Shown here: positions 1 to 64,000 of the stretch, piece after piece
Numbering within the stretch: position 1 is the stretch's first letter
Layout: each line of letters starts with the position of its first letter
Source of the DNA: Pararhizobium sp. IMCC3301
Lineage (GTDB): Bacteria; Pseudomonadota; Alphaproteobacteria; Rhizobiales; GCA-2746425
Direction of reading: 5' to 3'
NCBI RefSeq assembly: GCF_030758315.1
Contig: NZ_CP132336.1
Coordinates: 2,943,001-3,007,000, forward strand
DNA: 64,000 nt
Notes under the pieces: generated by a model
Told to the model about the DNA's origin: nothing
Database searches by the model: none
The model's input: only the letters and a program-made list of their open reading frames with translations
Made by a program: the position numbers and the translations under genes

Positions 1-576
1 GATCGGCGTATCGCCAAAACCGCGCAGCCCGATGACAGTCAGAGCCGAAATCAGAATGATGTTCAGCAGAATCGGGCCATAAGCGGCGGCGCGAAAATGC
101 CCGAATGTGTTCAGCATCCCGCTCAGCATCGCAATCAGGGACATGCACAAAAGATAGGGGAAAGTGATCCGCGTCAGCCAGACAGCCAGATCGAACTTCG
201 CCGCATCGCCCAGAAACCCCGGCGCCAGCACAGTCACAAACAGCGGTGTTGCAATCTCTGCCAACGCCGTCAGCAGCAACAGTGCAAACAGGAAAACTGC
301 CAGAACCTCGCTGGCGAAATGGCTTGCCCGGTCGGGCTCATTTGCCGCTTCACTGTCTTCCAGAGAGCGGGCGAATAGCGGCACAAAGGCAGCGTTGAAT
401 GCCCCTTCGGCGAACAATCTGCGAAACAGGTTGGGCAGCCGGAATGCCACCAGAAATGCGTCGGCGACCGGCCCTGTTCCGACAAAGGCGGCCATCAGCA
501 GATCGCGGACAAAACCTAGCAGCCGGCTGAGAAGTGTAGCAAAGCCGACGGTAAAAAAGTTGGAGAAGAACCTCAA
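1..576 (-). CDS. murJ: Lipid II flippase MurJ (MviN), N-terminal part, cut by window edge
   Basis: MurJ flips lipid II across the inner membrane for peptidoglycan synthesis. The 192 codons present read FFSNFFTVGFATLLSRLLGF followed by VRD, then hydrophobic segments; this is the typical start of the MOP-superfamily flippase, with the SRxLGFxRD signature near the N terminus. The rest of the protein (about 520 residues in the family) lies beyond position 1. No ATG fits this frame. The first usable codon is a TTG at 574-576 that overlaps the glnD stop codon by two bases, so translation is probably coupled to glnD. The glnD-murJ order is common in Alphaproteobacteria. Family call is firm; the start codon is inferred. 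Confidence 0.9.
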   Translation of the reverse strand, partial: MRFFSNFFTVGFATLLSRLLGFVRDLLMAAFVGTGPVADAFLVAFRLPNLFRRLFAEGAFNAAFVPLFARSLEDSEAANEPDRASHFASEVLAVFLFALLLLTALAEIATPLFVTVLAPGFLGDAAKFDLAVWLTRITFPYLLCMSLIAMLSGMLNTFGHFRAAAYGPILLNIILISALTVIGLRGFGDTPI

Positions 577-3431
577 GCCGACGGTCTTTCATGAGTTGCC
601 GGCGGAGTGTTGCGTTTCGCTTTGGTTGGCACATGGCCGGCAGTCCCCGGCTTGGTCATGAATACCCGCAACAGCCGGTTCTTGATGGTTCTGTGTTTGC
701 CCGGGTTAGTGATTTTTTCGCCGATCAGATCGGTGACGTAGAAACCGTCCAGTGCCCGTTCGCCAAAGGTCGCAATATGGGCCGAGGCAATATTCAAATT
801 GAGGTCTGCCATCGCGGTGGTCAGATCGTAAAGCAGTCCGAGCCGGTCGAGACCGGAGACTTCAACCACTGAAAACAGATTGGAGACCGTATTGTCGATC
901 GTAACCGTCGGTTCCAGTGAAAACGCTTTCTGACGGCGTGTTTTCTGGCTCTTGCTGGCGAGCACGGCGGGCAGATGCAAAGACCCGTTCAACACGTCTT
1001 CAATCAGTTCTCCGATTCGCGCGCCACGGCGCAGCTCATCAGCATCATCGTTGAATTCACGATTGATGAAAATGGAATCCAGCGCCTTGCCATTGGTCGT
1101 GGTGAAAATCTGCGCGTCGACAATATTGGCGCCGGCCACCGCACAGGCCCCGGTCACATAGGCCAGCAGCCTTGGATGATCCGGCGCGTAGACGGTGATC
1201 TCGGTAATACCTTCAAAGGATTTGGTGTGAACGCCGGTTGCAAAACTGCGTTTGGAAGTTTCCACATCATTGATAAACCGGGCATGGTAGATCATGGTTT
1301 CCGGGTCGACGCGCAGCCAGTAAGCCGGATAATGCAGTTTCTGATAGGCATTGACCTGGCGCTGGTTCCAGACCTTTTCGTCGCCGCGTTTTTCTTCCCT
1401 CAAAGTGCTGCCAAGCCGTTCCATGGCGCGGTGCACGCGTTCGCTCTGTCCAACCTGGGTGAAGCCGCCGGTCAGCAACGGCTCGGTCTCGTAATACAGC
1501 GTGCGCAGCAACTGGCCTTTCCAGCCGTTCCAGACTCCCGGACCCACTGCCTTGATGTCGCAGACTGTCAGGATCACCAGCATTTTCATCCGCTCGAACG
1601 TCTGCATGCAGCCGGCAAAATCCTGAATTGTCTTGCGGTCCGCCAGGTCGCGCGACTGCGCGATGGCGGACATCGTCAGATGTTCCTCAATCAACCAGGC
1701 GACCAGCTCCGTCTGCGCCGCTGTCAGGCCGAAACGCGGACACAGTTTGCGCGCCACTTTTGCGCCAGCGATGGAATGATCCTCATTCCGTCCCTTGGCG
1801 ATGTCATGCAGGAACAGGGCGACATACAGCACCACGCGATCCTTGATTTCCGAAAAAATCTTATTGGCCAGAGGGTGTTCCGCTTCCAGTTCACCGCGGT
1901 CAATTTCCGACAGAATGCCGATTGATCTCAACAAATGCTCATCCACCGTAAAGTGGTGATACATGTTGAACTGCATCATCGCCACGACACGGCCAAAATC
2001 GGGGATGAAGCGGCCCAGAACACCGGTTTCATTCATCCGCCGCAAGACAGTCTCCGGCTGGTTCCGGCTGGTCAGAATATCCAGAAAAAGCCGGTTCGCC
2101 TCCGGATTTTCCCGCACTTTCTTGGTAATGAATTTGAGCGATCTGCGCACCAGCTGAATCGTATCGGGATGGAACGCGACATTGTGTTTGTCGGCCAGCC
2201 AGAACATCCGTATCAGATTGACCGGATCGCGCTGGAATACGGTTTCATCTGCCGCCGTAATGCGTTTGGTTTCCAGAACGAAGTCCTTCGATCCGCGGAT
2301 TTTGCGTCTGCGCCGTCCGGTCAGATTGAGGAACAGCCGGTTCAGGCCCGGGGCATCCTTGGCATTGGATTCTTCCAGTTGGGCGCAGAAGATGCGTGTC
2401 AGATCGCCGACATCCTTGGCAATCAGGAAATAGTGCTTCATGAAGCGCTCAACAGCAGCGAGCCCGCCATGTTCATGATAGTCCAGCCGTCTTGCCATTT
2501 CCGTCTGAACGTCAAATGACAGGCGTTCTTCAGGACGTCCGGTGAGAAAATGCAGATGGCAGCGCACCGCCCACAGAAAATCTTCGCATTTGACGAAAAG
2601 ATTGTGTTCCTTGCGGGTCAGAACGCCGAGTTTGATCAGCTCATCGGTCCGGTCGATGCCGTAGAAATATCTGGCAATCCAGAACAGGGTGTGCAGATCG
2701 CGCAGGCCACCCTTGCCTTCCTTGATATTCGGTTCCACCCGGTATCGCGATGCGCCGGAGCGTTTGTGGCGATCGTCGCGTTCTTCCAGCTTGGCAACAA
2801 TGAATTCCCTGGCCGTTCCGCGCACCACATCCTTCTTGAAGCGTTCGGTCAGTTCAGCAAACAGCGCCTGGTTACCGCACACATAACGCGCTTCCAGAAT
2901 GGAGGTGCGGATTGTCATATCGGTTTTGGAAAGCCGCACACATTCATCAATGTTACGGGTAGCATGGCCGACCTTGAAGCCCATATCCCACAACAGATAG
3001 AGCACATATTCCACGACGCTTTCGCCCCATGGCGTCTGTTTGTAGGGCAGCACAAACAGCAGATCGATATCGGAGCCGGGGGCCAGAGTGCCCCGGCCAT
3101 AGCCGCCGACCGCCACCACAGACAGTTTCTCGGCCATCGACGGATTGCTGCTGGGAAACACATGGCACAGGGCAAAATCCAGAATGCAGTGCATCAACTG
3201 GTCCTGCAAGTTCGACAGGCGCCTGGCGCAGGCTGTGCCGCTGCCGTCATCCTGCAGCAGGGCTTCCGCCCGCTCGCAGCCGCTCTGGTAAGCCTGTTTC
3301 AGCGCCGTGAGGGCCTCGGAGCGAACCTCGGATGAATCGCCCCGTCCGTCGTGATTTTCAACAATGCCGTTCAAAGTCCGCGCAAGCGCGTACGGATCAA
3401 TCAGCGGGGTCTGCGTTACAAGTGCGGCCAT
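573..3431 (-). CDS. glnD: Bifunctional uridylyltransferase/uridylyl-removing enzyme GlnD (PII)
   Basis: GlnD adds UMP to PII proteins when glutamine is low and removes it when glutamine is high, so it is the primary nitrogen sensor. The 952-residue protein has the nucleotidyltransferase motif GGYGRGTLAPGSDIDLLF (around residues 108-125), a central HD domain with FLHDIAKG for the UMP-removing activity, and two C-terminal ACT domains (YAPDHPRLLAYVTGACAV and VSGLDRLGLLYDLTTAMADL) for glutamine sensing. I chose the ATG at 3431 (MAALVTQ) over an upstream in-frame TTG at 3467 because ATG is preferred and family members start near here. It lies 117 bp downstream of hslU and is followed directly by murJ. 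Length and domains are complete, with no sign of damage. Confidence 0.97.
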   Translation of the reverse strand: MAALVTQTPLIDPYALARTLNGIVENHDGRGDSSEVRSEALTALKQAYQSGCERAEALLQDDGSGTACARRLSNLQDQLMHCILDFALCHVFPSSNPSMAEKLSVVAVGGYGRGTLAPGSDIDLLFVLPYKQTPWGESVVEYVLYLLWDMGFKVGHATRNIDECVRLSKTDMTIRTSILEARYVCGNQALFAELTERFKKDVVRGTAREFIVAKLEERDDRHKRSGASRYRVEPNIKEGKGGLRDLHTLFWIARYFYGIDRTDELIKLGVLTRKEHNLFVKCEDFLWAVRCHLHFLTGRPEERLSFDVQTEMARRLDYHEHGGLAAVERFMKHYFLIAKDVGDLTRIFCAQLEESNAKDAPGLNRLFLNLTGRRRRKIRGSKDFVLETKRITAADETVFQRDPVNLIRMFWLADKHNVAFHPDTIQLVRRSLKFITKKVRENPEANRLFLDILTSRNQPETVLRRMNETGVLGRFIPDFGRVVAMMQFNMYHHFTVDEHLLRSIGILSEIDRGELEAEHPLANKIFSEIKDRVVLYVALFLHDIAKGRNEDHSIAGAKVARKLCPRFGLTAAQTELVAWLIEEHLTMSAIAQSRDLADRKTIQDFAGCMQTFERMKMLVILTVCDIKAVGPGVWNGWKGQLLRTLYYETEPLLTGGFTQVGQSERVHRAMERLGSTLREEKRGDEKVWNQRQVNAYQKLHYPAYWLRVDPETMIYHARFINDVETSKRSFATGVHTKSFEGITEITVYAPDHPRLLAYVTGACAVAGANIVDAQIFTTTNGKALDSIFINREFNDDADELRRGARIGELIEDVLNGSLHLPAVLASKSQKTRRQKAFSLEPTVTIDNTVSNLFSVVEVSGLDRLGLLYDLTTAMADLNLNIASAHIATFGERALDGFYVTDLIGEKITNPGKHRTIKNRLLRVFMTKPGTAGHVPTKAKRNTPPATHERPSA

Positions 3432-3548
3432 GATTTCGCTTTTCCGGTGAAAGGCTCCGTGTGTCAAGCACCGAGCCCTTCCAACAGACCGGCACGCAGC
3501 TGAAAAATGTCACAGCCGGTCTGCTGAAATGCTAGCGGCTGCTGATAT

Positions 3549-4856
3549 TTATAGAATAAACCGGCTCAAATCCGTATCCTTGGCCAGTTCCGCCACATTG
3601 GTGCGCACCAGTTCAGCATCGATCTGGATGGTTTCGCCACCACGATCCGTTGCTGTGAAACTGATTTCTTCCAGCAGCTTTTCCAGAATGGTCTGCAGCC
3701 GTCTGGCGCCGATATTCTCCACCGATGCATTGATCTGCACGGCAAGACGGGCAATCTCGGTGATAGAATCCTCGGTGAATTCCAGCGTCACGTCCTCGGT
3801 TGCCAACAGCGCCTTGTACTGCTTGATCAGGCTGGCTTCGGGTTCTGTCAGAATGCGTTCAAAATCTTCTTGTTCCAGCGCCCGCAATTCAACCCGGATC
3901 GGCAGGCGACCTTGCAGTTCAGGCAGCAGATCCGCCGGTTTGGCGACATGGAACGCGCCGGAGGCAATAAACAGAATATGATCGGTCTTGACCGGACCGT
4001 GTTTGGTGGCCACCGTTGTGCCTTCGATCAGCGGCAGCAGATCACGCTGCACGCCTTCGCGCGAGACCTCGGCGCCGCCGCGATCTGCGCGCGCACAGAT
4101 TTTGTCGATTTCGTCGAGAAACACGATGCCGTCATTTTCCACCATTGTGATTGCATCAGCAACAACCTGCTCTTCATCCAGCATCTTGTCGGCTTCTTCG
4201 CTCAACAGCAAATCATAGCTTTCGCGCACATTGACGCGGCGTTTCTTGGTGCGCCCGCCCATTGCCTTGCCGAACAGATCATTGAGATTCATCACTCCGA
4301 CGCTGCCGCCGGGCATGCCGGGAATATCCATTCCGCCTAACGGATTGGAGGTATCGCGCACATCGATCTCGATTTCCTTGTCATCCATGCTGCCGTCGCG
4401 CAATTTCTTGCGGAAGGATTCCCGCGTGCTCGGACTTGCGGTATCGCCAACCAGGGCATCCAGCACCCGTTCTTCGGCTTGCAGATGCGCTTTGGCTTCA
4501 ACGGTTTTGCGGCTCTTTTCCCGCGTCTGGGAAATTGCAACCTCAATCAGATCCCGGATAATCTGCTCGACATCGCGCCCCACATAGCCGACCTCGGTGA
4601 ATTTGGTGGCTTCAATCTTGATAAACGGCGCATTGGCCAGTTTTGCCAGCCGCCGGGCGATCTCGGTCTTGCCGACGCCGGTCGGCCCGATCATCAGAAT
4701 GTTTTTGGGCAGCACTTCCTCGCGCATCACCCCTTCCAGTTGCATACGGCGCCAACGATTGCGCAACGCCACTGCGACAGCGCGCTTGGCGTCCTTCTGG
4801 CCAATAATATGGCGGTCGAGTTCCGAGACGATCTCGCGTGGAGAAAAATTGCTCAT
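3549..4856 (-). CDS. hslU: HslU, ATPase subunit of the HslVU (ClpYQ) protease
   Basis: HslU is the AAA+ unfoldase that feeds substrates into the HslV peptidase in the cytoplasm. The 435-residue protein starts [20 protein letters not shown], has the Walker A loop [15 protein letters not shown] near residue 60, the pore motif GYVGRDVE, a charged I-domain (roughly residues 110-240), Walker [11 protein letters not shown] and a sensor/arginine region. It ends in SRFIL, the C-terminal tail that inserts into HslV and activates it. Its start overlaps the end of the upstream acetyltransferase gene by 4 bp (ATGA), so it belongs to the operon hslV - membrane protein - acetyltransferase - hslU. A 9-bp inverted repeat (3485-3493 / 3515-3523) lies downstream but has no T-run. 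Confidence 0.98.
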
Positions 4857-5377
4857 ACAGTCCTCTGAAAACGGATTTTTGTTAGGTCCATAATATGTGT
4901 CACGCCGTCTGGCGTGCGATAGTCGCGCAAGGGTTCAAACCCTGCTTTTTGGTAGGCTCTGATAGCGAACTTATTATCCGCATCAGGGTCGATCACAAGA
5001 TAATCTGCGCCCTCTTCAAACAACCGGGCGCAAAAGCCACGGACGATGAGCACGCCAAGTCCTTTTCCGGTGTCCCGCGCTGCTCCGATAAACATATCAA
5101 TGGCGATGGCCTTCTGCTCCAGCTCTACGGCCCAGGGCGCTTCATCGCTATACATGGCAGGACGCCAGCACTGGATGTAACCCACCGGCCTGCTGTCCAC
5201 CGTGACAACAAATCCCTGTTCAGCAGCATTGCCAATTGTCTGACGCATCAACTCGATTTCGCGCTCGGGATCACCCCACCACAACTGCACATGCGGTTCT
5301 TTCAGCCAGACTTTCAACAACGGCAGCGCGGCCTCTGTCAAAGCGTCGAACCCGATATGTGGTGCGCAAGCGGGCAA
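4853..5377 (-). CDS. GNAT acetyltransferase resembling aminoglycoside 6'-N-acetyltransferases
   Basis: This 174-residue GNAT-fold enzyme should transfer an acetyl group from acetyl-CoA to an amine. The layout matches the AAC(6') branch: an N-terminal [13 protein letters not shown] segment, then PVGYIQCWR, the acetyl-CoA loop with [12 protein letters not shown], and the C-terminal [18 protein letters not shown] and TPDG motifs, as in AacA4-type enzymes. It sits inside the hslV-hslU operon, overlapping hslU by 4 bp and 11 bp downstream of a membrane-protein gene. A GNAT gene near hslVU is familiar in rhizobia, so it is probably a resident chromosomal enzyme and its real substrate is unknown. 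Drug resistance should not be assumed from the similarity. Confidence 0.85.
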
Positions 5378-5388
5378 TTACCAGCGCC

Positions 5389-6549
5389 TCATGCTTTTAT
5401 CGGGGGCAGGGCCGCCAGCCAGCGATCCGGCAGAATGCTGCCGATCACGATCCCGCGAATTCGCTGCCAGCCCATGCCAAATATGATGATCAGCGCGCCG
5501 ATCACCAGCAAAACCAGGGCAAAGGCCGGAATACCGGTATTGTCGGAGGCATTTTCAACAATCCGGTAAATACCAAGCGCGCCAAAATAGGTCAGTGTCG
5601 GGATCAGCAGGGCGCGGCGGTCAATCGCCAGCGAAATCAGGACAATGACGATCATCAGGCTGACAAGACCGGCCGTTGCCAGAGCGCCCGGCTCAATCGC
5701 GCCAAAGCCGACATCCTGACCGCTGGACAGAATAAACAGCGGATGAACAATCATCGGCGCGGAAATCAGATGCAGCCAGAAGGCGGCGTCGGACAGGGTG
5801 GAGAGGCGGTTTCTGTCTTTGAAATCAAAATAGATGCCGGTGGCAAATATCACCAGCCCGCAAATCAGCGGCAGCACCAGCAGGCGCTGGATCAGAAGCA
5901 CGACATCGGCCACATTTGAAAGCTGCACCTGGCCTCGCGCCACTTCATCCATAAACAATTCGCTGGCCGCCACTGTCACCAGACCGGTAGCAGCCAGGGC
6001 GATGATAGCGGCCTGCACCGGCACACGAAAGCGCCAGAAATAGATCCCGGAAACAACCAGAATGACGGAAAAACTGATCAATCCGGCGATTTGCCCCTGA
6101 TCCAGCAGCACCAGAGCGGCCAGGGCGTTGTCCGGCTCAGCGAAATCAAACCGGCGTGTCAGCCAGATTTGCAGCAGGCTGCTGATACAAAACAGAAATC
6201 CCAGAGCCAGCACCGTGCTCGGCAGCTTCATCCGCTTGATCCGGCTGATATATTCCGCCAGCAGCCATATGAGGCCCGCCATAATTGCAAACTGCAGCTG
6301 CATCGAGCGGCCAAAAACCGAATCCAGAGAGAAGGCGGCCCCGGCCAGCAGCAGAATGATCCCGATGGTCACGAAAATATCGTTAAACCCGCCGATCAGC
6401 CGAAAGGTTTCGCGGTCATCTGTGGCCCGGCTGGTATCCGCCACGGTTTTAAGCAGCGCACGATTGCTGAACGCAACCAGACCAGCAGCCTGATCGGGGC
6501 TGATGATACCGGCGTCCACCGCCGCACGAAGGTCAATCTGGTGAGTCAT
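5389..6549 (-). CDS. Multi-pass inner-membrane protein of unknown function
   Basis: This 386-residue protein has a soluble N-terminal stretch of about 50 residues (MTHQIDLRAAVDAGIISPDQAAGL, which looks like a short helical or zinc-free binding module) followed by about ten hydrophobic segments such as FVTIGIILLLAGAAF, VLALGFLFCISSLLQIW and FALVLLVIGALIIIFGMGWQ. No catalytic motif is visible. The N-terminal D-x-G-I-I-S-x-x-Q-A pattern followed by helices recalls DUF2157-type membrane proteins, but I cannot confirm this. It lies between hslV and the acetyltransferase with gaps of 11 bp on each side, so it is almost certainly co-transcribed with the HslVU genes. Function is not assigned. Confidence 0.85.
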   Translation of the reverse strand: MTHQIDLRAAVDAGIISPDQAAGLVAFSNRALLKTVADTSRATDDRETFRLIGGFNDIFVTIGIILLLAGAAFSLDSVFGRSMQLQFAIMAGLIWLLAEYISRIKRMKLPSTVLALGFLFCISSLLQIWLTRRFDFAEPDNALAALVLLDQGQIAGLISFSVILVVSGIYFWRFRVPVQAAIIALAATGLVTVAASELFMDEVARGQVQLSNVADVVLLIQRLLVLPLICGLVIFATGIYFDFKDRNRLSTLSDAAFWLHLISAPMIVHPLFILSSGQDVGFGAIEPGALATAGLVSLMIVIVLISLAIDRRALLIPTLTYFGALGIYRIVENASDNTGIPAFALVLLVIGALIIIFGMGWQRIRGIVIGSILPDRWLAALPPIKA

Positions 6550-6560
6550 TATGGTCCGGA

Positions 6561-7118
6561 TTAGTCGCTGTCGAGGCTTTCCACGATCACCTGGTCGTTG
6601 GTATAGACACAGATTTCGGCGGCGATCGCCATGGATTTGCGGGCAATATCTTCCGCCGACATATCCAGATCAATCAGTGCCTTGGCGGCGGACAGGGCGT
6701 AATTGCCGCCCGAGCCGATGCCCATAACGCCGCCGGGCGGTTCCAGCACATCGCCTGTGCCTGTCAGCACCAGCGAAACAGTTTTGTCGGCAACCAGCAT
6801 CATCGCTTCCAGACGCCGCAAATAGCGGTCTGTGCGCCAGTCCTTAGCCAGATCCACACAGGCCCGTGTCAGTTGATCGGGATATTGCTCCAGCTTGGCT
6901 TCCAGGCGCTCAAACAGGGTGAATGCATCGGCTGTTGCCCCGGCAAAGCCGGCAATCACCTGGCCGCGGCCAAGTGGGCGCACTTTCTTGGCATTATGCT
7001 TGATAATTGTCTGCCCGAGACTGACCTGACCATCCCCGGCAATCACGACCTTGCCGCCCTTGCGAACGGTCAAAATGGTCGTGCCATGCCAGACCGGCGT
7101 TGCGTGCGTGTCGGTCAT
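6561..7118 (-). CDS. hslV: HslV, peptidase subunit of the HslVU protease
   Basis: HslV is the proteasome-like threonine peptidase of the HslVU complex. The 185-residue product has an N-terminal propeptide ([12 protein letters not shown]) followed by [20 protein letters not shown]. The first threonine after the glycine (Thr13) becomes the catalytic N-terminal nucleophile after processing, and Lys and Asp/Gly residues of the active site follow. The internal [13 protein letters not shown] motif is also typical. It is the first gene of the minus-strand unit hslV - membrane protein - acetyltransferase - hslU. The promoter should lie in the 85 bp before 7118. Complete and intact. Confidence 0.98.
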
Positions 7119-7203
7119 AAGAAATTCGCTCCAGATGTGAAAGCCCTATGTAGGCATTTCGTTACAGGCTGCAATACTCGGTACCTGCTGCTGCCGGCCA
7201 GTC

Positions 7204-8091
7204 CTAATCGGGGCGCATGGCGTGGCTTATTTTGCCGTAATGGGCAGCGATCCGCGCTTCTGCCTGCGCCAGCGGTTCAATTTCTGTTGCCATGTGGTGC
7301 CCGTTGCAGTGAATGATGCGGCTCTCATCCAGCATGATCGCGACATGTCCGGGCCAGAAAATCAGATCGCCGCGCTGCAGGCCTGCGAAATCCGGCGTGA
7401 GATCAAGCTTCCGCCCCATCCTGCCCTGCATGTCAGAATCCCGTGGTGCTGTCTTGCCGGCGCTCTGCCGCGAGATCTGCACAAGTGCCGAACAGTCCAG
7501 GCCGAGACTGGAACGCCCGCCCCACAGATAGGGCACATGGAGAAACAGCTCAGCCTGCGCTACCCAGTCACCGGCCGGATTGTCCAGCCTGTCCGCATGT
7601 CTTGCAATCACAGCGCCGCGACGCCCGTCGGGCATTTGCACCAGCTTGTAGGCGGTTCCGCGCGTCTCGGCCGTTCCGGTGACGCTGAGGTGCGCGCCCA
7701 TCGACAGATCCAGCAAGGGCGGATCGCGCAATTCCGCTTTCGGGTAGACAAAGGTTCGCTGCACTGTGATCTGAGTGTCGCAAACCACAGCCTGATCTTG
7801 TGGCAGCAGCGCCTCTGCCGGCATGTAACCGACATAATCGTCGCTGGCCAATTGCCCCCAGCACCAGCCTGCGCTGGTTTCAAACACGTTGAAGACTTCG
7901 CCCATCAACGCCTCGGTTTCCATGGTTGATCCGCGATCAGGGCTGCGGTGAATTGGCGCCGTTGCGGTGACGATGACGCAGTTTTTGCCGGCAACATATT
8001 GTGCGGCACTGACGCGGTCCCTGAGCCGTTCATCGGCCAGATCATCCCGGTATGCATGTAATCTGCGGTCAAGGCTGGAAATGGAATTCAT
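7204..8091 (-). CDS. NlpC/P60 family cysteine peptidase with SH3-like domains
   Basis: The 295-residue protein is a predicted cell-wall hydrolase that cuts peptide stems of peptidoglycan. Residues 1-160 form bacterial SH3-like modules (for example GEVFNVFETSAGWCWGQLASDDYVGYM). The C-terminal NlpC/P60 domain contains the nucleophile in WGGRSSLGLDCSALVQ, the histidine in FWPGHVAIML and a further polar residue in the HCNG segment. No signal peptide is evident, which is usual for this alphaproteobacterial subfamily. Its start overlaps the marR stop by 4 bp (ATGA), and an M17 aminopeptidase gene lies further upstream; this grouping suggests a muropeptide-recycling or turnover unit. Confidence 0.9.
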   Translation of the reverse strand: MNSISSLDRRLHAYRDDLADERLRDRVSAAQYVAGKNCVIVTATAPIHRSPDRGSTMETEALMGEVFNVFETSAGWCWGQLASDDYVGYMPAEALLPQDQAVVCDTQITVQRTFVYPKAELRDPPLLDLSMGAHLSVTGTAETRGTAYKLVQMPDGRRGAVIARHADRLDNPAGDWVAQAELFLHVPYLWGGRSSLGLDCSALVQISRQSAGKTAPRDSDMQGRMGRKLDLTPDFAGLQRGDLIFWPGHVAIMLDESRIIHCNGHHMATEIEPLAQAEARIAAHYGKISHAMRPD

Positions 8092-8438
8092 CTGGGAACC
8101 TCCAGGGCCTGCCGGGCAATGACATCGCCCACACGTTCCAGAAACAACGAACCGGCCACCGTGCGCTGGATAACCACATTGCGCCGGTCATCGGGATCTC
8201 TGCGTCTTGATACCAGACCCCAGCCGCCCATTGTATCAAGCGCGCGTGTAATCACAGGCTTCGTAACGCTCAGCTTTTTCGCCAGGCCACGGACCGTATG
8301 CGGCGGCGACTCAAGATAGATCGACAGCAAAACTGTCCACTGGCGTTGGGACAAGTCAGGCTCGTCATCCAGCACCATTGCCAGATTGGCCTTATGCCAC
8401 AGATAGAGCGCTTGGGCAGGACGTAAATTGACCGACAT
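8088..8438 (-). CDS. MarR-family winged-helix regulator
   Basis: This is a 116-residue winged-helix DNA-binding protein. The MarR core is visible: LSQRQWTVLLSIYLESPPHTV, then the recognition helix region LAKKLSVTKPVITRALDTM, and the wing GLVSRRRDPDDRRNVVI with the DxRR signature. It is shorter than most MarR proteins because the C-terminal dimerisation helix is brief. I chose the ATG at 8438 over an upstream TTG at 8459; the Shine-Dalgarno sequence is weak. It lies between the aminopeptidase and NlpC/P60 genes and overlaps the latter by 4 bp. Its ligand and targets are unknown. Confidence 0.85.
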   Translation of the reverse strand: MSVNLRPAQALYLWHKANLAMVLDDEPDLSQRQWTVLLSIYLESPPHTVRGLAKKLSVTKPVITRALDTMGGWGLVSRRRDPDDRRNVVIQRTVAGSLFLERVGDVIARQALEVPR

Positions 8439-8489
8439 GGATACGCATACATTCCACAAACAAGACTTCGTTTCGGAACCGTATCTTTT

Positions 8490-9941
8490 TTAGGCTTTTG
8501 CGTAAAGCGCTTTCAGATGGTGATAAAGCGCCCGCATGCCCTGGGTTTCGCCGCCAATTGGTTTGCCGGGTTTTGCCGCAAGGTTATAGGCCATCAGATC
8601 AATGTGAGCCCAGCGCGTTTGCGCTGACACAAAGCTGGATAGAAACAGCGCAGCGGTGATTGCACCGCCATATCCCCCCGGAGAAATGTGATTGATGTCG
8701 GCAATCTTGCTGTCGAGCAAATTCCGGTAGGGTTGCCACAACGGCATGTGCCACAGCGGATCGGCTTCCCGCAAAGCTGTTGCCTGCAGCCCGGCAGCAA
8801 ATTCATCATTGTTTGAAAACAGGCCCGGAATATCGGTGCCAAGGGCAACTCTGGCGGCGCCGGTCAGCGTTGCCATATCAATGATCAGGTCAGGATGGTC
8901 CTCATCGGCCAGCGTCAGGGCGTCGGCAAGGATCAAGCGGCCTTCCGCGTCCGTATTGCCGATTTCAACCGTGCGTCCGGACCGGCTGGTCAGAATATCG
9001 CCCGGCCGGAAAGCCGAGCCGGAAATGGCGTTTTCAACTGCCGGAATGATCACCCGCAACCGCACCGGCAATGCGTTTGCCATAATCGCCGATGCCAGCG
9101 CCAGAACGTTGGCCGCACCGCCCATATCCTTCTTCATCAGGATCATGCCGGATGCGGATTTGATATCAAGCCCACCGGTATCAAATGCCACACCCTTGCC
9201 CACCAGGGTGACTTTGGGGTCGCTGTCTGCGCCCCAGGAAACATCAATCAGGCGCGGCGCCTGATCACTGGCCCGGCCCACGGCATGCACCAGGGGAAAA
9301 TTCGCCGTCAGCAATTCCGCGCCGGTAATAATGTGGCACGGCACGTCATAGGCAGCCGCCAGAGCCTGTGCGGCTTCAGCAATCTGCTGCGGTCCCATAT
9401 CATTGGCGGGTGTTGTGATGAGATCGCGTCCAAAAGCCGTGGCGCGAGCCACAGCAACCAATTCGTCCCGCTCTTCAACGCCATCATCAAGCCGCAGCTT
9501 TGGCCGTGCGGCAGGTGTCTTTTTGTAGCGTTCAAAGCGGTATGTTCCCAGAGCCCAGGCCAGGGCGTCATGGTGCCGGTCACGCGACTCGTCCTCGCCA
9601 TAGGCTAATTTGTAATCGCCGCCGGGAAGCTGCTGCGGCAAGGCTCCGACAACCAGAGGGTCCTGCTCCGCAACAGTCGGCGCCCCAAGACCGAGCACGA
9701 CACAGGCGAGCAGGCCCTCATCATCGGGAACCAGAAGAACATTTCCGCCTGAAGCCGTGAAATTCGATGCCTTGATCCAGTTCTTGGCACGCAGGCTGGT
9801 CAGTTCATAAGTATCATCTTCAAATGTGATATTGTCTGCCGACAGCAGATAGATCGGCACACACTGGTTCGCAGCTGCAGTATCGGTAAAACCGGGATCA
9901 AAACTCTGAAACGCGAAAGTGTCACTCATCAACTGGTCCAT
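8490..9941 (-). CDS. M17 family leucyl aminopeptidase
   Basis: Cytosolic metallo-aminopeptidases of family M17 remove N-terminal residues using two divalent metal ions. The 483-residue protein has the family signature NTDAEGRLILADAL and the metal/catalytic segment VGKGVAFDTGGLDIKSASGMILMKKDMGGA, with the catalytic Lys and Arg and the metal-binding Asp and Glu residues in place. The N-terminal third (residues 1-150) is the divergent regulatory or oligomerisation domain. Two ATG codons, at 9941 and 9929, could start it. It heads a minus-strand group with marR and the NlpC/P60 gene. It belongs to the PepA/PepB superfamily; which one cannot be decided here, so no symbol is given. Confidence 0.93.
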   Translation of the reverse strand: MDQLMSDTFAFQSFDPGFTDTAAANQCVPIYLLSADNITFEDDTYELTSLRAKNWIKASNFTASGGNVLLVPDDEGLLACVVLGLGAPTVAEQDPLVVGALPQQLPGGDYKLAYGEDESRDRHHDALAWALGTYRFERYKKTPAARPKLRLDDGVEERDELVAVARATAFGRDLITTPANDMGPQQIAEAAQALAAAYDVPCHIITGAELLTANFPLVHAVGRASDQAPRLIDVSWGADSDPKVTLVGKGVAFDTGGLDIKSASGMILMKKDMGGAANVLALASAIMANALPVRLRVIIPAVENAISGSAFRPGDILTSRSGRTVEIGNTDAEGRLILADALTLADEDHPDLIIDMATLTGAARVALGTDIPGLFSNNDEFAAGLQATALREADPLWHMPLWQPYRNLLDSKIADINHISPGGYGGAITAALFLSSFVSAQTRWAHIDLMAYNLAAKPGKPIGGETQGMRALYHHLKALYAKA

Positions 9942-10092
9942 TTGACTGATATTTCGTTGGCTCTAACATCTGGCCCCCAATTCGCAAAGTGCGAAAGTTC
10001 CAGCCATCCGGACCCGGCGTTCCGGAGAAATGGTTTATCAACACTTTACCACTAGGTTTTACCTGATCTCGTACCAACATTCCTGGTGAAAT

Positions 10093-11889
10093 ATGGCGTC
10101 TGGCGCCTCGTTCGAAGATTCATCCATTGCTGCTGGCGTGCTTATGGGTGCCGAAGGCAATGGCACAATGTCGGCCAGATTCCATCAATCGATCCCGGCA
10201 ATAAGGCTGTTCTTCCGGGTTTGGATTGTCGTCTCCGTTGCCAGTTTTCTGGCGTTGAACGTTTGGGACCGCGCCGACCGGGAGCGCCGCACAAACGCTT
10301 CGATTGAAAACTCGATCGAGCGCATACTGCTGGCCTGGCAGGCCGGTGTTGACGGACATGATTTTCTTGACGCATCGCAGACTGCCGATCTCGGCAAATT
10401 ATTCATTCTGCAAGACGTTATTCTGGGAGGCATCGTTCTCAGTCCCACTGGTAACACGCTCGCAAGTTTCGGCCAATTGCCCAACCTGACCTGGCAGAAT
10501 GTCTATATTGATGGAAACTCCTCTCGCTATTCCGCAAAGGAAAAGATTGTCGATGTATCATTATCGACAATCGACACCGGCGCCACCTATGACGTGATCC
10601 TGCGTATTCCCGGGCCGGGGCATGTGTTTTCAAAACTGGCGGCGGACCGCACATTTCCAGAGCGAATTGTCCGCTATGCGGTAACTGCTTCGGTTATAGC
10701 AATACTCGCCTCCGGCCTCGTGCTTGCCTTCATTCTCGGACCGCACTGGCGCATTCAGCGCGCCGCAACACGAGCGGCGACTGCGCGGACGAATGTCGAT
10801 TCCTGCCGTTTGAAATGGCAGCGTAAAGATACAATAGGCGATACCGGAAAAGCGCTTGATGCCCTGATCGCTCACATGCATTATCTCCGCGAAAGCGAGC
10901 TTGCGCCACTCCGTCACGCCTTCCAGAAATCCGGTCTGCCGATTTTGAAATTCAATGCCAATGGACGCTTCAGCGAGGGCAATGACGCGGCAGCACTGTT
11001 TTTCGAGAAGGAGAATTCTTCGCAACTGAAAGACCTCGATTTTCTGTTCACCACAATTGCCGAGCATCATCAGGGCAGCCCGCTGGAACTGGCTCAACTG
11101 AGCGGGAATGGGGCCTATCAGGGGCAGGCGATGGTGCATACGGCCAAGGGCAACAGCAAGATCTGCTTTATCGATGTCACCACTATGGCACCTTCTGAGG
11201 CCAGAAAAAGCGCAGCGATTCAGGTCATACTCGCAGATGCCACCACATTCTTCACCCGGATGGTCTCAAAAGAGCAGGAAGCGCGCGCGCTCAGGGTCAT
11301 TAATCGCAAGGCCAAGCGGCACGAAATCCTGCTACAGAGGCAACTTGACGCCTTTTACACCATCTGTAAGCCCACTTCTGATCCTGCTGATATCGCAGAT
11401 GAAACATCGGTTTTCATCAGCGTGGAACGCCTTATTCTCGAGTGGTATGAAGAAAATGTCGATATGGGCGAGGCTCCTTCGGATCTTGAGCATACGGCCT
11501 TGGAGGCTGTCAGCGGCAATCCGGAGAAAGTGCGCAATGCGCTCAGACAGGCCTATAATACGGTGTTTTCAAAAAGCGGCGAACTGGCGCCGCAAATCCG
11601 CATCAATTCCAAGCTGGTGCGCGGAGGAATGGCTGAATTCTGCATCGAACAGGTGCCGGTGCCGGATGCCCGAAGTGCCGAGAGCCAGAGTGAGATGATG
11701 AGCTGGACGCATAATCTCGGCGCCTTGAAAAAGGCGCTCAAGGAAGCTGGCGGGCAGCTTGTTTATTTCGATACCGCCGCCCTGCCGGTCAGGATCGTCC
11801 TGCAATTGCCCGCCTTCAGAACCGCCGGCAACGGTGCCCGGCCGGTTCCAGCTGAAGAAATCGATGCTGTTCTGCGCAAGACCGGATAA
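10093..11889 (+). CDS. Membrane-anchored sensor with degenerate histidine-kinase-like C terminus
   Basis: The 598-residue protein has a first membrane helix near residues 36-56 (AIRLFFRVWIVVSVASFLAL), an extracytoplasmic domain of about 135 residues, and a second helix near 193-215 (VTASVIAILASGLVLAFILG). The cytoplasmic part has a PAS-like region (about 260-345, with LPILKFNANGRFSEGNDAAA) and a C-terminal stretch whose outline resembles a histidine kinase ATPase domain: GNPEKVRNALRQAY where kinases have the helix before the N box, and LGALKKALKEAGGQ followed by VRIVLQLPAF at the end. I can find no H-box histidine, no N-box asparagine cluster and no G-box glycines. It is probably a signalling pseudo-kinase. 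It stands alone, convergent with a PhnD-like gene 40 bp away. The start at 10093 is not backed by a clear ribosome site. Confidence 0.7.
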   Translation: MASGASFEDSSIAAGVLMGAEGNGTMSARFHQSIPAIRLFFRVWIVVSVASFLALNVWDRADRERRTNASIENSIERILLAWQAGVDGHDFLDASQTADLGKLFILQDVILGGIVLSPTGNTLASFGQLPNLTWQNVYIDGNSSRYSAKEKIVDVSLSTIDTGATYDVILRIPGPGHVFSKLAADRTFPERIVRYAVTASVIAILASGLVLAFILGPHWRIQRAATRAATARTNVDSCRLKWQRKDTIGDTGKALDALIAHMHYLRESELAPLRHAFQKSGLPILKFNANGRFSEGNDAAALFFEKENSSQLKDLDFLFTTIAEHHQGSPLELAQLSGNGAYQGQAMVHTAKGNSKICFIDVTTMAPSEARKSAAIQVILADATTFFTRMVSKEQEARALRVINRKAKRHEILLQRQLDAFYTICKPTSDPADIADETSVFISVERLILEWYEENVDMGEAPSDLEHTALEAVSGNPEKVRNALRQAYNTVFSKSGELAPQIRINSKLVRGGMAEFCIEQVPVPDARSAESQSEMMSWTHNLGALKKALKEAGGQLVYFDTAALPVRIVLQLPAFRTAGNGARPVPAEEIDAVLRKTG

Positions 11890-11929
11890 GGTTTCCAAAA
11901 GGTCCGGTTTGGCTCAGTTGCGTCCCCTG

Positions 11930-12946
11930 TTAAGGCCAAGCAGGGACTTCGTTTTCCGTACCCCAGCCAAGCACGTTGAGGATCGGCAGATAGTCATAAT
12001 GGCTGACCGCAACAAAGCCGCCGCCATAAATGACATCCACTGAATCCAGAATTTCGGCCGCGGTATAAGTGGTCTCGATAGTCGTCTGTTCAGTGTTGGA
12101 ACTGCCAATGCTTTGCACACGCAAGACTGGCGTGACATTGTTCCTGTCCAGATCCGTCAGGGCTGTTCGCAACGTATTGATGATGTCTTCGGGAAGATCG
12201 TTCAGGACTGCATGCGGCCCATGAGGCAACAGTGCGGAGCGCCAGATTGTGCGGGTAGCACCCGGCTCAAGTACACCGCTTTGCTCCGCAGCTTCAACCG
12301 TTCCACGGACCGGACCTTCCGCCCCTTCCCAGCCGAAAACGCCATCTGCAGTACCCGAATTAAGAGCCTTCAGACTGGCTGACGCATCGCGGGTCACATC
12401 AGCATCGGCAAACACAAACCGTTCACCTCCGCTCAGCAGTGACATCGCTCTGGCTGGTACCAGATGGCCGGCAAGTGTCGCAGGGGATGTGTACAGCACG
12501 CGTTTATTATCAAGATCTTCAAGCGATTGAAAAGATGTGGTGCTGTCGACCAGCAACACCGACTTGATGCCATATCCTCCGCTCATCGATTTGGGTGCGG
12601 CAAGCGGTTCCACACAGCGGCAACTGGCCCAGGCTCGCGCATATGCGGACGCGGAATAAATCGCATAATGGATCCGGCCGCTGGCCTGCACTTCCATGAG
12701 GTTTTGAAAGCTGTGGGTTCCTTCAATCGTAACGCGGCGCTGCAGCCGGTCCTGCAGGTAAAGGCGGAAGGGTTCCATCCGCCGTAAAGTGTAATTCGGA
12801 TTGTCTCCGACGACGACCCCGATCCGCAAGGTGGATATTGGCCGTGTTTGCTGTGCCCATCCGCTGGCCGACATTGCAATCACAAACAGGCACGCGAGAG
12901 CAATACGCTGAACACCGATACGCTGAACAAGAGCAGGCAGATTCAT
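11930..12946 (-). CDS. PhnD-like periplasmic substrate-binding protein (phosphate/phosphonate family)
   Basis: This 338-residue protein starts with a signal peptide (hydrophobic core IALACLFVIAMSASGWAQ) and continues as a type-II periplasmic binding protein of the PhnD family: TLRIGVVVGDNPNYTLRRMEPFRLYLQDRL, HYAIYSASAYARAWA, LLVDSTTSFQSLEDLDNKRV and GVFGWEGAEG are recognisable blocks. PhnD proteins bind phosphonates or related anions for ABC import, but no permease or ATPase gene is nearby. Orphan members of this family often act as sensory binding proteins for membrane signalling proteins. The facing gene (10093-11889) is a membrane sensor, so a functional pair is possible but unproven. Confidence 0.8.
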   Translation of the reverse strand: MNLPALVQRIGVQRIALACLFVIAMSASGWAQQTRPISTLRIGVVVGDNPNYTLRRMEPFRLYLQDRLQRRVTIEGTHSFQNLMEVQASGRIHYAIYSASAYARAWASCRCVEPLAAPKSMSGGYGIKSVLLVDSTTSFQSLEDLDNKRVLYTSPATLAGHLVPARAMSLLSGGERFVFADADVTRDASASLKALNSGTADGVFGWEGAEGPVRGTVEAAEQSGVLEPGATRTIWRSALLPHGPHAVLNDLPEDIINTLRTALTDLDRNNVTPVLRVQSIGSSNTEQTTIETTYTAAEILDSVDVIYGGGFVAVSHYDYLPILNVLGWGTENEVPAWP

Positions 12947-13044
12947 TATCGGTTCCTCGAATGACCGGACTCAATTCGGATATTGCGCCCGCAAATGAAT
13001 CCATGAAACGATCCAGGGTGCAACAAATGGACTGATGTTGAAGC

Positions 13045-13054
13045 GTTTGCAAAC
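13045..13054. promoter_or_regulatory. 10-bp palindrome upstream of the PhnD-like gene
   Basis: The perfect palindrome GTTTGCAAAC lies about 100 bp upstream of the PhnD-like start, in the 190-bp gap before the GH31 gene. It could be an operator for the PhnD-like gene, but a 10-bp palindrome on its own is weak evidence. Confidence 0.3.
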
Positions 13055-13136
13055 ATATCCTGGCCAAAACAAGGCTCAATCTGTGGAATGTGTCACACAA
13101 AATCCGAATCGGTTCACAGCCATGCGACCTTCAGGA

Positions 13137-15242
13137 TCAGTACTGGCGCTGTTCCTCGATCAGAGGCAGATTACCGATTTCGCCGGTGTGCTGCACAGAT
13201 GGTCCAAAGGCGATGGTCGCACCTTGCCGCACATAAACGGCCATATCTTCCAGATCCAGATTGTGGTTGATGACGGTGCCTCCGGTGATAGCTTCATTGG
13301 TCACCAGATGACACCAGTTGCCGACCGGCAGATAGGTTCGGCCGATGCCTTGCGGACGCACGATCGGTGAAACCAGAATGTCCGGCCCGAACATGAATTG
13401 CAGATCAAAACTCCATGAGGCGGGATCGTGGGGACATGCGACCGCCATCGGGCGCTGCACCGGCAGGCCCGTTTCGCAGGCGGTTTCCAGCGCTTTCCAT
13501 AGATAGGGCAGCAATCTGTAGCGCAGCTTCAAAGCCGTCATCACAGCATTTGCCGGGCGCTCGCCATACGACCAGGGAGCCCGGTCGCCTATGCCGTGAA
13601 ACCGCATATGGGATGAGAACACAGCCGCCTGGGTCCAGCGCACAAACAGTTCCGCATCCCGTGTATCGCCATAGAATCCGCCAATATCGGTGGCGTAGCA
13701 GGCAGCTCCCGAATTGGCCCAGGACAGGCCGCCGCGCAGCGAGGCTGCGAGGCCCTCCCAATCTGCCTGCGGATCGCCGCCCCACTGCGCCGGATAGCGC
13801 TGCGAACCGGCCCAGCCGGCACGGGCAAGCAGGCAGGCACCGTTTTTGGCATACATCTCTGATGCTTCAAAAACGCAGCGATTATACAGCAGCGGATAGA
13901 CATTATGCAGCCGTTTGCCGGTATCGCCATTATAAGCCTGGCAGTCCGGCTCGACCTGTTCGCCAAAATCGCTCTTGATCATGTCGACGCCAAGGTCAAA
14001 CAGGGCCTTGTGTTCATCGCGCCACCAAGCATAGGCCGCCGGGTTGGTAAAATCGATCAGGCTTGAATCCGGTAGCGGCGTCAGGACCTTGCCGAACGGC
14101 TCCATGTCCCATTCATAGCGGTAGGGCAGGCCGCTTCGCCGGTCGGTTAGAAAATAGCCCTTGTCGCTCAACTCGTCATAGATCGGACTGTTGACGGAGA
14201 CGAGTGGGTATTCCCAGCAGCAGACATGAAACCCCATCGCCTTGACCTGATCGATAATGCTTTTCGGGTCCTCAAAGCGTTTCGGATCGAAATCGAAATG
14301 GAACCGTGTATCGGTATCCTGCCAGGCGCGGCCATCAAACGTGATGGTATCGCAGGGCATCCCGTAACTGCGCACCGTGCGGGCAGCCTCCAGAAACTCA
14401 GCTGGCGTTTGATAATAGGCTTTCGACAGGATCGCACCAAGGCTCCACAATGGCGGCATCACAGGCCGGCCGGTGAGACGCGTATAGCGCTCCAATATCT
14501 GTTCGGGCGTTTTGCCGGCAATGAGAAACAAATCAATCGCCTCATCTTCTACCAGCAGTCCGTAAGCGCGGTGTGACCATTGCGAAAACCCGATCGCATG
14601 CAATACTGGTGCGGGGGTGTGGACAAAGATGCCCCAGCCCGCCGGTGACCAGGCAAACGGGCAGTTTTTGTAAGAGCGTTCGGAATTGACACCCAGCGCA
14701 TCGTGGGTGAACGAATGGACAAGCTGACCGCGCTTGTCGAGCGGGCCCCACTTCTCGCCAAGCCCGTAAACCGGGTCCTGGCTGGTCAGATCCAGATTGA
14801 CCAGCCATCCCTTATCGACCCGTGCAAAGGGCGGCAGGCGGAATTCGCGTACAAAATGCCCGTCGCGGGCCGATTCCAGCACCGGACGGTCCCATCTGCG
14901 AAAGTCAATCGCCATCGGCTGGTGTCGTACGGTCAGCGTGAAAAATCCCCAACTGATCGTGGTTTTCCCCTCGCCACCGGAGATTTCCGCCGCGACCGGT
15001 TCCGGTTCGCCATCCAGTATGCCGTAAACCGGCCTGTTATGCGGTCCAAGATTAAGCCGCACGCCATTTTCAAGCGTTGTCACGCGAAACGGGCCGTCGG
15101 TGGTTTCAAACACCAGCTGTCCTGGCGCGACAACACTGGCAGTACCGAGAATTTCCGTCTGGCGGCAGGCGCTCCAGTTCGGATTCAGGATGTCGAATGG
15201 CGCTGCATTGTCGATGTTGGCGGTCTTTCCAAGGGCACTCAT
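13137..15242 (-). CDS. Glycoside hydrolase family 31, alpha-xylosidase/alpha-glucosidase type
   Basis: The 701-residue enzyme hydrolyses alpha-glycosides with retention. The catalytic nucleophile is the Asp in DMIKSDFGEQ (about residue 425) and the acid/base the Asp in CYATDIGGFYG (about 519). WGGDPQADWEGLAASLRGGL and HGIGDRAPW complete the GH31 pattern. Around the substrate-binding loop it reads TITFDGRAWQDTDTRFHFDF, closer to the YicI alpha-xylosidase arrangement than to the YihQ sulfoquinovosidase. No signal peptide is seen, so it acts on imported glycosides. I chose the ATG at 15242, preceded by a purine-rich stretch (GAGAGAG), over a GTG at 15257. It is the last gene of the kinase-aldolase-isomerase operon, 11 bp after the isomerase stop. 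Confidence 0.93.
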   Translation of the reverse strand: MSALGKTANIDNAAPFDILNPNWSACRQTEILGTASVVAPGQLVFETTDGPFRVTTLENGVRLNLGPHNRPVYGILDGEPEPVAAEISGGEGKTTISWGFFTLTVRHQPMAIDFRRWDRPVLESARDGHFVREFRLPPFARVDKGWLVNLDLTSQDPVYGLGEKWGPLDKRGQLVHSFTHDALGVNSERSYKNCPFAWSPAGWGIFVHTPAPVLHAIGFSQWSHRAYGLLVEDEAIDLFLIAGKTPEQILERYTRLTGRPVMPPLWSLGAILSKAYYQTPAEFLEAARTVRSYGMPCDTITFDGRAWQDTDTRFHFDFDPKRFEDPKSIIDQVKAMGFHVCCWEYPLVSVNSPIYDELSDKGYFLTDRRSGLPYRYEWDMEPFGKVLTPLPDSSLIDFTNPAAYAWWRDEHKALFDLGVDMIKSDFGEQVEPDCQAYNGDTGKRLHNVYPLLYNRCVFEASEMYAKNGACLLARAGWAGSQRYPAQWGGDPQADWEGLAASLRGGLSWANSGAACYATDIGGFYGDTRDAELFVRWTQAAVFSSHMRFHGIGDRAPWSYGERPANAVMTALKLRYRLLPYLWKALETACETGLPVQRPMAVACPHDPASWSFDLQFMFGPDILVSPIVRPQGIGRTYLPVGNWCHLVTNEAITGGTVINHNLDLEDMAVYVRQGATIAFGPSVQHTGEIGNLPLIEEQRQY

Positions 15243-15253
15243 CTCAATCTCTC

Positions 15254-16639
15254 TCACGCCATGATAACGGGAAGGCCAAGCACACTGGCTGCGGCCGTCA
15301 AAGCTTCCGCATGGTTGCCGTAAGCCAGCGTCGTATGGTGTTCCAATCCGGCATCCATCACGGTTTTCAAAGTGGACTTGATCCCCGCATCAAAGCTGAG
15401 AACGCCGGCGGTTCCGGAAAACGCCAGCGGGGCCTGCTGCATTTCGCCGGTCGCCAGAAACAGGCTTTGCGCGCCACGCGCCTGGCTGATGCGGGCCAGC
15501 GTCACCCGTCCCGGTTTGAGCGGAAATTCAAACAGAAGTGGCATTTTTCGGTTGGAATGAATGGCGGCTTTCGGCTGGAATTCAGGCTCGCACATGGAAA
15601 CCGGTGCCTGTCCGCAATGCCACACCACTCCGGTTTCGCTGGCTTCATCCAGATCGACCAGATCGACGAGAAAGGGCGGCATGCCGGTCAGTTCCTGAAC
15701 CAGCAGATTGGTCAGAGCGCCATAGACATCCGCTTCGCAGGCGCATGGGATTCTGGCTTCACCCATCATACCCACCGGGCCGCAAACGGCTGCGCCATAT
15801 TCGGTAAAGGTTTCCGGCCAGCACCGGATGGCAAAAGCGCTGTAATCCTTGCCTTGCTGCAGCGCCTGCAAGGCTCCGTGCAAGGCCAGCGAGCGCTCCA
15901 GTTGCGGCTGGTCAAGTTCGCCAAGACCGCGCAAATCCGCAACTTTGCTTCGGCTGGCGGCGATGCTCTGCGCCGGAATATCCCGTGCAGTTTCAAACAG
16001 ATCGTCAAGGGCGATTTCATCGACCGTAACGCCGGTCAGTTTTTCGATGGTTTTGGAGTTGTAACGGCAGGTTGCAAAGCCGTCCGGATGGTCTCCGATG
16101 CGGCCAATACGTTTGCCTTTCAGCCGCTCGATCACCGGAGCAACCGCGCTGGTATCCGCGTTTGCATCTTCGCCAAAGCGCGGAGTCGCTTCTCTGTCGC
16201 CGGATAGAAAATCGTCCAGCAGCGTCACCACATCGGTGTCTTGCGGGGCGCTATAGGCATAGGAAAACGCTGTGTCGTTCAACCCCAGCGCATGCGCGGC
16301 CAGGTTGAGGCCGCAAAATGCATTCAGCCGCAGCCGGCCACCAAGACGGGGTTCGGGAAAAGCCCACAGGGCCAGCGGAGCAGCCAGCTGATCGGCAATT
16401 CTGATCGTCATACTGGCATCGGTAAAGGTAACCTGAAGGATCAGCACAAGGTCGAGATGCTGCGTCTTCAAGGCTTCCAGCGCTGCCAGTGTCGCATCAG
16501 CATCAAGCAGCAGTGTCTCGCCGCCAATGATGTCATGGCCGCTTTTCAGCAGCGCCTGCCTGGCTTGTCCCAGCAGCTCTTCAGCAAACGCTACATCGAA
16601 GGTCGGCCGGCCAAGTGCCAGTACACCAATGCTGGACAT
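15254..16639 (-). CDS. L-fucose isomerase-like sugar isomerase (COG2407 type)
   Basis: The 461-residue protein has the fold signature of the L-fucose/L-arabinose isomerase superfamily. The C-terminal half carries likely metal-binding positions in CEADVYGALTNLLVQ, FLVDLVDLDEA and VVWHCGQAP. The N-terminal half (VGVLAL-like start, then LLDADATLAALEALKTQHLD) matches the first Rossmann-like domain of the family. It would convert an aldose to a ketose in the cytoplasm. It lies between an aldolase gene (11-bp gap) and the GH31 gene, downstream of a PfkB kinase. That context places it as the aldose-ketose step of a kinase/aldolase pathway. The substrate is not known; isomerases of the E. coli YihS type belong to an unrelated family. 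A strong GAGGAG sequence sits just before the start. Confidence 0.82.
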   Translation of the reverse strand: MSSIGVLALGRPTFDVAFAEELLGQARQALLKSGHDIIGGETLLLDADATLAALEALKTQHLDLVLILQVTFTDASMTIRIADQLAAPLALWAFPEPRLGGRLRLNAFCGLNLAAHALGLNDTAFSYAYSAPQDTDVVTLLDDFLSGDREATPRFGEDANADTSAVAPVIERLKGKRIGRIGDHPDGFATCRYNSKTIEKLTGVTVDEIALDDLFETARDIPAQSIAASRSKVADLRGLGELDQPQLERSLALHGALQALQQGKDYSAFAIRCWPETFTEYGAAVCGPVGMMGEARIPCACEADVYGALTNLLVQELTGMPPFLVDLVDLDEASETGVVWHCGQAPVSMCEPEFQPKAAIHSNRKMPLLFEFPLKPGRVTLARISQARGAQSLFLATGEMQQAPLAFSGTAGVLSFDAGIKSTLKTVMDAGLEHHTTLAYGNHAEALTAAASVLGLPVIMA

Positions 16640-16650
16640 ATCATCTCCTC

Positions 16651-17706
16651 TTAAAACCCGGCGTAAGTGTTTCGGAAATGCGCATCCGCGTCTTCAACAA
16701 CAACATCGGGACTGCTTGTTCCGTTGTAGCGCTGGTGATTGAACCAGGGAAGTGCGTTCGCGTCTGTCAATGCGTTGATCGAGCGCATATAGGGCACTGC
16801 ATCAGCTTGCAGACCGGCACGTATTGCATCCCAGTCGGGAAATGCCCCAAAGGCATCCAGCCAGATCGCCCGCCCGGCGAGATAGCCCGAAGCTCCGGCC
16901 TTATAGGCATACTCAAGAATACTGCTGAATGCGGCCTTGTCAGCGCCCGCCGACAGCATCACCCAGGGCCGTGCCGACAAGCGCCCCATTTCATCAAAAA
17001 GGGCCTGGATCGCATCCGATCCCATCGACCCGTTTCCGGCGGCGACAGCGGCGCTGACAGGGCTTTCAAGCTTGAAGACATCAATGCCGTAATCGGGATG
17101 GGCAAATTCCGCGACACTGCCCAGCACATGGGCTGAATCCTTGCCCTGCATCTCGACATAATCCTTGGTCTGATGCGCGTCATGGGCCAGCGGATAGACC
17201 AGCAGTTCAAACAGGAACGGAATGTCATATCTGGCACAGGCGTCACCAATGCGTTTGGTGAAATCCTTTTGCGCCTGACAGGCCGCCGCAGATGCATCCG
17301 GGCGATACCAGGCAAGCACTTTGACCGCATCGCCGCCAACGCGTTTGATTTTCTCGACGCTCCAATCGTCTATTTCCGACGATATGCGGCCGTTTTCGGT
17401 TTCTTCAAACAGCGAATCCTCCAGGGTCACGATCAGCCCCCTGGCCGGATCGGCCATCCGCAGCCCCTTGGGCAGGGCATAATGCGGATCCAGCAGCATT
17501 GCCGTGGCACTGGATTGCAGCTCCTCCAGCAGCATCAGCTTGAACCGCGTCACATCCTCATATGGCGCCTCTGCAGTGCCGCGAATTTTGGCAATCGGAT
17601 TCTTGATCGGCGGGCGCTGATCGACCGCAAGCATTTTGAACCGGCCGGCGCCGTCAGCCATCCTGCGCAGGCTCCATAATTTTCCGGGAGAAAGTGAATT
17701 TGTCAT
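16651..17706 (-). CDS. Class I ketose-phosphate aldolase, LacD/YihT-like
   Basis: The 351-residue protein belongs to the class I aldolase family that includes tagatose-1,6-bisphosphate aldolase LacD and sulfofructose-1-phosphate aldolase YihT. The Schiff-base lysine is Lys212 in GIDVFKLESPV (YihT has DLYKVEMPL at this place). The phosphate- or sulfonate-side arginine is Arg279 in GASGYLAGRAIW, and the N-terminal FKMLAVDQR motif is shared. It should release DHAP and a three-carbon aldehyde from a ketose-1-phosphate. It is about 25-60 residues longer than LacD and YihT, with extra sequence at both ends. It overlaps the kinase gene upstream by 4 bp (ATGA), so their expression is coupled. LacD-like or YihT-like specificity cannot be settled by eye. 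Confidence 0.85.
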   Translation of the reverse strand: MTNSLSPGKLWSLRRMADGAGRFKMLAVDQRPPIKNPIAKIRGTAEAPYEDVTRFKLMLLEELQSSATAMLLDPHYALPKGLRMADPARGLIVTLEDSLFEETENGRISSEIDDWSVEKIKRVGGDAVKVLAWYRPDASAAACQAQKDFTKRIGDACARYDIPFLFELLVYPLAHDAHQTKDYVEMQGKDSAHVLGSVAEFAHPDYGIDVFKLESPVSAAVAAGNGSMGSDAIQALFDEMGRLSARPWVMLSAGADKAAFSSILEYAYKAGASGYLAGRAIWLDAFGAFPDWDAIRAGLQADAVPYMRSINALTDANALPWFNHQRYNGTSSPDVVVEDADAHFRNTYAGF

Positions 17707-18629
17707 AAGGAGATCGGCTCCATCTGGAGTGTTTGATTTTCAAGAAAACGATTTAGCTCTGCACGGCGAGGCGTGCCTGTGCGGCCGCCAAACCGGGTGC
17801 ATTTCAAAGCGGCCGCGCCGGAAGCAAAAACCAGCGCCTGCTCATCACTCTGGCCCTCCGCCAGCGCCAGCGCGAAAGCGCCATGCCAGACATCTCCGGC
17901 ACCCAGTGTGTCTACCACATCTATCGCAAATCCGGGCAAATGACGCAGCACTCCATCGCGGGCGACATAGACACCGTTGGGTCCATCAGTGACGGCCGTC
18001 CAGCGCCCCTCGCGCCTTGCGCTGGCGCTGAGTAACCCCGTCAGCAGATTGTCCTCGCCGGCATAATCGTGCAGGCCCTGTGCGGAGAAAACCGGATGGC
18101 TCGACAGAATTACTGCTGCCCGTTCAGGACTGCCAAACGGCATCTCTCCATCCAGAACCGCAGGAATGCCCTTTTCCGCCGCCAGTTCAAACAGCCGCAC
18201 CGCACCTTCCGCCCAGCGGCTGTCGGCAACAACAGCATCGGCTTCGCGAGTAAAATAATCCGCTACAAAGCCAGGGTCTGTGGGAATGGAATTGTCTCGA
18301 TAGCCCATGATCATGCGCTCGCCCGTCTGGTCCACCATGATCGCCGACAGGGGGGATTTCAGACCATCAAAGCGTCTGACTCCGGCGCAATTGACGTGAT
18401 CGGTTTCAAGATCGCGGATGATGATGTCCGCCGTAAAATCATTGCCGAGGCGGGAGATCAGATGGCTGTTACCGCCGAGCCGGGCCACAGCGACGGCTGC
18501 GGTGGCAGCACAGCCCCCGCCGGTGACGGCGAAATCCCTGGCGCGGTATTTGCGCGGTTCGCTGGGTATCTCGTCGACTGAAAAGACGAAATCCTGTACG
18601 GCGACGCCAAGTGTGATGACCGTGGCCAT
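17703..18629 (-). CDS. PfkB-family sugar kinase, YihV-like
   Basis: The 308-residue ribokinase-fold enzyme phosphorylates a ketose, probably at C1. The glycine-rich motif GGGCAATAAVAVARLGG (residues 37-53) and the catalytic TLGAGDVWHG (base Asp246) are intact. Compared with my recollection of E. coli sulfofructose kinase YihV, the alignment is nearly ungapped: ADSRW aligns with ADVRW, keeping Arg138, and VFASGAAALKCTRFGGRTG matches its C terminus. However, position 109 is Gly where YihV has a sulfonate-binding Asn. It is the first gene of the operon kinase-aldolase-isomerase-GH31, with the shared operator about 110 bp upstream. Kinase call is firm; the substrate is inferred only. Confidence 0.88.
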   Translation of the reverse strand: MATVITLGVAVQDFVFSVDEIPSEPRKYRARDFAVTGGGCAATAAVAVARLGGNSHLISRLGNDFTADIIIRDLETDHVNCAGVRRFDGLKSPLSAIMVDQTGERMIMGYRDNSIPTDPGFVADYFTREADAVVADSRWAEGAVRLFELAAEKGIPAVLDGEMPFGSPERAAVILSSHPVFSAQGLHDYAGEDNLLTGLLSASARREGRWTAVTDGPNGVYVARDGVLRHLPGFAIDVVDTLGAGDVWHGAFALALAEGQSDEQALVFASGAAALKCTRFGGRTGTPRRAELNRFLENQTLQMEPISL

Positions 18630-18735
18630 GCGCCACTCCCGAAGTTTGCTCCGACTTGTAAGTCCGGTATTTCAGGCTTCAATCTCAGGCCTGCGAGGTC
18701 GCCACAAGCTGTGCGCCTGACCAGAACTCTATTGA

Positions 18736-18758
18736 AGTCTTATGTCTTTTACAAGACT
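18736..18758. promoter_or_regulatory. Putative operator, copy 1 (shared 23-bp motif)
   Basis: This lies in the divergent promoter region between the kinase operon and the Sel1-repeat gene. The outer arms AGTCTT (18736-18741) and AAGACT (18753-18758) are inverted repeats around a T-rich centre, with TGT and ACA as inner partners. The 23 bases 18737-18759 recur without a mismatch at 22662-22684. The right half (TACAAGAC) recalls GntR/FadR-type operators. No cognate regulator gene is in the window. Confidence 0.7.
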
Positions 18759-18879
18759 CTCTTTATCCGGGGAACGGCTTTCGCGTCGAAACGCCTGTCG
18801 CACCTGACGTGATCATCCGTGGGCATTGCGTTTCGCTTCCGGATTCCTATTGTGGGGAGAGCTATCGAAGGACAGACCG

Positions 18880-19398
18880 ATGCTTAAACCCAACTTTGCA
18901 CGTTACCGTGGCGCCACAACAGCCTCTGCCTTGCTTCTGTTGCTGGCCGCGATCTGGTCGCAAAGCGCGTCCGGCGAGGATTTTTTCGACGGACTGACAG
19001 CCATGAAAGCAAGCCGGTTTGAGGAAGCCCGGCAGATATTCCTGCCGCTGGCGCAGGGCGGAAATGCCGATGCGGAAGAACTGATCGGGGTCATGTATGC
19101 GATGGGGCTTGGCGTTAACCGCGACGATGAGCGCGCATTCGACTGGTATCTGCGCGCCTCGCTGAAGGGCCATCCCGGCGCGCAATCCGGCATTGGCTGG
19201 TATTACGAGGTTGGACGCGGCATTCCGGCACCGGATCTGGTGCGGGCCTATACCTGGTATGTTCTGTCGGCCATTGGCGGTGATCCTGACGCGGCCATTT
19301 CGATGAATGAGGTGGTCAAGAAAATGACACCTGAGCAGATTGCGAAAGCAGAGATCCTGATTTCAGACTATAAGGACCACCTGTATCCAGAAGATTGA
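18880..19398 (+). CDS. Secreted Sel1-like repeat protein
   Basis: The 172-residue product starts with a signal peptide (TTASALLLLLAAIWSQSASG) and then has tandem Sel1/TPR-like units: FEEARQIFLPLAQGGNADAEELIGVMYAMG, RAFDWYLRASLKGHPGAQSGIGWYYEVG and RAYTWYVLSAIGGDPDA, each about 36 residues. Such alpha-helical repeats bind protein partners in the periplasm. I chose the ATG at 18880, which has AAGGA eight bases upstream, instead of an in-frame TTG at 18826 that would spoil the signal peptide. It is divergent from the kinase operon and shares the operator region at 18736, but whether it belongs to the sugar pathway is unclear. Confidence 0.85.
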   Translation: MLKPNFARYRGATTASALLLLLAAIWSQSASGEDFFDGLTAMKASRFEEARQIFLPLAQGGNADAEELIGVMYAMGLGVNRDDERAFDWYLRASLKGHPGAQSGIGWYYEVGRGIPAPDLVRAYTWYVLSAIGGDPDAAISMNEVVKKMTPEQIAKAEILISDYKDHLYPED

Positions 19399-19434
19399 AG
19401 GCAGCTACCTCATGGCGGGAGGCTGAAAACCAAA

Positions 19435-19465
19435 AGGCCGCTTTGACACAGGGTCAAAACGGCCT
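19435..19465 (-). terminator. Rho-independent terminator of the TRAP operon
   Basis: A 13-bp stem (19435-19447 with 19453-19465, one mismatch) closes over a 5-base loop. Read on the minus strand it is followed by TTTTGGTTTT, so it suits the dctP end of the TRAP operon; on the plus strand no T-run follows. It may still block read-through from the Sel1 gene. Confidence 0.75.
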
Positions 19466-19507
19466 GATCTGGTTCGGACACCTGGGTCCGTATTAATGCC
19501 GGATAGC

Positions 19508-20596
19508 CTATTTGGTATCCATCATCGCGGCACCGTCAATTTTGGCTTCGGCCTCTGCTGCCGCGTCGACCAGGGCCTGATAGATGGTTTCGCCTTCGCG
19601 GATATTGGCCTTGAACCAGTCAAATACCGGTGCTGCCGCGTCGCGGAACATGGCCTTTTCTTCCGGCGTTGGCACATACAGATTGCCGCCACCGGCGACA
19701 AATTCCTCATAGGCCTCGATGGATTTGCGTTTTGGCGAGGCAAATGTGGCCTGTTGCAAGGCCGCAAACCCGTCAACAATGACGCGGCGCAGATTTTCAT
19801 CAAAACTCATGAACCGGTCATTATTCATGTACCACAGGGCGCCCATGTAAGCATGGCCGTCAAGCGTTACATATTGCAGTCCGGCATCGGGGAATTTCAT
19901 CCCCATAATGTCAGTAATACCGTTCTTGGAGCCTTCCACCACGCCGGTCTGGAACGAAGTGAACAGTTCCGGCCAGGGAATCGGTGTCGGGCTGGCACCC
20001 AGTGCTTTGACCAGTTCCTGCGGCAGATCAGCCACCACGGTACGGATTTTCAGGCCCTTCATGTCTGCAGGCGTCTTGATCGGACGCTTGGTATTGGCAA
20101 AGTTGCGCCAGCCACCGGTATTGCCGACCGTCATCAGGCGGATTGTACCGCCGGAATCTTCCAGCATCTGCGCCCGCAGGGTGCGGACAAAATCACCTTG
20201 CAGAACCTCCTCTGCAATGCGGTCATCGCGCAGCAGATAAGGCAGATCGAGCACCTGCACATAAGGGAAGATGCCGGCAGCACCGCCTGATGTGGAAATA
20301 TAGATATCGATCGATCCGTCAGAAATACCCTGCAGACATTCCGCACCCTTCGAGCATAATTGCGTGCCGATGAACAGATCGACGGCAATCGCGCCGTTTG
20401 AAGCGTTTTCCACATAGTTCTTGAACACGACAAGGCCGTCATAATCCTCGTCATTTTCATTTGAATTGGCGGTCGCGCGCAGGGTGATTTTTTCAACATG
20501 CGAGGCCGCCTGCACGTCGGATATCATTCCGCCGCCCGTAAACGCTGCTCCAACGGCGAGCGCCGCGAAGGTTGACAGTAAGGATTTAAGTTTCAT
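19508..20596 (-). CDS. TRAP transporter solute-binding protein (DctP family)
   Basis: The 362-residue protein is the periplasmic binding component of a TRAP transporter. It has a signal peptide (LLSTFAALAVGAAFTGGG ending near VQA) and the DctP blocks GIFPYVQVLDLPYLLRDD, GNTGGWRNFANTKRPIKTPADMKGLKIR with the substrate-binding arginine, and PTPIPWPELFTSFQTGVVEGSKNG. It is third in the minus-strand operon dctQ-dctM-dctP, 78 bp after dctM, and ends at a terminator hairpin. TRAP proteins usually take carboxylated or sulfonated acids, which need a carboxylate or similar anion to pair with the arginine. That makes an acidic or sulfonated sugar ligand attractive in this gene context, though this is inference. 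Confidence 0.92.
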   Translation of the reverse strand: MKLKSLLSTFAALAVGAAFTGGGMISDVQAASHVEKITLRATANSNENDEDYDGLVVFKNYVENASNGAIAVDLFIGTQLCSKGAECLQGISDGSIDIYISTSGGAAGIFPYVQVLDLPYLLRDDRIAEEVLQGDFVRTLRAQMLEDSGGTIRLMTVGNTGGWRNFANTKRPIKTPADMKGLKIRTVVADLPQELVKALGASPTPIPWPELFTSFQTGVVEGSKNGITDIMGMKFPDAGLQYVTLDGHAYMGALWYMNNDRFMSFDENLRRVIVDGFAALQQATFASPKRKSIEAYEEFVAGGGNLYVPTPEEKAMFRDAAAPVFDWFKANIREGETIYQALVDAAAEAEAKIDGAAMMDTK

Positions 20597-20674
20597 GAAG
20601 TCCTCCCTTGATTATTGATCTCAGTCTATTCGCTATGATGTGACAGGCAAGTGTCAAGCGTCTGCTTTTCTGTA

Positions 20675-22012
20675 TCAGCCTCCAATAAGCAGTCGCAGTA
20701 CCGGTCCGAGCAGATCGGAATCCGGTGATACGAAACCGGTGAGCCATGGCATGCCCATGGAAATTATCGGGAAATAGGTGATCAGAAAAATCACCACCAC
20801 TTCGACGGCCAGGAACGGCAGAATTGCCTTCGAAATGGCCTCCACTTTCTCGCCCGAGACACTCGAGGCGACAAACAGCACCAGTCCCATGGGCGGCGTC
20901 GCCAGGCCAACGGTCAGATTGACGCTCATGATAATGGCGAAATGAACCGGATCAATGCCCATACTGACGAAAACCGGGCCCAGAATTGGGCCAAGAATGA
21001 TGATCGCGGGACCGGCATCAAGAAACATGCCGACGATGAACAGCAGGATGTTGATGAGGAACAGCAGCATCAACGGATCGCTTGACAGGGTCAGGATAAA
21101 ATCGGCAAGCGCCTCCGGCGCCCGCGACAGGCTGACAACGGTCTTGAAGGCCATTGCCGCGCCGACCAGAAGCAGGACAACAGATGAGGTGAGCGCGGAT
21201 TTTTGCAGAATGGATGGCAGATCCCTGAGTCCGATGGTTTTCAAAATGAACATGCCGACAATGAAGGCATAGGCGGCGGCAACAGCCGAAGCTTCAGTCG
21301 GGGTCATGATGCCGCCGAGAATGCCGCCCAGAATAATGACAGGTGTCAGAAGCGGAAAGAATGCCTTCACCAGCGCATCGCCGCGTTCACGCCAGGTCGC
21401 GCGCTCCCGCGCAACCGGATAATTATAACGCTGCGCCATCATGCCGGTGACGACCATCAGGCCGATGCCGACCAGAATGCCGGGAACGATGCCTGCAAGA
21501 AACAGCGCGGCCACGGATTCCCCCATCACATAGGCATAGATAATCATGATACCGGAGGGCGGAATGATCGGACCGATGACCGAGGAGGCTGCCGTGATGG
21601 CCGCCGCAAAACGCCGTGTGTAGCCCTGCTTTTCCATCGCCGGAATGAGCATCGAGCCAAGTGCCGAAGTGTCGGCAACGGCAGAGCCGGACAAGCCGGC
21701 AAAGAGCATTGAAGACAGAATATTGACATGGGCCAGACCGCCGCGGAAATGACCCATCATCGACTGGCTGAACTCCACCAGACGCGTCGTTATGCCGCCC
21801 CGGTTCATCATTTCTCCGGCCAGCATGAAGAATGGAATCGCCATCAGCGGAAACGAATCGATGCCGTTGAAGACGTTGCGGTAGAGCAGCGCCAGGTCGC
21901 GCTCCTGGCCGCTCAGCCAGAGCAGGAATCCGGGCGCGAAAAGCAGGCCGAAAAACACCGGCAGACTGATCATCAATAGCAGCAGGAACAGCGGCAGGAA
22001 CCAGACAAGCAT
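20675..22012 (-). CDS. TRAP transporter large membrane subunit (DctM)
   Basis: The 445-residue protein is the large permease subunit, with about 12 membrane segments, driving Na+- or H+-coupled uptake. MLVWFLPLFLLLLMISLPVFFGLLFAPG is the usual start, and MMNRGGITTRLVEFSQSMMG, SAVADTSALGSMLIPAMEKQGY, IIPPSGIMIIYAYVMGES and NLTVGLATPPMGLVLFVASS are DctM hallmarks. It begins 5 bp after the dctQ stop and is followed by dctP. Complete and intact. Confidence 0.95.
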   Translation of the reverse strand: MLVWFLPLFLLLLMISLPVFFGLLFAPGFLLWLSGQERDLALLYRNVFNGIDSFPLMAIPFFMLAGEMMNRGGITTRLVEFSQSMMGHFRGGLAHVNILSSMLFAGLSGSAVADTSALGSMLIPAMEKQGYTRRFAAAITAASSVIGPIIPPSGIMIIYAYVMGESVAALFLAGIVPGILVGIGLMVVTGMMAQRYNYPVARERATWRERGDALVKAFFPLLTPVIILGGILGGIMTPTEASAVAAAYAFIVGMFILKTIGLRDLPSILQKSALTSSVVLLLVGAAMAFKTVVSLSRAPEALADFILTLSSDPLMLLFLINILLFIVGMFLDAGPAIIILGPILGPVFVSMGIDPVHFAIIMSVNLTVGLATPPMGLVLFVASSVSGEKVEAISKAILPFLAVEVVVIFLITYFPIISMGMPWLTGFVSPDSDLLGPVLRLLIGG

Positions 22013-22017
22013 AGGGT

Positions 22018-22569
22018 CTACTCCGCCACGAGTTCCGGCGAAGGATCGCCTGTCTTGTAATCCACACTTGGGTCGAGCAGCTCGTGCAATTCTTTCAGGA
22101 TCAGTTCAACACAGGCAAATATCATCAGCGCAAACCCGACCGGAAGCGCCATATAGACCCAGGCCAGCTTGATTTTCAGAGTTGCGGAGCCAAACAACCA
22201 GCCGCTGGTGATGTGTTTCAATCCGAACTGCACCATGACAATCAGAACGAGCAGGGAAATGCCAAACAGACTCAGGGTCAGGATGGCCCTCGGCCAGCGC
22301 GGCAGCAAATCGCGCACCATGTCTATCGAGACGAATGCACCCCAGCGATAGGCCGATGGTGCCATCAACCCGGTCAGCCACAGCATCAGCACCCGGGCCA
22401 GTTCCTCCGACCATGGCAGAGCATCATTCAGCACGTAGCGGGCAAATACCTGGGCGAGAATAATCAGGACCATCACCCCAATGGCCATCCAGGACAGCTG
22501 TCTGCCAAGCCAGAACAAACCGTCATTGATACGGCTTAACAGTGTTATGATACCTGCCAGCGCGGCCAT
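22018..22569 (-). CDS. TRAP transporter small membrane subunit (DctQ)
   Basis: The 183-residue DctQ subunit has four membrane segments (LSWMAIGVMVLIILAQVFARY, LARVLMLWLTGLMAPSAY, ILTLSLFGISLLVLIVMVQFG and YMALPVGFALMIFACVELILK). The NDALPWSEELAR motif after helix one is characteristic. It is the first gene of the TRAP operon; its promoter region (22570-22709) carries the second copy of the shared operator. The order Q-M-P is the usual one. Confidence 0.93.
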   Translation of the reverse strand: MAALAGIITLLSRINDGLFWLGRQLSWMAIGVMVLIILAQVFARYVLNDALPWSEELARVLMLWLTGLMAPSAYRWGAFVSIDMVRDLLPRWPRAILTLSLFGISLLVLIVMVQFGLKHITSGWLFGSATLKIKLAWVYMALPVGFALMIFACVELILKELHELLDPSVDYKTGDPSPELVAE

Positions 22570-22661
22570 GATGATCCCCTACATCGCCCAATTCATACGG
22601 ACATGCAAAACGAAGCTGCGGGTTCGGTCAATTTATTTCTTTTCTTTCGCAAGCCTAGCAG

Positions 22662-22684
22662 GTCTTATGTCTTTTACAAGACTC
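22662..22684. promoter_or_regulatory. Putative operator, copy 2 (shared 23-bp motif)
   Basis: This is identical over 23 bases to 18737-18759 and lies between the divergent TRAP operon and the EamA-GH116 genes, 26 bp upstream of the EamA ATG. The sequence around it is not conserved between the two copies, so the identity is not a recent duplication of the whole region. It links transport and hydrolysis genes to the kinase operon. Confidence 0.72.
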
Positions 22685-22709
22685 AGGACAAAATCGACCG
22701 GAATTGGAT

Positions 22710-23621
22710 ATGCAGACATCTGTCACCAACCGCTCAATTCTGCTGGCGCATCTCGCTCAGCTGGTATCGGTGATCATTATATCCGTCGGCTTTATGGTGC
22801 AGAAATCTCTGGTCCGGGAATTTGCCGCTCCCACCATTCTGCTCTGGCAATTCCTCGGCGCAAGCGCAGTGATGTGGCTCATCTGCCTCGTCCGACAGTT
22901 CCATCGGTCAGTCAGCCGGCGCTTCGCCTTCATTCTACTGTGGGGTGGCATGGCGCCCGGTCTGGTGATGATTTTTACGATTTATGGCGGTGCCCGGACC
23001 GATGGCGTGTCGCTGGCGGTGATGTGGGGCCTGTTGCCGCTGCTGGTGCCGGCCCTCGGATTTCTCTTGCTGGGTGAAAGAGCCCACTGGAGCCTGGGTC
23101 TGGGTGCGGCGATCGGCTTTGCCGGGCTGATTGTTCTCAGTCTCAGCCGGGAAGCGGTCGGGGCCGGCAACCTGACCGGCAACGCGCTGGTGCTGCTGGC
23201 GGTGCTGTGTGCAAGCTTCAGCCAGATTGTCGGACGGCGCATGAACCGGGGCGCAATCCCGTGGTTTCAGGTTGCAACGTTGCAGGTCTCCGGCGCGCTG
23301 ATTGCCATAATTGGTCTCTCGCTGGCAACCGGAACGCTCACCCTGCTGCCTCTGACATTGCCGCTGCAGGGCATCGCGATGGCCTATCTCGTGCTGGTCA
23401 TGACCGTCCTGAACTATGCTCTGTTCAATTACGCGCTGCGCCATCTGCCAGTTGCCTGGGTCTCAATCTATGTGGCGCTGAACCCGGCCTTTGGCACGCT
23501 GGCGGCCATCGTCATTCTCGATGCGAAGCCGCGCCCGCTTGACTGGATCGGCATGGCGATCATTATCGGTGGTGTCACGCTTCCGCATATTCACGCTCTG
23601 TTGCACAGGAGATCACGATGA
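22710..23621 (+). CDS. EamA-family (DMT superfamily) membrane transporter
   Basis: The 303-residue protein has ten predicted membrane helices arranged as two EamA repeats (starts near LLAHLAQLVSVIIISVGFMV and near NALVLLAVLCASFSQIVGR). Members export or import metabolites such as amino acids, nucleotide sugars or small acids. I chose the ATG at 22710 (MQTSVTNRS) rather than the TTG two codons upstream. Its stop overlaps the GH116 start by 4 bp (ATGA), so the two form a unit controlled from the operator at 22662. In this context it may release a pathway end product or take up a substrate; neither is shown. Confidence 0.88.
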   Translation: MQTSVTNRSILLAHLAQLVSVIIISVGFMVQKSLVREFAAPTILLWQFLGASAVMWLICLVRQFHRSVSRRFAFILLWGGMAPGLVMIFTIYGGARTDGVSLAVMWGLLPLLVPALGFLLLGERAHWSLGLGAAIGFAGLIVLSLSREAVGAGNLTGNALVLLAVLCASFSQIVGRRMNRGAIPWFQVATLQVSGALIAIIGLSLATGTLTLLPLTLPLQGIAMAYLVLVMTVLNYALFNYALRHLPVAWVSIYVALNPAFGTLAAIVILDAKPRPLDWIGMAIIIGGVTLPHIHALLHRRSR

Positions 23622-25966
23622 CCGCACCCCGTGCTGCTTTCACCACAGCCATGGACACCACTATTGCGGAACCGAGGCGCAAAATTGCCGCGCAGACCGG
23701 CGGTTCATCCGATGTCGGCCTGCCGCTTGGCGGATTGGGCACCGGAGGCATCAACTTTTCCAAATCCGGGCGGTTCAGCCGCTGGACCCTCAATCCGCAA
23801 CAGGTTTTGTATCACCATGATGTCGCTGCCGGATTTGCAGTGTGGCACCACCAGGCCGGGCACAAGCCCGCCGCCTGTCTGTTACAACCCGATCCCGGAG
23901 ACGGGTCATTTACCACAGCATCGTGGCGCGATACCCAGGAAAAGGACGATGGCGAAAACGTATATTCAGCGTTGTTTCCAAAAGCCTGGCACGATTTTGC
24001 TGGCTGTTCCGGTCCGGTCCGGCTGAGTTGCGAGAGTTTTTCACCCATGCTGCCGGAAGATATGGCAGCCAGCACATTGCCGGTTGCGGTGTTCAACTGG
24101 CATCTTTCCAACATTTCCGATGTTGCGGTCAGCGTTGCCCTGATGTTCCACTTTCCCAATCTGATCGGTGCGTTTCGAGACAAGGACCGGCCCTATCGCC
24201 GTCATGGCGGCTGTTTCAACAGCCTTGATTACAGTGAGACTGCGCTCGCCATTGTCTTCGACCGGCTGAGAACCGGCCCGCAATGCGATATGGGTGAAGG
24301 CCAGATGGCGATTTCAGTCGCCAGAGCGCCGGGCCTGACGCTCACCGGCCGCGCCAGCTTTGATGCAAATTCCGATGGCCGTGACTGGTGGCCGAATTTT
24401 TCCCGCACCGGAACTGTGCAAAACTCCGAGGACTGGATCGCCGATGCCGGATTTCTCGAGACCGAATCCAACCGCCCGGCGGGTGCGCTGGCGGCGAAAT
24501 GCGAACTTGCACCCGGCGAGAGCCGCACCATCAGCTTTGCACTCAGCTGGGACCTGCCCGTCATCCGGTTCGGTGCCGGACGCCGCCACGCCAGAAAATA
24601 CACGGAAGTCTGGGGCACCAAAGGCAGCAGCGCGCTGGCCTTGAGCGAACATGCACTGTCTCATGGCCAGGGCTGGTCGCGCCGGATTGATGACTGGCAC
24701 ACAACCGTGCTGGCAGAACTGGGAGACGATCCGGCTTTTAGTGGCATGATGCTGAATGAATTGTATTTTCTGGTTGACGGCCAGACAGCCTTCACCGCCG
24801 CAACGGAGGCGGAGGCCGTCCCGGATGAAGGTCATTTCGGCCTCATCGAATGCCCGGATTATCCTTATTACAACACCCTGGATTTGTGGATTTACGCTTC
24901 AGAACCCGTGCTTCGATTCTGGCCCGAGGCAGCGCGTCTGGTGATGCAGGATTATGTTCGCAGTGTGCCGCAGCATGACAGCCGGCTGCGCCGCCATATG
25001 CGATCCGGCAACTGTTTTCCGCTGAAACGGGCCGGCGCTCTGCCGCATGATCAGGGCGCTCCCGATGAGGACCCCTGGTTTGTTAATAATGGCTATGCCT
25101 GGCAGGATTCCACACAGTGGAAAGATCTTAATGCCCAGTTCCTGATCGGCCTCGTCCGCGATGCGGGGTTTTTTGGCAAGGACTGGCTTGAACGGCAATG
25201 GGAAGTCGCTCGCATGGCCTGCGCCCATCTCAACACATTTGACCGTGACGGCGACGGCCTGATTGAAAATGACGGCTTTCCCGATCAGACCTTCGACAAT
25301 ATCCCGATGAAGGGACCGGGCGCCTATTGCGGCGGATTGTGGATTGCGGCGCTGTTCGCCATGGCCAAGGCAGCCAGAGAACTTGGCGACACCGCTGCTG
25401 CCAGAGCTTACCGCGAGCAGGCGCTGGCCGCCCGTGAGGCGTTTCAGACCCATTTGTGGACCGGAACTTATTATCGGCTGGACCGGGACGGACCGTTTTC
25501 GGATTGTCTGCTGACTGAGCAATTATTCGGCGCATTTCTGGCGCGGCGCTATGGGTTTGGTGAGGTGGTTGCCGATGAACACGCCATTCTGGCGCTGAAA
25601 ACCCTGTATCGTGAAAACTTTCAAAAGGCCGGGCAGGGCGAAGGTGTCATCACCCTTGCCAACATGTCGCCAACCGCCGTGCAGGCGGTGCGCGATGACA
25701 GTCATATCGCCTTCCAGACATCAGAATCCATTGTCGGATTTAATTTCAGCTTTGCCGCGCAGCTGGAGGCCTGGGGCCTGACAAGGCAGGCCGGTGAAAT
25801 CCGCAAGTCGCTGTATCGCAATCTTTATCAGCGCGGCATGTTTGCCCGCACCCCGGCGGCCTATGATGTGTCGGATATGGATAACGGGCTGAAATTTCGT
25901 GCCAGCATGAATATGCGTCCGCTGGCGGTCTGGTATGGCGCACCGTGGAAACCGGGTTGCCAGTAA
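23618..25966 (+). CDS. Glycoside hydrolase family 116 (beta-glucosidase/glucosylceramidase type)
   Basis: The 782-residue enzyme belongs to GH116, a family of retaining beta-glycosidases that includes human GBA2 and bacterial beta-glucosidases and beta-xylosidases. The N-terminal domain opens with LPLGGLGTGGINFSKSGRFS, and the C-terminal alpha6/alpha6 barrel carries the nucleophile Glu411 in FGLIECPDYPYYNTLD and the acid/base Asp556 in ENDGFPDQTFDN. No signal peptide is visible, so it is probably cytoplasmic. It is translationally coupled to the EamA gene. Together with the GH31 enzyme it gives the island both alpha- and beta-glycosidase activity. The stop codon lies inside a tandem 11-bp repeat. 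Confidence 0.9.
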   Translation: MTAPRAAFTTAMDTTIAEPRRKIAAQTGGSSDVGLPLGGLGTGGINFSKSGRFSRWTLNPQQVLYHHDVAAGFAVWHHQAGHKPAACLLQPDPGDGSFTTASWRDTQEKDDGENVYSALFPKAWHDFAGCSGPVRLSCESFSPMLPEDMAASTLPVAVFNWHLSNISDVAVSVALMFHFPNLIGAFRDKDRPYRRHGGCFNSLDYSETALAIVFDRLRTGPQCDMGEGQMAISVARAPGLTLTGRASFDANSDGRDWWPNFSRTGTVQNSEDWIADAGFLETESNRPAGALAAKCELAPGESRTISFALSWDLPVIRFGAGRRHARKYTEVWGTKGSSALALSEHALSHGQGWSRRIDDWHTTVLAELGDDPAFSGMMLNELYFLVDGQTAFTAATEAEAVPDEGHFGLIECPDYPYYNTLDLWIYASEPVLRFWPEAARLVMQDYVRSVPQHDSRLRRHMRSGNCFPLKRAGALPHDQGAPDEDPWFVNNGYAWQDSTQWKDLNAQFLIGLVRDAGFFGKDWLERQWEVARMACAHLNTFDRDGDGLIENDGFPDQTFDNIPMKGPGAYCGGLWIAALFAMAKAARELGDTAAARAYREQALAAREAFQTHLWTGTYYRLDRDGPFSDCLLTEQLFGAFLARRYGFGEVVADEHAILALKTLYRENFQKAGQGEGVITLANMSPTAVQAVRDDSHIAFQTSESIVGFNFSFAAQLEAWGLTRQAGEIRKSLYRNLYQRGMFARTPAAYDVSDMDNGLKFRASMNMRPLAVWYGAPWKPGCQ

Positions 25967-25990
25967 AAGGCCAGTAACAGGCCAGTAACA
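25958..25990 (+). repeat. Tandem 11-bp repeat, three units, over the GH116 stop codon
   Basis: Three units of the form GGCCAGTAACA (25958-25968 imperfect, 25969-25979 and 25980-25990 identical) run across the GH116 stop (TAA at 25964-25966). It looks like replication-slippage growth. Confidence 0.85.
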
Positions 25991-25998
25991 GGCGAACG

Positions 25999-27012
25999 TC
26001 AGGACATGTTGAAGCGGTAGATCGTTTCCTGGAAATAGTTCTCGCCGGGCCGCAAAGTGGCGTCGGTAAAGTGGCGGTGATTGGGGCTGTCCGGCCAGCG
26101 CTGCGGCTCCAGGCAAAGTCCGGCGCTGACGCCGTAAGTGCGGCCATCCAGACCCGGCACCGGTACGTTGACCTTGTAGCCATCATAAAACTGAAGCCCG
26201 GGTTCGGTGGTCAGCACATCCATCGACAGGCCGTTTCTGGGGCTGCTCAGCCGCGCCGCCGAAACCGGGTTGGGTCGCGACGCCAGCGCCAGCACGTAAT
26301 TGGTGTCAAACGCAATCCGCCGTCCGTCATGCAAAGTGCGCACAGGGCGCGCTTCGCGGAAATCAAACAACGTGTTCTTGACCGGAAGCACCGCGCCGCT
26401 CGGGATCATGTCCGGGGACACCGGCGTATAGGCATCCGCTTCAATCTGCAGCGTATGGTCCAGAATATCCGGGGAGCCGTCGAGATTGAAATAGGAATGA
26501 TGTGCCAAATTCATCAGTGTCGGTGCGTTGGTGGTGGCTTCATAGATGATATGCAGCGAGGCCGGCGGCACAATCTTGTAGGTGCAACTGACCATCACCC
26601 GGCCCGGATAGCCATCCTCGCCATCTGGCGACACCAGGGTCAGACGAATGGAATCCGGCGCAATCGCCCCGACCGTCCACAGCCGTTTGCCAAAACTTGC
26701 ATGACCGCCATGCAGATGGTGCGGCTCGGTGTTCTGGCTCAATTGATGTGTGCGCCCGTCCAGTTCAAACCGGCCATAGCCGATGCGGTTGGCATAGCGC
26801 CCCACAGTGGCACCGAAATAGGGTGAGTGCTGGGTGTAATCCTCAAGACGATCGAAACCGAGCACCAGCGGGTGGTCAAATCCGTCGAGCCGCAGGTCCC
26901 GCAACACCGTGCCCCAGGTCAGAACTTTTGCCCGCAAAGCACCGGCACCGATTTCCACTTCGTTGATCTCGGTGCGATCTTCCAACTTGCCGAATGGTCG
27001 CTTGAAATTCAT
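25999..27012 (-). CDS. Aldose 1-epimerase (galactose mutarotase family)
   Basis: The 337-residue enzyme interconverts alpha and beta anomers of free aldoses. The conserved GATVGRYANRIGYGRF, HHLHGG, the catalytic histidine in MNLAHHSYFNLDG and the catalytic glutamate in GLCLEPQRWPDS are all present. The ATG at 27012 has GAAGG nine bases upstream and is preferred over a TTG at 27036. It lies downstream of the SDR gene on the minus strand (144-bp gap) and is convergent with GH116. It suits a pathway where glycosidases release anomerically pure sugars. I withhold galM because sugar specificity is unknown. Confidence 0.92.
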   Translation of the reverse strand: MNFKRPFGKLEDRTEINEVEIGAGALRAKVLTWGTVLRDLRLDGFDHPLVLGFDRLEDYTQHSPYFGATVGRYANRIGYGRFELDGRTHQLSQNTEPHHLHGGHASFGKRLWTVGAIAPDSIRLTLVSPDGEDGYPGRVMVSCTYKIVPPASLHIIYEATTNAPTLMNLAHHSYFNLDGSPDILDHTLQIEADAYTPVSPDMIPSGAVLPVKNTLFDFREARPVRTLHDGRRIAFDTNYVLALASRPNPVSAARLSSPRNGLSMDVLTTEPGLQFYDGYKVNVPVPGLDGRTYGVSAGLCLEPQRWPDSPNHRHFTDATLRPGENYFQETIYRFNMS

Positions 27013-27156
27013 GAACCCAACCTTCAATCGAATCAATGCCTGACTGTCTGTCTTCCGTGTTAGCGCAGATACTCACGCGAGGAAACGGGTCAGTCTTCCC
27101 GCTGTAGTGGCGCAGAAGCGGCCCTGTTCGTGATCTGCATCCGCTTTGCCGCTCAA

Positions 27157-27918
27157 TCAGACCCAACCGCCATCGACGATGAATCTCTGATTGGTACAGG
27201 CCGCTGCAGCGTCGGACGCCAGAAACAGGATCGGACCAAGCAGATCATCCGGCTTCAGTTGGCGCTGCAGACACTGGTTGTCCAAAATCTTTTTCTCGCC
27301 AGCTGCGTCGAGCCACAATTCTTCCTGTCGTTTGGTGATGATCCAGCCCGGCAGGACGGTGTTGACGCGGATATTGTCTGGGCCGAGCGCCCGCGCTAGA
27401 GACCGTGTCAGTCCCTCCACTGCGGATTTGGCAGTGGTGTAACACGGCATCGTTCCCATACCGATGATCCAGGACGTGGAACCCATATTGATGATCGAGC
27501 CGCCACCCAGTTGCTTCATGTCGTCGTGAACCGCCTGGGCACAGAAAAACTGGTGTTTCAGATTGACCGCAAAACGCTGGTCCCAATACTCCGGCGTTAC
27601 GTCCTGAAAATCATGGCGCTCATCATGCGCAGCATTGTTGATGAGAACGCCAATCGGGCCAAAAGTCTCCCGCACCTGGACGATGGCGGCCTGAACTGCC
27701 GGAATATCGGTCAGATCACAGTGCTGATACGCGACTTGATGACCGGCCTGCTTCAGCTCCTGTTCCAGCGCGCGGCTCGGTTCATCGGCAATATCGAAGA
27801 ATGCCACGGCTGCGCCCTGTTCGGCGAAGCCACGCACCAGATGCGCACCAATGCCGCTGCCACCACCGGTTATCAGAACGACCTTGCCTTCAAGGTCTGG
27901 AAAACGTGCTGACATCAT
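27157..27918 (-). CDS. SDR-family aldose 1-dehydrogenase, resembling Caulobacter XylB
   Basis: This 253-residue short-chain dehydrogenase has the NAD-binding TGGGSGIGAHLVRGFAEQGA, the NNAA motif, the active-site Ser in INMGSTSW and Tyr-Lys in CYTTAKSAVEG. Compared with my memory of Caulobacter XylB (D-xylose 1-dehydrogenase), many blocks agree: FFDIADEPSRALEQEL, VTPEYWDQRFAVNLKHQFFC, TKRQE near residue 190 and FIVDGGW at the end. It would oxidise an aldose to an aldonolactone. It starts 3 bp after upp and precedes the mutarotase gene, suggesting read-through from upp. The exact sugar is not established. Confidence 0.85.
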   Translation of the reverse strand: MMSARFPDLEGKVVLITGGGSGIGAHLVRGFAEQGAAVAFFDIADEPSRALEQELKQAGHQVAYQHCDLTDIPAVQAAIVQVRETFGPIGVLINNAAHDERHDFQDVTPEYWDQRFAVNLKHQFFCAQAVHDDMKQLGGGSIINMGSTSWIIGMGTMPCYTTAKSAVEGLTRSLARALGPDNIRVNTVLPGWIITKRQEELWLDAAGEKKILDNQCLQRQLKPDDLLGPILFLASDAAAACTNQRFIVDGGWV

Positions 27919-27921
27919 CTG

Positions 27922-28575
27922 CTATTTGGTCCCATACATGCGGTCGCCCGCGTCGCCAAGTCCGGGCATGATATAGCCCTTCTCGTTCAGGCATTCGTCA
28001 AGAGCCGCTGTATAAATCGGCACATCGGGCTGGCTCGCGCGAAATTTCTTGACGCCTTCCGGAGCGGCCAGAAGACACAGAAAGCGGATCTGCTTTGCCC
28101 CACGCTCTTTCAGTTTTTCAATTGCAGCGGTCGCCGAATTGGATGTTGCCAGCATCGGGTCGACGACGATCACAAGCCGGTCTTCCAGTTTTTCCGGTGC
28201 CTTGAAATAATACTCGACAGGCTCCAGCGTATCGTGATCGCGGTAAAGCCCGATATGGGCGACACGCGCCGCCGGAACCAGATCCAGCATACCTTCCAGC
28301 AGGCCGTTCCCGGCGCGCAGGATGGAGGCAAATACCAGCTTCTTGCCTTCAAGAGTTGGCGCGTCCATCTTCTGCATCGGGGTTTCTATCCGCTTTGTCG
28401 TCAGCGTCAGATCGCGCGTCACTTCATAGCACAGCAGAAGCGAGATTTCACGCAGCAGACGCCGGAAGCTGGCGGTTGAGGTCTGCTTGTCACGCATGAT
28501 CGTCAGCTTGTGCTGAATCAACGGATGATCGATGATCGTAAACGGAGCTGGCATATTATTGGCGTCGGTGACCAT
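27922..28575 (-). CDS. upp: Uracil phosphoribosyltransferase
   Basis: Upp makes UMP from uracil and PRPP in pyrimidine salvage. The 217-residue protein carries the conserved [16 protein letters not shown], the PRPP-binding [21 protein letters not shown] and the uracil-binding C-terminal [17 protein letters not shown]. It is slightly extended at the N terminus. The adenosine deaminase gene lies 117 bp upstream on the same strand, so nucleobase salvage genes cluster here; the SDR gene follows after 3 bp. Confidence 0.97.
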
Positions 28576-28692
28576 GTGAAACTGTCCTGAGTGCGCATTT
28601 CCTGTATTTTCTTAGCAGCGCGCAGCTTCCCACAAAAGCCTTGCTGCAGCCGAATTCGCCGCAGTGGCTGGAATCAACGCGGTTTTACACCG

Positions 28693-29667
28693 CTAATCGG
28701 CAAACAGACGCTGCAAAAGCCGCTGCCGGGTCGCATCATCGACAAAGGCGGCTTCGATCGCCTGATGTGTAATTGCCAGCTGATCAACGCCGGACAGGCC
28801 GAACGCAGCGGCGGCCTGGTCATATTCATGGCCGATAGTGGTTTGAAAGAATGGCGGATCATCTGAATTGAGCGTCAGGCGCAGTCCGGCATTTTTCAGC
28901 ATCGGAAACGGATGCACCTGCCAATTGTCATACAGCCCGAGCGCCACATTGGAGCCGGGACACAACTCAAGCACAATGTCCTCCTCGCGCAGCCGCGCCA
29001 ACAGGGCTTCATCCTCGATTGCGCGCACGCCATGGCCGATCCGCTTGACACCCAGTTCATCAAGCACAGCGCGAATGCTGTCCGGGCCGCCGAATTCACC
29101 GGCATGGGCAGTGATCTGCAGGCCGGCATCTTCGGCAGTGCGAAATGCGGTCACAAAATCTGATGGGTGGTGCATGCGCTCATCGCCCGCCATGCCGAAC
29201 CCGGTCACCAGAGGATGTGGATGACTGTGCAGCAGCCGGGCAACCGGTTCGGCCCGTTGCGGCCCGAAATGCCGCACGCAGGTGGCGATCATCCGCCCCT
29301 CGACACCGGTTTCACTGCGGGCACGCTGGATACCCTCGCCAAGCGCATCGACATAGGCGCCATAGCTCAGCCCGGCCTTTTCGGCATGATCGGCGGAGAT
29401 GAAGACCTCGCCATAGATCATGCCGAGCGCCGCGGCGCCGGAAAAATAGTCATAGGCCAGATCGCAATAATCCTGCTCACTGACAAACATCGCTGCCGCC
29501 CGGTCATAGGCATTGAGAAAACTGCTGAAATCATGCCAGATGTAATTGCCATCGGCGTCGATGAGCCCGTCTGTCGAGCGCCCGTTCTGCCGCGCCTTGC
29601 GGCGCACAAGTGCAGGCGACGCCGCGCCCTCAATATGGCAGTGCAGCTCCGCTTTCAGCACCATCAT
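28693..29667 (-). CDS. add: Adenosine deaminase family protein
   Basis: The 324-residue zinc enzyme deaminates adenosine (or adenine-like purines). The metal ligands are visible: HCHIEG at the N terminus, the His in ITAHAGE and the Asp in LNSDDPPFF; the catalytic Glu is in HAGEFGG and a catalytic His in GHGVRAI. Two tandem ATG codons (29667, 29664) can start it, and the first overlaps the stop of the phyH-like remnant by 4 bp. It is followed by upp in the same direction. Close relatives include adenine deaminases and 6-aminodeoxyfutalosine deaminases, so adenosine specificity is likely but not certain. Confidence 0.9.
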   Translation of the reverse strand: MMVLKAELHCHIEGAASPALVRRKARQNGRSTDGLIDADGNYIWHDFSSFLNAYDRAAAMFVSEQDYCDLAYDYFSGAAALGMIYGEVFISADHAEKAGLSYGAYVDALGEGIQRARSETGVEGRMIATCVRHFGPQRAEPVARLLHSHPHPLVTGFGMAGDERMHHPSDFVTAFRTAEDAGLQITAHAGEFGGPDSIRAVLDELGVKRIGHGVRAIEDEALLARLREEDIVLELCPGSNVALGLYDNWQVHPFPMLKNAGLRLTLNSDDPPFFQTTIGHEYDQAAAAFGLSGVDQLAITHQAIEAAFVDDATRQRLLQRLFAD

Positions 29668-29945
29668 GCAAATCCGCGCGCAGGCATGTTGGCAGCGCGT
29701 TTCAGCCAGTTGTCGTCCGCCCGGCTTGCGGTTCGGTCAACCACGTACAGCGCATAGGCCTCGCGCGGCCCCTGCGGTGCTCCGGCTTCAAGCTGCGCCA
29801 TGGTCAGATCATCGCAGGCGGCGTCATTGGCAAAATTCTGCAGTATCAGAAAACCGTTTTCCTGATAAAACGACAGCATATCCGCGCTCGGCCTGCCATC
29901 TTCTGTACTTGCAAAACGTCTGGCGACGGGCAGATCGGCTGGCAT
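29664..29945 (-). pseudogene. Phytanoyl-CoA dioxygenase-like remnant with internal deletion
   Basis: This 93-residue frame begins like a PhyH-family Fe(II)/2-oxoglutarate oxygenase (SFYQENGFLILQNFANDAACDDL) and ends like the C terminus of the same family (ALYVVDRTASRADDNWLKRAANMP, ARGF). The roughly 170-200 residues between them, which hold the His-x-Asp...His iron site and the 2-oxoglutarate arginine, are missing, with the junction near residues 47-60. The frame stays open and retains a GGAG ribosome site before the ATG at 29945 and 4-bp coupling to add. It cannot be an active oxygenase. I read it as an in-frame deletion derivative; a small unrelated protein is the alternative. Confidence 0.65.
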
Positions 29946-30169
29946 GGCTTGCAACTCCGGCTGGTGGGAACGACCATTGTTTTCGCAGAGTATTCATGGA
30001 ACGCTTCTGACGCCAAACTGTTTTCCCCATTAGCGGGTGAAATATCAGCGCAGCCTGCCTGCCATAAAGTCCTCTGGCACGAAACCGCAAAAGCTCTTAT
30101 AGCTGTGCAGACAGTCTCTGCTGTTCCACTCTGAGCCCCAACCTCCTACCCAGGCCCCGATCCCGATCC

Positions 30170-31075
30170 ATGACCGACAGCGAAATACTTCTTTCCTCTC
30201 CCATCTCCCAGGCGCATCTGCTCTCCATGGCACTGCCCTATATGCAACGCTATGATGGCCAGACTGTTGTCGTTAAATATGGCGGCCACGCCATGGGCGA
30301 CAGTGATTTGTCGCGTGCGTTTGCCCGCGACATCACGCTGTTGCATCAGGCCGGTGTGCTGCCGGTGGTGGTCCATGGCGGCGGTCCGCAAATCGGCCAG
30401 ATGCTTCAGCGCCTAGGAATTGAAAGCAAGTTCGAAGATGGCCTGCGGGTCACCGACGAGGCCACGGTTGAAGTGGTGGAAATGGTTCTGGCCGGTTCGA
30501 TCAACAAGGATATTGTCGCCTCGATCAACGGTGAAGGCGGCCGCGCCATCGGCCTTTGTGGCAAGGATGGCAATCTGCTGACCGCCCGCAAACTGACGCG
30601 CACCATGATGGACCCGGACAGCAATATCGAGCGGTTGGTCGATCTTGGATTTGTCGGTGAACCGGTGCGGATCGACGTTACGGTGTTGCAGATGCTGGCG
30701 CAGAGCAAGCTGATTCCGGTGATTGCCCCGGTTGCGCCTGGCGAAAATGGCGAAACCTATAATGTAAACGCCGATACCTGTGCAGGCGCGATTGCCGGAG
30801 CGCTGTCCGCCCGCCGTCTGCTGTTTCTCACCGATGTACCGGGCGTTCTGGACACCAACGGGAAACTTATCAAGCAACTGACCGTGTCTGAAGCCAACGC
30901 GCTGATTGCCAATGGCACGATTTCCGGGGGCATGATCCCGAAAGTCGAAACCTGCATTGATGCGCTGAAACAGGGCGTGTCCGGTGTGGTCATTCTGAAT
31001 GGCAAGACCAAACACGCAGTCCTGCTGGAACTTTTTACCGAACACGGCGCCGGTACGCTTATCGTGCCTGGCTGA
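30170..31075 (+). CDS. argB: Acetylglutamate kinase
   Basis: ArgB phosphorylates N-acetylglutamate, the second step of arginine synthesis. The 301-residue protein has [10 protein letters not shown], the phosphate-binding [14 protein letters not shown], the substrate loop [14 protein letters not shown] and the C-terminal [22 protein letters not shown]. The N-terminal extension with its extra helix ([20 protein letters not shown]) is the arginine-sensitive hexameric form, so feedback inhibition by arginine is expected. In this genome it stands apart from argD-argF near 60 kb. Confidence 0.97.
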
Positions 31076-31132
31076 TTCAAAAAGCCTGAATTCAATTGGA
31101 AGCCGGTACAAGCTTCCGCTTCAGCCCAGGCC

Positions 31133-31165
31133 CTAACAAATCCTTAACAAATCCCTAACAAATTG
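31133..31165 (+). repeat. Three tandem 11-bp repeats with CtrA-like half-sites
   Basis: Units CTAACAAATCC (31133), TTAACAAATCC (31144) and CTAACAAATTG (31155) follow each other just before the nucleotidase start. The 11-bp period puts TAAC half-sites at the spacing of a CtrA box (TTAA-N7-TTAAC); each of the two overlapping boxes matches 8 of 9 positions. Confidence 0.7.
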
Positions 31166-31172
31166 AGACACA

Positions 31173-31901
31173 ATGACCGTTGAAAAAATCGAACCGCACG
31201 ATGCGGAAGACCTGACAGCCTTTGACCATGTGAGTGAATGGGTATTTGATCTCGACAATACTCTGTATCCGCAGCACTCCAACCTGTTCGCTCAGATTGA
31301 CAAGCGCATGACCACCTATGTGGCACGTCTGATGAATCTGGGGCTTGATGAGGCGCGGGTGATCCAGAAGGATTTCTATCACCGCCACGGCACCACCTTG
31401 CGCGGCCTGATGCTGGAACAGGAGATCGACACCGACGAATTTCTCGAATTCGTCCATGATATCGACCATACACCGATCGAGCCCAATCCCGAACTCGGCC
31501 AGGCCATCAAGGCGCTGCCGGGCCGCAAACTGATTTACACCAATGGCTCGCGTAAACATGCCGAAGCGGTTGCCGACCGGCTTGGCATTTCAGAACATTT
31601 TGAAGACATTTTCGATATTGTTGCCGCCGATCTGGAACCCAAACCCAGCCCGGTGCCCTATGAGAAATTCTTCAATATGATGGGCGTTGATCCCTCGCGG
31701 GCTGCAATGTTCGAAGATTTGCCGAAAAATCTGCGCGTTCCCAAAAACGAGGGCATGGTGACAACGCTGCTGGTCCCGCGCGGCACCCGCGAAATGTTCC
31801 ACGAGGAGTGGGAGTTTGAAAAACAGGACGGCGATCCGGTAGATTTTGTCACTGATGATCTGACCGAATTTCTCCAGGAAATTCTCGCCGTCATTCGCTG
31901 A
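31173..31901 (+). CDS. HAD-superfamily pyrimidine 5'-nucleotidase
   Basis: The 242-residue HAD hydrolase is expected to dephosphorylate pyrimidine nucleoside monophosphates. HAD motif I is WVFDLDNTLYP (nucleophile Asp29 region), motif II IYTNGSRKHAE, motif III KPSPVPYEKF and motif IV MFEDLPKNL. The LDNTLYPQHSNLFAQIDKRM start is typical of the SDT1-like branch found next to dapD or argB in rhizobia. It is 97 bp downstream of argB on the same strand, after the CtrA-like repeats. Confidence 0.9.
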   Translation: MTVEKIEPHDAEDLTAFDHVSEWVFDLDNTLYPQHSNLFAQIDKRMTTYVARLMNLGLDEARVIQKDFYHRHGTTLRGLMLEQEIDTDEFLEFVHDIDHTPIEPNPELGQAIKALPGRKLIYTNGSRKHAEAVADRLGISEHFEDIFDIVAADLEPKPSPVPYEKFFNMMGVDPSRAAMFEDLPKNLRVPKNEGMVTTLLVPRGTREMFHEEWEFEKQDGDPVDFVTDDLTEFLQEILAVIR

Positions 31902-31943
31902 TGGAGAGTCTCGATGCACGACGCATGATTGTTAACACACTGT

Positions 31944-33851
31944 ATGGAAAAACTCATGGCAGTTGATAAATCATATGCGGAATACAACAGCGCTCAAATT
32001 GCATCGCTGAACAAACTGATCCTGAGATCAATTGTCGATCATGCTGTTGTGACATTGGACGCCAAAGGAGTCATCACGAGCTGGAATGAGGGCGCTGAGC
32101 GCATCCTTGGCTGGAACGAAGATGAGGCCATCGGGATGTCCGCTGATATCTTTTTTACTGATGCAGATACCGACCAGAATAGGCCTGAGACCGAGATGCG
32201 TCTTGCGATCGAGAAGGGCAGGGCGGAGGATGTTCGCTGGCACGTCCGCAAGGATGGCGTGCGGTTTTGGGGAAGCGGTCTCATGATGCCGCTGCTGAAG
32301 GAGACGGACGCCGACGGCAACGCAATCCAGAACCCGGACGTGATTGACGGATTTGTAAAAATCTTCAGGGATCGTACCGCCGAAAGAGAGGCGAACCTTC
32401 GGATAACGCGCCTGCAGGACAGAGCCAGCCTTGCGATGCGTCGCTCCGGAACGGTCGGAGTCTTCGATTATGATCTGGAAAGCAACCTCATCGTCTCGGA
32501 TCAAACTTGCGCCCTGCTGCATTCGATTAAGGTGGAAAGCGCTGCACATGGCACGCCTGTTCAGGCTTTTATCGACGGAATCTTGCCGGAAGATCAAGCC
32601 GATGCGAAACAGGCGTTTGATGCGACGGCCAGGGATAGCATTGACCTGGACGTGACTTATCGAGTGGTGGCACACGGCCCGCGGCCCACATGGCTGCACT
32701 CGCAAGGCACGCTGCAACATGATGAGGATGGCCAACGGAAACACCTGACCGGAATCGTTGTCGATATTTCGGACCAGCAAGAGCATCTGAGAATGCAGGA
32801 AGCACGTTTGGAATTCGCTGACGAGGTTCGCAATTTGAACGACGCCGTCGAAATCGCCCAACTGGCATCGCGTGTTATCGGCAAGACCCTTTACGCGACG
32901 CGTGCGGGTCACGGTGTCTTTGCAGATGACAGTGATACTATCGAGATCAAGGCCGACTGGAGCGAGCAGGGCAGTGCAAGTCTTGCTGGAGGGAAATACA
33001 GTGATTTGGGCGGCACTGGGTCTGTTTTGCACGATGGTAAGAAAGTGATTATTGGCAATGTAAGGTCGGATCCCCGCGTTGACGACCCATCGGGCGTGGA
33101 GGGTCTTGGAATTTGTGCACTGATCAACCTGCCACTGATGGAAAACGGAAAATTGAAGGCGGTCCTGTTCGTGCATGACGCCAAACCGCGAGACTGGACA
33201 GAAGCAGAGATTACGTTTCTGGGTGCCATGTTCGACCGAACATTCGCGGCCATGGATCGGGTCAGGCACGAATCAGAGCGCAATATGCTCTCAGAAGAAC
33301 TGGCTCATCGCATCAAGAATGTTTTGACGATCGGACAGATCATCGTGAAGCAAAGCCTGCGTAAAATTCCTGGGTTGAAGGCGGAGCGTGAAGCGATTAT
33401 CGCAAGATTTCAAGCGCTCGGAGGCGCTCAGGATGTTCTGACTCGCGCGAGAGAAAAAGAAGCCGACATTCTGTCAGTGGTAGAGGCAACGCTTGCCCCC
33501 CATCTTCCACAGCCCGGTCGAATTATTGTGACGGGCACCTCCATTGCGCTCAATTCCCAGCAAGTGCTCGGGCTGTCGCTTGCACTTCATGAGTTGGCGA
33601 CAAATGCTGCCAAATATGGCGCATTGTCCAACGAAGATGGTCAAATCCTGATTAATTGGGAAAGCATAGATGGATTATTTGAGTTTTCCTGGGTCGAGCA
33701 ACACGGCCCACCCGTGGACAAACCTGACAGTCAGGGTTTTGGATCGACCATTCTTCAGAGAGCTGCAGGTGCATATTTCTCCGGTAGATCAGAGCTGATT
33801 TTCCAGGAAAACGGCATCAGATTTGAGCTCTCCGGCCGCCTGGATCGATAG
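31944..33851 (+). CDS. HWE-family sensor histidine kinase with PAS and GAF domains
   Basis: The 635-residue cytoplasmic kinase has an N-terminal PAS domain (VVTLDAKGVITSWNEGAERILGW, about residues 30-140), a second PAS-like region (about 155-280) and a GAF domain (about 290-445, with VLHDGKKVIIGNV). The kinase core is of the HWE type: the phospho-acceptor block LAHRIKNVLTIGQIIVKQSLR, the N-box HELATNAAKYGALS and the W-x-E of FSWVEQ. Such kinases often control general stress or light responses in rhizobia. No response regulator gene adjoins it. The start may be the ATG at 31944 or at 31956; an upstream TTG is less likely. Confidence 0.92.
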   Translation: MEKLMAVDKSYAEYNSAQIASLNKLILRSIVDHAVVTLDAKGVITSWNEGAERILGWNEDEAIGMSADIFFTDADTDQNRPETEMRLAIEKGRAEDVRWHVRKDGVRFWGSGLMMPLLKETDADGNAIQNPDVIDGFVKIFRDRTAEREANLRITRLQDRASLAMRRSGTVGVFDYDLESNLIVSDQTCALLHSIKVESAAHGTPVQAFIDGILPEDQADAKQAFDATARDSIDLDVTYRVVAHGPRPTWLHSQGTLQHDEDGQRKHLTGIVVDISDQQEHLRMQEARLEFADEVRNLNDAVEIAQLASRVIGKTLYATRAGHGVFADDSDTIEIKADWSEQGSASLAGGKYSDLGGTGSVLHDGKKVIIGNVRSDPRVDDPSGVEGLGICALINLPLMENGKLKAVLFVHDAKPRDWTEAEITFLGAMFDRTFAAMDRVRHESERNMLSEELAHRIKNVLTIGQIIVKQSLRKIPGLKAEREAIIARFQALGGAQDVLTRAREKEADILSVVEATLAPHLPQPGRIIVTGTSIALNSQQVLGLSLALHELATNAAKYGALSNEDGQILINWESIDGLFEFSWVEQHGPPVDKPDSQGFGSTILQRAAGAYFSGRSELIFQENGIRFELSGRLDR

Positions 33852-34087
33852 GCGGCAACCACTGTTGAACCACTTTTTACATGCTGAATTGTGGCCACGC
33901 CCTTTTTCGGGTTGAAAATCGGTCAAAAACATCATTTTTTTGAAAACGCAAAAATAAGATAGTGAATACAATATCTTGCAATACAAAAATGGACCCGGAT
34001 TTTTCCTAAAAAGCTGAAAAATCGGATCAAATCATCTTGAATGGGGGGTAAAACTCCCCACCTGAAACTCATCAACACGACGAGAGG

Positions 34088-34519
34088 ATGAAGATGATAC
34101 ATACAACAACAGCAGACCAGAGAAATGGTTCATCGGGGTGCCGAAGCCGCCGCTGGACTCCGTTCAACACAATCGGCATGATTTTGGGCTTTGTCCTGTT
34201 CTGGCCTGTGGGCCTTGCCATGCTGGCATACATCGTATGGGGTGACAGAATGACTGGGAATCTTGCAAATATTCGTGACCGCATGGACAAATTCGGCGAT
34301 AAATTCAACCGCGGCCGGCGTCCGCATTACCGGGCCTTTTCCACTGGCAATGTTGCCTTTGACGAATATCGCACTGCTGAACTGGCCCGGCTTGAAGAAG
34401 AACGCCGCAAGATTGATGAAATGCGCTCCGAATTCGACGAGTTCATCCATAATCTGCGCCGCGCCAAGGACCAGAAAGAGTTCGACAAGTTCATGTCGGG
34501 CCGGGAAGCTTCTGAATAA
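34088..34519 (+). CDS. DUF2852 small membrane protein
   Basis: The 143-residue protein has one hydrophobic segment (TIGMILGFVLFWPVGLAMLAYIVWG) after a polar N terminus, then a basic linker and a charged helical tail (EYRTAELARLEEERRKIDEM, then FDEFIHNLRRAKDQKEFDKFM). This is the DUF2852 pattern, widespread in Hyphomicrobiales, of unknown function. The tail is probably a coiled coil in the cytoplasm. GAGAGG lies right before the ATG at 34088, so the second ATG at 34094 may be the true start. The SRP RNA gene follows. Confidence 0.88.
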   Translation: MKMIHTTTADQRNGSSGCRSRRWTPFNTIGMILGFVLFWPVGLAMLAYIVWGDRMTGNLANIRDRMDKFGDKFNRGRRPHYRAFSTGNVAFDEYRTAELARLEEERRKIDEMRSEFDEFIHNLRRAKDQKEFDKFMSGREASE

Positions 34520-34572
34520 ATTGCTGTAAACGGCACCTTGCAATCTGCAGCATTTCAGACGATATGAAAGAT

Positions 34573-34669
34573 GGGAGGTTGGCGTAGGACGGACCACTCG
34601 CCAACCGGGTCAGATCCGGAAGGAAGCAGCCCTAACGAGATTCCGGTTCGGGTCTTCGTTCAGCCTCCC
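34573..34669 (+). ncRNA. ffs: Signal recognition particle RNA (4.5S, small bacterial type)
   Basis: The nearly invariant SRP core with GGTCAGATCCGGAAGGAAGC, followed by AGCCCTAACGA, is present at 34605-34640. The ends pair: GGGAGG at 34573-34578 with CCTCCC at 34664-34669. It scaffolds Ffh for co-translational targeting of membrane proteins. The position just before dnaX is the standard alphaproteobacterial one. Ends are set from the terminal stem and may be off by a few bases. Confidence 0.95.
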
Positions 34670-34683
34670 ACTTTTCAGCCCAT

Positions 34684-34707
34684 CGCCCGGAGATCCGCCC
34701 GGAGATT
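34684..34707 (+). repeat. Two tandem 12-bp repeats between ffs and dnaX
   Basis: CGCCCGGAGATC (34684-34695) is followed at once by CGCCCGGAGATT (34696-34707), in the 75-bp gap before dnaX. No function is visible. Confidence 0.8.
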
Positions 34708-34744
34708 CGGCGGAATTTAAAAAGCGGATTATTGGCAACCCGAC

Positions 34745-36571
34745 ATGAGCGATCAGGAAAACACAGCCTATCGCGTCCTTGCCAGAAAATACCGCCCTGC
34801 CACCTTCGAGGACCTGATCGGTCAGGCCCCGATGGTCCAGACCCTGACCAACGCTTTCAAACTCGGGCGCATTGCCCAGGCCTATATGCTGACCGGGGTT
34901 CGCGGTGTCGGCAAAACTACCACCGCCCGTATTCTGGCGCGGGCGCTGAATTATGAGGTTCCCGCCGCAGAGGGCAGAGATGCGATTCATGCACCGACCA
35001 TCGACATGCCCGAGCTTGGCGTCCACTGTACGCCGATTATTGAAAGCCGCCATGTCGATGTGATCGAGATGGATGCGGCCTCGCACACTTCCATCAATGA
35101 TATTCGCGAAATCATCGAGGCGTCGCGCTATAAGCCGGCCAGCGCCCGCTACAAGGTCTATATCATCGATGAGGTTCACATGCTGTCGACGGCGGCCTTC
35201 AACGGTCTGTTGAAGACACTGGAAGAGCCGCCCGCTCACGTCAAATTCATCTTCGCCACAACCGAAATTCGCAAGGTGCCGGTGACCGTTCTGTCACGGT
35301 GCCAGCGCTTTGATCTGCGCCGCATCGATGCGGACACGATGATTTCCTATCTGAAAAATATTGCCGGACAGGAAGATGTATCGATCGCCGAGGATGCTTT
35401 GCGGCTGCTGGCCCGCGCCAGCGAAGGGTCGGCCCGCGATGCCCTGTCGCTGATGGATCAAGCCATCGCCCATGGCGCAGTGAAGGGCAGCGGTGAGATC
35501 GGTGAAGAGGATCTGCGCGACATGCTCGGCCTTGCCGACCGTGCCCGCATCATCGATCTGTTTGAACTGGTGATGTCAGGGAAAATTGCCGAAGCGCTGG
35601 CCGAATTCAACGAGCAGTATAATTCCGGTGCCGATCCAATGGCGGTGCTGTCGGACATGGCCGAGTTCTGTCATCTTCTGACCCGGCTCAAGGCGGCACC
35701 CGATGTCGCCGATCAGGGCGCATTGTCGCCGCGCGAGAAGGAGCGCGGCGCTGAATTATCCGCCCGTTTGTCCATGCGTGTGCTGTCCTCCACCTGGCAG
35801 ATTCTGCTGCGCGGCCTGCAGGAAGTGGCGCAGGCGCCCAAACCGTTGGCGGCAGCTGATATGGTATTGGTGAGACTTGCCTATGCTGCCGATCTGCCGA
35901 GCCCTGATGAGGCGCTGAAGCAACTCAAGGGTCAGGCCGGTACTTCATCCGGCCAAGGTGCAGCAGCAGCGGCAGGCTCAGGCGCTTCGCAAGGCGCTTC
36001 GCCAGGCGCTTCGAAAGGCGCAGCCAGTCTCCAGGCATCGCGCACCATGCCGGTGACGACTTCCGGTGGGGCGCATTTGCGCGCAGTGGCAGCAGCGCCC
36101 CGGCACGAAGCTGAGCCGGCAAGCGCAAGCTCCGAACCAATGCAACAACCGGCACCTGAACTGCTCCGGGATGAATTGCCGCAGCCTCAGTCTCTGGCTG
36201 ACATTGCGGCGCTGGCTTCCGAAAAGCGCGATCTGCCGCTCAAATTTGCCGTTGAACGCTATATGCGCCCGGTGCGCTTTGAAATCGGCCGGATTGAGGT
36301 TGCGATCATTTCGGGAGCCCCTGCAGGCATCACCGGTGATCTTGGCAAGAAACTCTCCGAGTGGACCGGCCGCCGCTGGATGGTTTCCGTGGTGCAGGCG
36401 GAAGGTGCCGCCACACTGCAGCAACAGGCGGAGGCCGAGCAGGCGAAAAAACTGGCTGAAGTCAGAAGCCATCCGCTGGTCGCAGCCGCGCTGGAGGTCT
36501 TTCCCGGCGCACGCATTGTCGAGGTCATAGACCGCGATATCAATCACAAAGATAGCAACGAACAGGACTAG
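34745..36571 (+). CDS. dnaX: DNA polymerase III subunits gamma/tau
   Basis: DnaX is the AAA+ clamp-loader subunit. The 608-residue protein has Walker A in TGVRGVGKTTTARILA, Walker B in VYIIDEVHMLS, sensor 1 in FIFATTEIRKVPVTV and the SRC motif in LSRCQRFDLRR. In place of the four-cysteine zinc finger of E. coli it has one Cys (LGVHCTPIIESRHVDVIEMD), as usual in alphaproteobacteria. A low-complexity linker (GASQGASPGASKGAAS, around residue 415-430) is coded by three 12-bp DNA repeats at 35981-36016, then the tau C terminus follows. It forms an operon with ybaB and recR. Confidence 0.97.
   Translation: MSDQENTAYRVLARKYRPATFEDLIGQAPMVQTLTNAFKLGRIAQAYMLTGVRGVGKTTTARILARALNYEVPAAEGRDAIHAPTIDMPELGVHCTPIIESRHVDVIEMDAASHTSINDIREIIEASRYKPASARYKVYIIDEVHMLSTAAFNGLLKTLEEPPAHVKFIFATTEIRKVPVTVLSRCQRFDLRRIDADTMISYLKNIAGQEDVSIAEDALRLLARASEGSARDALSLMDQAIAHGAVKGSGEIGEEDLRDMLGLADRARIIDLFELVMSGKIAEALAEFNEQYNSGADPMAVLSDMAEFCHLLTRLKAAPDVADQGALSPREKERGAELSARLSMRVLSSTWQILLRGLQEVAQAPKPLAAADMVLVRLAYAADLPSPDEALKQLKGQAGTSSGQGAAAAAGSGASQGASPGASKGAASLQASRTMPVTTSGGAHLRAVAAAPRHEAEPASASSEPMQQPAPELLRDELPQPQSLADIAALASEKRDLPLKFAVERYMRPVRFEIGRIEVAIISGAPAGITGDLGKKLSEWTGRRWMVSVVQAEGAATLQQQAEAEQAKKLAEVRSHPLVAAALEVFPGARIVEVIDRDINHKDSNEQD
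35981..36016 (+). repeat. Three tandem 12-bp repeats inside dnaX
   Basis: The units GGCGCTTCGCAA, GGCGCTTCGCCA and GGCGCTTCGAAA encode the repeated GAS-x linker of tau. Unit length is a multiple of three, so copy-number changes would keep the frame. Confidence 0.85.
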
Positions 36572-36574
36572 ATC

Positions 36575-36898
36575 ATGAAAAACATCATGGGCATGATGAA
36601 ACAGGCGCAGGAACTGCAGCAGAAGATGCAGGATGCGCAGGCCGAAATCGCCGAACTGGAAATTGAAGGCACAGCCGGGGCCGGACTGGTCCGTGTCAAA
36701 CTGTCCGGGCAGGGCCAGATCAAGGCCATCTCGATTGATCCCTCACTGATCGATCCGCAGGAGCCTGAGATGCTGGAAGACCTGATCATGGCAGCGCATA
36801 ATGATGCCAAATCCAGATCGGAATCCGTCATTGCCGAGAAAATGAAGGACGTCACTGGAGGACTCAACCTGCCTGAAGGCATGAAGCTGCCGTTCTAG
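36575..36898 (+). CDS. YbaB/EbfC nucleoid-associated protein
   Basis: The 107-residue protein starts [19 protein letters not shown] and carries a coiled-coil N-terminal helix, then the dimer core [20 protein letters not shown]. YbaB dimers bind DNA without strong sequence preference. It starts 3 bp after the dnaX stop and ends 12 bp before recR; the trio dnaX-ybaB-recR is widely conserved. Confidence 0.95.
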
Positions 36899-36910
36899 CC
36901 GGCCCGTCCA

Positions 36911-37504
36911 ATGATCGGTACTGAAATTGAACGTCTGATTCAGTTGCTGGCACGCCTGCCGGGCCTTGGCCCGCGTTCGGCCCGCCGCGCTGCGCTGCAT
37001 CTTATCAAGAAGAAAGACGAACTATTGATGCCGCTGGCACAGGCGATGGCCGCGGCCGTTGAAAAAGTCCAGCTGTGCAGCTCCTGCGGCAATGTCGATA
37101 CCTGCAATCCCTGCACTATCTGCACCGATCCGCGCCGCGATGATACGGTGCTGGTGGTGGTCGAGGATGTTGCCGATCTGTGGGCGCTGGAACGCGCTGC
37201 GGCAACACGCGGGCGCTATCATGTGCTTGGCGGAACTCTCTCGCCGCTGGACGGAATCGGCCCCGAGGACCTGTTCATTTCCCGCCTGGTGGAACGCGCC
37301 GGAGAGCCGCAGGTCATCGAGATCATTCTGGCGGTCAACGCCACGGTCGATGGTGTCACCACCGCTCATTACATCACTGATCAGCTGGAAGGGCTCGACA
37401 TTTCCATCACCCGGCTTGCCCATGGCGTTCCGGTTGGGGGCGAGCTGGATTATCTCGACGAGGGCACCCTTAGCGCCGCGATGCGCAGCCGCACCAAATT
37501 CTGA
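36911..37504 (+). CDS. recR: Recombination mediator RecR
   Basis: RecR works with RecO (and RecF) to load RecA on gapped DNA. The 197-residue protein has the helix-hairpin-helix ([20 protein letters not shown]), the four-cysteine zinc finger [16 protein letters not shown] and the Toprim domain with [13 protein letters not shown] and [15 protein letters not shown]. Complete. A GC-rich imperfect hairpin (37506-37548) fills the 56-bp gap to the convergent gamma-glutamyltransferase gene but has no T-run. Confidence 0.98.
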
Positions 37505-37560
37505 TCCGCCGTTTCCCGGAACAGAACCCGGGGAGAGACGGCTGGCGGGTGTGAAACGCT

Positions 37561-39108
37561 CTAATCCACCACCACAAACACGCCCTCGCGGCGCGGGTCG
37601 CCGGCACCTTCAAATCGTCCGCGCCGGTTGCGTTCGACGGCGTGCACACCGCCGAAATAGAGGCTCTGCTCCTGCCAGAACTCCGTCGCCGGGAAAATTC
37701 CCTCCAGGGCTTTGGCTTCCGGTTGATTGCCGTAATCCTCGATATCGAGTTTGCCGCGCTCCCCATGAATGCGGGGCCGGTAGATCGCCTCGCGAATATT
37801 CATGCCGGTCATCAGCCGGTTGGCGAGCACCTGATATAATGCAGTGCGGATCCGGTTCGAGCCGCCCGACCCCAAAGCCAGAAGTGTGCCATCGGCACCC
37901 TCTGCAATAGTTGGTGCCATCATCGAGGACAACCGTCGCCTGCCTTGCGGACGCGGCTGCCAGCCGGCCGCGCCGGCCGGGTTCACATCTTCTTCGCCGA
38001 GCATATTGTTCAGCATGAATCCGGTTCCAGGGACAATTTCGCCGTTGCCTTCGCCATTGCTGACAGTCACGGCAACCGCGTTGCCAAGCCGGTCGATAAT
38101 GCTGATATGAGTGGTGCCGTTGAAGCTGTCGTGGCCGCTGCTCTCCTCCGGCTCGCTGGCGCTGACATGAAACGCCTCTGCCACTTCGCTGCCGTTACGC
38201 GCCCGTCGCCAGAAGTCATCCACTGCAGCAATCGCCTCGGCTCTGCCGGCAAGACCGGACGACAGATCAGACCGGTCTTTGTCGCCCGCGCTCAGCATGG
38301 CCAGCGCCAGCACGCCCCCCATGGCGGGCAATGCGTTGCTGAACACCCGGTCTGTGGTGTTCTGCCACTGCGCCGGCTTGCGCGTCAGCTCTGCGTAATC
38401 GGAAAAATCAGCCGCCCTGATATGGCCGCCCTGTCCGCTCTGTTGTTCCAGCATTGCCTGCGGGCAGGAAATCCCCTCAAGCAATCCGTCTCCGCGGCTG
38501 GCGATCTGCTGAAACAGCGCTGTCAGGTCTTTGTTGTCAAATGGATCGCCGCTCGCCAGCAACGCGCCTTTGGGGGCAAACAGAGCCCTCGCCGCCGCTG
38601 ACGCTGTCAATATTGGCGAGACGATCTCAAACAGACGTGCCTGCAGCGGGCTGATCGTCAGGCCCTCGGCGCTGGCCAGGGCTGTGCTGATCAGCGTTTG
38701 CAGAGTAATTCCGTTACCCTTGGCACCGAGTACTGCGAGTGCTGCCAATCCGGCTTCCATGCCCGGCACTGCGCTGGTGCCGGCGCCAATGTGAAAACTC
38801 TGCCGCACGCTCCCGAAATCGGCCTCGATTTCGACAATATCGGCATCTTTCTGCTTGAGGCCGGGCAGATCAGCAAAAAAATCCAGAACGTCGGTGGTGC
38901 CGTTGCGGTGCCGTGCGGTCATGAAGCCGCCGCCGCCCGGGCTGGCAAATACAGGTTCTGCCAGGCAGGCGGCAATCAGCGCGGCCAGGGCGGCCTGAAA
39001 CGCATTGCCGCCCTGATTGAGAATCCGTGCTGCCGCATCGGCAGTTACGCGATGGCCGGCGGCGACAGCTCCGGCCTGCAGGTCTCGCGCCTTGTGAAGG
39101 GATGACAT
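37561..39108 (-). CDS. Gamma-glutamyltransferase family protein
   Basis: Ntn-hydrolases of this family cut the gamma-glutamyl bond of glutathione or related compounds after self-cleavage. The 515-residue protein has the catalytic Thr in GTTHISIIDRLGNAVAVTVSNGEG, with GTGFMLNNML and LALGSGGSNRIRTALYQVL downstream, and the large subunit start AAGHRVTADAAARILNQGGNAFQAALAAL. It lacks a signal peptide and is somewhat shorter than periplasmic E. coli Ggt (580 residues), so it is probably cytoplasmic. Related enzymes include cephalosporin acylases and hydrolases of unknown substrates, so I do not name it ggt. Confidence 0.85.
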   Translation of the reverse strand: MSSLHKARDLQAGAVAAGHRVTADAAARILNQGGNAFQAALAALIAACLAEPVFASPGGGGFMTARHRNGTTDVLDFFADLPGLKQKDADIVEIEADFGSVRQSFHIGAGTSAVPGMEAGLAALAVLGAKGNGITLQTLISTALASAEGLTISPLQARLFEIVSPILTASAAARALFAPKGALLASGDPFDNKDLTALFQQIASRGDGLLEGISCPQAMLEQQSGQGGHIRAADFSDYAELTRKPAQWQNTTDRVFSNALPAMGGVLALAMLSAGDKDRSDLSSGLAGRAEAIAAVDDFWRRARNGSEVAEAFHVSASEPEESSGHDSFNGTTHISIIDRLGNAVAVTVSNGEGNGEIVPGTGFMLNNMLGEEDVNPAGAAGWQPRPQGRRRLSSMMAPTIAEGADGTLLALGSGGSNRIRTALYQVLANRLMTGMNIREAIYRPRIHGERGKLDIEDYGNQPEAKALEGIFPATEFWQEQSLYFGGVHAVERNRRGRFEGAGDPRREGVFVVVD

Positions 39109-39133
39109 CTGTTCTGGGTCTCAGCGTGTAATA

Positions 39134-40750
39134 TTATCTGTTGGCGAACGGGCCGCTGGCCCGCGGCGCGGCCGAGCGCACCTCACTATCCACATGAGGC
39201 AGAAAAATCTCGAAGTTTTTTTCAAACATGCCCACCAGTTTCGCCGCCTGGGCATCATAGGCGGCAGGGTTGGCCCAGGTCTTGCGCGGATGCAGCAGAT
39301 GCGGCTCGACACGGGGCACCTCACGTGGCACCGAAAAGCCGAACGCACGGTCAGTGTAGAAACTTGCATTCTCCAATGCACCGTCCAGCGCCGCGGCAAG
39401 CAGCATCCGTGTCGCCTTGATCGGCATGCGGCGGCCCTCGCCATAGGGGCCACCGGTCCAGCCCGTATTGACCAGCCAGCAATTGACATCATGCTCGGCG
39501 ATCAGCCGGCGCAGCAGATTGCCGTATTCAGAAGGATGGCGTGGCATGAATGGCGCGCCGAAGCAGGTGGAAAAGGTGGCTGACGGTTCCGTCACGCCCT
39601 TTTCCGTCCCGGCCACCTTTGCGGTATAGCCGGACAGGAAATGATACATTGCCTGCGCCGGTGTCAATTGCGCGATTGGCGGCAGCACACCGAACGCATC
39701 ACAGGTCAGCATGATTATGTTTTTGGGCTGCCCGGCGCGTCCTGTGGCGCTGGAATTTGAAATGAAATGGATCGGATAGGCACACCGCGTATTCTCGGTT
39801 TTGGAGCTATCGTCGAAATCCGGCTGCCGTGTCACCGGATCGATCACCATATTTTCCAGAATGGTGCCGAAGCGCTGAGTTGTGGCGTAGATTTCCGGTT
39901 CCGCTTCGCGCGACAGTTTTATCGTCTTGGCGTAGCAACCGCCCTCAAAATTGAAGATTCCATCCGGTCCCCAGCCATGCTCGTCATCGCCGATAAGCGT
40001 GCGCACCGGGTCGGCTGAAAGCGTGGTTTTTCCGGTGCCCGAGAGGCCGAAAAACAGCGCCGATTCCCCGGAATCATTGACATTGGCAGAGCAATGCATC
40101 GGCATGACGCCTTGTTCGGGAAGCAGATAATTGAGGAATGTGAAGACAGATTTCTTCATTTCTCCGGCATAGGAAGTGCCACCGACAAGCACGATGCGGC
40201 GGTCGAAATTACACGCGATAATGGTTTCAGAGCGGGTGCCGTGGCGCGCCGGATCGGCTTTGAAAGACGGCAGGTCGATAACCAGCAGACCGGGCTTGAA
40301 GCCGGCAAGATCGTCATGCTTCGGCCGAATCAGAAGGTTGCGGATGAACAGTGAATGCCAGGCATATTCCGTGAACACGCGGGTTGGCAGGCGCAAGTGC
40401 GGGTCAGCGCCGCCATACAGATCCTGGCAATATAATTCCCCGCCACCGGCATGGGCAAGGAAGTCGTCCAGCAGAAGGTCAAAATTGGCCTCCGACAAGG
40501 CACCGTTATTGTCCCACCAGATTGTGTCTTCGGTGGTCGTGTCGCGCACCACGGCTTTGTCTTTGGCCGAGCGTCCGGTATGCGTTCCGGTATCAACCGC
40601 CAGCGCACCGCCCGCAGTCATCCCGCCTTCACCCCGTGTCAGGGCGTGTTCATAAAGTTCAGGCGCAATCAGATTGCTGCGTTGGCTGCAGCAGGCCGAC
40701 AGGACTGCATCTGCGTTGCCAAAACTGGGATGTGCAGGCGGCATGAACAT
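39134..40750 (-). CDS. pckA: Phosphoenolpyruvate carboxykinase (ATP)
   Basis: PckA makes PEP from oxaloacetate, the first step of gluconeogenesis. The 538-residue protein has the P-loop [16 protein letters not shown], the metal-binding Lys/His/Asp sites in [15 protein letters not shown] and [13 protein letters not shown], and [13 protein letters not shown] placed the start at the ATG at 40750 ([10 protein letters not shown]) because this gives the normal family length; the frame is open for 33 more codons upstream. Position next to chvI on the opposite strand is a known rhizobial arrangement, and ChvI-type regulators influence pckA in some relatives. Confidence 0.97.
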
Positions 40751-41130
40751 GGGCAATGAGCCTTTGCGACACAGGAAAATTTCGCCGCACCGTAGAGCAC
40801 ATTTTTTGAAAGTCGAGTCATTTGACCCGGTTCCAATGACTGCAAGCAAAGCCTGCTCCAGGCAGTATTCCGCCAGACATTCCGCCAGACATTCCGCCTG
40901 ACCGCAAGTGCTCAGAACAGTGTCCGTATGGCTCGCTGACCCGGCCCAATGGCGCGGGGTTCAATGAGATGAGCGGAGCCGCAAGTTGCCAAAAGTGCGT
41001 GACCGGCGCCGGTCATACAGGGGTATCCCCTTGCCTATTTGCCGGACAATCATCATGGCAGCCATAATTTGCGCGCAATTTTGCGGCGAAAGCGCTAAAT
41101 GTTTCGTGAAATGCCGTTGGAGCAGACCTT
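40751..41130. other. Divergent pckA-chvI intergenic region
   Basis: The 380 bp between the divergent starts contain three tandem 12-bp units (ATTCCGCCAGAC at 40867, 40879 and 40891, the last with one change), a perfect 16-bp palindrome TGACCGGCGCCGGTCA at 41000-41015 and a small stem GGGG-TAT-CCCC at 41020-41030. The promoters of both genes must lie here. No coding potential is evident. Confidence 0.7.
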
Positions 41131-41829
41131 ATGCCGACAATTGCACTTGTTGATGATGACCGTAATATTCTGACTTCTGTCGCGATGGCGCTGGAATCAG
41201 AAGGTTACCGGGTCCAGACCTACACAGATGGCGCGTCAGCGCTGGATGGTCTGATGGACAATCCGCCGGATATGGCCATTCTGGATATCAAAATGCCGCG
41301 CATGGACGGCATGGAATTGCTCCGCCGGCTCCGCCAGAGCAGCGATATGCCGGTGATTTTCCTGACATCGAAAGATGATGAAATTGACGAGTTGTTCGGC
41401 CTGAAAATGGGTGCGGATGACTTTATTCACAAGCCGTTTTCCCAGCGCCTGCTGGTAGAGCGCGTCAAAGCGGTGATGCGGCGCGTTGCACCGCGTGATG
41501 GCACGGTGGTCAAGGAGCCGGATACCAAGGCGCTTGAGCGCGGTGCCCTGTCGATGGATCAGGAACGCCACACCTGCACCTGGAACAGCCGCAATGTTGT
41601 TCTGACCGTCACCGAATTTCTCATTCTGTTTGCGTTAGCTCAGCGCCCCGGCGTGGTGAAGAGCCGCAATGCACTGATGGATGCAGCCTATGACGACCAA
41701 GTCTATGTCGATGACCGCACCATTGACAGTCATATCAAACGTCTGCGCAAGAAGTTCAAAGCGACAGATGACGATTTCGATATGATCGAAACGCTGTATG
41801 GTGTCGGTTACCGCTTTCGCGAAGGATAG
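41131..41829 (+). CDS. chvI: Response regulator ChvI (OmpR/PhoB type)
   Basis: ChvI is the response regulator of the ChvG-ChvI system, which controls envelope, exopolysaccharide and acid-response genes in rhizobia. The 232-residue protein has a receiver domain (phospho-acceptor Asp52 in [13 protein letters not shown], acidic pocket VDDDRN and Lys in FIHKPFSQ) and a winged-helix output domain ([41 protein letters not shown]). GGAG lies upstream of the ATG. It is followed by chvG and is divergent from pckA. Confidence 0.96.
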
Positions 41830-41836
41830 GATTGCA

Positions 41837-42027
41837 GTTAGAGCCGTTTCATGACTATCGAACCACCGAAGGCCACGCTAGGCATTTGGCCAAGCACCGG
41901 GCTTGCACGCCCGCCGGACGTCGTTACACTCCCCTTGTGGTCATGAAGACCACGGCGTGGAGCGTGCCGCGTCGGCAGACGCGCAAACCCGGTCAAATGA
42001 TCCGATAGTCATGAAACGTGCTCTAAC
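41837..42027. repeat. Long inverted repeat spanning the chvI-chvG junction
   Basis: The left arm (41837-41860: GTTAGAGC then CGTTTCATGACTATCG) is repeated in inverted form at 42003-42027 with a single extra base. A 142-bp spacer separates the arms; it contains a smaller hairpin with a GTGGTC/GACCAC stem (41937-41953). The right arm includes the first candidate chvG start codon (ATG at 42011). It may be a small non-coding repeat element or an RNA structure that controls chvG translation. Confidence 0.75.
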
Positions 42028-42031
42028 CATC

Positions 42032-43861
42032 ATGTCGGCTTCAGACGCCACAAAAGCGGAGGATTTCCGCGAAGATGATGATGAAGTTGCCGCAACGGCA
42101 ACAGCAGCACACAGCGATGCGGCCAAGGCCCGACAGGGTTCCAGCCGTCGCGCGCGCATTCTGAGGCTGACGCCGCGCCGCGTATGGTCGGCGATCAGCA
42201 TTCAGGTGTTTTCATCTCTGACCCGGCGGATCGTCTTTCTCAACCTGGCGGCCCTGCTGGTACTGTTGTCCGGCATTCTGTTTCTCAACCAGTTTCGCGC
42301 TGGTCTGATTGATGCGCGAATCGAAAGTCTTCTGACCCAGGGCGAAATTATTTCCGGCGCGATTGCCGCCTCCGCCAGCGTCCAGACCAACACCATCACG
42401 ATCGATCCGGACCGCTTGCTTGAATTGCGCAGCGGAGAAAGCATCGCCACTTTCGAAGATCAGGAAGATGCGCTGGAATTTCCCATCAACCCGGAGCGTG
42501 TCGCACCGGTGCTGCGGCGGTTGATTTCGCCGACCCGGACACGGGCGCGGATTTACGATCAGGACGGAACCCTCATTCTCGACAGCCGGGCGCTCTATGC
42601 GTCCGGTCAGATTCTGCGCTTTGATCTGCCGCCAGTGGAAACCACGCCAGCCTGGTATGAAAACATGTGGCAACAGGCGAAATTATGGCTGCGCCGGGGT
42701 GAATTGCCGCTTTACACCGAAGTTGATGGCGGCAACGGGCGCGATTATCCGGAAGTCGTCAAGGCTTTGTCCGGGACGCCCGCCAGTGAAGTGCGTGTTA
42801 CCCAGCAGGGCGAATTGACAGTCGCGGTTGCGGTGCCGATCCAACGCTTCCGTGCCGTTCTCGGCTCATTGCTGTTATCGACACAGGGCGGCGATATCGA
42901 TGCCATTGTCCAGGCTGAGCGGCTTGCGATCTTGCGGGTTTTCCTCGTCGCCGCAACGGTCACGATTTTGCTGTCGATCCTGCTGGCCAGCACCATCGCC
43001 GGGCCAATGCGCCGTCTGGCGGCGGCTGCTGACAGGGTGCGGCGCGGCGTCAAAACCCGTGGTGAAATCCCGGATTTTACCGAGCGACGGGATGAAATCG
43101 GCCACCTCTCCCAGGCGCTGCGCGACATGACGGATGCGCTGTTTACCCGGATGGCGGCGATTGAGAGCTTTGCCGCCGATGTTTCCCACGAATTGAAAAA
43201 TCCGCTGACATCTTTGCGCAGCGCGGTGGAAACCCTGCCGCTTGCCAAAAACAAGGAACAGCGCGACCGGCTGCTCAGCGTCATTTTGCATGATATCAGG
43301 CGTCTTGACCGGCTGATCAGCGATATTTCCGATGCGTCCCGGCTGGACGCTGAACTTGCCCGCCAATCCTCTGAGCCGGTAGATTTGTGGCAGCTTCTCA
43401 CCACGGTAGTGGATGTGGCCCGGGAAACTGCATCGGCGGATTCGGCGAAGATATCGCTGAAGATTGATCCGCGCCTGAAGGACAAGCTGTTTGTGATGGG
43501 CAATGATGGCCGTCTGGGACAGGTCATCAACAACCTCCTCGACAATGCCTGTTCTTTCACCGGTCCAAATGGCAGTGTGCGCATCACCGCGCGCCGCGAT
43601 GAAGACGAGGTTGTCATCGCCATCGAGGATGACGGCCCCGGCATTCGTCCGGATGTGGAAACACGGATTTTTGAACGGTTTTACACCGACCGCCCCAACC
43701 GCGAGGATTTCGGCCAGAATTCCGGGCTCGGGCTTTCGATCAGTAAACAGATTGTCGAGGCCCTTCGCGGAACCATCGAAGCAAAGAATTGGTACGGTGC
43801 CGACAAGGAGGTGCCGGCGGGAGCGCGCTTTATTCTGCGATTGCCGCTGGCCAAAGGTTGA
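42032..43861 (+). CDS. chvG: Sensor histidine kinase ChvG
   Basis: ChvG (ExoS in Sinorhizobium) is the membrane kinase that phosphorylates ChvI. The protein of about 609 residues has two membrane helices (RIVFLNLAALLVLLSGILFL; ILRVFLVAATVTILLSILLAS) flanking a periplasmic sensor of about 240 residues, then a HAMP region. The H-box is FAADVSHELKNPLTSLRSAVETL, followed by N, G1 and G2 boxes (VINNLLDNACSF, EDDGPGIRPDVE, GLGLSISKQIVEALRG). Start choice is open: 42011 or 42032; neither has a clear ribosome site, and the first lies in the right arm of the inverted repeat. Confidence 0.95.
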   Translation: MSASDATKAEDFREDDDEVAATATAAHSDAAKARQGSSRRARILRLTPRRVWSAISIQVFSSLTRRIVFLNLAALLVLLSGILFLNQFRAGLIDARIESLLTQGEIISGAIAASASVQTNTITIDPDRLLELRSGESIATFEDQEDALEFPINPERVAPVLRRLISPTRTRARIYDQDGTLILDSRALYASGQILRFDLPPVETTPAWYENMWQQAKLWLRRGELPLYTEVDGGNGRDYPEVVKALSGTPASEVRVTQQGELTVAVAVPIQRFRAVLGSLLLSTQGGDIDAIVQAERLAILRVFLVAATVTILLSILLASTIAGPMRRLAAAADRVRRGVKTRGEIPDFTERRDEIGHLSQALRDMTDALFTRMAAIESFAADVSHELKNPLTSLRSAVETLPLAKNKEQRDRLLSVILHDIRRLDRLISDISDASRLDAELARQSSEPVDLWQLLTTVVDVARETASADSAKISLKIDPRLKDKLFVMGNDGRLGQVINNLLDNACSFTGPNGSVRITARRDEDEVVIAIEDDGPGIRPDVETRIFERFYTDRPNREDFGQNSGLGLSISKQIVEALRGTIEAKNWYGADKEVPAGARFILRLPLAKG

Positions 43862-43878
43862 TATCTTCATGGCCCGTT

Positions 43879-44379
43879 ATGATGCCTGATCCCGCCATGT
43901 CAGATCAGACCGGTGTGGTGCCCACGATCCACGGCAGTTGTGTTGTCTGGCGCAATGCCGGTGTGCTGATCATCGGGCGGTCCGGCAGCGGCAAATCCCA
44001 ACTGGCACTGGCGCTGATGGCCGACGCTGCCGCGCCCGGTAGTCTGGTGGCCGATGACCGGGTGGTTCTGCAGGCCAGGCAGGGGCTTCTGGTGGCGTCC
44101 GCGCCGCTGGCCCTGCGCGGCAAGATCGAGCGTTTTGGCATGGGTATAGAAACCCACGAAACTCTGGATTCCGCGCCACTTGATCTTGTTGTGCAATTGA
44201 CACCGGTTGGCGAAATGGAACGAATGCCGGAGCCGCATATGCTGGTCTGGGAGCATCACGGGATTGCGCTTGCAAAACTGATACTGCCAGAGCAGCCGTG
44301 TCACGGCGTTTCAGCAATATTTGCAACCTTGAATCGAAAACCTGTGCTCGCCACACAGGAAAACCGTCGAAAACGTTAA
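43879..44379 (+). CDS. hprK: HPr kinase/phosphorylase, short rhizobial form
   Basis: HprK phosphorylates HPr on serine and can reverse it. The product of up to 166 residues contains the P-loop LIIGRSGSGKSQLALALM and the LVADDRVVLQ metal-binding segment but lacks the N-terminal domain of Gram-positive HprK, as usual in alphaproteobacteria. The start may be any of three ATGs at 43879, 43882 and 43897. It lies 17 bp after chvG and before the EIIA and HPr genes, a conserved group for nitrogen/carbon-related PTS regulation. Confidence 0.93.
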   Translation: MMPDPAMSDQTGVVPTIHGSCVVWRNAGVLIIGRSGSGKSQLALALMADAAAPGSLVADDRVVLQARQGLLVASAPLALRGKIERFGMGIETHETLDSAPLDLVVQLTPVGEMERMPEPHMLVWEHHGIALAKLILPEQPCHGVSAIFATLNRKPVLATQENRRKR

Positions 44380-44447
44380 TTTGGGCCTTGCCATCGCACC
44401 GCCAATGCCCAAGATACCGACCATCTGTGTTGAGTCTGGATTGTTCT

Positions 44448-44867
44448 ATGATTGGATTGGTGCTCGTCACCCACGGCAAACTTGCGGAAGAATTTCGCTC
44501 TGCTCTTGAACATGTTGTCGGGGTTCAGGAGGCGATGGCCACAATATCCATCGGTCCGGATGACAATATGGAAACCAGGCGCGATGACATTGTCGGGGCC
44601 ATTGGCTCTGTGGAGAGCGGCTCAGGTGTCATCGTTCTGACAGACATGTTCGGCGGTACGCCTTCAAATCTGGCAATTTCAGCGATGGAGCCCGGTAAGA
44701 TCGAGGTGATTGCCGGTGTCAATCTGCCCATGCTGGTGAAACTGGTCAGTGTGCGCCGGGACCTCAGTGTCGTGGACGCCGCACTTCAGGCGCAGGATGC
44801 GGGCCGGAAATATATCAACGTCGCCAGTGCCCTGCTGGGAGCCGCGTCTCCCAAGGCCCGGTCCTGA
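44448..44867 (+). CDS. PTS mannose-type EIIA domain protein
   Basis: The 139-residue protein is a stand-alone EIIA of the mannose family, which receives phosphate from HPr. The active His9 is in MIGLVLVTHGKLAEEF, and LTDMFGGTPSNLA and AGVNLPMLVKLV are family signatures. No EIIB, EIIC or EIID gene is present, so it serves regulation, not sugar uptake. It is positioned between hprK and the HPr gene. The start at 44448 gives the normal length; the open frame upstream is a coincidence. Confidence 0.95.
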   Translation: MIGLVLVTHGKLAEEFRSALEHVVGVQEAMATISIGPDDNMETRRDDIVGAIGSVESGSGVIVLTDMFGGTPSNLAISAMEPGKIEVIAGVNLPMLVKLVSVRRDLSVVDAALQAQDAGRKYINVASALLGAASPKARS

Positions 44868-44881
44868 ACCACCCCGATGAA

Positions 44882-45172
44882 ATGGCGGCAGACATGACCA
44901 TTGATGGGGCGGCGCGGACGGTTACAATTCTCAATGCAAAAGGCCTCCACGCCCGTGCATCCGCCAAATTTGTAAAATGCGCAGCCGCATTCGACGCCAA
45001 AGTTCTGGTCTCCAAAGGCGGCCAGACCGTTGGCGGTACGTCCATCATGGGCCTGATGATGCTCGGTGCCGCGCCCGGCAGCGTTGTCGAATTGTCAGCG
45101 ACAGGCCCGGATTCAGCCGTCGTGCTGAACGCTCTGGAAGCTCTGATCAGAGGCCGTTTCGGCGAAGATTAG
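44882..45172 (+). CDS. PTS phosphocarrier protein HPr
   Basis: The 96-residue HPr carries the active histidine in AKGLHARASAKFVK (His23) and the regulatory serine, target of HprK, in GGTSIMGLMMLGAAPGS. It follows the EIIA gene by 14 bp. With HprK and EIIA-Man it makes up the regulatory part of the incomplete PTS of Alphaproteobacteria; enzyme I would be encoded elsewhere. Confidence 0.95.
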   Translation: MAADMTIDGAARTVTILNAKGLHARASAKFVKCAAAFDAKVLVSKGGQTVGGTSIMGLMMLGAAPGSVVELSATGPDSAVVLNALEALIRGRFGED

Positions 45173-45185
45173 AGTCTCATAAAGG

Positions 45186-45203
45186 TATAAAGAAATCTTT
45201 ATA
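45186..45203. promoter_or_regulatory. 18-bp palindrome upstream of ahcY
   Basis: TATAAAGA (45186-45193) and TCTTTATA (45196-45203) form a perfect inverted repeat separated by AA, 98 bp before the ahcY start and 13 bp after the HPr stop. It may be an operator for a regulator that senses S-adenosylhomocysteine or SAM, such as an ArsR-family protein; this assignment is inference. No SAM or SAH riboswitch sequence was recognised here. Confidence 0.55.
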
Positions 45204-45301
45204 TTTAAGTTGCCATCAGTCATGCCGCGTGATAGCAGAACGGCAAATTGGCTGTTCAAGAACAGCATTTTCCACATTCATTTCATTTCAAGGGCTGTTT
45301 T

Positions 45302-46693
45302 ATGGCTGACTATCTTGTCAAAGACCTTTCGCTGGCGGATTGGGGCCGCAAGGAAATTGCAATTGCTGAAACCGAGATGCCGGGCCTGATGGCTCTGCGC
45401 GAAGAATTCGGCGCCAAGCAGCCGCTGAAAGGCGCGCGCATTGCCGGCTCTTTGCATATGACGATCCAGACCGCTGTTCTGATTGAAACCCTGGTTGCGC
45501 TGGGCGCGGATGTGCGCTGGGCGTCCTGCAATATTTTCTCCACCCAGGACCATGCCGCAGCCGCGATTGCCGAGGCCGGTATACCGGTGTTCGCGGTCAA
45601 GGGAGAAACCCTGGAAGAATACTGGGATTATGCCGACCGCATTTTCGACTGGGGCGATGGCGAAACCGCCAATCTCATTCTTGATGATGGCGGTGATGCC
45701 ACCCTGCTGATCCTGCTTGGTGCAAGGGCGGAGCAGGATATCTCGGTTCTCGACAAGCCGGAAAATGAAGAGGAACAAGCGCTTTACGCCGTGATCCGCA
45801 AGCGCATTGCCGAAACACCCGGCTGGTTCTCAAAGGTTCGGGCCAATCTTCAGGGCGTATCTGAGGAAACCACCACCGGCGTGCATCGCCTCTACCAGAT
45901 GCAGAAGCGCGGCGAGTTGCCATTTCCGGCAATCAACGTCAATGACAGTGTCACCAAATCCAAATTCGATAATTTGTATGGCTGCCGCGAGAGCCTGGTT
46001 GATGGCTTGCGCCGCGCCACCGACGTGATGATGGCCGGCAAAGTGGCTGTTGTCTGCGGCTATGGCGATGTTGGCAAAGGCTCCGCAGAATCGCTGCGTT
46101 CGTCCGGCGCCCGTGTCATTGTCACCGAGATTGATCCGATCTGCGCACTTCAGGCCGCCATGGAAGGATTCGAAGTCGATATTCTGGATGACGTTGCCTC
46201 AAAGGGCGATATCTTTGTCACCACCACTGGCAACAAGGATGTTATCACCGTTGATCATATGCGGAACATGAAGGATCGCGCCATCGTTTCCAATATCGGT
46301 CATTTCGACAGCGAGATTCAGATCGGCGCGTTGAGAAATTTCAAGTGGCACAATGTCAAGCCGCAGGTTGACGAGGTTGAATTTCCGGACGGCAAGCGCA
46401 TCATCGTGCTGGCTGAAGGGCGGCTGGTAAATCTGGGCTGCGCCACCGGCCATCCGAGTTTTGTGATGTCGGCAAGCTTCACCAATCAGGTGCTGGCACA
46501 GATGGAATTGTGGAACCGCGGCGACCAGTACAAAAATGAAGTCTATGTGCTGCCCAAACACCTTGATGAGAAGGTCGCTGCACTGCATCTGGCCAAGCTT
46601 GGCGTCAAATTGACCCGGCTTACAGACGAACAGTCCGCCTATATCAATGTTCCGGCAGATGGTCCCTACAAGCCTGACCACTACAGGTATTAA
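45302..46693 (+). CDS. ahcY: Adenosylhomocysteinase
   Basis: AhcY splits S-adenosylhomocysteine to adenosine and homocysteine and so relieves product inhibition of methyltransferases. The 463-residue protein starts [19 protein letters not shown] and has the NAD-binding [20 protein letters not shown], the catalytic [20 protein letters not shown] and the C-terminal NAD lid ending [10 protein letters not shown] 129-bp leader with a palindrome precedes it, and a strong terminator follows at 46721. Adenosine deaminase at 28.7 kb would consume the adenosine. Confidence 0.98.
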
Positions 46694-46705
46694 TACAAAG
46701 TTAAC
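46690..46705. promoter_or_regulatory. Perfect CtrA-type box upstream of divL
   Basis: TTAA (46690-46693), seven bases, then TTAAC (46701-46705) is an exact match to the CtrA consensus TTAA-N7-TTAAC. It overlaps the ahcY stop codon and lies about 280 bp before the divL ATG, upstream of the ahcY terminator. Confidence 0.55.
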
Positions 46706-46720
46706 CATATACTATATGTA

Positions 46721-46758
46721 GGGGGTTGTGGAAAAAGTGATTCACTACCCCCTTTTTT
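46721..46758 (+). terminator. Rho-independent terminator of ahcY
   Basis: GGGGGTTGTG (46721-46730) pairs with CACTACCCCC (46743-46752) with one mismatch, followed by TTTTTT (46753-46758). It ends the transcript 28 bp after ahcY and separates it from divL. Confidence 0.9.
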
Positions 46759-46780
46759 ATGTCCTCTAGCGCTTCCCCCC

Positions 46781-46875
46781 GATTCGCGAAGCAGGTAATT
46801 TCGAGTGATTCGCAGTGGTTGATGCGGATCCTTGTGGCGGATAACGCTGCCGGAAGCGCTCGCTTCCGTTGAGTC
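46781..46875. promoter_or_regulatory. Cluster of three GANTC (CcrM) sites and an 18-bp palindrome before divL
   Basis: GATTC at 46781 and 46807 and GAGTC at 46871 lie within 95 bp. A perfect palindrome, CGGAAGCG-CT-CGCTTCCG, sits at 46851-46868. GANTC is the CcrM methylation sequence used by GcrA-dependent promoters; the palindrome could form a hairpin in the divL leader. Confidence 0.5.
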
Positions 46876-46983
46876 CTCAGCAACCGGATCGCTCTCGGCG
46901 ATAGGCGAAGCGTTGGAATTGCCAAAGCCGCCGAAAATTCGGCGTCGGTCTGGCGCATTGAGTTCGGTTCTTGAGGATTAGTT

Positions 46984-49551
46984 ATGCACCGCTTTGTGCG
47001 GGCTGTAGAAACGTACAGCCGCAAATCATTCAGGATTCCCGGTCACCGTTTATTGCGGGGGCGAAACACGATTTTTCTGGCGAGTTCGATGTTAGCTCTT
47101 GCCACATCAACTGCGGTATTCGCGCAAGCGACTGCAGTTGACGCGTGGGTTGGCGGGCGGCCGCAAACGGTTCTGCTGCTGGTTACCGCTGCCGCGGGCC
47201 TGGCCGCCGCCGCTATCAGCAGCCTGCAGGTGATCAAAGGCCGGCATCGCCATAGGCAGGAAAAACGACACCTCGAAAATGCCCTTGCCGAAGCGCGCCG
47301 CGAAGCCGATTGTGCCGAGCGCCTGCTGCATGCCGATGAACAACTCACCGTAACATTGCAGCGCGGGCCGGTTGGCACCATCATCGGTTCGAAAATGTTC
47401 GGTGCCTTATCGCTTGGTGACAGTGTTCTGGAGGAAACCCTGGCGACTGACAGCATCAGTTTGCTGCAGTTTGACGACTGGCTTGAACCGGAAGCTGCCA
47501 CTGATCTGAGCGAAGCGGTGAGCGATCTGATGCAGAACGGCAAGGCTTTCAGCCTGGCTGCCCATACGCTGACCGGTGGCATGATCGATATTGTCGGACG
47601 CATTGCGGGTTATGAACCGATGTTGCGGTTTCGCACCCTGAGTGATCACTCCGTGGAACTGGCCGAACTGAAAGCGCATCACAAGCTGATGGCACGGGAC
47701 ACGGCGGTGCTGCGTGGTTTGCTGCAGGCTATAACGATGCCGGTCTGGATGCGTGATGATGTTGGCCGGCTGATCTGGGTCAATCACGCCTATGCAGAGG
47801 CGGTGGATGCTCCTGACCCTGAATCCGCGGTCGCGCAGGATCTTGAATTGCTCGACAGCGATGAACGCGCGGAAATCATCAAGGCACAGCAAAGCGAGAG
47901 CGTTATCAGCGGACGGATGAGCGCGACCATGGCTGGACAGCGCCGCGCTCTTGAAGTGGTGGATGTGCGCGCCAATCGCGGCTCGGCAGGCATTGCCAGC
48001 GATGTGACGGCTGTGGTGGAAGCGGAAACCAATCTCAGCCGTGTGCTGAAATTTCATGCCAGAACGCTCAATCAGTTGGCAACTCCGGTTGCCGTGTTCG
48101 GCACGGATCAGCGGCTGCAGTTTTTCAACAGCGCCTATCAGAATCTGTGGGATTTTGAAGCCACCTTCCTCGAAGCATCGCCGCTGGAAAGCGAAATTCT
48201 CGATCAGTTGCGCAGCCGGCGTCTGTTGCAGGAGCAATCCGACTTTGGGTCCTGGCGCAAATCATTTCTGGAACATTATAAATCCATGGAGCCGGTCCAT
48301 GACTGGTGGCATCTGCCGGACGGTCGCTCACTGCGGGTCATGACAACGCCGCATCCCCAGGGCGGCATCACCCAGATATTTGAAAATGTCACCGAAGAGC
48401 TGGATTTGCGCAGCAGGCTCAAGCGTGTATCGCAGGTGCAGGGCGAGACCCTCGATCATTTGTCGGAAGGTGTCGCCGTGTTCGCGTCCGATGGCCGGTT
48501 GCAATTGTCAAATCCGGCATTTTCAGCCATCTGGCAGTTGAGCGAAGAGGCGGTTGAACCCGGGCGCCACATCAGCGAAATCGTTGACGCCGCCTTTCTG
48601 CAATCGCAGGACTGGGCGCACAACGTCACCGAAGACTGGCGCATCATCGCCAATGAGATCACCGGCGTGGAAGACCGGCGCAATGGCACTGCCGGACAGA
48701 TCGTCTGTGCGCCTGACAAGGTTGTCGATTATGCCCAGATTCCGCTACCCGATGGCCTGTCGATGCTCACCTTTGTCGATGTCACGGATTCCGCTCAGGT
48801 GAAGCAGGCGTTGATTGACCGCAACCAGGCGCTCGAAGCGGCAGATGCTATCAAATCCACATTTATCAAACATGTCTCCTATGCCCTGCGCGCGCCTCTG
48901 ACCAATATTATCGGCTTTGCCCAATTGCTGGCAGAACCCAAGATCGGATCGCTCAACAACAAGCAGGGTGACTATGTCGATCATATTCTGACATCTTCAT
49001 CGTCATTGATGGCAATTATCAATGATGTTCTGGATCTGGCCACAGTGGAGGCCGGAATTGTCGAACTGGAACTGGGTGATGTGAATGTCGCGGAGACGGT
49101 TTCCGCTGTTATCGAAGCTTCGCAGGACCGCATCAACGACATGCAGATTCAACTGAAAACCGATTTGGACAAAAAAGCCGACAGTTTCATTGGTGATCCC
49201 AAACGGGTGCGCCAGGTGCTGTTCAATGTGCTCAGCAATGCCATCCGGTTTTCCGATCCTGGCACCGAGGTGCGTCTTCGCTGTCGCCGGGAAGATGACG
49301 AGATCGTCTTCACAATAGTCGATCATGGCCCCGGAATTCCCGGCAAATATCTGTCGACCGCTTTTGAGCCTTTCGAAAGCACGGCGCCTTCCGACGGACG
49401 CCGCAATGTCGGCCTTGGACTTTCCATCGTGGAAAAATTCATGGAACTGCATCGCGGCAAGGTCCATTTGGAATCTGAAGAAGGCAAGGGCACCATTGTG
49501 ACGTGCCGGTTTCCGGTTGTGCCGGAACCAGTCACTCAGGCTGCCGAGTAA
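46984..49551 (+). CDS. divL: DivL-like PAS sensor pseudo-histidine kinase with tyrosine in the H-box
   Basis: The 855-residue protein has two N-terminal hydrophobic segments (FLASSMLALATSTAVFA and VLLLVTAAAGLAAAAISSL), three PAS-like regions (about 240-340, 355-475 and 485-605) and a kinase core. In the H-box, HVSYALRAPLTNIIGF, the phospho-acceptor place holds Tyr633, not His; this is the mark of DivL, which controls CckA and so CtrA. The ATP-binding part keeps N, G1 and G2 motifs (NVLSNAIRFSD, DHGPGIPGKY, VGLGLSIVEKF). The neighbours ahcY and tsaE-amgK are those of the rhizobial DivL gene as I remember it. It has a CtrA box and GANTC sites upstream. Confidence 0.85.
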   Translation: MHRFVRAVETYSRKSFRIPGHRLLRGRNTIFLASSMLALATSTAVFAQATAVDAWVGGRPQTVLLLVTAAAGLAAAAISSLQVIKGRHRHRQEKRHLENALAEARREADCAERLLHADEQLTVTLQRGPVGTIIGSKMFGALSLGDSVLEETLATDSISLLQFDDWLEPEAATDLSEAVSDLMQNGKAFSLAAHTLTGGMIDIVGRIAGYEPMLRFRTLSDHSVELAELKAHHKLMARDTAVLRGLLQAITMPVWMRDDVGRLIWVNHAYAEAVDAPDPESAVAQDLELLDSDERAEIIKAQQSESVISGRMSATMAGQRRALEVVDVRANRGSAGIASDVTAVVEAETNLSRVLKFHARTLNQLATPVAVFGTDQRLQFFNSAYQNLWDFEATFLEASPLESEILDQLRSRRLLQEQSDFGSWRKSFLEHYKSMEPVHDWWHLPDGRSLRVMTTPHPQGGITQIFENVTEELDLRSRLKRVSQVQGETLDHLSEGVAVFASDGRLQLSNPAFSAIWQLSEEAVEPGRHISEIVDAAFLQSQDWAHNVTEDWRIIANEITGVEDRRNGTAGQIVCAPDKVVDYAQIPLPDGLSMLTFVDVTDSAQVKQALIDRNQALEAADAIKSTFIKHVSYALRAPLTNIIGFAQLLAEPKIGSLNNKQGDYVDHILTSSSSLMAIINDVLDLATVEAGIVELELGDVNVAETVSAVIEASQDRINDMQIQLKTDLDKKADSFIGDPKRVRQVLFNVLSNAIRFSDPGTEVRLRCRREDDEIVFTIVDHGPGIPGKYLSTAFEPFESTAPSDGRRNVGLGLSIVEKFMELHRGKVHLESEEGKGTIVTCRFPVVPEPVTQAAE

Positions 49552-49562
49552 GCGGCTGTCGA

Positions 49563-51080
49563 ATGGCGGTCCCAAAACCCATCCAGCTGTTTGCTGCACA
49601 TCTCTCCGACGAAGCGGCGATGGTCCGCTTTGCCCAGGATATCGCAGCTGCCATTCTACCCGGCGACATGATCGCCCTGGAAGGCGATCTTGGAGCCGGC
49701 AAGACCGCGTTCTGCCGGGCGCTGATCCGCAGCCTGGCCGGGGATGATGATCTTGAGGTTCCCAGCCCGACTTTTTCACTGCTGCAGCCCTACGATCTGA
49801 CCATTCCGGTCAGGCATTTTGATCTGTACCGGCTTGCCGATCCCGAAGATCTTGACGAAATCGGCTTTTTCGACGCTCAGGAACTCGCACTGACGCTGGT
49901 GGAATGGCCCTCTCGGGCAGCCGATACCCTGCCGCACCATCACATGCTGCTGTCGATTGAAATTCTGCAGGGCGAGCAGAGATATCTGCGCTTTTCGCTG
50001 CAACCCGAGCAAAAAGACCGCTTTGCCAGAACGTTTGCGGCCCGTAAATTTCTTGAAACCTCAAATTATGTCGAGGCGCGCCGCAGCCATATTCAGGGCG
50101 ATGCATCGCACCGTTCCTATGAGCGGATATTCGCGCCCGGAAAAGCGGCTGCCGTTCTGATGAATGCACCGGAAACTCCGCCGGGCGAAATCATCGCAAA
50201 TGGCAAAACCTATGCCGAACTGGTGCACAGGGCGGCTGACACGCCACCATTCGCAGCGATTGACACAGCGCTGTTGAAGCTGGGATTCAGCGCACCGGCC
50301 ATATTCGCGGCCGACCACACATCCGGTTTTCTGCTGCTTGAGGATTTTGGCAAGCAGGGAATAATTGACAGCAAAGGCCAACCGATCAGAGCGCGCTATT
50401 TGGCGGCGGTCGATGTTCTGGCCGCGCTGCATGACCGGGCAGCGGATCTGTCGCAGTCGGTCGAGGGTGTTTCGGAGCCTTACCTGATACCGGCTTTCGA
50501 TCGAACTGCTTTTCTCACTGAAGTGGCACTGTTTGCCGACTGGTTTGTGCCGCATCAGCAGGGCTCCCTGAGCACAGCGCATCATCAGGACTTCATGGCG
50601 GTGTGGTCCGGATTGTTCGAGGAGCTTGCCGAAGCCGAAACCGGCATCATCCTGCGCGATGTCCATTCGCCCAATCTGATGTGGCTGCAACGCGCCAACC
50701 CGCTGCAAACTGTCGGACTGCTGGATTTTCAGGACGCATTGTGGGGACCGCAGCTCTATGATCTGGCATCCTTGGTCTATGATGCCCGAATTGACATCGA
50801 CCCCGGTTTCAGACAGGACATGCTGGCCCGCTATCAGAACGTGCGCACCACCGCGCTGATCCCCTCTGATCTGGATCGGCACCTGACTATTCTGGCTGCC
50901 CAGCGTACCATGAAAATACTGGGTATTTTTGCCCGTCTGGCAATGCGTGACGCAAAACTGTCATATCTTGCTCATATGCCTCGCAATCAGAATTATTTGC
51001 GCCAATTGCTGGACAATTCTGCGCTGGTGGCATTGCGGCGCTGGTACGAGCTGTGCCTTGGCACTCCGTCCGGCAAATGA
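49563..51080 (+). CDS. Fused TsaE (tRNA t6A) and AmgK-like sugar kinase
   Basis: The 505-residue protein joins two units. Residues 1-155 are TsaE, the ATPase of the t6A37 tRNA modification complex, with the P-loop ALEGDLGAGKTAFCRALIR, PSPTFSLLQPY and HFDLYRL. From about residue 170 it is an APH/choline-kinase-like domain with GDASHRSYERIF, FLLLEDFGKQG, the catalytic loop ILRDVHSPNLMWL and the metal-binding LLDFQDALWGPQLYDLAS. This part matches AmgK, which phosphorylates N-acetylmuramate/N-acetylglucosamine at C1. With murU next it would recycle cell-wall sugars. The fusion is known in alphaproteobacteria. Confidence 0.9.
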   Translation: MAVPKPIQLFAAHLSDEAAMVRFAQDIAAAILPGDMIALEGDLGAGKTAFCRALIRSLAGDDDLEVPSPTFSLLQPYDLTIPVRHFDLYRLADPEDLDEIGFFDAQELALTLVEWPSRAADTLPHHHMLLSIEILQGEQRYLRFSLQPEQKDRFARTFAARKFLETSNYVEARRSHIQGDASHRSYERIFAPGKAAAVLMNAPETPPGEIIANGKTYAELVHRAADTPPFAAIDTALLKLGFSAPAIFAADHTSGFLLLEDFGKQGIIDSKGQPIRARYLAAVDVLAALHDRAADLSQSVEGVSEPYLIPAFDRTAFLTEVALFADWFVPHQQGSLSTAHHQDFMAVWSGLFEELAEAETGIILRDVHSPNLMWLQRANPLQTVGLLDFQDALWGPQLYDLASLVYDARIDIDPGFRQDMLARYQNVRTTALIPSDLDRHLTILAAQRTMKILGIFARLAMRDAKLSYLAHMPRNQNYLRQLLDNSALVALRRWYELCLGTPSGK

Positions 51081-51209
51081 TGCATTATTGAAGCACTTGA
51101 CTGATCGTGGCAGACTGAACGGCAAATTTGGATCAACAGACCTATGAACAAGAAAAAGGCGAGAACCGTCGTTTCACTGGCCCATACCAAAGCAAGACAG
51201 GCTGGCAGC

Positions 51210-51935
51210 ATGGACCGTATACGCCCTCAAACGGCCATGGTTCTGACTGCGGGGCTGGGCAAACGCATGCGTCCGCTGACTGCGGTTACACCGAAACCGC
51301 TGATCGAGGTCTGCGGCAAGCCGATTGTGGATTATGGTCTTGACCGGCTCAAGGCAGCGGGCCTGACACAGGTGGTTCTCAACACCCATTATCTTCCCGA
51401 CCAGATCCGCGAGCATGCCGTGCGTTATCGCGGGCTTGATCTTGCAATCTCGGACGAAACCGATGCGCTGCTCGACACTGGCGGCGGCATCAGGAAAGCG
51501 CTGCCCTTGCTGGGCACCGACCCGTTCTATCTGCTCAATGGCGACAGTTTCTGGATTGAAGGGGCGCGGCCCAATCTTGCCTGGCTCAGCGAAAGCTGGA
51601 ACGGCGATATTATGGATATTCTGTTGCTGTTGTCTCCGACCGTCGGCGCTGTGGGTTATGAGGGTCCGGGCGATTTTCTGTTCGGGCCGGAAGGTGCTTT
51701 GAAGCGCCGCCCGGAAAAACGCATCGCACCCTATGTCTATGCCGGGGCGGCGATTATTCATCCGCGCGTCTTTGACAATGCGCCGCAGGGCGCGTTCTCG
51801 CTGAATTTGCTGTTTGATCAACTGATCGAACAGGGCCGGTTGCATGGAGTGCGCATGGACGGCACGTGGCTGCATGTCGGAACGCCGGAGGCGGTACGCG
51901 ATGCGGAATTTGCAATCGGCGAAAGTGCCGCGTGA
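51210..51935 (+). CDS. murU: Nucleotidyltransferase MurU (N-acetylmuramate-1-phosphate uridylyltransferase)
   Basis: The 241-residue protein is a sugar-1-phosphate nucleotidyltransferase with MVLTAGLGKRMRPLTAVTPKPLIEVCGKPI at its start, LLDTGGGIRKALPLLG and LLNGDSFWIEG with the metal-binding Asp. In the MurU role it turns MurNAc-1-phosphate and UTP into UDP-MurNAc, bypassing fosfomycin-sensitive MurA. The AmgK-like gene just upstream supports this. I chose the ATG at 51210; an upstream ATG at 51144 would add a basic 22-residue extension. It overlaps addB by 4 bp. Confidence 0.88.
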   Translation: MDRIRPQTAMVLTAGLGKRMRPLTAVTPKPLIEVCGKPIVDYGLDRLKAAGLTQVVLNTHYLPDQIREHAVRYRGLDLAISDETDALLDTGGGIRKALPLLGTDPFYLLNGDSFWIEGARPNLAWLSESWNGDIMDILLLLSPTVGAVGYEGPGDFLFGPEGALKRRPEKRIAPYVYAGAAIIHPRVFDNAPQGAFSLNLLFDQLIEQGRLHGVRMDGTWLHVGTPEAVRDAEFAIGESAA

Positions 51936-54900
51936 TTGACGCCGTGGACAGACAGTCGGCCCGCTCCTTTTCGCGTGTTGCCACCATTGCCCCGCAACAT
52001 GCTTTTCTCGATACGCTGATCGAAGCACTGTTTGATGGCGATCTGCTGCCCGGCTTTGTGCTCAATGCGCAGACACTTGCGGACAATCCATTCTATCTTG
52101 CCGATCTGACTTTATTCCTGCCGACGCGCCGCGCAGTGCGCGCCGCAGAAGATGTGATCGTCTCCGCAATTGCCCGGCGCAGCCGGGGGGAAGCGGCAGC
52201 GTTGCTGCCTCAGATCCGTGCCATAGGTGATACCGATGAGGCGGATCTGATCCTCCAGGAAAGCGCGATCGATCCGTTGACCACCCTGTCGGATCTGCCG
52301 CCTTCCATGGCGGAGCTGGAGCGCCATGTCGCCCTGACCGAAATGGTCTGGTCGTGGAGCCGGGCGCTGGTCAAACAGGTGGCGAATATGGAGCCTTATG
52401 AGGCGGTTATCATCCCCGCCAACCCGGCAGATGCCGCCCGACTGGCTTCGGATCTCGCCGGGCTGCTCGACGAAGCTGAAAATCAGAAGATTGACTGGAC
52501 TACCCTGAAGACTCTTGTGCCGGATGATTTTGCCCGCTACTGGCAGCTCAGCCTGTCTTTCCTGGAGATCGTCACCAGGGCATGGCCACAGCATCTTGCC
52601 GGTCTTGGCCGGATTGATGCCATGGCGCGCCGCAACCGTTTGATCGACATGAAGGCGAAGGCTCTGATCGAACATGCTGCCACTACCGGGCCGACGATCG
52701 CGGCCGGCTCCACCGGTTCTGTTCCTGCAACCGCCAGATTGCTGAAGGCGATTGCGGGCTTGCCGAATGGCTGCGTCGTGCTGCCAGGTGTTGATCTGGC
52801 GCTGGAAGACAACGCCTGGGCGGCAATCGCAATGCAGACCGGGGAGGGCGAGACGGTTGACCCGGCCGCCCTTGGCCATCCGCAGGCTGCTCTCAAGCAG
52901 ACCATGCGCCAACTGGGCGTTACCCGCGCCGACATTCGGGAAATCCAGCCGAAAGCCGGAGCCGGATATGACACCACGTTCCGGCTGATCAACGAGGCGT
53001 TGCGCCCGGCAGCGGTGACTGACCAGTGGCCTCGAATTGTCAGCGGCTTTTCACCGCAGGAGCGGCGGGAAGCATTTGCCAATGTAACCCTGATAAACGC
53101 CCGCAATTCGCAGGAGGAAGCAGTTTCAATAGCCCTTTCAATCCGCGAAGCGCTGGAGACAGACAATTTGAAAACGGCGGCTCTGGTCACTCCGGACCGG
53201 TCGCTGGCGCGCCGCGTTTCGGTGGAACTGGAGCGCTTTGGCATCAGTGCGGACGATTCCGCCGGCCAGCCGCTATTTGCAACACCCGCCGGAACTCTGG
53301 CACGGCTGGTGATCGAGGCAGCATCCGGCGGCACAGCGATAACAATCCTTGCCATGCTGAAACATCCCCTCTGTGGTCTCGGCCTGCCACGTGTCACCAT
53401 ACGTGAGGGAGTTCGCGCTCTGGAGCGCGCGGTTTTGCGCGGACCGGCGCTTGCCGCAGGCAGCGAAAACCTGTCGGTAGCAATTGCCACCATTCGCCAG
53501 CGGATGCGTGCCGATCCGAAGCTTCGTCTGAATGCCTCGCAGAAAAGTATGAACACCGATGAATGGGACGAGGCAACACGGATTGCCGAAGTCACACAAA
53601 ACGCGCTGCACGGATTTGAAACCTGGTTTGCCGACCCTCAGGCGCACTATCCACTGGGCGAACTGGTCAACGCTCATCTGCACGCGCTGCAAAATGTGCT
53701 GGCCGGCGAAGATACTGCAGCTTTATTCGCTAATTCCGAAGACGGTACGGCGCTGATTGCAGCGATGACCGAACTGCGCGATCTGGGGCCTGATGCCCGC
53801 CAACTCGATATCCGCGCTTCGGACTATCCCGATCTGCTTCAGGCGCTCCTCGGTGCCCGCCCGGTCCGCCGGCAGCACGCCGTGCAGGAGACAGACAGCA
53901 GAGTCCAGATTTTGGGCACACTTGAAGCCCGCTTGCTGCATGCTGATCATCTGGTTCTGGGCGGCCTCAATGAAAACACCTGGCCGGCAGACGGCAAAAC
54001 TGACCCCTGGCTGTCGCGCCAGATGCGTATGCAACTGGGGCTCAACCCGCCGGAACAGGCCATCGGCCTGTCAGCCCATGATTTCGTTCAACTGGCGTCA
54101 AAACCGAATGTGGTGCTGACGCGCTCGCTGCTGCAGGACGGCGCGCCGACACAGGCTTCGCGCTGGCTGCAGCGTCTGGCGGCCATGATAGGCGAAACCG
54201 GCCATGATGCACTTGCCTTACGCGGCCATCGGCTGCTCGCTCTCGCCCGCAGGCTTGATGCACCAGCCGATGCCACCGGAATACCGGTGCCGCGCCCCTC
54301 GCCAAAACCGGCTCCGGACTTGCGCCCGAAAAGACTCTCGGTCACCGAAATTGAAACCCTGATCCGTGACCCATATGCAATTTACGCCCGCCATGTGCTG
54401 AAGCTGCTGCCGTTTGACCACATTGGTGAAGCCCCGGATTTCGCCAGCCGCGGCAGTTTGCTGCACGATATTCTGCAAGAATTCCTCGAAGCCCGGCAGA
54501 CGGATTTCGACACGCCTGCGGCCGCGGCAGAACTGAAACAGATCGCGCAGACACATTTCCAGTCAATCAGGGCCTATCCCGAGCTTTATGCCCGCTGGCA
54601 CACCCGGTTCCAGCGCATTTCCGACTGGTTTCTCGGCTTTGAAGCACAGCGCTCCGGCGCGGTCAGGCAGCGCCTCACCGAACTCAGCGGCTCGCTGGAA
54701 CTCGGCGTGCCGGAGTTTCTGCTGACGGGCCGCGCTGACCGGATTGACCTTCTCAACAACGGTCTCGTCGAAATCATCGATTACAAGACCGGGCAGGTGC
54801 CGACAAAGTCCCAGGTCGAGACCTATCTGGCGCCGCAGCTTCCGCTGGAAGCTGCTATCGTCGCGGCCGGAGGGTTCGCCGGTATCCCGGCCGTGCCGTC

Positions 54901-55165
54901 ACAGACACTGGCCTATGTCCGGCTGTCCGGCAATCGCATTCCCGGTGCCTATACTCCGGTCAGTGACGGAGAGAGCGAGGTGACGGATCTGGCGGCGGGC
55001 ACTCTGGCGAGGCTGCGAGAGCTGATCGCCCATTTTGCCGACGCGGAGACCGGTTATCTGTCTCAGGCTCAGCCTCAGACCATGCGTTATGAAGGTGCCT
55101 ATGACCACCTTGCAAGGGTCGCCGAATGGCGCGCAATGGGCCAGGGCGAGGAGGCTGAGGAATGA
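51932..55165 (+). CDS. addB: Double-strand break repair protein AddB
   Basis: AddB is the partner of AddA in the RecBCD-like helicase-nuclease that processes DNA breaks for RecA. The 1077-residue protein has an inactive helicase-like region (LFLPTRRAVRAAEDV; LVTPDRSLARRVSVEL; LVLGGLNENTWPADGKTDPWLSRQMR) and a C-terminal nuclease with EIIDYKTGQVP near residue 950. The start is a GTG at 51932, forming GTGA with the murU stop; the longer open frame upstream codes the murU end in another frame. It ends overlapping addA by 4 bp. Confidence 0.93.
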   Translation: MIDAVDRQSARSFSRVATIAPQHAFLDTLIEALFDGDLLPGFVLNAQTLADNPFYLADLTLFLPTRRAVRAAEDVIVSAIARRSRGEAAALLPQIRAIGDTDEADLILQESAIDPLTTLSDLPPSMAELERHVALTEMVWSWSRALVKQVANMEPYEAVIIPANPADAARLASDLAGLLDEAENQKIDWTTLKTLVPDDFARYWQLSLSFLEIVTRAWPQHLAGLGRIDAMARRNRLIDMKAKALIEHAATTGPTIAAGSTGSVPATARLLKAIAGLPNGCVVLPGVDLALEDNAWAAIAMQTGEGETVDPAALGHPQAALKQTMRQLGVTRADIREIQPKAGAGYDTTFRLINEALRPAAVTDQWPRIVSGFSPQERREAFANVTLINARNSQEEAVSIALSIREALETDNLKTAALVTPDRSLARRVSVELERFGISADDSAGQPLFATPAGTLARLVIEAASGGTAITILAMLKHPLCGLGLPRVTIREGVRALERAVLRGPALAAGSENLSVAIATIRQRMRADPKLRLNASQKSMNTDEWDEATRIAEVTQNALHGFETWFADPQAHYPLGELVNAHLHALQNVLAGEDTAALFANSEDGTALIAAMTELRDLGPDARQLDIRASDYPDLLQALLGARPVRRQHAVQETDSRVQILGTLEARLLHADHLVLGGLNENTWPADGKTDPWLSRQMRMQLGLNPPEQAIGLSAHDFVQLASKPNVVLTRSLLQDGAPTQASRWLQRLAAMIGETGHDALALRGHRLLALARRLDAPADATGIPVPRPSPKPAPDLRPKRLSVTEIETLIRDPYAIYARHVLKLLPFDHIGEAPDFASRGSLLHDILQEFLEARQTDFDTPAAAAELKQIAQTHFQSIRAYPELYARWHTRFQRISDWFLGFEAQRSGAVRQRLTELSGSLELGVPEFLLTGRADRIDLLNNGLVEIIDYKTGQVPTKSQVETYLAPQLPLEAAIVAAGGFAGIPAVPSQTLAYVRLSGNRIPGAYTPVSDGESEVTDLAAGTLARLRELIAHFADAETGYLSQAQPQTMRYEGAYDHLARVAEWRAMGQGEEAEE

Positions 55166-58100
55166 GTTCTCTGCCGATCCCGGAAGATACCCGCCAGCGC
55201 CAGCGCCTGGCTTCGGACCCCGGTCTGTCTGCCTGGGTCAGTGCCAATGCAGGATCGGGCAAGACCTATGTCCTGTCGCGGCGCGTTATTCGCCTGCTTC
55301 TGGCTGGCAATGATCCTGCCTGCATATTGTGCCTGACCTTTACCAAGGCTGCTGCCAGCGAGATGGCCAATCGCGTCTTTGCTGAACTGGCGCGCTGGAC
55401 GGTGCTTGATGATGCGGATCTGAAACAGGTTCTGGAGGATCTCGGTGAACAGCGCATCCGCCCCCGCACCCTCAATTCTGCCCGGCAGTTATTTGCCCGC
55501 GCCCTGGAAACGCCGGGTGGCCTGAAAGTCCAGACCATTCATGCATTCTGCGAGCGTTTATTGCAGCAATTCCCTCTTGAAGCCAATGTGCCGGGTCATT
55601 TCGAAGTGGCCGATGACGAGATGCAGAGCGAATTGCTGGGCAGCGCCAAAAACACGGTGCTGCAGCGCGCTATCGATGAACCCGGAAGTCCTCTGGCAGA
55701 GGCTCTGATATGCCTGATTGATGCCAGCGATGATGAAACCATAGACGGGGCAATCAATGAATTGCTGCGCAAGCGCGATCTGTTCATTCGCTATATTGCC
55801 AGCCGCAGCAACGGTGTTGCAGATCACCAGCAGCGTTTGCGAGAAAATCTGGGATTGTCGGCGCAAGACACGCTTCAAAGTCTGGCCGGCGAGTTGCGAC
55901 AAGGCGTTGTCGGTGGCTTCAGCCGGGATCAGATGAACGATCTGTTGCAGGCCGCGCAAGGCAGCGCCAAAAAATCGGATATCGATGTCGCCACACGCGC
56001 CGTAGCGGCTTTGCAGGCAGATGGCGCGGAAGCTGAAATCGAAGCCTGGCTGGCGGTCTTTTGCACCAAAGCCCATGAACCGCGCGGCGAAGGCCGCTTT
56101 GTCACCCAGAGCGTGCAGCTGGAATATCCTGACATTTATGAAGATGTGATAGCGGTTTTGCAGGTTGGTCTCACTGAGGTTCGCAACCGGCTCAACGCCT
56201 TGAAAACCTGCGCGGATACTGCCGCGCTGTTCTCTCTCGCCGGGGCCATTATCGAGGTTTATCTTCATCTCAAGAACCGGCGCGGCCTGCTCGATTATAA
56301 CGATCTGATCACCAAGACCGAGCGGCTTTTGTCGCGCTCGGACGCTGCCATGTGGGTGCAGTACAAGCTGGATCGCGGTCTTTCGCATATTCTGGTGGAC
56401 GAGGCCCAGGACACAAGTCCGGCGCAATGGCGGGTTGTTGAAGCTCTCAGCGATGCGTTCTTTCAGGACCCGGGAAGCGCTATTCGATCTGCCGGCGATG
56501 GTCCGCGAACACTGTTTGCCGTGGGAGATGAAAAACAGTCGATCTATTCGTTTCAGGGTGCCGCCCCGGATGCTTTCGATACCCAGCGACGACGCTTTGA
56601 GCGGCAGGCAAGGGATGCCCAATTGCCGTGGCAGAACATCACCTTGAATCTGTCATTCCGCTCCACCAATGATGTTCTCACTGCAGTCGACAAAGTTTTT
56701 GCACCGGCCGAGATGGCAGCCAGCGTCAGCCGCATGGGGGTGGACGCACATCAGGCCTATCGGAGCACTGCGGCAGGTGAGGTCCGCTTGTGGCCACTTA
56801 TCGGCGAAACCACGCAGGAGATCACCGAAGACTGGCGACTGCCGGTGGACCGGCCCCCCGGCGCGCTGGATCAGTTGGCTGGCCGGATTGCAGCCGATAT
56901 TGCGGCTTCTGTGCGCAATGACGGGCTGCGGCCCGGTGATTTTCTGATCCTTCTGAAGAAGCGCAGTCAGATCATGGGTCTCATCAATAAGGCCTTGAAG
57001 AACGCGGGCCTGCCGGCGGCTGGTATGGACCGGCTTGCCCTGACCGACCATATTGCCGTCAAAGACCTTCTGTGTTTGGGCAATGCGATGCTGCTGCCGC
57101 AGGACGATCTGACTGTCGCCACACTGTTGAAAAGTCCGTTCTTCGACTTCACTGATGATGATCTGATTGCCCTTGCGGCTGGCCGATCCGGCACCGTGCT
57201 GGAGGCGCTTCGCCAGTCGGCAATGCCCTGCTGCCAAGCTGCCCATGAACAGATATTGCAATGGTTGAGCAGGGTGGATTTCGAGACGCCATACCGTTTT
57301 TTTGCCCGCATTCTCGCCGTCGATGGCGGTCGCAGGAAGCTGCTGACGCGGCTCGGCGGCGAGGCTGAGGATTTGATCGATGAGTTTCTCGCCCAGGCAC
57401 TGAGCTATGAAACCACTGTGGCCGCCGGTCGTGAAGGGGCCGGCCTGCAGGGCTTTATCCACTGGATTGGCCATAAGAGCGGCGACATCAAACGCCAGAT
57501 GGACGCGGCCCGCGACGAGGTGCGGGTGATGACGGTTCACGGCGCCAAAGGCCTGGAAGCGCCGATAGTCTATCTGGTTGATGATGGCAGTCAGCCGCGC
57601 GCGAACATTCACCGGCCGAAAATCTTCGTTCACTGGCCGCAGGGCGCTGAGGGCGAGCCGGTTTTGTTCTGGGGCGCAGCAGCGACCAAAGACCGGACCG
57701 ATCTGCAGCGCCTTCTGCTGGAGAGAAGCGATCTGGATGCAATGGCGGAATACCGGCGCTTGCTTTATGTCGGCATGACCCGTGCCGGGGACCGTCTGAT
57801 CATTTGCGGCAAGCAAGGCAAACAGGCCATGTCCCAGGATAACTGGTACCGGCTGGTGGAGACGGCATTGAAACCCGGCATGACCGAAGTCGAGCCGATG
57901 GATGGCGCGATGGAACATCTGCTGTGGCGCGTCAGCGCGCAGCAAACCGCACTGCAAAGCCCGGATCGTGTCGCAATGCCCGCTGCCACCGCGCCTTTGC
58001 CGGCCTGGATCAGCACAGCGCCGCAGGCCGGACCGGCGGTGGTCAGAGCGCTGTCTCCCTCACGGCTTGACGCCGAGCGCGAGCGGGCAGAGGAGATATC

Positions 58101-58689
58101 CTGGGAAGAGCGTTTCGGAGCCCTTGGATCCAGCGACAGTTCATTTGCCTTGCAGCGCGGACAGGCGGTTCATACGCTGTTGCAGCATCTGCCGGCATTG
58201 CCGGCTGATGCCCGAAAAGCTGCAGCACTGAGCTATCTGGCCCAGGCTCTGCCGTCTGCTTCGCCAGCTGGCATGGCGGATGAAATCGCGCACTGCGTCC
58301 TGAACATTCTGGCCACACCCCGGTTTTCCTTCATATTCGGACCGGACGCACGGGCGGAAGTCGCCGTTGCCGGTCAACTCCTGTCGGCACAGGGACGCTA
58401 TTCGGTCAGCGGAAAGATTGATCGTCTGTGCCGCACCGATGATGGAATGCTGATCGTTGATTTCAAGACCAATGCCCGGGTTCCCCGGAGCGTCGCAGAT
58501 ATGCCGGCGGCCTATATCAACCAGTTGGCGGCCTACCGCGCCCTGTTGCGGCGCAGCTTCCCCGATATGCGCATTGAGGCCGCAATCCTGTGGGTGACGA
58601 CCGCCCGGCTGGACATGCTGCAGCCGAAACTGCTGGACGCGACTGAAGCGGTCATTCTGGACAAGTCGGAAATAAAAACAATAGGTTGA
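55162..58689 (+). CDS. addA: Helicase-nuclease subunit AddA
   Basis: AddA is the 3'-5' UvrD-like helicase with a nuclease domain. The 1175-residue protein has Walker A in VSANAGSGKTYVLSRRVIRLL, motif II in ILVDEAQDTSPAQW, motif III in VGDEKQSIYSFQGAAP, motif V/VI in RVMTVHGAKGLEAPIVYLVDD and RRLLYVGMTRAGDRLI, and the RecB-family nuclease motif LIVDFKTNARVP near residue 1098. ATGA coupling joins it to addB. Its stop codon is immediately followed by the stop of gcrA on the other strand, with no bases between. Confidence 0.96.
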   Translation: MSSLPIPEDTRQRQRLASDPGLSAWVSANAGSGKTYVLSRRVIRLLLAGNDPACILCLTFTKAAASEMANRVFAELARWTVLDDADLKQVLEDLGEQRIRPRTLNSARQLFARALETPGGLKVQTIHAFCERLLQQFPLEANVPGHFEVADDEMQSELLGSAKNTVLQRAIDEPGSPLAEALICLIDASDDETIDGAINELLRKRDLFIRYIASRSNGVADHQQRLRENLGLSAQDTLQSLAGELRQGVVGGFSRDQMNDLLQAAQGSAKKSDIDVATRAVAALQADGAEAEIEAWLAVFCTKAHEPRGEGRFVTQSVQLEYPDIYEDVIAVLQVGLTEVRNRLNALKTCADTAALFSLAGAIIEVYLHLKNRRGLLDYNDLITKTERLLSRSDAAMWVQYKLDRGLSHILVDEAQDTSPAQWRVVEALSDAFFQDPGSAIRSAGDGPRTLFAVGDEKQSIYSFQGAAPDAFDTQRRRFERQARDAQLPWQNITLNLSFRSTNDVLTAVDKVFAPAEMAASVSRMGVDAHQAYRSTAAGEVRLWPLIGETTQEITEDWRLPVDRPPGALDQLAGRIAADIAASVRNDGLRPGDFLILLKKRSQIMGLINKALKNAGLPAAGMDRLALTDHIAVKDLLCLGNAMLLPQDDLTVATLLKSPFFDFTDDDLIALAAGRSGTVLEALRQSAMPCCQAAHEQILQWLSRVDFETPYRFFARILAVDGGRRKLLTRLGGEAEDLIDEFLAQALSYETTVAAGREGAGLQGFIHWIGHKSGDIKRQMDAARDEVRVMTVHGAKGLEAPIVYLVDDGSQPRANIHRPKIFVHWPQGAEGEPVLFWGAAATKDRTDLQRLLLERSDLDAMAEYRRLLYVGMTRAGDRLIICGKQGKQAMSQDNWYRLVETALKPGMTEVEPMDGAMEHLLWRVSAQQTALQSPDRVAMPAATAPLPAWISTAPQAGPAVVRALSPSRLDAERERAEEISWEERFGALGSSDSSFALQRGQAVHTLLQHLPALPADARKAAALSYLAQALPSASPAGMADEIAHCVLNILATPRFSFIFGPDARAEVAVAGQLLSAQGRYSVSGKIDRLCRTDDGMLIVDFKTNARVPRSVADMPAAYINQLAAYRALLRRSFPDMRIEAAILWVTTARLDMLQPKLLDATEAVILDKSEIKTIG

Positions 58690-59214
58690 TCAGGACGCCC
58701 GGCGGCGGCGGTCGCTGGCTGGTTGATAGGCAACCTTGCAATGATAGGTGCAATAGGGCGCACCTTCCTTTGAATCATGGCCGCAGAAGTGAAAATCATT
58801 CCCACCCGGATCGCCGATCGGCCATTTGCAGGTCTGCTCGTTAATGGTCAGGATACTGGCGCGTTTCGAAATCGGAACCACCACATCGTCTTTGGGTTGC
58901 GGGGCGATGGCGGCTTGCGCTTCAATCTCCGCCTCAAATTTGAGAGCCGTTGCACCCATGGTCTGGGGCCGCCGCGGTGCTGAGGAGGTAGCGTCCGCAT
59001 GACTGGCCGATTTGGCCGCTGCATTTGCTCTTGGCTTGCGGGGCCGGGCGGACGTGCCGGGAGATTTCGCGCGCCCTGACAGGCCAAGCCGGTGAACTTT
59101 TCCAATCACAGCATTGCGTGTCACACCACCCAGTTGAGTAGCAATCTGACTGGCGCTCAGGCCGTCAGCCCATAATTTGCTCAACAGGGCAACGCGTTCA
59201 TCGGTCCAGGACAT
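58690..59214 (-). CDS. gcrA: Cell-cycle regulator GcrA
   Basis: GcrA binds sigma70 RNA polymerase and activates promoters bearing CcrM-methylated GANTC. The 174-residue protein has the N-terminal helix-turn-helix MSWTDERVALLSKLWADGLSASQIATQLGG followed by TRNAVIGKVHRLGLSGR, a variable Ala/Pro-rich linker and the C-terminal sigma-binding module with CKWPIGDPG, FHFCGH and PYCTYH. The ATG at 59214 is the family start; the frame is open for 24 more codons upstream. The leader has a CtrA-like box (59371-59386) and GANTC sites. Confidence 0.96.
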   Translation of the reverse strand: MSWTDERVALLSKLWADGLSASQIATQLGGVTRNAVIGKVHRLGLSGRAKSPGTSARPRKPRANAAAKSASHADATSSAPRRPQTMGATALKFEAEIEAQAAIAPQPKDDVVVPISKRASILTINEQTCKWPIGDPGGNDFHFCGHDSKEGAPYCTYHCKVAYQPASDRRRRAS

Positions 59215-59643
59215 TCTTGTCTCCCAATTTTTGTGCACGCCGATGGCCGGGTTCGAGCTGCAATGCTCGAAAGGCTCGGAATCCAAATCCCCCGTTCAAA
59301 ACCAGATATGTTTTAAACGCGTAAACACCGCATATAGGGGTTATGGAAAACGCGACACGAGATGTCGTACTTAACTAAATCTAAACTACAATATGCGGTG
59401 ACTCCGTGACAAGAGTCGGAGCGCAACAAAATTGGTTTTCCCCGTTTTTTTTGCCACAGAAGCGGGCCATCAAACCGCTGTATTTTGAAACCATTACATC
59501 GCCCCTGATAAAGGGTCTTTGAATTCAGACCTTTACGCTGTATGTAAATGCACATTCGCGTGCAACGCCGCCAACCGACAGGGTCGGAAGGGCGGCATTT
59601 TTTATTGGAAGAATTTCCAATAGGGATTGACGGAGACAGAATT
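59215..59643. promoter_or_regulatory. Divergent gcrA-argD regulatory region
   Basis: These 429 bp hold GAATC (59279), GACTC (59400) and GAGTC (59413), all GANTC sites, and TTAA-N7-TAAAC at 59371-59386, one base off a CtrA box. They also hold a minimal ATG-TAA at 59542 and the argD leader hairpin (59567-59603). No gene is evident, apart from an in-frame extension of argD from 59548. A small RNA ending at the T-run is possible. Confidence 0.6.
59567..59603 (+). terminator. Terminator-like hairpin in the argD leader (possible attenuator)
   Basis: GCCGCC (59567-59572) pairs with GGCGGC (59591-59596), and inside it CCGAC (59575-59579) pairs with GTCGG (59583-59587), followed by ATTTTTT. A second small hairpin, ATTGGAA-GAAT-TTCCAAT (59604-59621), comes next, then GGAG and the argD ATG. 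The hairpin is about 40 bp before the start codon, so it could stop transcription before argD or end a small RNA. Confidence 0.7.
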
Positions 59644-60852
59644 ATGGCATCGCAGGCGCAAAATTCCGCGCTTTTCAGCACTTATGCGCGGTCTGACCTC
59701 AGTTTTGACCGTGGCGAGGGCGCGCGATTATACACCTCTGATAATGAGGAATATCTTGATTTTGCCGGTGGGATCGCCGTTTCGTCGGTTGGTCACGGAC
59801 ACCCTCATGTCGTTTCGGCTTTGAAAGATCAGGCCGACAAGCTCTGGCACCTGTCCAATCTGTATCACATTCCCGGACAGGAACGGCTGGCGCAGAGGCT
59901 TGCGGAGGTGACATTTGCCGACAAGGTTTTCTTTGGCAATTCCGGTGCCGAGGCACTGGAATGTGCCATCAAAACCGCCCGGCGCTACCAATTTGTCAAT
60001 GGCGCCCCTCAGCGTTATCGTATTCTGACCTTTGAAGGTGCCTTTCACGGCCGCACCCTGGCCACGCTGGCGGCAGGCGGCCAGGAAAAATATCTCGAAG
60101 GTTTCGGCCCCAAAGCCGCCGGGTTTGATCAGGTCGCTTTTGCCGATCATGAGGCCATGAAAGCCGCCGTAAGCGATGAAACCGCCGCCATTCTGATCGA
60201 GCCGATTCAGGGCGAAGGCGGTTTGCGGCCGGTGCCGCATCAGTGTCTGCGCGGCCTGCGCGAGCTGTGCGATGAGCAGGGTCTGATGCTGATCTTCGAC
60301 GAGGTTCAGACAGGAGTTGGCCGCACCGGAAAATTGTTTGCCCACGAGTGGGCCGGCATCGAGCCGGATATCATGGCAATTGCCAAGGGCATCGGTGCCG
60401 GCTTTCCGATCGGAGCCTGTCTGGCTACCGCATCGGCGGCTGCAGGCATGACGGCCGGTACCCATGGCTCGACCTTTGGCGGCAATCCGCTGGGCATGGC
60501 GGTTGGCAATGCGGTTCTCGACATTATTCTGGCCCCTAGCTTTCTTGAAGAGGTTCAGCAGAAGGGACTGCACATGAAGCAGAAGCTGGCAGAACTTGCC
60601 GACACGCACGCCGACTGTATTGAAGGCATTCGTGGTGTCGGATTGATGCTTGGCATTCAACTCAAGAAAACGGCCTTCCCGGATGGCGTCGCACCGTTTG
60701 TCGAGGCGGCGCGCAGGCATCATCTTCTCACCGTTGGTGCGGGCAATAATGTCGTGCGTCTGCTGCCGCCTCTGACAGTCAGCCGGGAAGATACAGATCT
60801 GGCACTTCAGCGCATGGATGCAGCGTTCAGTGAATTGAGCACTGCGCCCTGA
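59644..60852 (+). CDS. argD: Acetylornithine aminotransferase
   Basis: ArgD makes N-acetylornithine with PLP as cofactor. The 402-residue protein has [19 protein letters not shown], the PLP-phosphate binding [23 protein letters not shown], the cofactor Asp in [14 protein letters not shown] and the Schiff-base Lys in [17 protein letters not shown] chose the ATG at 59644 with GGAG upstream; an in-frame ATG at 59548 would add 32 residues rich in Arg (HIRVQRRQ) that overlap the leader hairpin. It is followed by argF after 37 bp and then hslO. Confidence 0.96.
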
Positions 60853-60889
60853 CACTACATAACAGAAACGAAACCAACGAGGTCGCGCG

Positions 60890-61810
60890 ATGGACCCCAC
60901 GCAGCCAAGACATTTCCTGCAAATTGCAGACCACTCGCCGCAGACATTGCGTGCTATGCTGGATGAGGCGGTGCGGCTTAAATCCATCCGCCGCGTCGCA
61001 CCGGAAAAACCCCTTGCCGGCAAGGTTCTGGCTCTGGTGTTTGAGCAGCCTTCAACCCGCACGCGCGTTTCCTTTGATGTCGGCATGCGCGAGCTTGGCG
61101 GTGAAACCATCATGCTCAGCGGCAATGAAATGCAGATCGGCCGCGGTGAAAGCATTGCCGACACGGCCCGCGTCATGTCGCGTTTCGTCGATGCCATCAT
61201 GATCCGGATGCTGAGCCATGCCGATGTATCGGAACTGGCGGAATATGCCACGATCCCGATCATCAACGGACTGACACAACGCGCACATCCGACCCAGATC
61301 ATGGCCGATATTCAGACGATTGAAGAACATCGCGGCAGGCTCAATGGCAAGATCATCGCCTATTCCGGCGACGGCAACAATATGCTTGCCAGCTGGATTG
61401 AAGCGGCGACCAAGTTTCCGTTTCAGCTGCGCATGGCCTGCCCGACCGAATTATCACTCGACAATGCCCTGATTGAAGATGCCCGGACCAAGGGCGCCGA
61501 TCTTGTCGTCACCACGGACCCGGAAGAAGCAGTTGTCGGAGCTGATGTTGTGATGACCGACACATTTGTGTCGATGGGTGATGATGATGCCGAGCGCCGT
61601 CACAATTTGCTGATGCCCTATCAGGTCAATGACCGCCTTATGAGCCGCGCCGGTGAGAACGCCATTTTCCTGCACTGCCTGCCGGCACACCGCAATGAGG
61701 AAGTGACGGATTCTGTCATGGACGGCCCTCAATCTGTGGTGTTTGACCAGGCTGAAAACCGGCTTCATGCTCATAAGGGAATTCTTGTCTGGGCACTGGA
61801 CGCACTTTAA
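60890..61810 (+). CDS. argF: Ornithine carbamoyltransferase
   Basis: ArgF joins ornithine and carbamoyl phosphate to citrulline. The 306-residue protein shows the carbamoyl-phosphate loop [16 protein letters not shown], the [15 protein letters not shown] motif, the ornithine-binding [10 protein letters not shown] and the catalytic [13 protein letters not shown]. It is second in argD-argF-hslO, a known alphaproteobacterial order. Confidence 0.97.
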
Positions 61811-61874
61811 AACCTCTGGCCAGTGCCTAAATAGCTGGTTTGCACATTTGGCTGTTAGCCTGGAAAGGTCTGCG

Positions 61875-62870
61875 ATGACAGATCAGACAATGATGGACGT
61901 TCTTGCCAAGGCGCCGGGACAGGATGAAGTGCTGCCGTTTTCGGTAGATGCGCTGGATGTGCGCGGCCGCGTCGTGCATCTGAACCACAGCATCAACAGC
62001 ATTCTTGCCCGTCATGATTATCCAAAACCGGTTGCCAGGCTGCTGGGTCAGGCGGCGGCTCTGACCGTGATGCTGGCAGCGTCGATAAAACTCGAAGGCC
62101 GGCTGATCCTGCAGGCCCAGACCGATGGTCCGGTTTCGCTGCTGGTGGTTGATATGCGTGCCCCCGGCGATTATCGGGCGACCGCCAGTTTTGACGCCGA
62201 CCGCGTCGCCGAGCTGGAAGACGCCGACGCTGGCGCATTGCTGGGCAGCGGAACCCTGGCTCTGACCATTGATCAGGGTCAGTATATGAACCGCTATCAG
62301 GGTTATGTGGAATTGAATGGCGGGTCTCTGGAAGACGCCGCCCATGATTATTTCATCCGCTCCGAGCAGATCCCGACACGGATTCGTCTTGCCGTTTCCG
62401 AATTAATCACCCGCACTGAAACCGGCGAGGCGACCCACGCCTGGCAGGCCAGCGGCGTGATGATCCAGTTTCTGCCTCATGCCTCCGACCGGCTGGTGCA
62501 GAAAGATCTGCCGGCTGGCGGCATCGCGGATGAGGATTACCACGCTTCCCAGCCGGAAGACGATGATTCCTGGGTAGAAGCTCAGGCTCTCATCGACACA
62601 TTGCAGGAAAACGAACTGGCCGATCCTGACCTGTCGGCAGAACGACTGCTGTTCCGCCTGTTTCATGAACGCGGCGTTCGCGTCTATGATGCTATGAGTG
62701 TGCAGGACAAATGTTCCTGCAATGCCGCCAAGGTCGGCGGCGTTCTGGGTCAGCTCAGCCGCGAGGAACTGGTTGAAAGCATTGCGCAAAGCGGCCAGAT
62801 CGAAGTCACATGCGAATTCTGCGCCCGCAAATATGACTTTGATCCGAACCGGCTGCTGAAACAGTCCTGA
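61875..62870 (+). CDS. hslO: Redox-regulated chaperone Hsp33
   Basis: Hsp33 is a holdase switched on by oxidation of its zinc cysteines and unfolding. The 331-residue protein has the substrate-binding N domain (VHLNHSINSILARHDYPKPV; LDQGQ-like LTIDQGQYMNRYQGYVEL) and the C-terminal redox switch with CSCN and CEFC, the four zinc ligands. It is 64 bp after argF. The start at 61875 (MTDQTMMD) suits the family; the longer open frame is an overlap with argF. Confidence 0.95.
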   Translation: MTDQTMMDVLAKAPGQDEVLPFSVDALDVRGRVVHLNHSINSILARHDYPKPVARLLGQAAALTVMLAASIKLEGRLILQAQTDGPVSLLVVDMRAPGDYRATASFDADRVAELEDADAGALLGSGTLALTIDQGQYMNRYQGYVELNGGSLEDAAHDYFIRSEQIPTRIRLAVSELITRTETGEATHAWQASGVMIQFLPHASDRLVQKDLPAGGIADEDYHASQPEDDDSWVEAQALIDTLQENELADPDLSAERLLFRLFHERGVRVYDAMSVQDKCSCNAAKVGGVLGQLSREELVESIAQSGQIEVTCEFCARKYDFDPNRLLKQS

Positions 62871-62921
62871 CACCGGCGGGTTTTCTTTCACCGCGCCATT
62901 CCGCACCGACCTCTCCACTAT

Positions 62922-63037
62922 CGTCGTCCTCGGGCTTGTCCCGGGGACCCAGCATATGATTTGCGGTGGTGAGGAAGGCGGAAAGTTTAGTCAGGTCTGG
63001 ATCCCCGGGACAAGCCCATTAATGTTTCGGGACGACG
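62922..63037. repeat. Dispersed-type intergenic palindromic repeat
   Basis: The arms GGGCTTGTCCCGGGGA, then CCCAG (62932-62952), and the inverted copy (62997-63017) match over 20 of 21 bases, with outer CGTCGTCC (62922-62929) and GGACGACG (63030-63037) pairing too. The GGGCTTGTCCCGGGGATCC core is like intergenic repeats scattered in many alphaproteobacterial genomes. It lies between the convergent hslO and maeB-like genes. Confidence 0.75.
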
Positions 63038-63127
63038 GGTTTGGGCGGTTTTGGCTTATCCCTCGCCCCGCATCATTCCGCCCCGGCCCCCGCCAGCACA
63101 CCGTTCAAAAAAGCCGGGACTAAACAG

Positions 63128-64000
63128 TTAGCCTGAAATGCCATAGGCGGCGATGGCGGCCATGTTGACGATATCGCTGTCGCGCGATCCCATCGGCATG
63201 ATCTGCACCGATTTGTCGAACCCGACCAGCAGCGGGCCGATCACCGTTGAGCCGCCCAGTTCCTGCAGCATCTTGGTCGAGATGGAGGCGGAGTGGAAAG
63301 CCGGCATCACCAGCACATTGGCCGGTCCTGTCAGGCGGCAGAACGGATAGGAGCTCATGACATCCGCGTTGAGGGCGACATCGGCGGCCATTTCGCCATC
63401 ATATTCGAAATCAACACGTCGCTTGTCGAGGATCTTCACCGCTTCCTGCACCCGCTCGGAGCGTTCGCCCTGGGGATGGCCGAAGGTGGAATAGGCCAGC
63501 ATCGCAACTTTCGGCTCATAGCCCAGACGGCGCGCCACACCGGCGGCCTCTTCGGCAATGTCTGCAAGCTCAATTGCATTCGGCATATCATGAACGGCGG
63601 TGTCTGCGACCAGTACAGTACGGCCGCGGCAGATTGCCAGCGACATGCCGATGACCCGGTGCCCCGGTTTGGGGTCGATCATCAGGCGGACATCCTCCAG
63701 CACTGTGGAGTAATTCCGCGTGATGCCGGTGACCATGCAATCCGCATCACCCAGCGCCACCATGGCGCTGCCGAAATAATTCCGGTCGGTGTTCATCAAT
63801 CGCACGCAATCGCGGTAAAGATAACCTTTGCGCTGCATGCGGGCATACAGAAAATCGGCGTAATCCTTGTTGCGGTTGGAGCTTCTGGCACTGATCACTT
63901 CAATCTGGCCGCCCAGTTCCACGCCGACAGATTTTGCCGTGTCGTGGATTTCGTCCTCCCGCCCGATCAGAATTGCAGTGCCCAACCCCTGCGCAACGAA
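63128..64000 (-). CDS. maeB: NADP-malic enzyme, C-terminal phosphotransacetylase-like part (cut by window edge)
   Basis: Multi-domain malic enzymes of proteobacteria carry a phosphotransacetylase-like C domain that regulates the enzyme by acetyl-CoA. The 290 residues present match that domain: LGTAILIGREDEIHD, ALGDADCMVTGITRNYSTVLEDV, MSLAICRGRTVLVADTAVHDMP, AMLAYSTFGHPQGERSERVQEA and GPANVLVMPAFHSASISTKMLQELGGSTVIGPLLVGFDKSVQI. The catalytic malic domain would lie beyond position 64000. A stand-alone phosphotransacetylase is less likely because the sequence matches the MaeB type, with an open frame at the edge. Confidence 0.88.
   Translation of the reverse strand, partial: FVAQGLGTAILIGREDEIHDTAKSVGVELGGQIEVISARSSNRNKDYADFLYARMQRKGYLYRDCVRLMNTDRNYFGSAMVALGDADCMVTGITRNYSTVLEDVRLMIDPKPGHRVIGMSLAICRGRTVLVADTAVHDMPNAIELADIAEEAAGVARRLGYEPKVAMLAYSTFGHPQGERSERVQEAVKILDKRRVDFEYDGEMAADVALNADVMSSYPFCRLTGPANVLVMPAFHSASISTKMLQELGGSTVIGPLLVGFDKSVQIMPMGSRDSDIVNMAAIAAYGISG

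Follow-up and report, generated by a model that had tools for sequence, protein, structure and literature searches.

The window, as we call the whole 64,000-nt stretch of DNA analysed here, contains an island of sugar-related genes arranged around two divergent intergenic regions. An operon on the minus strand starts with a PfkB kinase (17703-18629; Pfam PfkB and PDB matches), a probable sulfofructose kinase whose best PDB match is the sulfofructose kinase 7ag6 (5.2e-60), followed by 2rbc (4.1e-44). The next gene (16651-17706, minus strand) encodes a DeoC/LacD-family aldolase, from its family and PDB matches a probable sulfofructose-1-phosphate aldolase, which matches 8tnf (7.5e-88), tagatose-bisphosphate aldolases (3e-37 to 5e-34) and the sulfofructosephosphate aldolase 7ag1 (1.4e-18), and is closer to the first two than to YihT. 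A sugar isomerase follows (15254-16639, minus strand; NCBIfam SftI, Pfam Fucose_iso_C), related to the sulfoquinovose isomerase SftI, with 269.5 bits against the NCBIfam SftI model (cut-off 700) and no PDB match by profile at E<=0.001. With these homologues of isomerase, kinase and SFP aldolase, the kinase match being the strongest, the island resembles the sulfo-EMP pathway of sulfoquinovose.

The last gene of the operon, 3′ of the isomerase, encodes a YicI-like GH31 glycosidase (13137-15257, minus strand), at the place where most related clusters carry a GH188-like gene. Residues Q288, R301, W304 and Y508, which we take to be the sulfonate-binding residues of YihQ, correspond in one MAFFT alignment to a gap, R, F and F, and with equivalents of W304 and Y508 absent there, the residues do not support this enzyme as a canonical YihQ-type sulfoquinovosidase. 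Divergent from the kinase lies a Sel1-repeat protein gene (18826-19398, plus strand; ATG probably at 18880), with homologues in 18 of the best 80 of 316 related loci.

A second block on the minus strand encodes a TRAP transporter: the small permease DctQ (22018-22569), the large permease DctM (20675-22012) and the solute-binding protein DctP (19508-20596). Divergent from it run the genes of an EamA transporter (22704-23621, plus strand; ATG probably at 22710) and of a GH116 glycosidase (23618-25966, plus strand), the latter not found in L043, one of three syntenic relatives. The same island holds an aldose 1-epimerase (25999-27036, minus strand) without its own operator at up to 3 mismatches. 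Among the scanned island ORFs there is no aldehyde dehydrogenase, and one SDR is present, its substrate not assigned. An aldehyde dehydrogenase more than 55% identical occurs in 18 of 80 relatives (best 80 of 316); the closest homologue of this enzyme of related clusters in the host genome is 54% identical and is located elsewhere, and no SLA dehydrogenase was recognised beside any operator of this genome.

Operator sites

The two intergenic regions share the 23-bp sequence GTCTTATGTCTTTTACAAGACTC, at 18737-18759(+) and 22662-22684(+). As an earlier note on this DNA had pointed out, the copies are identical (23/23 bases) within unrelated flanks, the preceding base being A (18736) at copy 1 and G (22661) at copy 2. 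Its further statement that both lie in divergent intergenic regions is borne out by the gene starts, since copy 1 sits between the kinase (start 18629, minus strand) and Sel1 (ORF 18826 or ATG 18880, plus strand), and copy 2 between DctQ (start 22569, minus strand) and EamA (TTG 22704 or ATG 22710, plus strand). The same note had judged a chance match very unlikely and proposed a whole-genome search. The 23-bp motif has no third place in the 64,000-nt window at up to 3 mismatches and gave no matches in 100 shuffles of the window. A 21-bp version, searched at up to 3 mismatches in the whole genome (4.58 Mb, one contig), found both window copies and a single additional place (reversed-pattern control, 0); together with the conservation in relatives described below, this led us to reject chance and a dispersed repeat. 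This third copy, a 21-mer with 2 mismatches, lies 0.93 Mb from the others.

The best reading of the motif sequence is an imperfect palindrome of 14 bp, GTCTTATATAAGAC, which has no GT-4 nt-AC pattern; in front of it stands GTCTTAT, a third half-site in direct orientation. The strandless feature would thus comprise a third half-site at 18737-18743 and a core at 18744-18757 in copy 1, and at 22662-22668 and 22669-22682 in copy 2. Over related loci, the third half-site (at least 5/7 positions, about 2.6% by chance if equal bases are assumed) accompanies 36 of 37 kinase sites, 13/13 DctP sites, 46/55 suyA sites and 6/17 DctQ sites. The 14-bp core alone is unspecific as a genome-wide probe (12 rows at up to 2 mismatches vs 30 in the reversed control; over 5 genomes, 28 vs 22 control rows) and was abandoned as a search tool. 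Two further candidates are not counted in the regulon: G000:C1:992679-992699, with 2 mismatches to the degenerate pattern and its nearest downstream ORF of at least 90 aa some 450 bp away, and G000:C1:3062075, before a glycosyltransferase, which three relatives retain apart from a single altered base and which has no third half-site. A sigma-70-like promoter scan gave no match at either window operator; near the suyA site it gave a single promoter-like match, against 0.4 expected.

Regulator gene

The third site separates a GntR/HutC gene (GntR+UTRA; G000:C1:2034051-2034815) from the divergently oriented suyA-suyB-slcC-comC-like operon of sulfolactate desulfonation. The regulator combines an N-terminal GntR winged helix (PF00392, 1.5e-22) with a C-terminal UTRA domain (PF07702, 1.5e-28), its closest full-length PDB relatives are DasR and YvoA/NagR, and it is the only GntR match of the genome at E<=1e-30. 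The expectation that the regulator is encoded outside the window was therefore right: a GntR-type gene with its own copy of the site is found 0.93 Mb away, and the 23-bp motif is very probably its binding site. The suggestion of a GntR/FadR type held for the superfamily and failed for the subfamily. FadR regulators have an FCD-type C-terminal domain, and here no FCD domain appears at E<=0.001, UTRA being present instead, which places the protein in HutC.

The four adjacent genes of the operon correspond, in the order SuyA, SuyB, SlcC and ComC, to a small ORF and to the GD_AH_C, 2-hydroxyacid dehydrogenase and Ldh_2 families. All of them score under the cut-offs of the curated sulfonate models, so that their functions are putative, and the SuyB-like protein, without a curated model of its own in this search, has galactarate dehydratase as top match, below cut-off. 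This gene order agrees with that of the published locus numbers in Paracoccus wurundjeri (PMC12421959).

Conservation and related clusters

The three sites are present in four of five genus genomes. All three relatives holding the island keep all of them; the fourth relative has neither island, sites nor isomerase. In the alignment of the four kinase promoter regions the motif forms the only long invariant block, and in the TRAP promoter region it is kept in the three relatives, with one base changed in two. The footprinting suggested in the earlier note thus found the motif conserved at orthologous places. In other families, the regulator is located inside the cluster and the operator is kept in variant form.

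We then considered 80 named loci, the best 80 of 316, 8 of which were excluded as unreadable from the count per genome. A regulator orthologue was detected in 44 genomes, of which 35 have an operator before the kinase (one of these sites, in L084, falls inside a neighbouring gene) and 9 have none there; of the 28 genomes without it, 0 have a kinase operator (all from the best 80 of 316 loci). When the best site within 350 bp upstream of the kinase is scored, at least 11/14 positions are reached in 28 of 30 GntR-linked loci, in 10 of 23 with neither regulator linked and in none of 24 linked to a DeoR gene only (base-shuffled control: 0.7% of 4080 upstream regions). DeoR genes occur in 31 of the best 80 of 316 loci, and the DeoR-only ones show no operator at kinase, DctQ or DctP. 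Among five loci carrying both types, L057-L059 and L062 have the kinase operator, which is absent in L120, whose GntR is unrelated. Sites, regulator gene, conservation and co-occurrence are in this way read directly from the sequences.

In 21 of 50 other genomes searched, a regulator was found away from the cluster. Unlinked regulators adjoin suyAB in 20 of 22 loci and have the operator in 22/22, and suyA or suyB lies within the same stretch (up to about 21 kb) in 24 of the 80 named clusters (best 80 of 316). On a tree of 59 of 60 rows, midpoint-rooted for drawing only, the kinase-operator label is clustered, with 7 changes of which at least 3 are forced, and 0 of 500 shuffles as low; the tree does not fix the direction of operator evolution.

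GH188-like homologues occur in 75 of the best 80 of 316 related loci. One that was tested matches the GH188 enzyme SqgA at 2.6e-110, and the SqgA spacing of Arg166, Lys172, Glu189 and His193 is kept in 77 of 78 homologues, the remaining one (L060) being cut short or unmatched. Within the genus itself, SqgA gave only partial matches of 24-29%, in three of five genomes.

Discussion

We propose, with a probability of roughly 0.86, that a single autoregulated GntR/HutC factor has both copies as operators and controls three modules, which would lead from sulfoquinovose uptake to sulfite. The regulator would bind the palindrome and third half-site between divergent genes, governing the kinase-aldolase-isomerase-GH31 operon, the TRAP transporter with the divergent EamA-GH116 pair, and its own gene together with the divergent suyA-suyB-slcC-comC-like operon. 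Sulfoquinovose would be imported and cleaved by the sulfo-EMP route into DHAP and sulfolactaldehyde, the latter being oxidised to sulfolactate and then converted to pyruvate and sulfite. Binding, repression, inducer and enzyme specificities are what we infer from these arrangements: most likely the regulator represses until an intermediate of the pathway releases it. We favour sulfolactate as the inducer, given that almost every locus examined has the regulator adjoining suyAB, even where no isomerase was detected in the genome. The sugar regulon with a shared operator that the earlier note had envisaged gains support, and its sugar can be refined to a sulfosugar, most likely sulfoquinovose, since the third site precedes a sulfolactate-lyase-like operon and homologues of the GH188 sulfoquinovosidase occur in related clusters.

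The same regulator and operator might instead serve another sulfosugar, for example in a sulfofucose or sulfotagatose route, a reading that we consider rather unlikely. It would fit an aldolase nearer to tagatose-bisphosphate aldolases, a GH31 enzyme without the canonical sulfoquinovosidase residues, and the use of suyAB-slcC-comC for sulfofucose in P. wurundjeri; however, the kinase and aldolase homologues of that bacterium were not raised on sulfofucose (PMC12421959), the top PDB match of the kinase here is a sulfofructose kinase, GH188-like homologues occur in 75 of the related loci (best 80 of 316), and 77/78 homologues keep the sulfoquinovose-binding spacing. Far less probable still is that the identical copies arose by chance, by recent duplication or as a dispersed or mobile repeat. 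The 23-bp identity speaks for such an origin, but the motif has only three places in the genome, its flanks are unrelated, and the conservation of the sites, orthologously placed in four genomes and as variants elsewhere in other families, contradicts it.

The sites could also belong to a carbon regulator like SdhR, whose regulatory target we take from its name, so that a central-metabolism signal rather than a sulfosugar intermediate would switch the genes. The operators are similar, and in other Proteobacteria genes for isocitrate lyase and for members of the isocitrate dehydrogenase and malate/lactate dehydrogenase families stand near the SdhR motif, in the last case together with a GntR gene; GntR genes beside such matches are 35-39% identical. 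This alternative seems improbable, because the only strong GntR match of the genome adjoins suyAB, no central-metabolism gene stands at any of the three 21-mer places, and a search of this genome with the complete 26-bp SdhR motif gave no match at up to 3 mismatches. SdhR is a HutC-subfamily GntR regulator with the operator TCTTATGTCTTATATAAGACATAAGA, an ungapped stretch of which equals 20 of 21 positions of the suyA/gntR site (PMC4494728). One extra half-site of the SdhR motif is found there in the same register, but the second is absent, and matches to the SdhR motif elsewhere are mostly near central-metabolism genes, unlike the sulfosugar and sulfolactate genes seen here. The DNA specificity is hence hardly new and, an SdhR-like operator being already published, the motif alone identifies neither regulator nor inducer. 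The core does not fit the HutC consensus NyGTMTAKACNy, which is described as usual rather than universal; HutC membership is compatible with this mismatch, since the subfamily has exceptions, SdhR included (PMC4494728).

Returning to the proposed sulfoquinovose regulon, several known systems invite comparison. The E. coli regulator CsqR/YihW belongs to the DeoR family. Controlling the sulfoquinovose genes of that bacterium (PMC10991401), it is likewise a local regulator of a sulfo-EMP pathway, but from another protein family than the HutC regulator. P. wurundjeri also has adjacent suyA, suyB, slcC and comC, with kinase and aldolase homologues within the same cluster, and joins sulfosugar cleavage and desulfonation in one bacterium, a combination called unusual; it differs in its Entner-Doudoroff-like sulfofucose route and its ABC transporter, and the word “regulator” has 0 occurrences in the main text of that paper (PMC12421959). 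NanR is another GntR-family repressor on a three-unit operator, (GGTATA)3, which it binds cooperatively, although its units are direct repeats (PMC8012715) whereas here there would be one direct and one inverted pair.

More tentatively, the suyAB-linked HutC regulator might be a master switch for sulfosugars, first of sulfolactate desulfonation. In Hyphomicrobiales its operator would later have spread to the promoters of transport and sulfoglycolysis, and sulfolactate, an intermediate formed late, may thereby switch on the entire route within a single cell. In another class of Proteobacteria, a relative of this regulator that shares its operator might even run the quite different sulfo-SDO pathway (L203, where a GH31 homologue 54% identical to ours lies beside the same operator). 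The operator sequence marks out clusters that may be under joint control with desulfonation; which bacteria mineralise sulfoquinovose unaided, and in response to which signal, thereby becomes directly testable.

The regulon, in which one HutC regulator would tie sulfoglycolysis to sulfolactate desulfonation, appears to be new, its DNA specificity hardly so. A 2026 review contains neither “regulator” nor “transcription” (0 occurrences; PMC12890257), and our literature search found no report of sulfoquinovose or sulfolactate genes under a GntR regulator. A suyR regulator gene is mentioned, its family not being stated in that place (PMC6018796), and it may belong to the same protein family as the HutC regulator described here.

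Motif Copies and the Probable Regulator Gene

The 23-bp motif, a predicted operator composed of a 14-bp palindromic core and a third half-site, is present as the earlier note had claimed in two copies at 18737-18759 and 22662-22684, before the kinase-aldolase-isomerase-GH31 operon and the TRAP operon respectively. With up to 3 mismatches allowed, the window holds no further copy, and shuffles gave 0. In the whole genome, a single contig of 4,583,537 bases with the window at 2943001-3007000, a search for the 21-bp motif that tolerated as many as 3 mismatches returned both copies and a third one at 2033963-2033983 with 2 mismatches. A dispersed repeat is ruled out by these three places, because only one further close copy exists and the reversed-pattern control gave 0. 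The inner 14 bp by themselves showed no enrichment over the control in our searches.

The regulator had been expected outside the window, possibly with its own motif copy, and such a gene was found: the third copy lies between a gene for a 255-aa GntR+UTRA protein of the HutC subfamily (G000:C1:2034051-2034815) and a divergent set encoding a small ORF, a GD_AH_C protein, a 2-hydroxyacid dehydrogenase and an Ldh_2 protein. Among curated models, the Ldh_2 protein scores best with L-sulfolactate dehydrogenase, at 208.5 bits against a cut-off of 500. The order suyA-suyB-slcC-comC is consistent with the Paracoccus wurundjeri locus numbers in PMC12421959. The closest full-length solved structures to the regulator are DasR and YvoA/NagR. 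According to PMC4333415, Arg38 and Arg48 of NagR read its operator; at these places, located by eye, our regulator appears to carry Gln (PSEQ, VSQGT), which would fit an unusual operator.

All three sites occur in four of the five genus genomes searched (reversed control, 3 matches over the five), and the fifth, G001, showed no site, no isomerase and a GntR match of just 34%. Gene order at both loci is mostly kept in the three island-bearing relatives, one of which lacks GH116. The motif is the sole long invariant block in the aligned kinase promoters, and the TRAP copy has one base changed in two relatives.

Shorter sites were also seen in this genome. At locus L005, 1501-1514 (G000:C1:992686), the 14-bp palindrome is perfect and the third half-site weak; this site has no ORF start close downstream and was absent among the genus motif matches in relatives. 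At locus L007, 1501-1514 (G000:C1:3062075), GTCTTATATAAGAT stands 30 bp upstream of a glycosyltransferase ORF and is retained in three relatives (L139-L141) with one base changed and without the third half-site.

Operator and Regulator beyond the Genus

A scan anchored on the isomerase gave 316 loci, of which the best 80 were kept. Among these 80, HutC-linked clusters carry palindromes like GTCTTATATAAGAC upstream of the kinase, frequently upstream of TRAP genes, and in the stretch separating the regulator from suyA, with four such palindromes in each of seven Hoeflea loci. Sites were scored as the best match of 14 within 350 bp upstream, with a threshold of at least 11 that 0.7% of 4080 base-shuffled upstream regions reached. 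Again among the best 80 of 316 loci, kinase sites passed in 28/30 GntR-linked loci, 10/23 with neither regulator linked and 0/24 with DeoR only; the corresponding figures were 11/17, 5/14 and 0/26 for DctQ, and 7/19, 0/17 and 0/26 for DctP, while suyA sites passed in 26/26. The two GntR-class kinase exceptions are L120, whose GntR gene, at 31-32% identity, is not an orthologue, and L051.

The 26 DeoR-only loci, 20 of which carry names of Rhodobacterales, showed no operator at kinase, DctQ or DctP. Four loci with both DeoR and GntR genes (L057-L059, L062) have the operator. At L051 (1289-2777), where DeoR and HutC genes are adjacent, it was seen solely at suyA/gntR.

When 50 genomes without a linked regulator were queried with one Hoeflea regulator (E≤1e-35), an unlinked regulator was present in 21 of them (22 loci). 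SuyAB adjoins it in 20/22 of these loci, and all 22 have an operator that scores 11/14 or better. Counted per genome among the best 80 of 316 loci, the kinase operator occurs in 35/44 with a detected orthologue and 0/28 without, eight loci with unreadable kinase promoters being excluded; these are not independent events because the loci are related, and one of the 35 sites (L084) is doubtful, as it lies inside a neighbouring gene. Eight further regulator loci have suyA adjoining in 7/8 and the operator in 8/8, four of them (G041, G103, G021, G068) in genomes without an isomerase match. Such loci argue that the regulator is, by its gene context, primarily a suyAB neighbour, and in HutC-linked clusters, mainly of Hyphomicrobiales names, its operator is also found upstream of the sulfoglycolysis genes.

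Operator Anatomy and Known Relatives

After removal of five duplicate or partial loci, a third half-site (at least 5/7, in 7-bp register beside the 14-bp palindrome) was present at 36/37 kinase, 13/13 DctP, 46/55 suyA and 6/17 DctQ sites, where about 2.6% would be expected by chance on either side with equal base frequencies. In Suvorova et al. 2015 (PMC4494728), the motif of the HutC regulator SdhR is TCTTATGTCTTATATAAGACATAAGA, a “palindrome with additional symmetry”, and additional half-sites are described near GntR-family sites generally. Our suyA site equals this SdhR motif over 20 positions, although SdhR's second extra half-site is missing here, and the SdhR 26-mer has 0 matches in our genome at up to 3 mismatches. 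The SdhR motif contains both the core and the extra half-site, so neither is new as such; regulator family and operator type are both known. A gene named suyR in PMC6018796 may belong to the same family, and our paper searches found no report of the regulon.

With 3 mismatches, the SdhR motif had 10 matches in 398 Proteobacteria genomes (controls, 0). Of ten flanking ORFs, Pfam placed seven in the malate/lactate dehydrogenase (2), isocitrate dehydrogenase (2) and isocitrate lyase (3) families; the other three are a pseudouridine synthase, a flagellar export protein and an ORF with no family assigned. Five of these places have GntR genes 35-39% identical to our regulator.

In the best supported view, a HutC dimer would bind the palindrome and a further subunit would perhaps occupy the third half-site, for which NanR (PMC8012715) offers a comparison. 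The regulator is predicted to repress the divergent promoters until released by a pathway intermediate. We favour sulfolactate as the inducer because of the link to suyAB. A sigma-70 scan detected nothing at the two window operators.

A Related Cluster in Another Class and the Island Enzymes

One of the SdhR-motif places is L203 (G530:C18:9500-29000), from the same phylum as the window and a different class, with three operators of 12-14 of 14 (615, 9340 and 11419), a GH31 54% identical to that of the window and a GntR gene at 38%. It also encodes a TauD-family dioxygenase, an aldo-keto reductase, TauE and YeiH-like exporters and a SorA-like sulfite dehydrogenase (below cut-off). These genes match what we take to be the enzyme families of the sulfo-SDO pathway, and L203 looks like a candidate cluster of this kind; sulfolactate as inducer would not apply to it, since the proposed route yields none. 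The pathway is reported from Gammaproteobacteria in PMC13372026. GH31 homologues stand beside the same operator in the window and L203, so homology and context would link this GH31 type to sulfoquinovose twice.

The kinase has sulfofructose kinase as its top solved-structure match (5.2e-60; runner-up, 4.1e-44), and the sole curated match of the isomerase is the SftI sulfoquinovose isomerase model, far under its cut-off. The aldolase, of the DeoC/LacD family that includes YihT, is closer to tagatose-bisphosphate aldolases and 8tnf. GH31 directly follows the isomerase and lacks in alignment the YihQ residues that we take to be W304 and Y508. For the oxidation of sulfolactaldehyde, no aldehyde dehydrogenase lies next to any of the three 21-mer places.

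A Gfo/Idh/MocA gene more than 45% identical to that of L051 occurs in 75/80 related loci (best 80 of 316). The L051 protein matches SqgA (8qc3; 2.6e-110), a GH188 NAD-dependent sulfoquinovosidase according to PMC10755693, and the Arg166/Lys172/Glu189/His193 spacing is retained in 77/78 of its homologues. For this protein, the window genus shows only partial matches of 24-29%, and in that genus a GH31 sits directly behind the isomerase.

In 46/80 loci (best 80 of 316; e.g., L068, L091), the sulfosugar cluster or its vicinity includes a homologue of the L051 MauG-type di-haem cytochrome c peroxidase; a Pfam scan of window ORFs detected no such protein. The small Sel1-repeat protein (window 18826-19398) often accompanies the cluster (18/80 related loci, best 80 of 316), and GH116 (window 23618-25966) has a 42% homologue in a Rhodobacteraceae cluster of the same kind (L131, near 4103).
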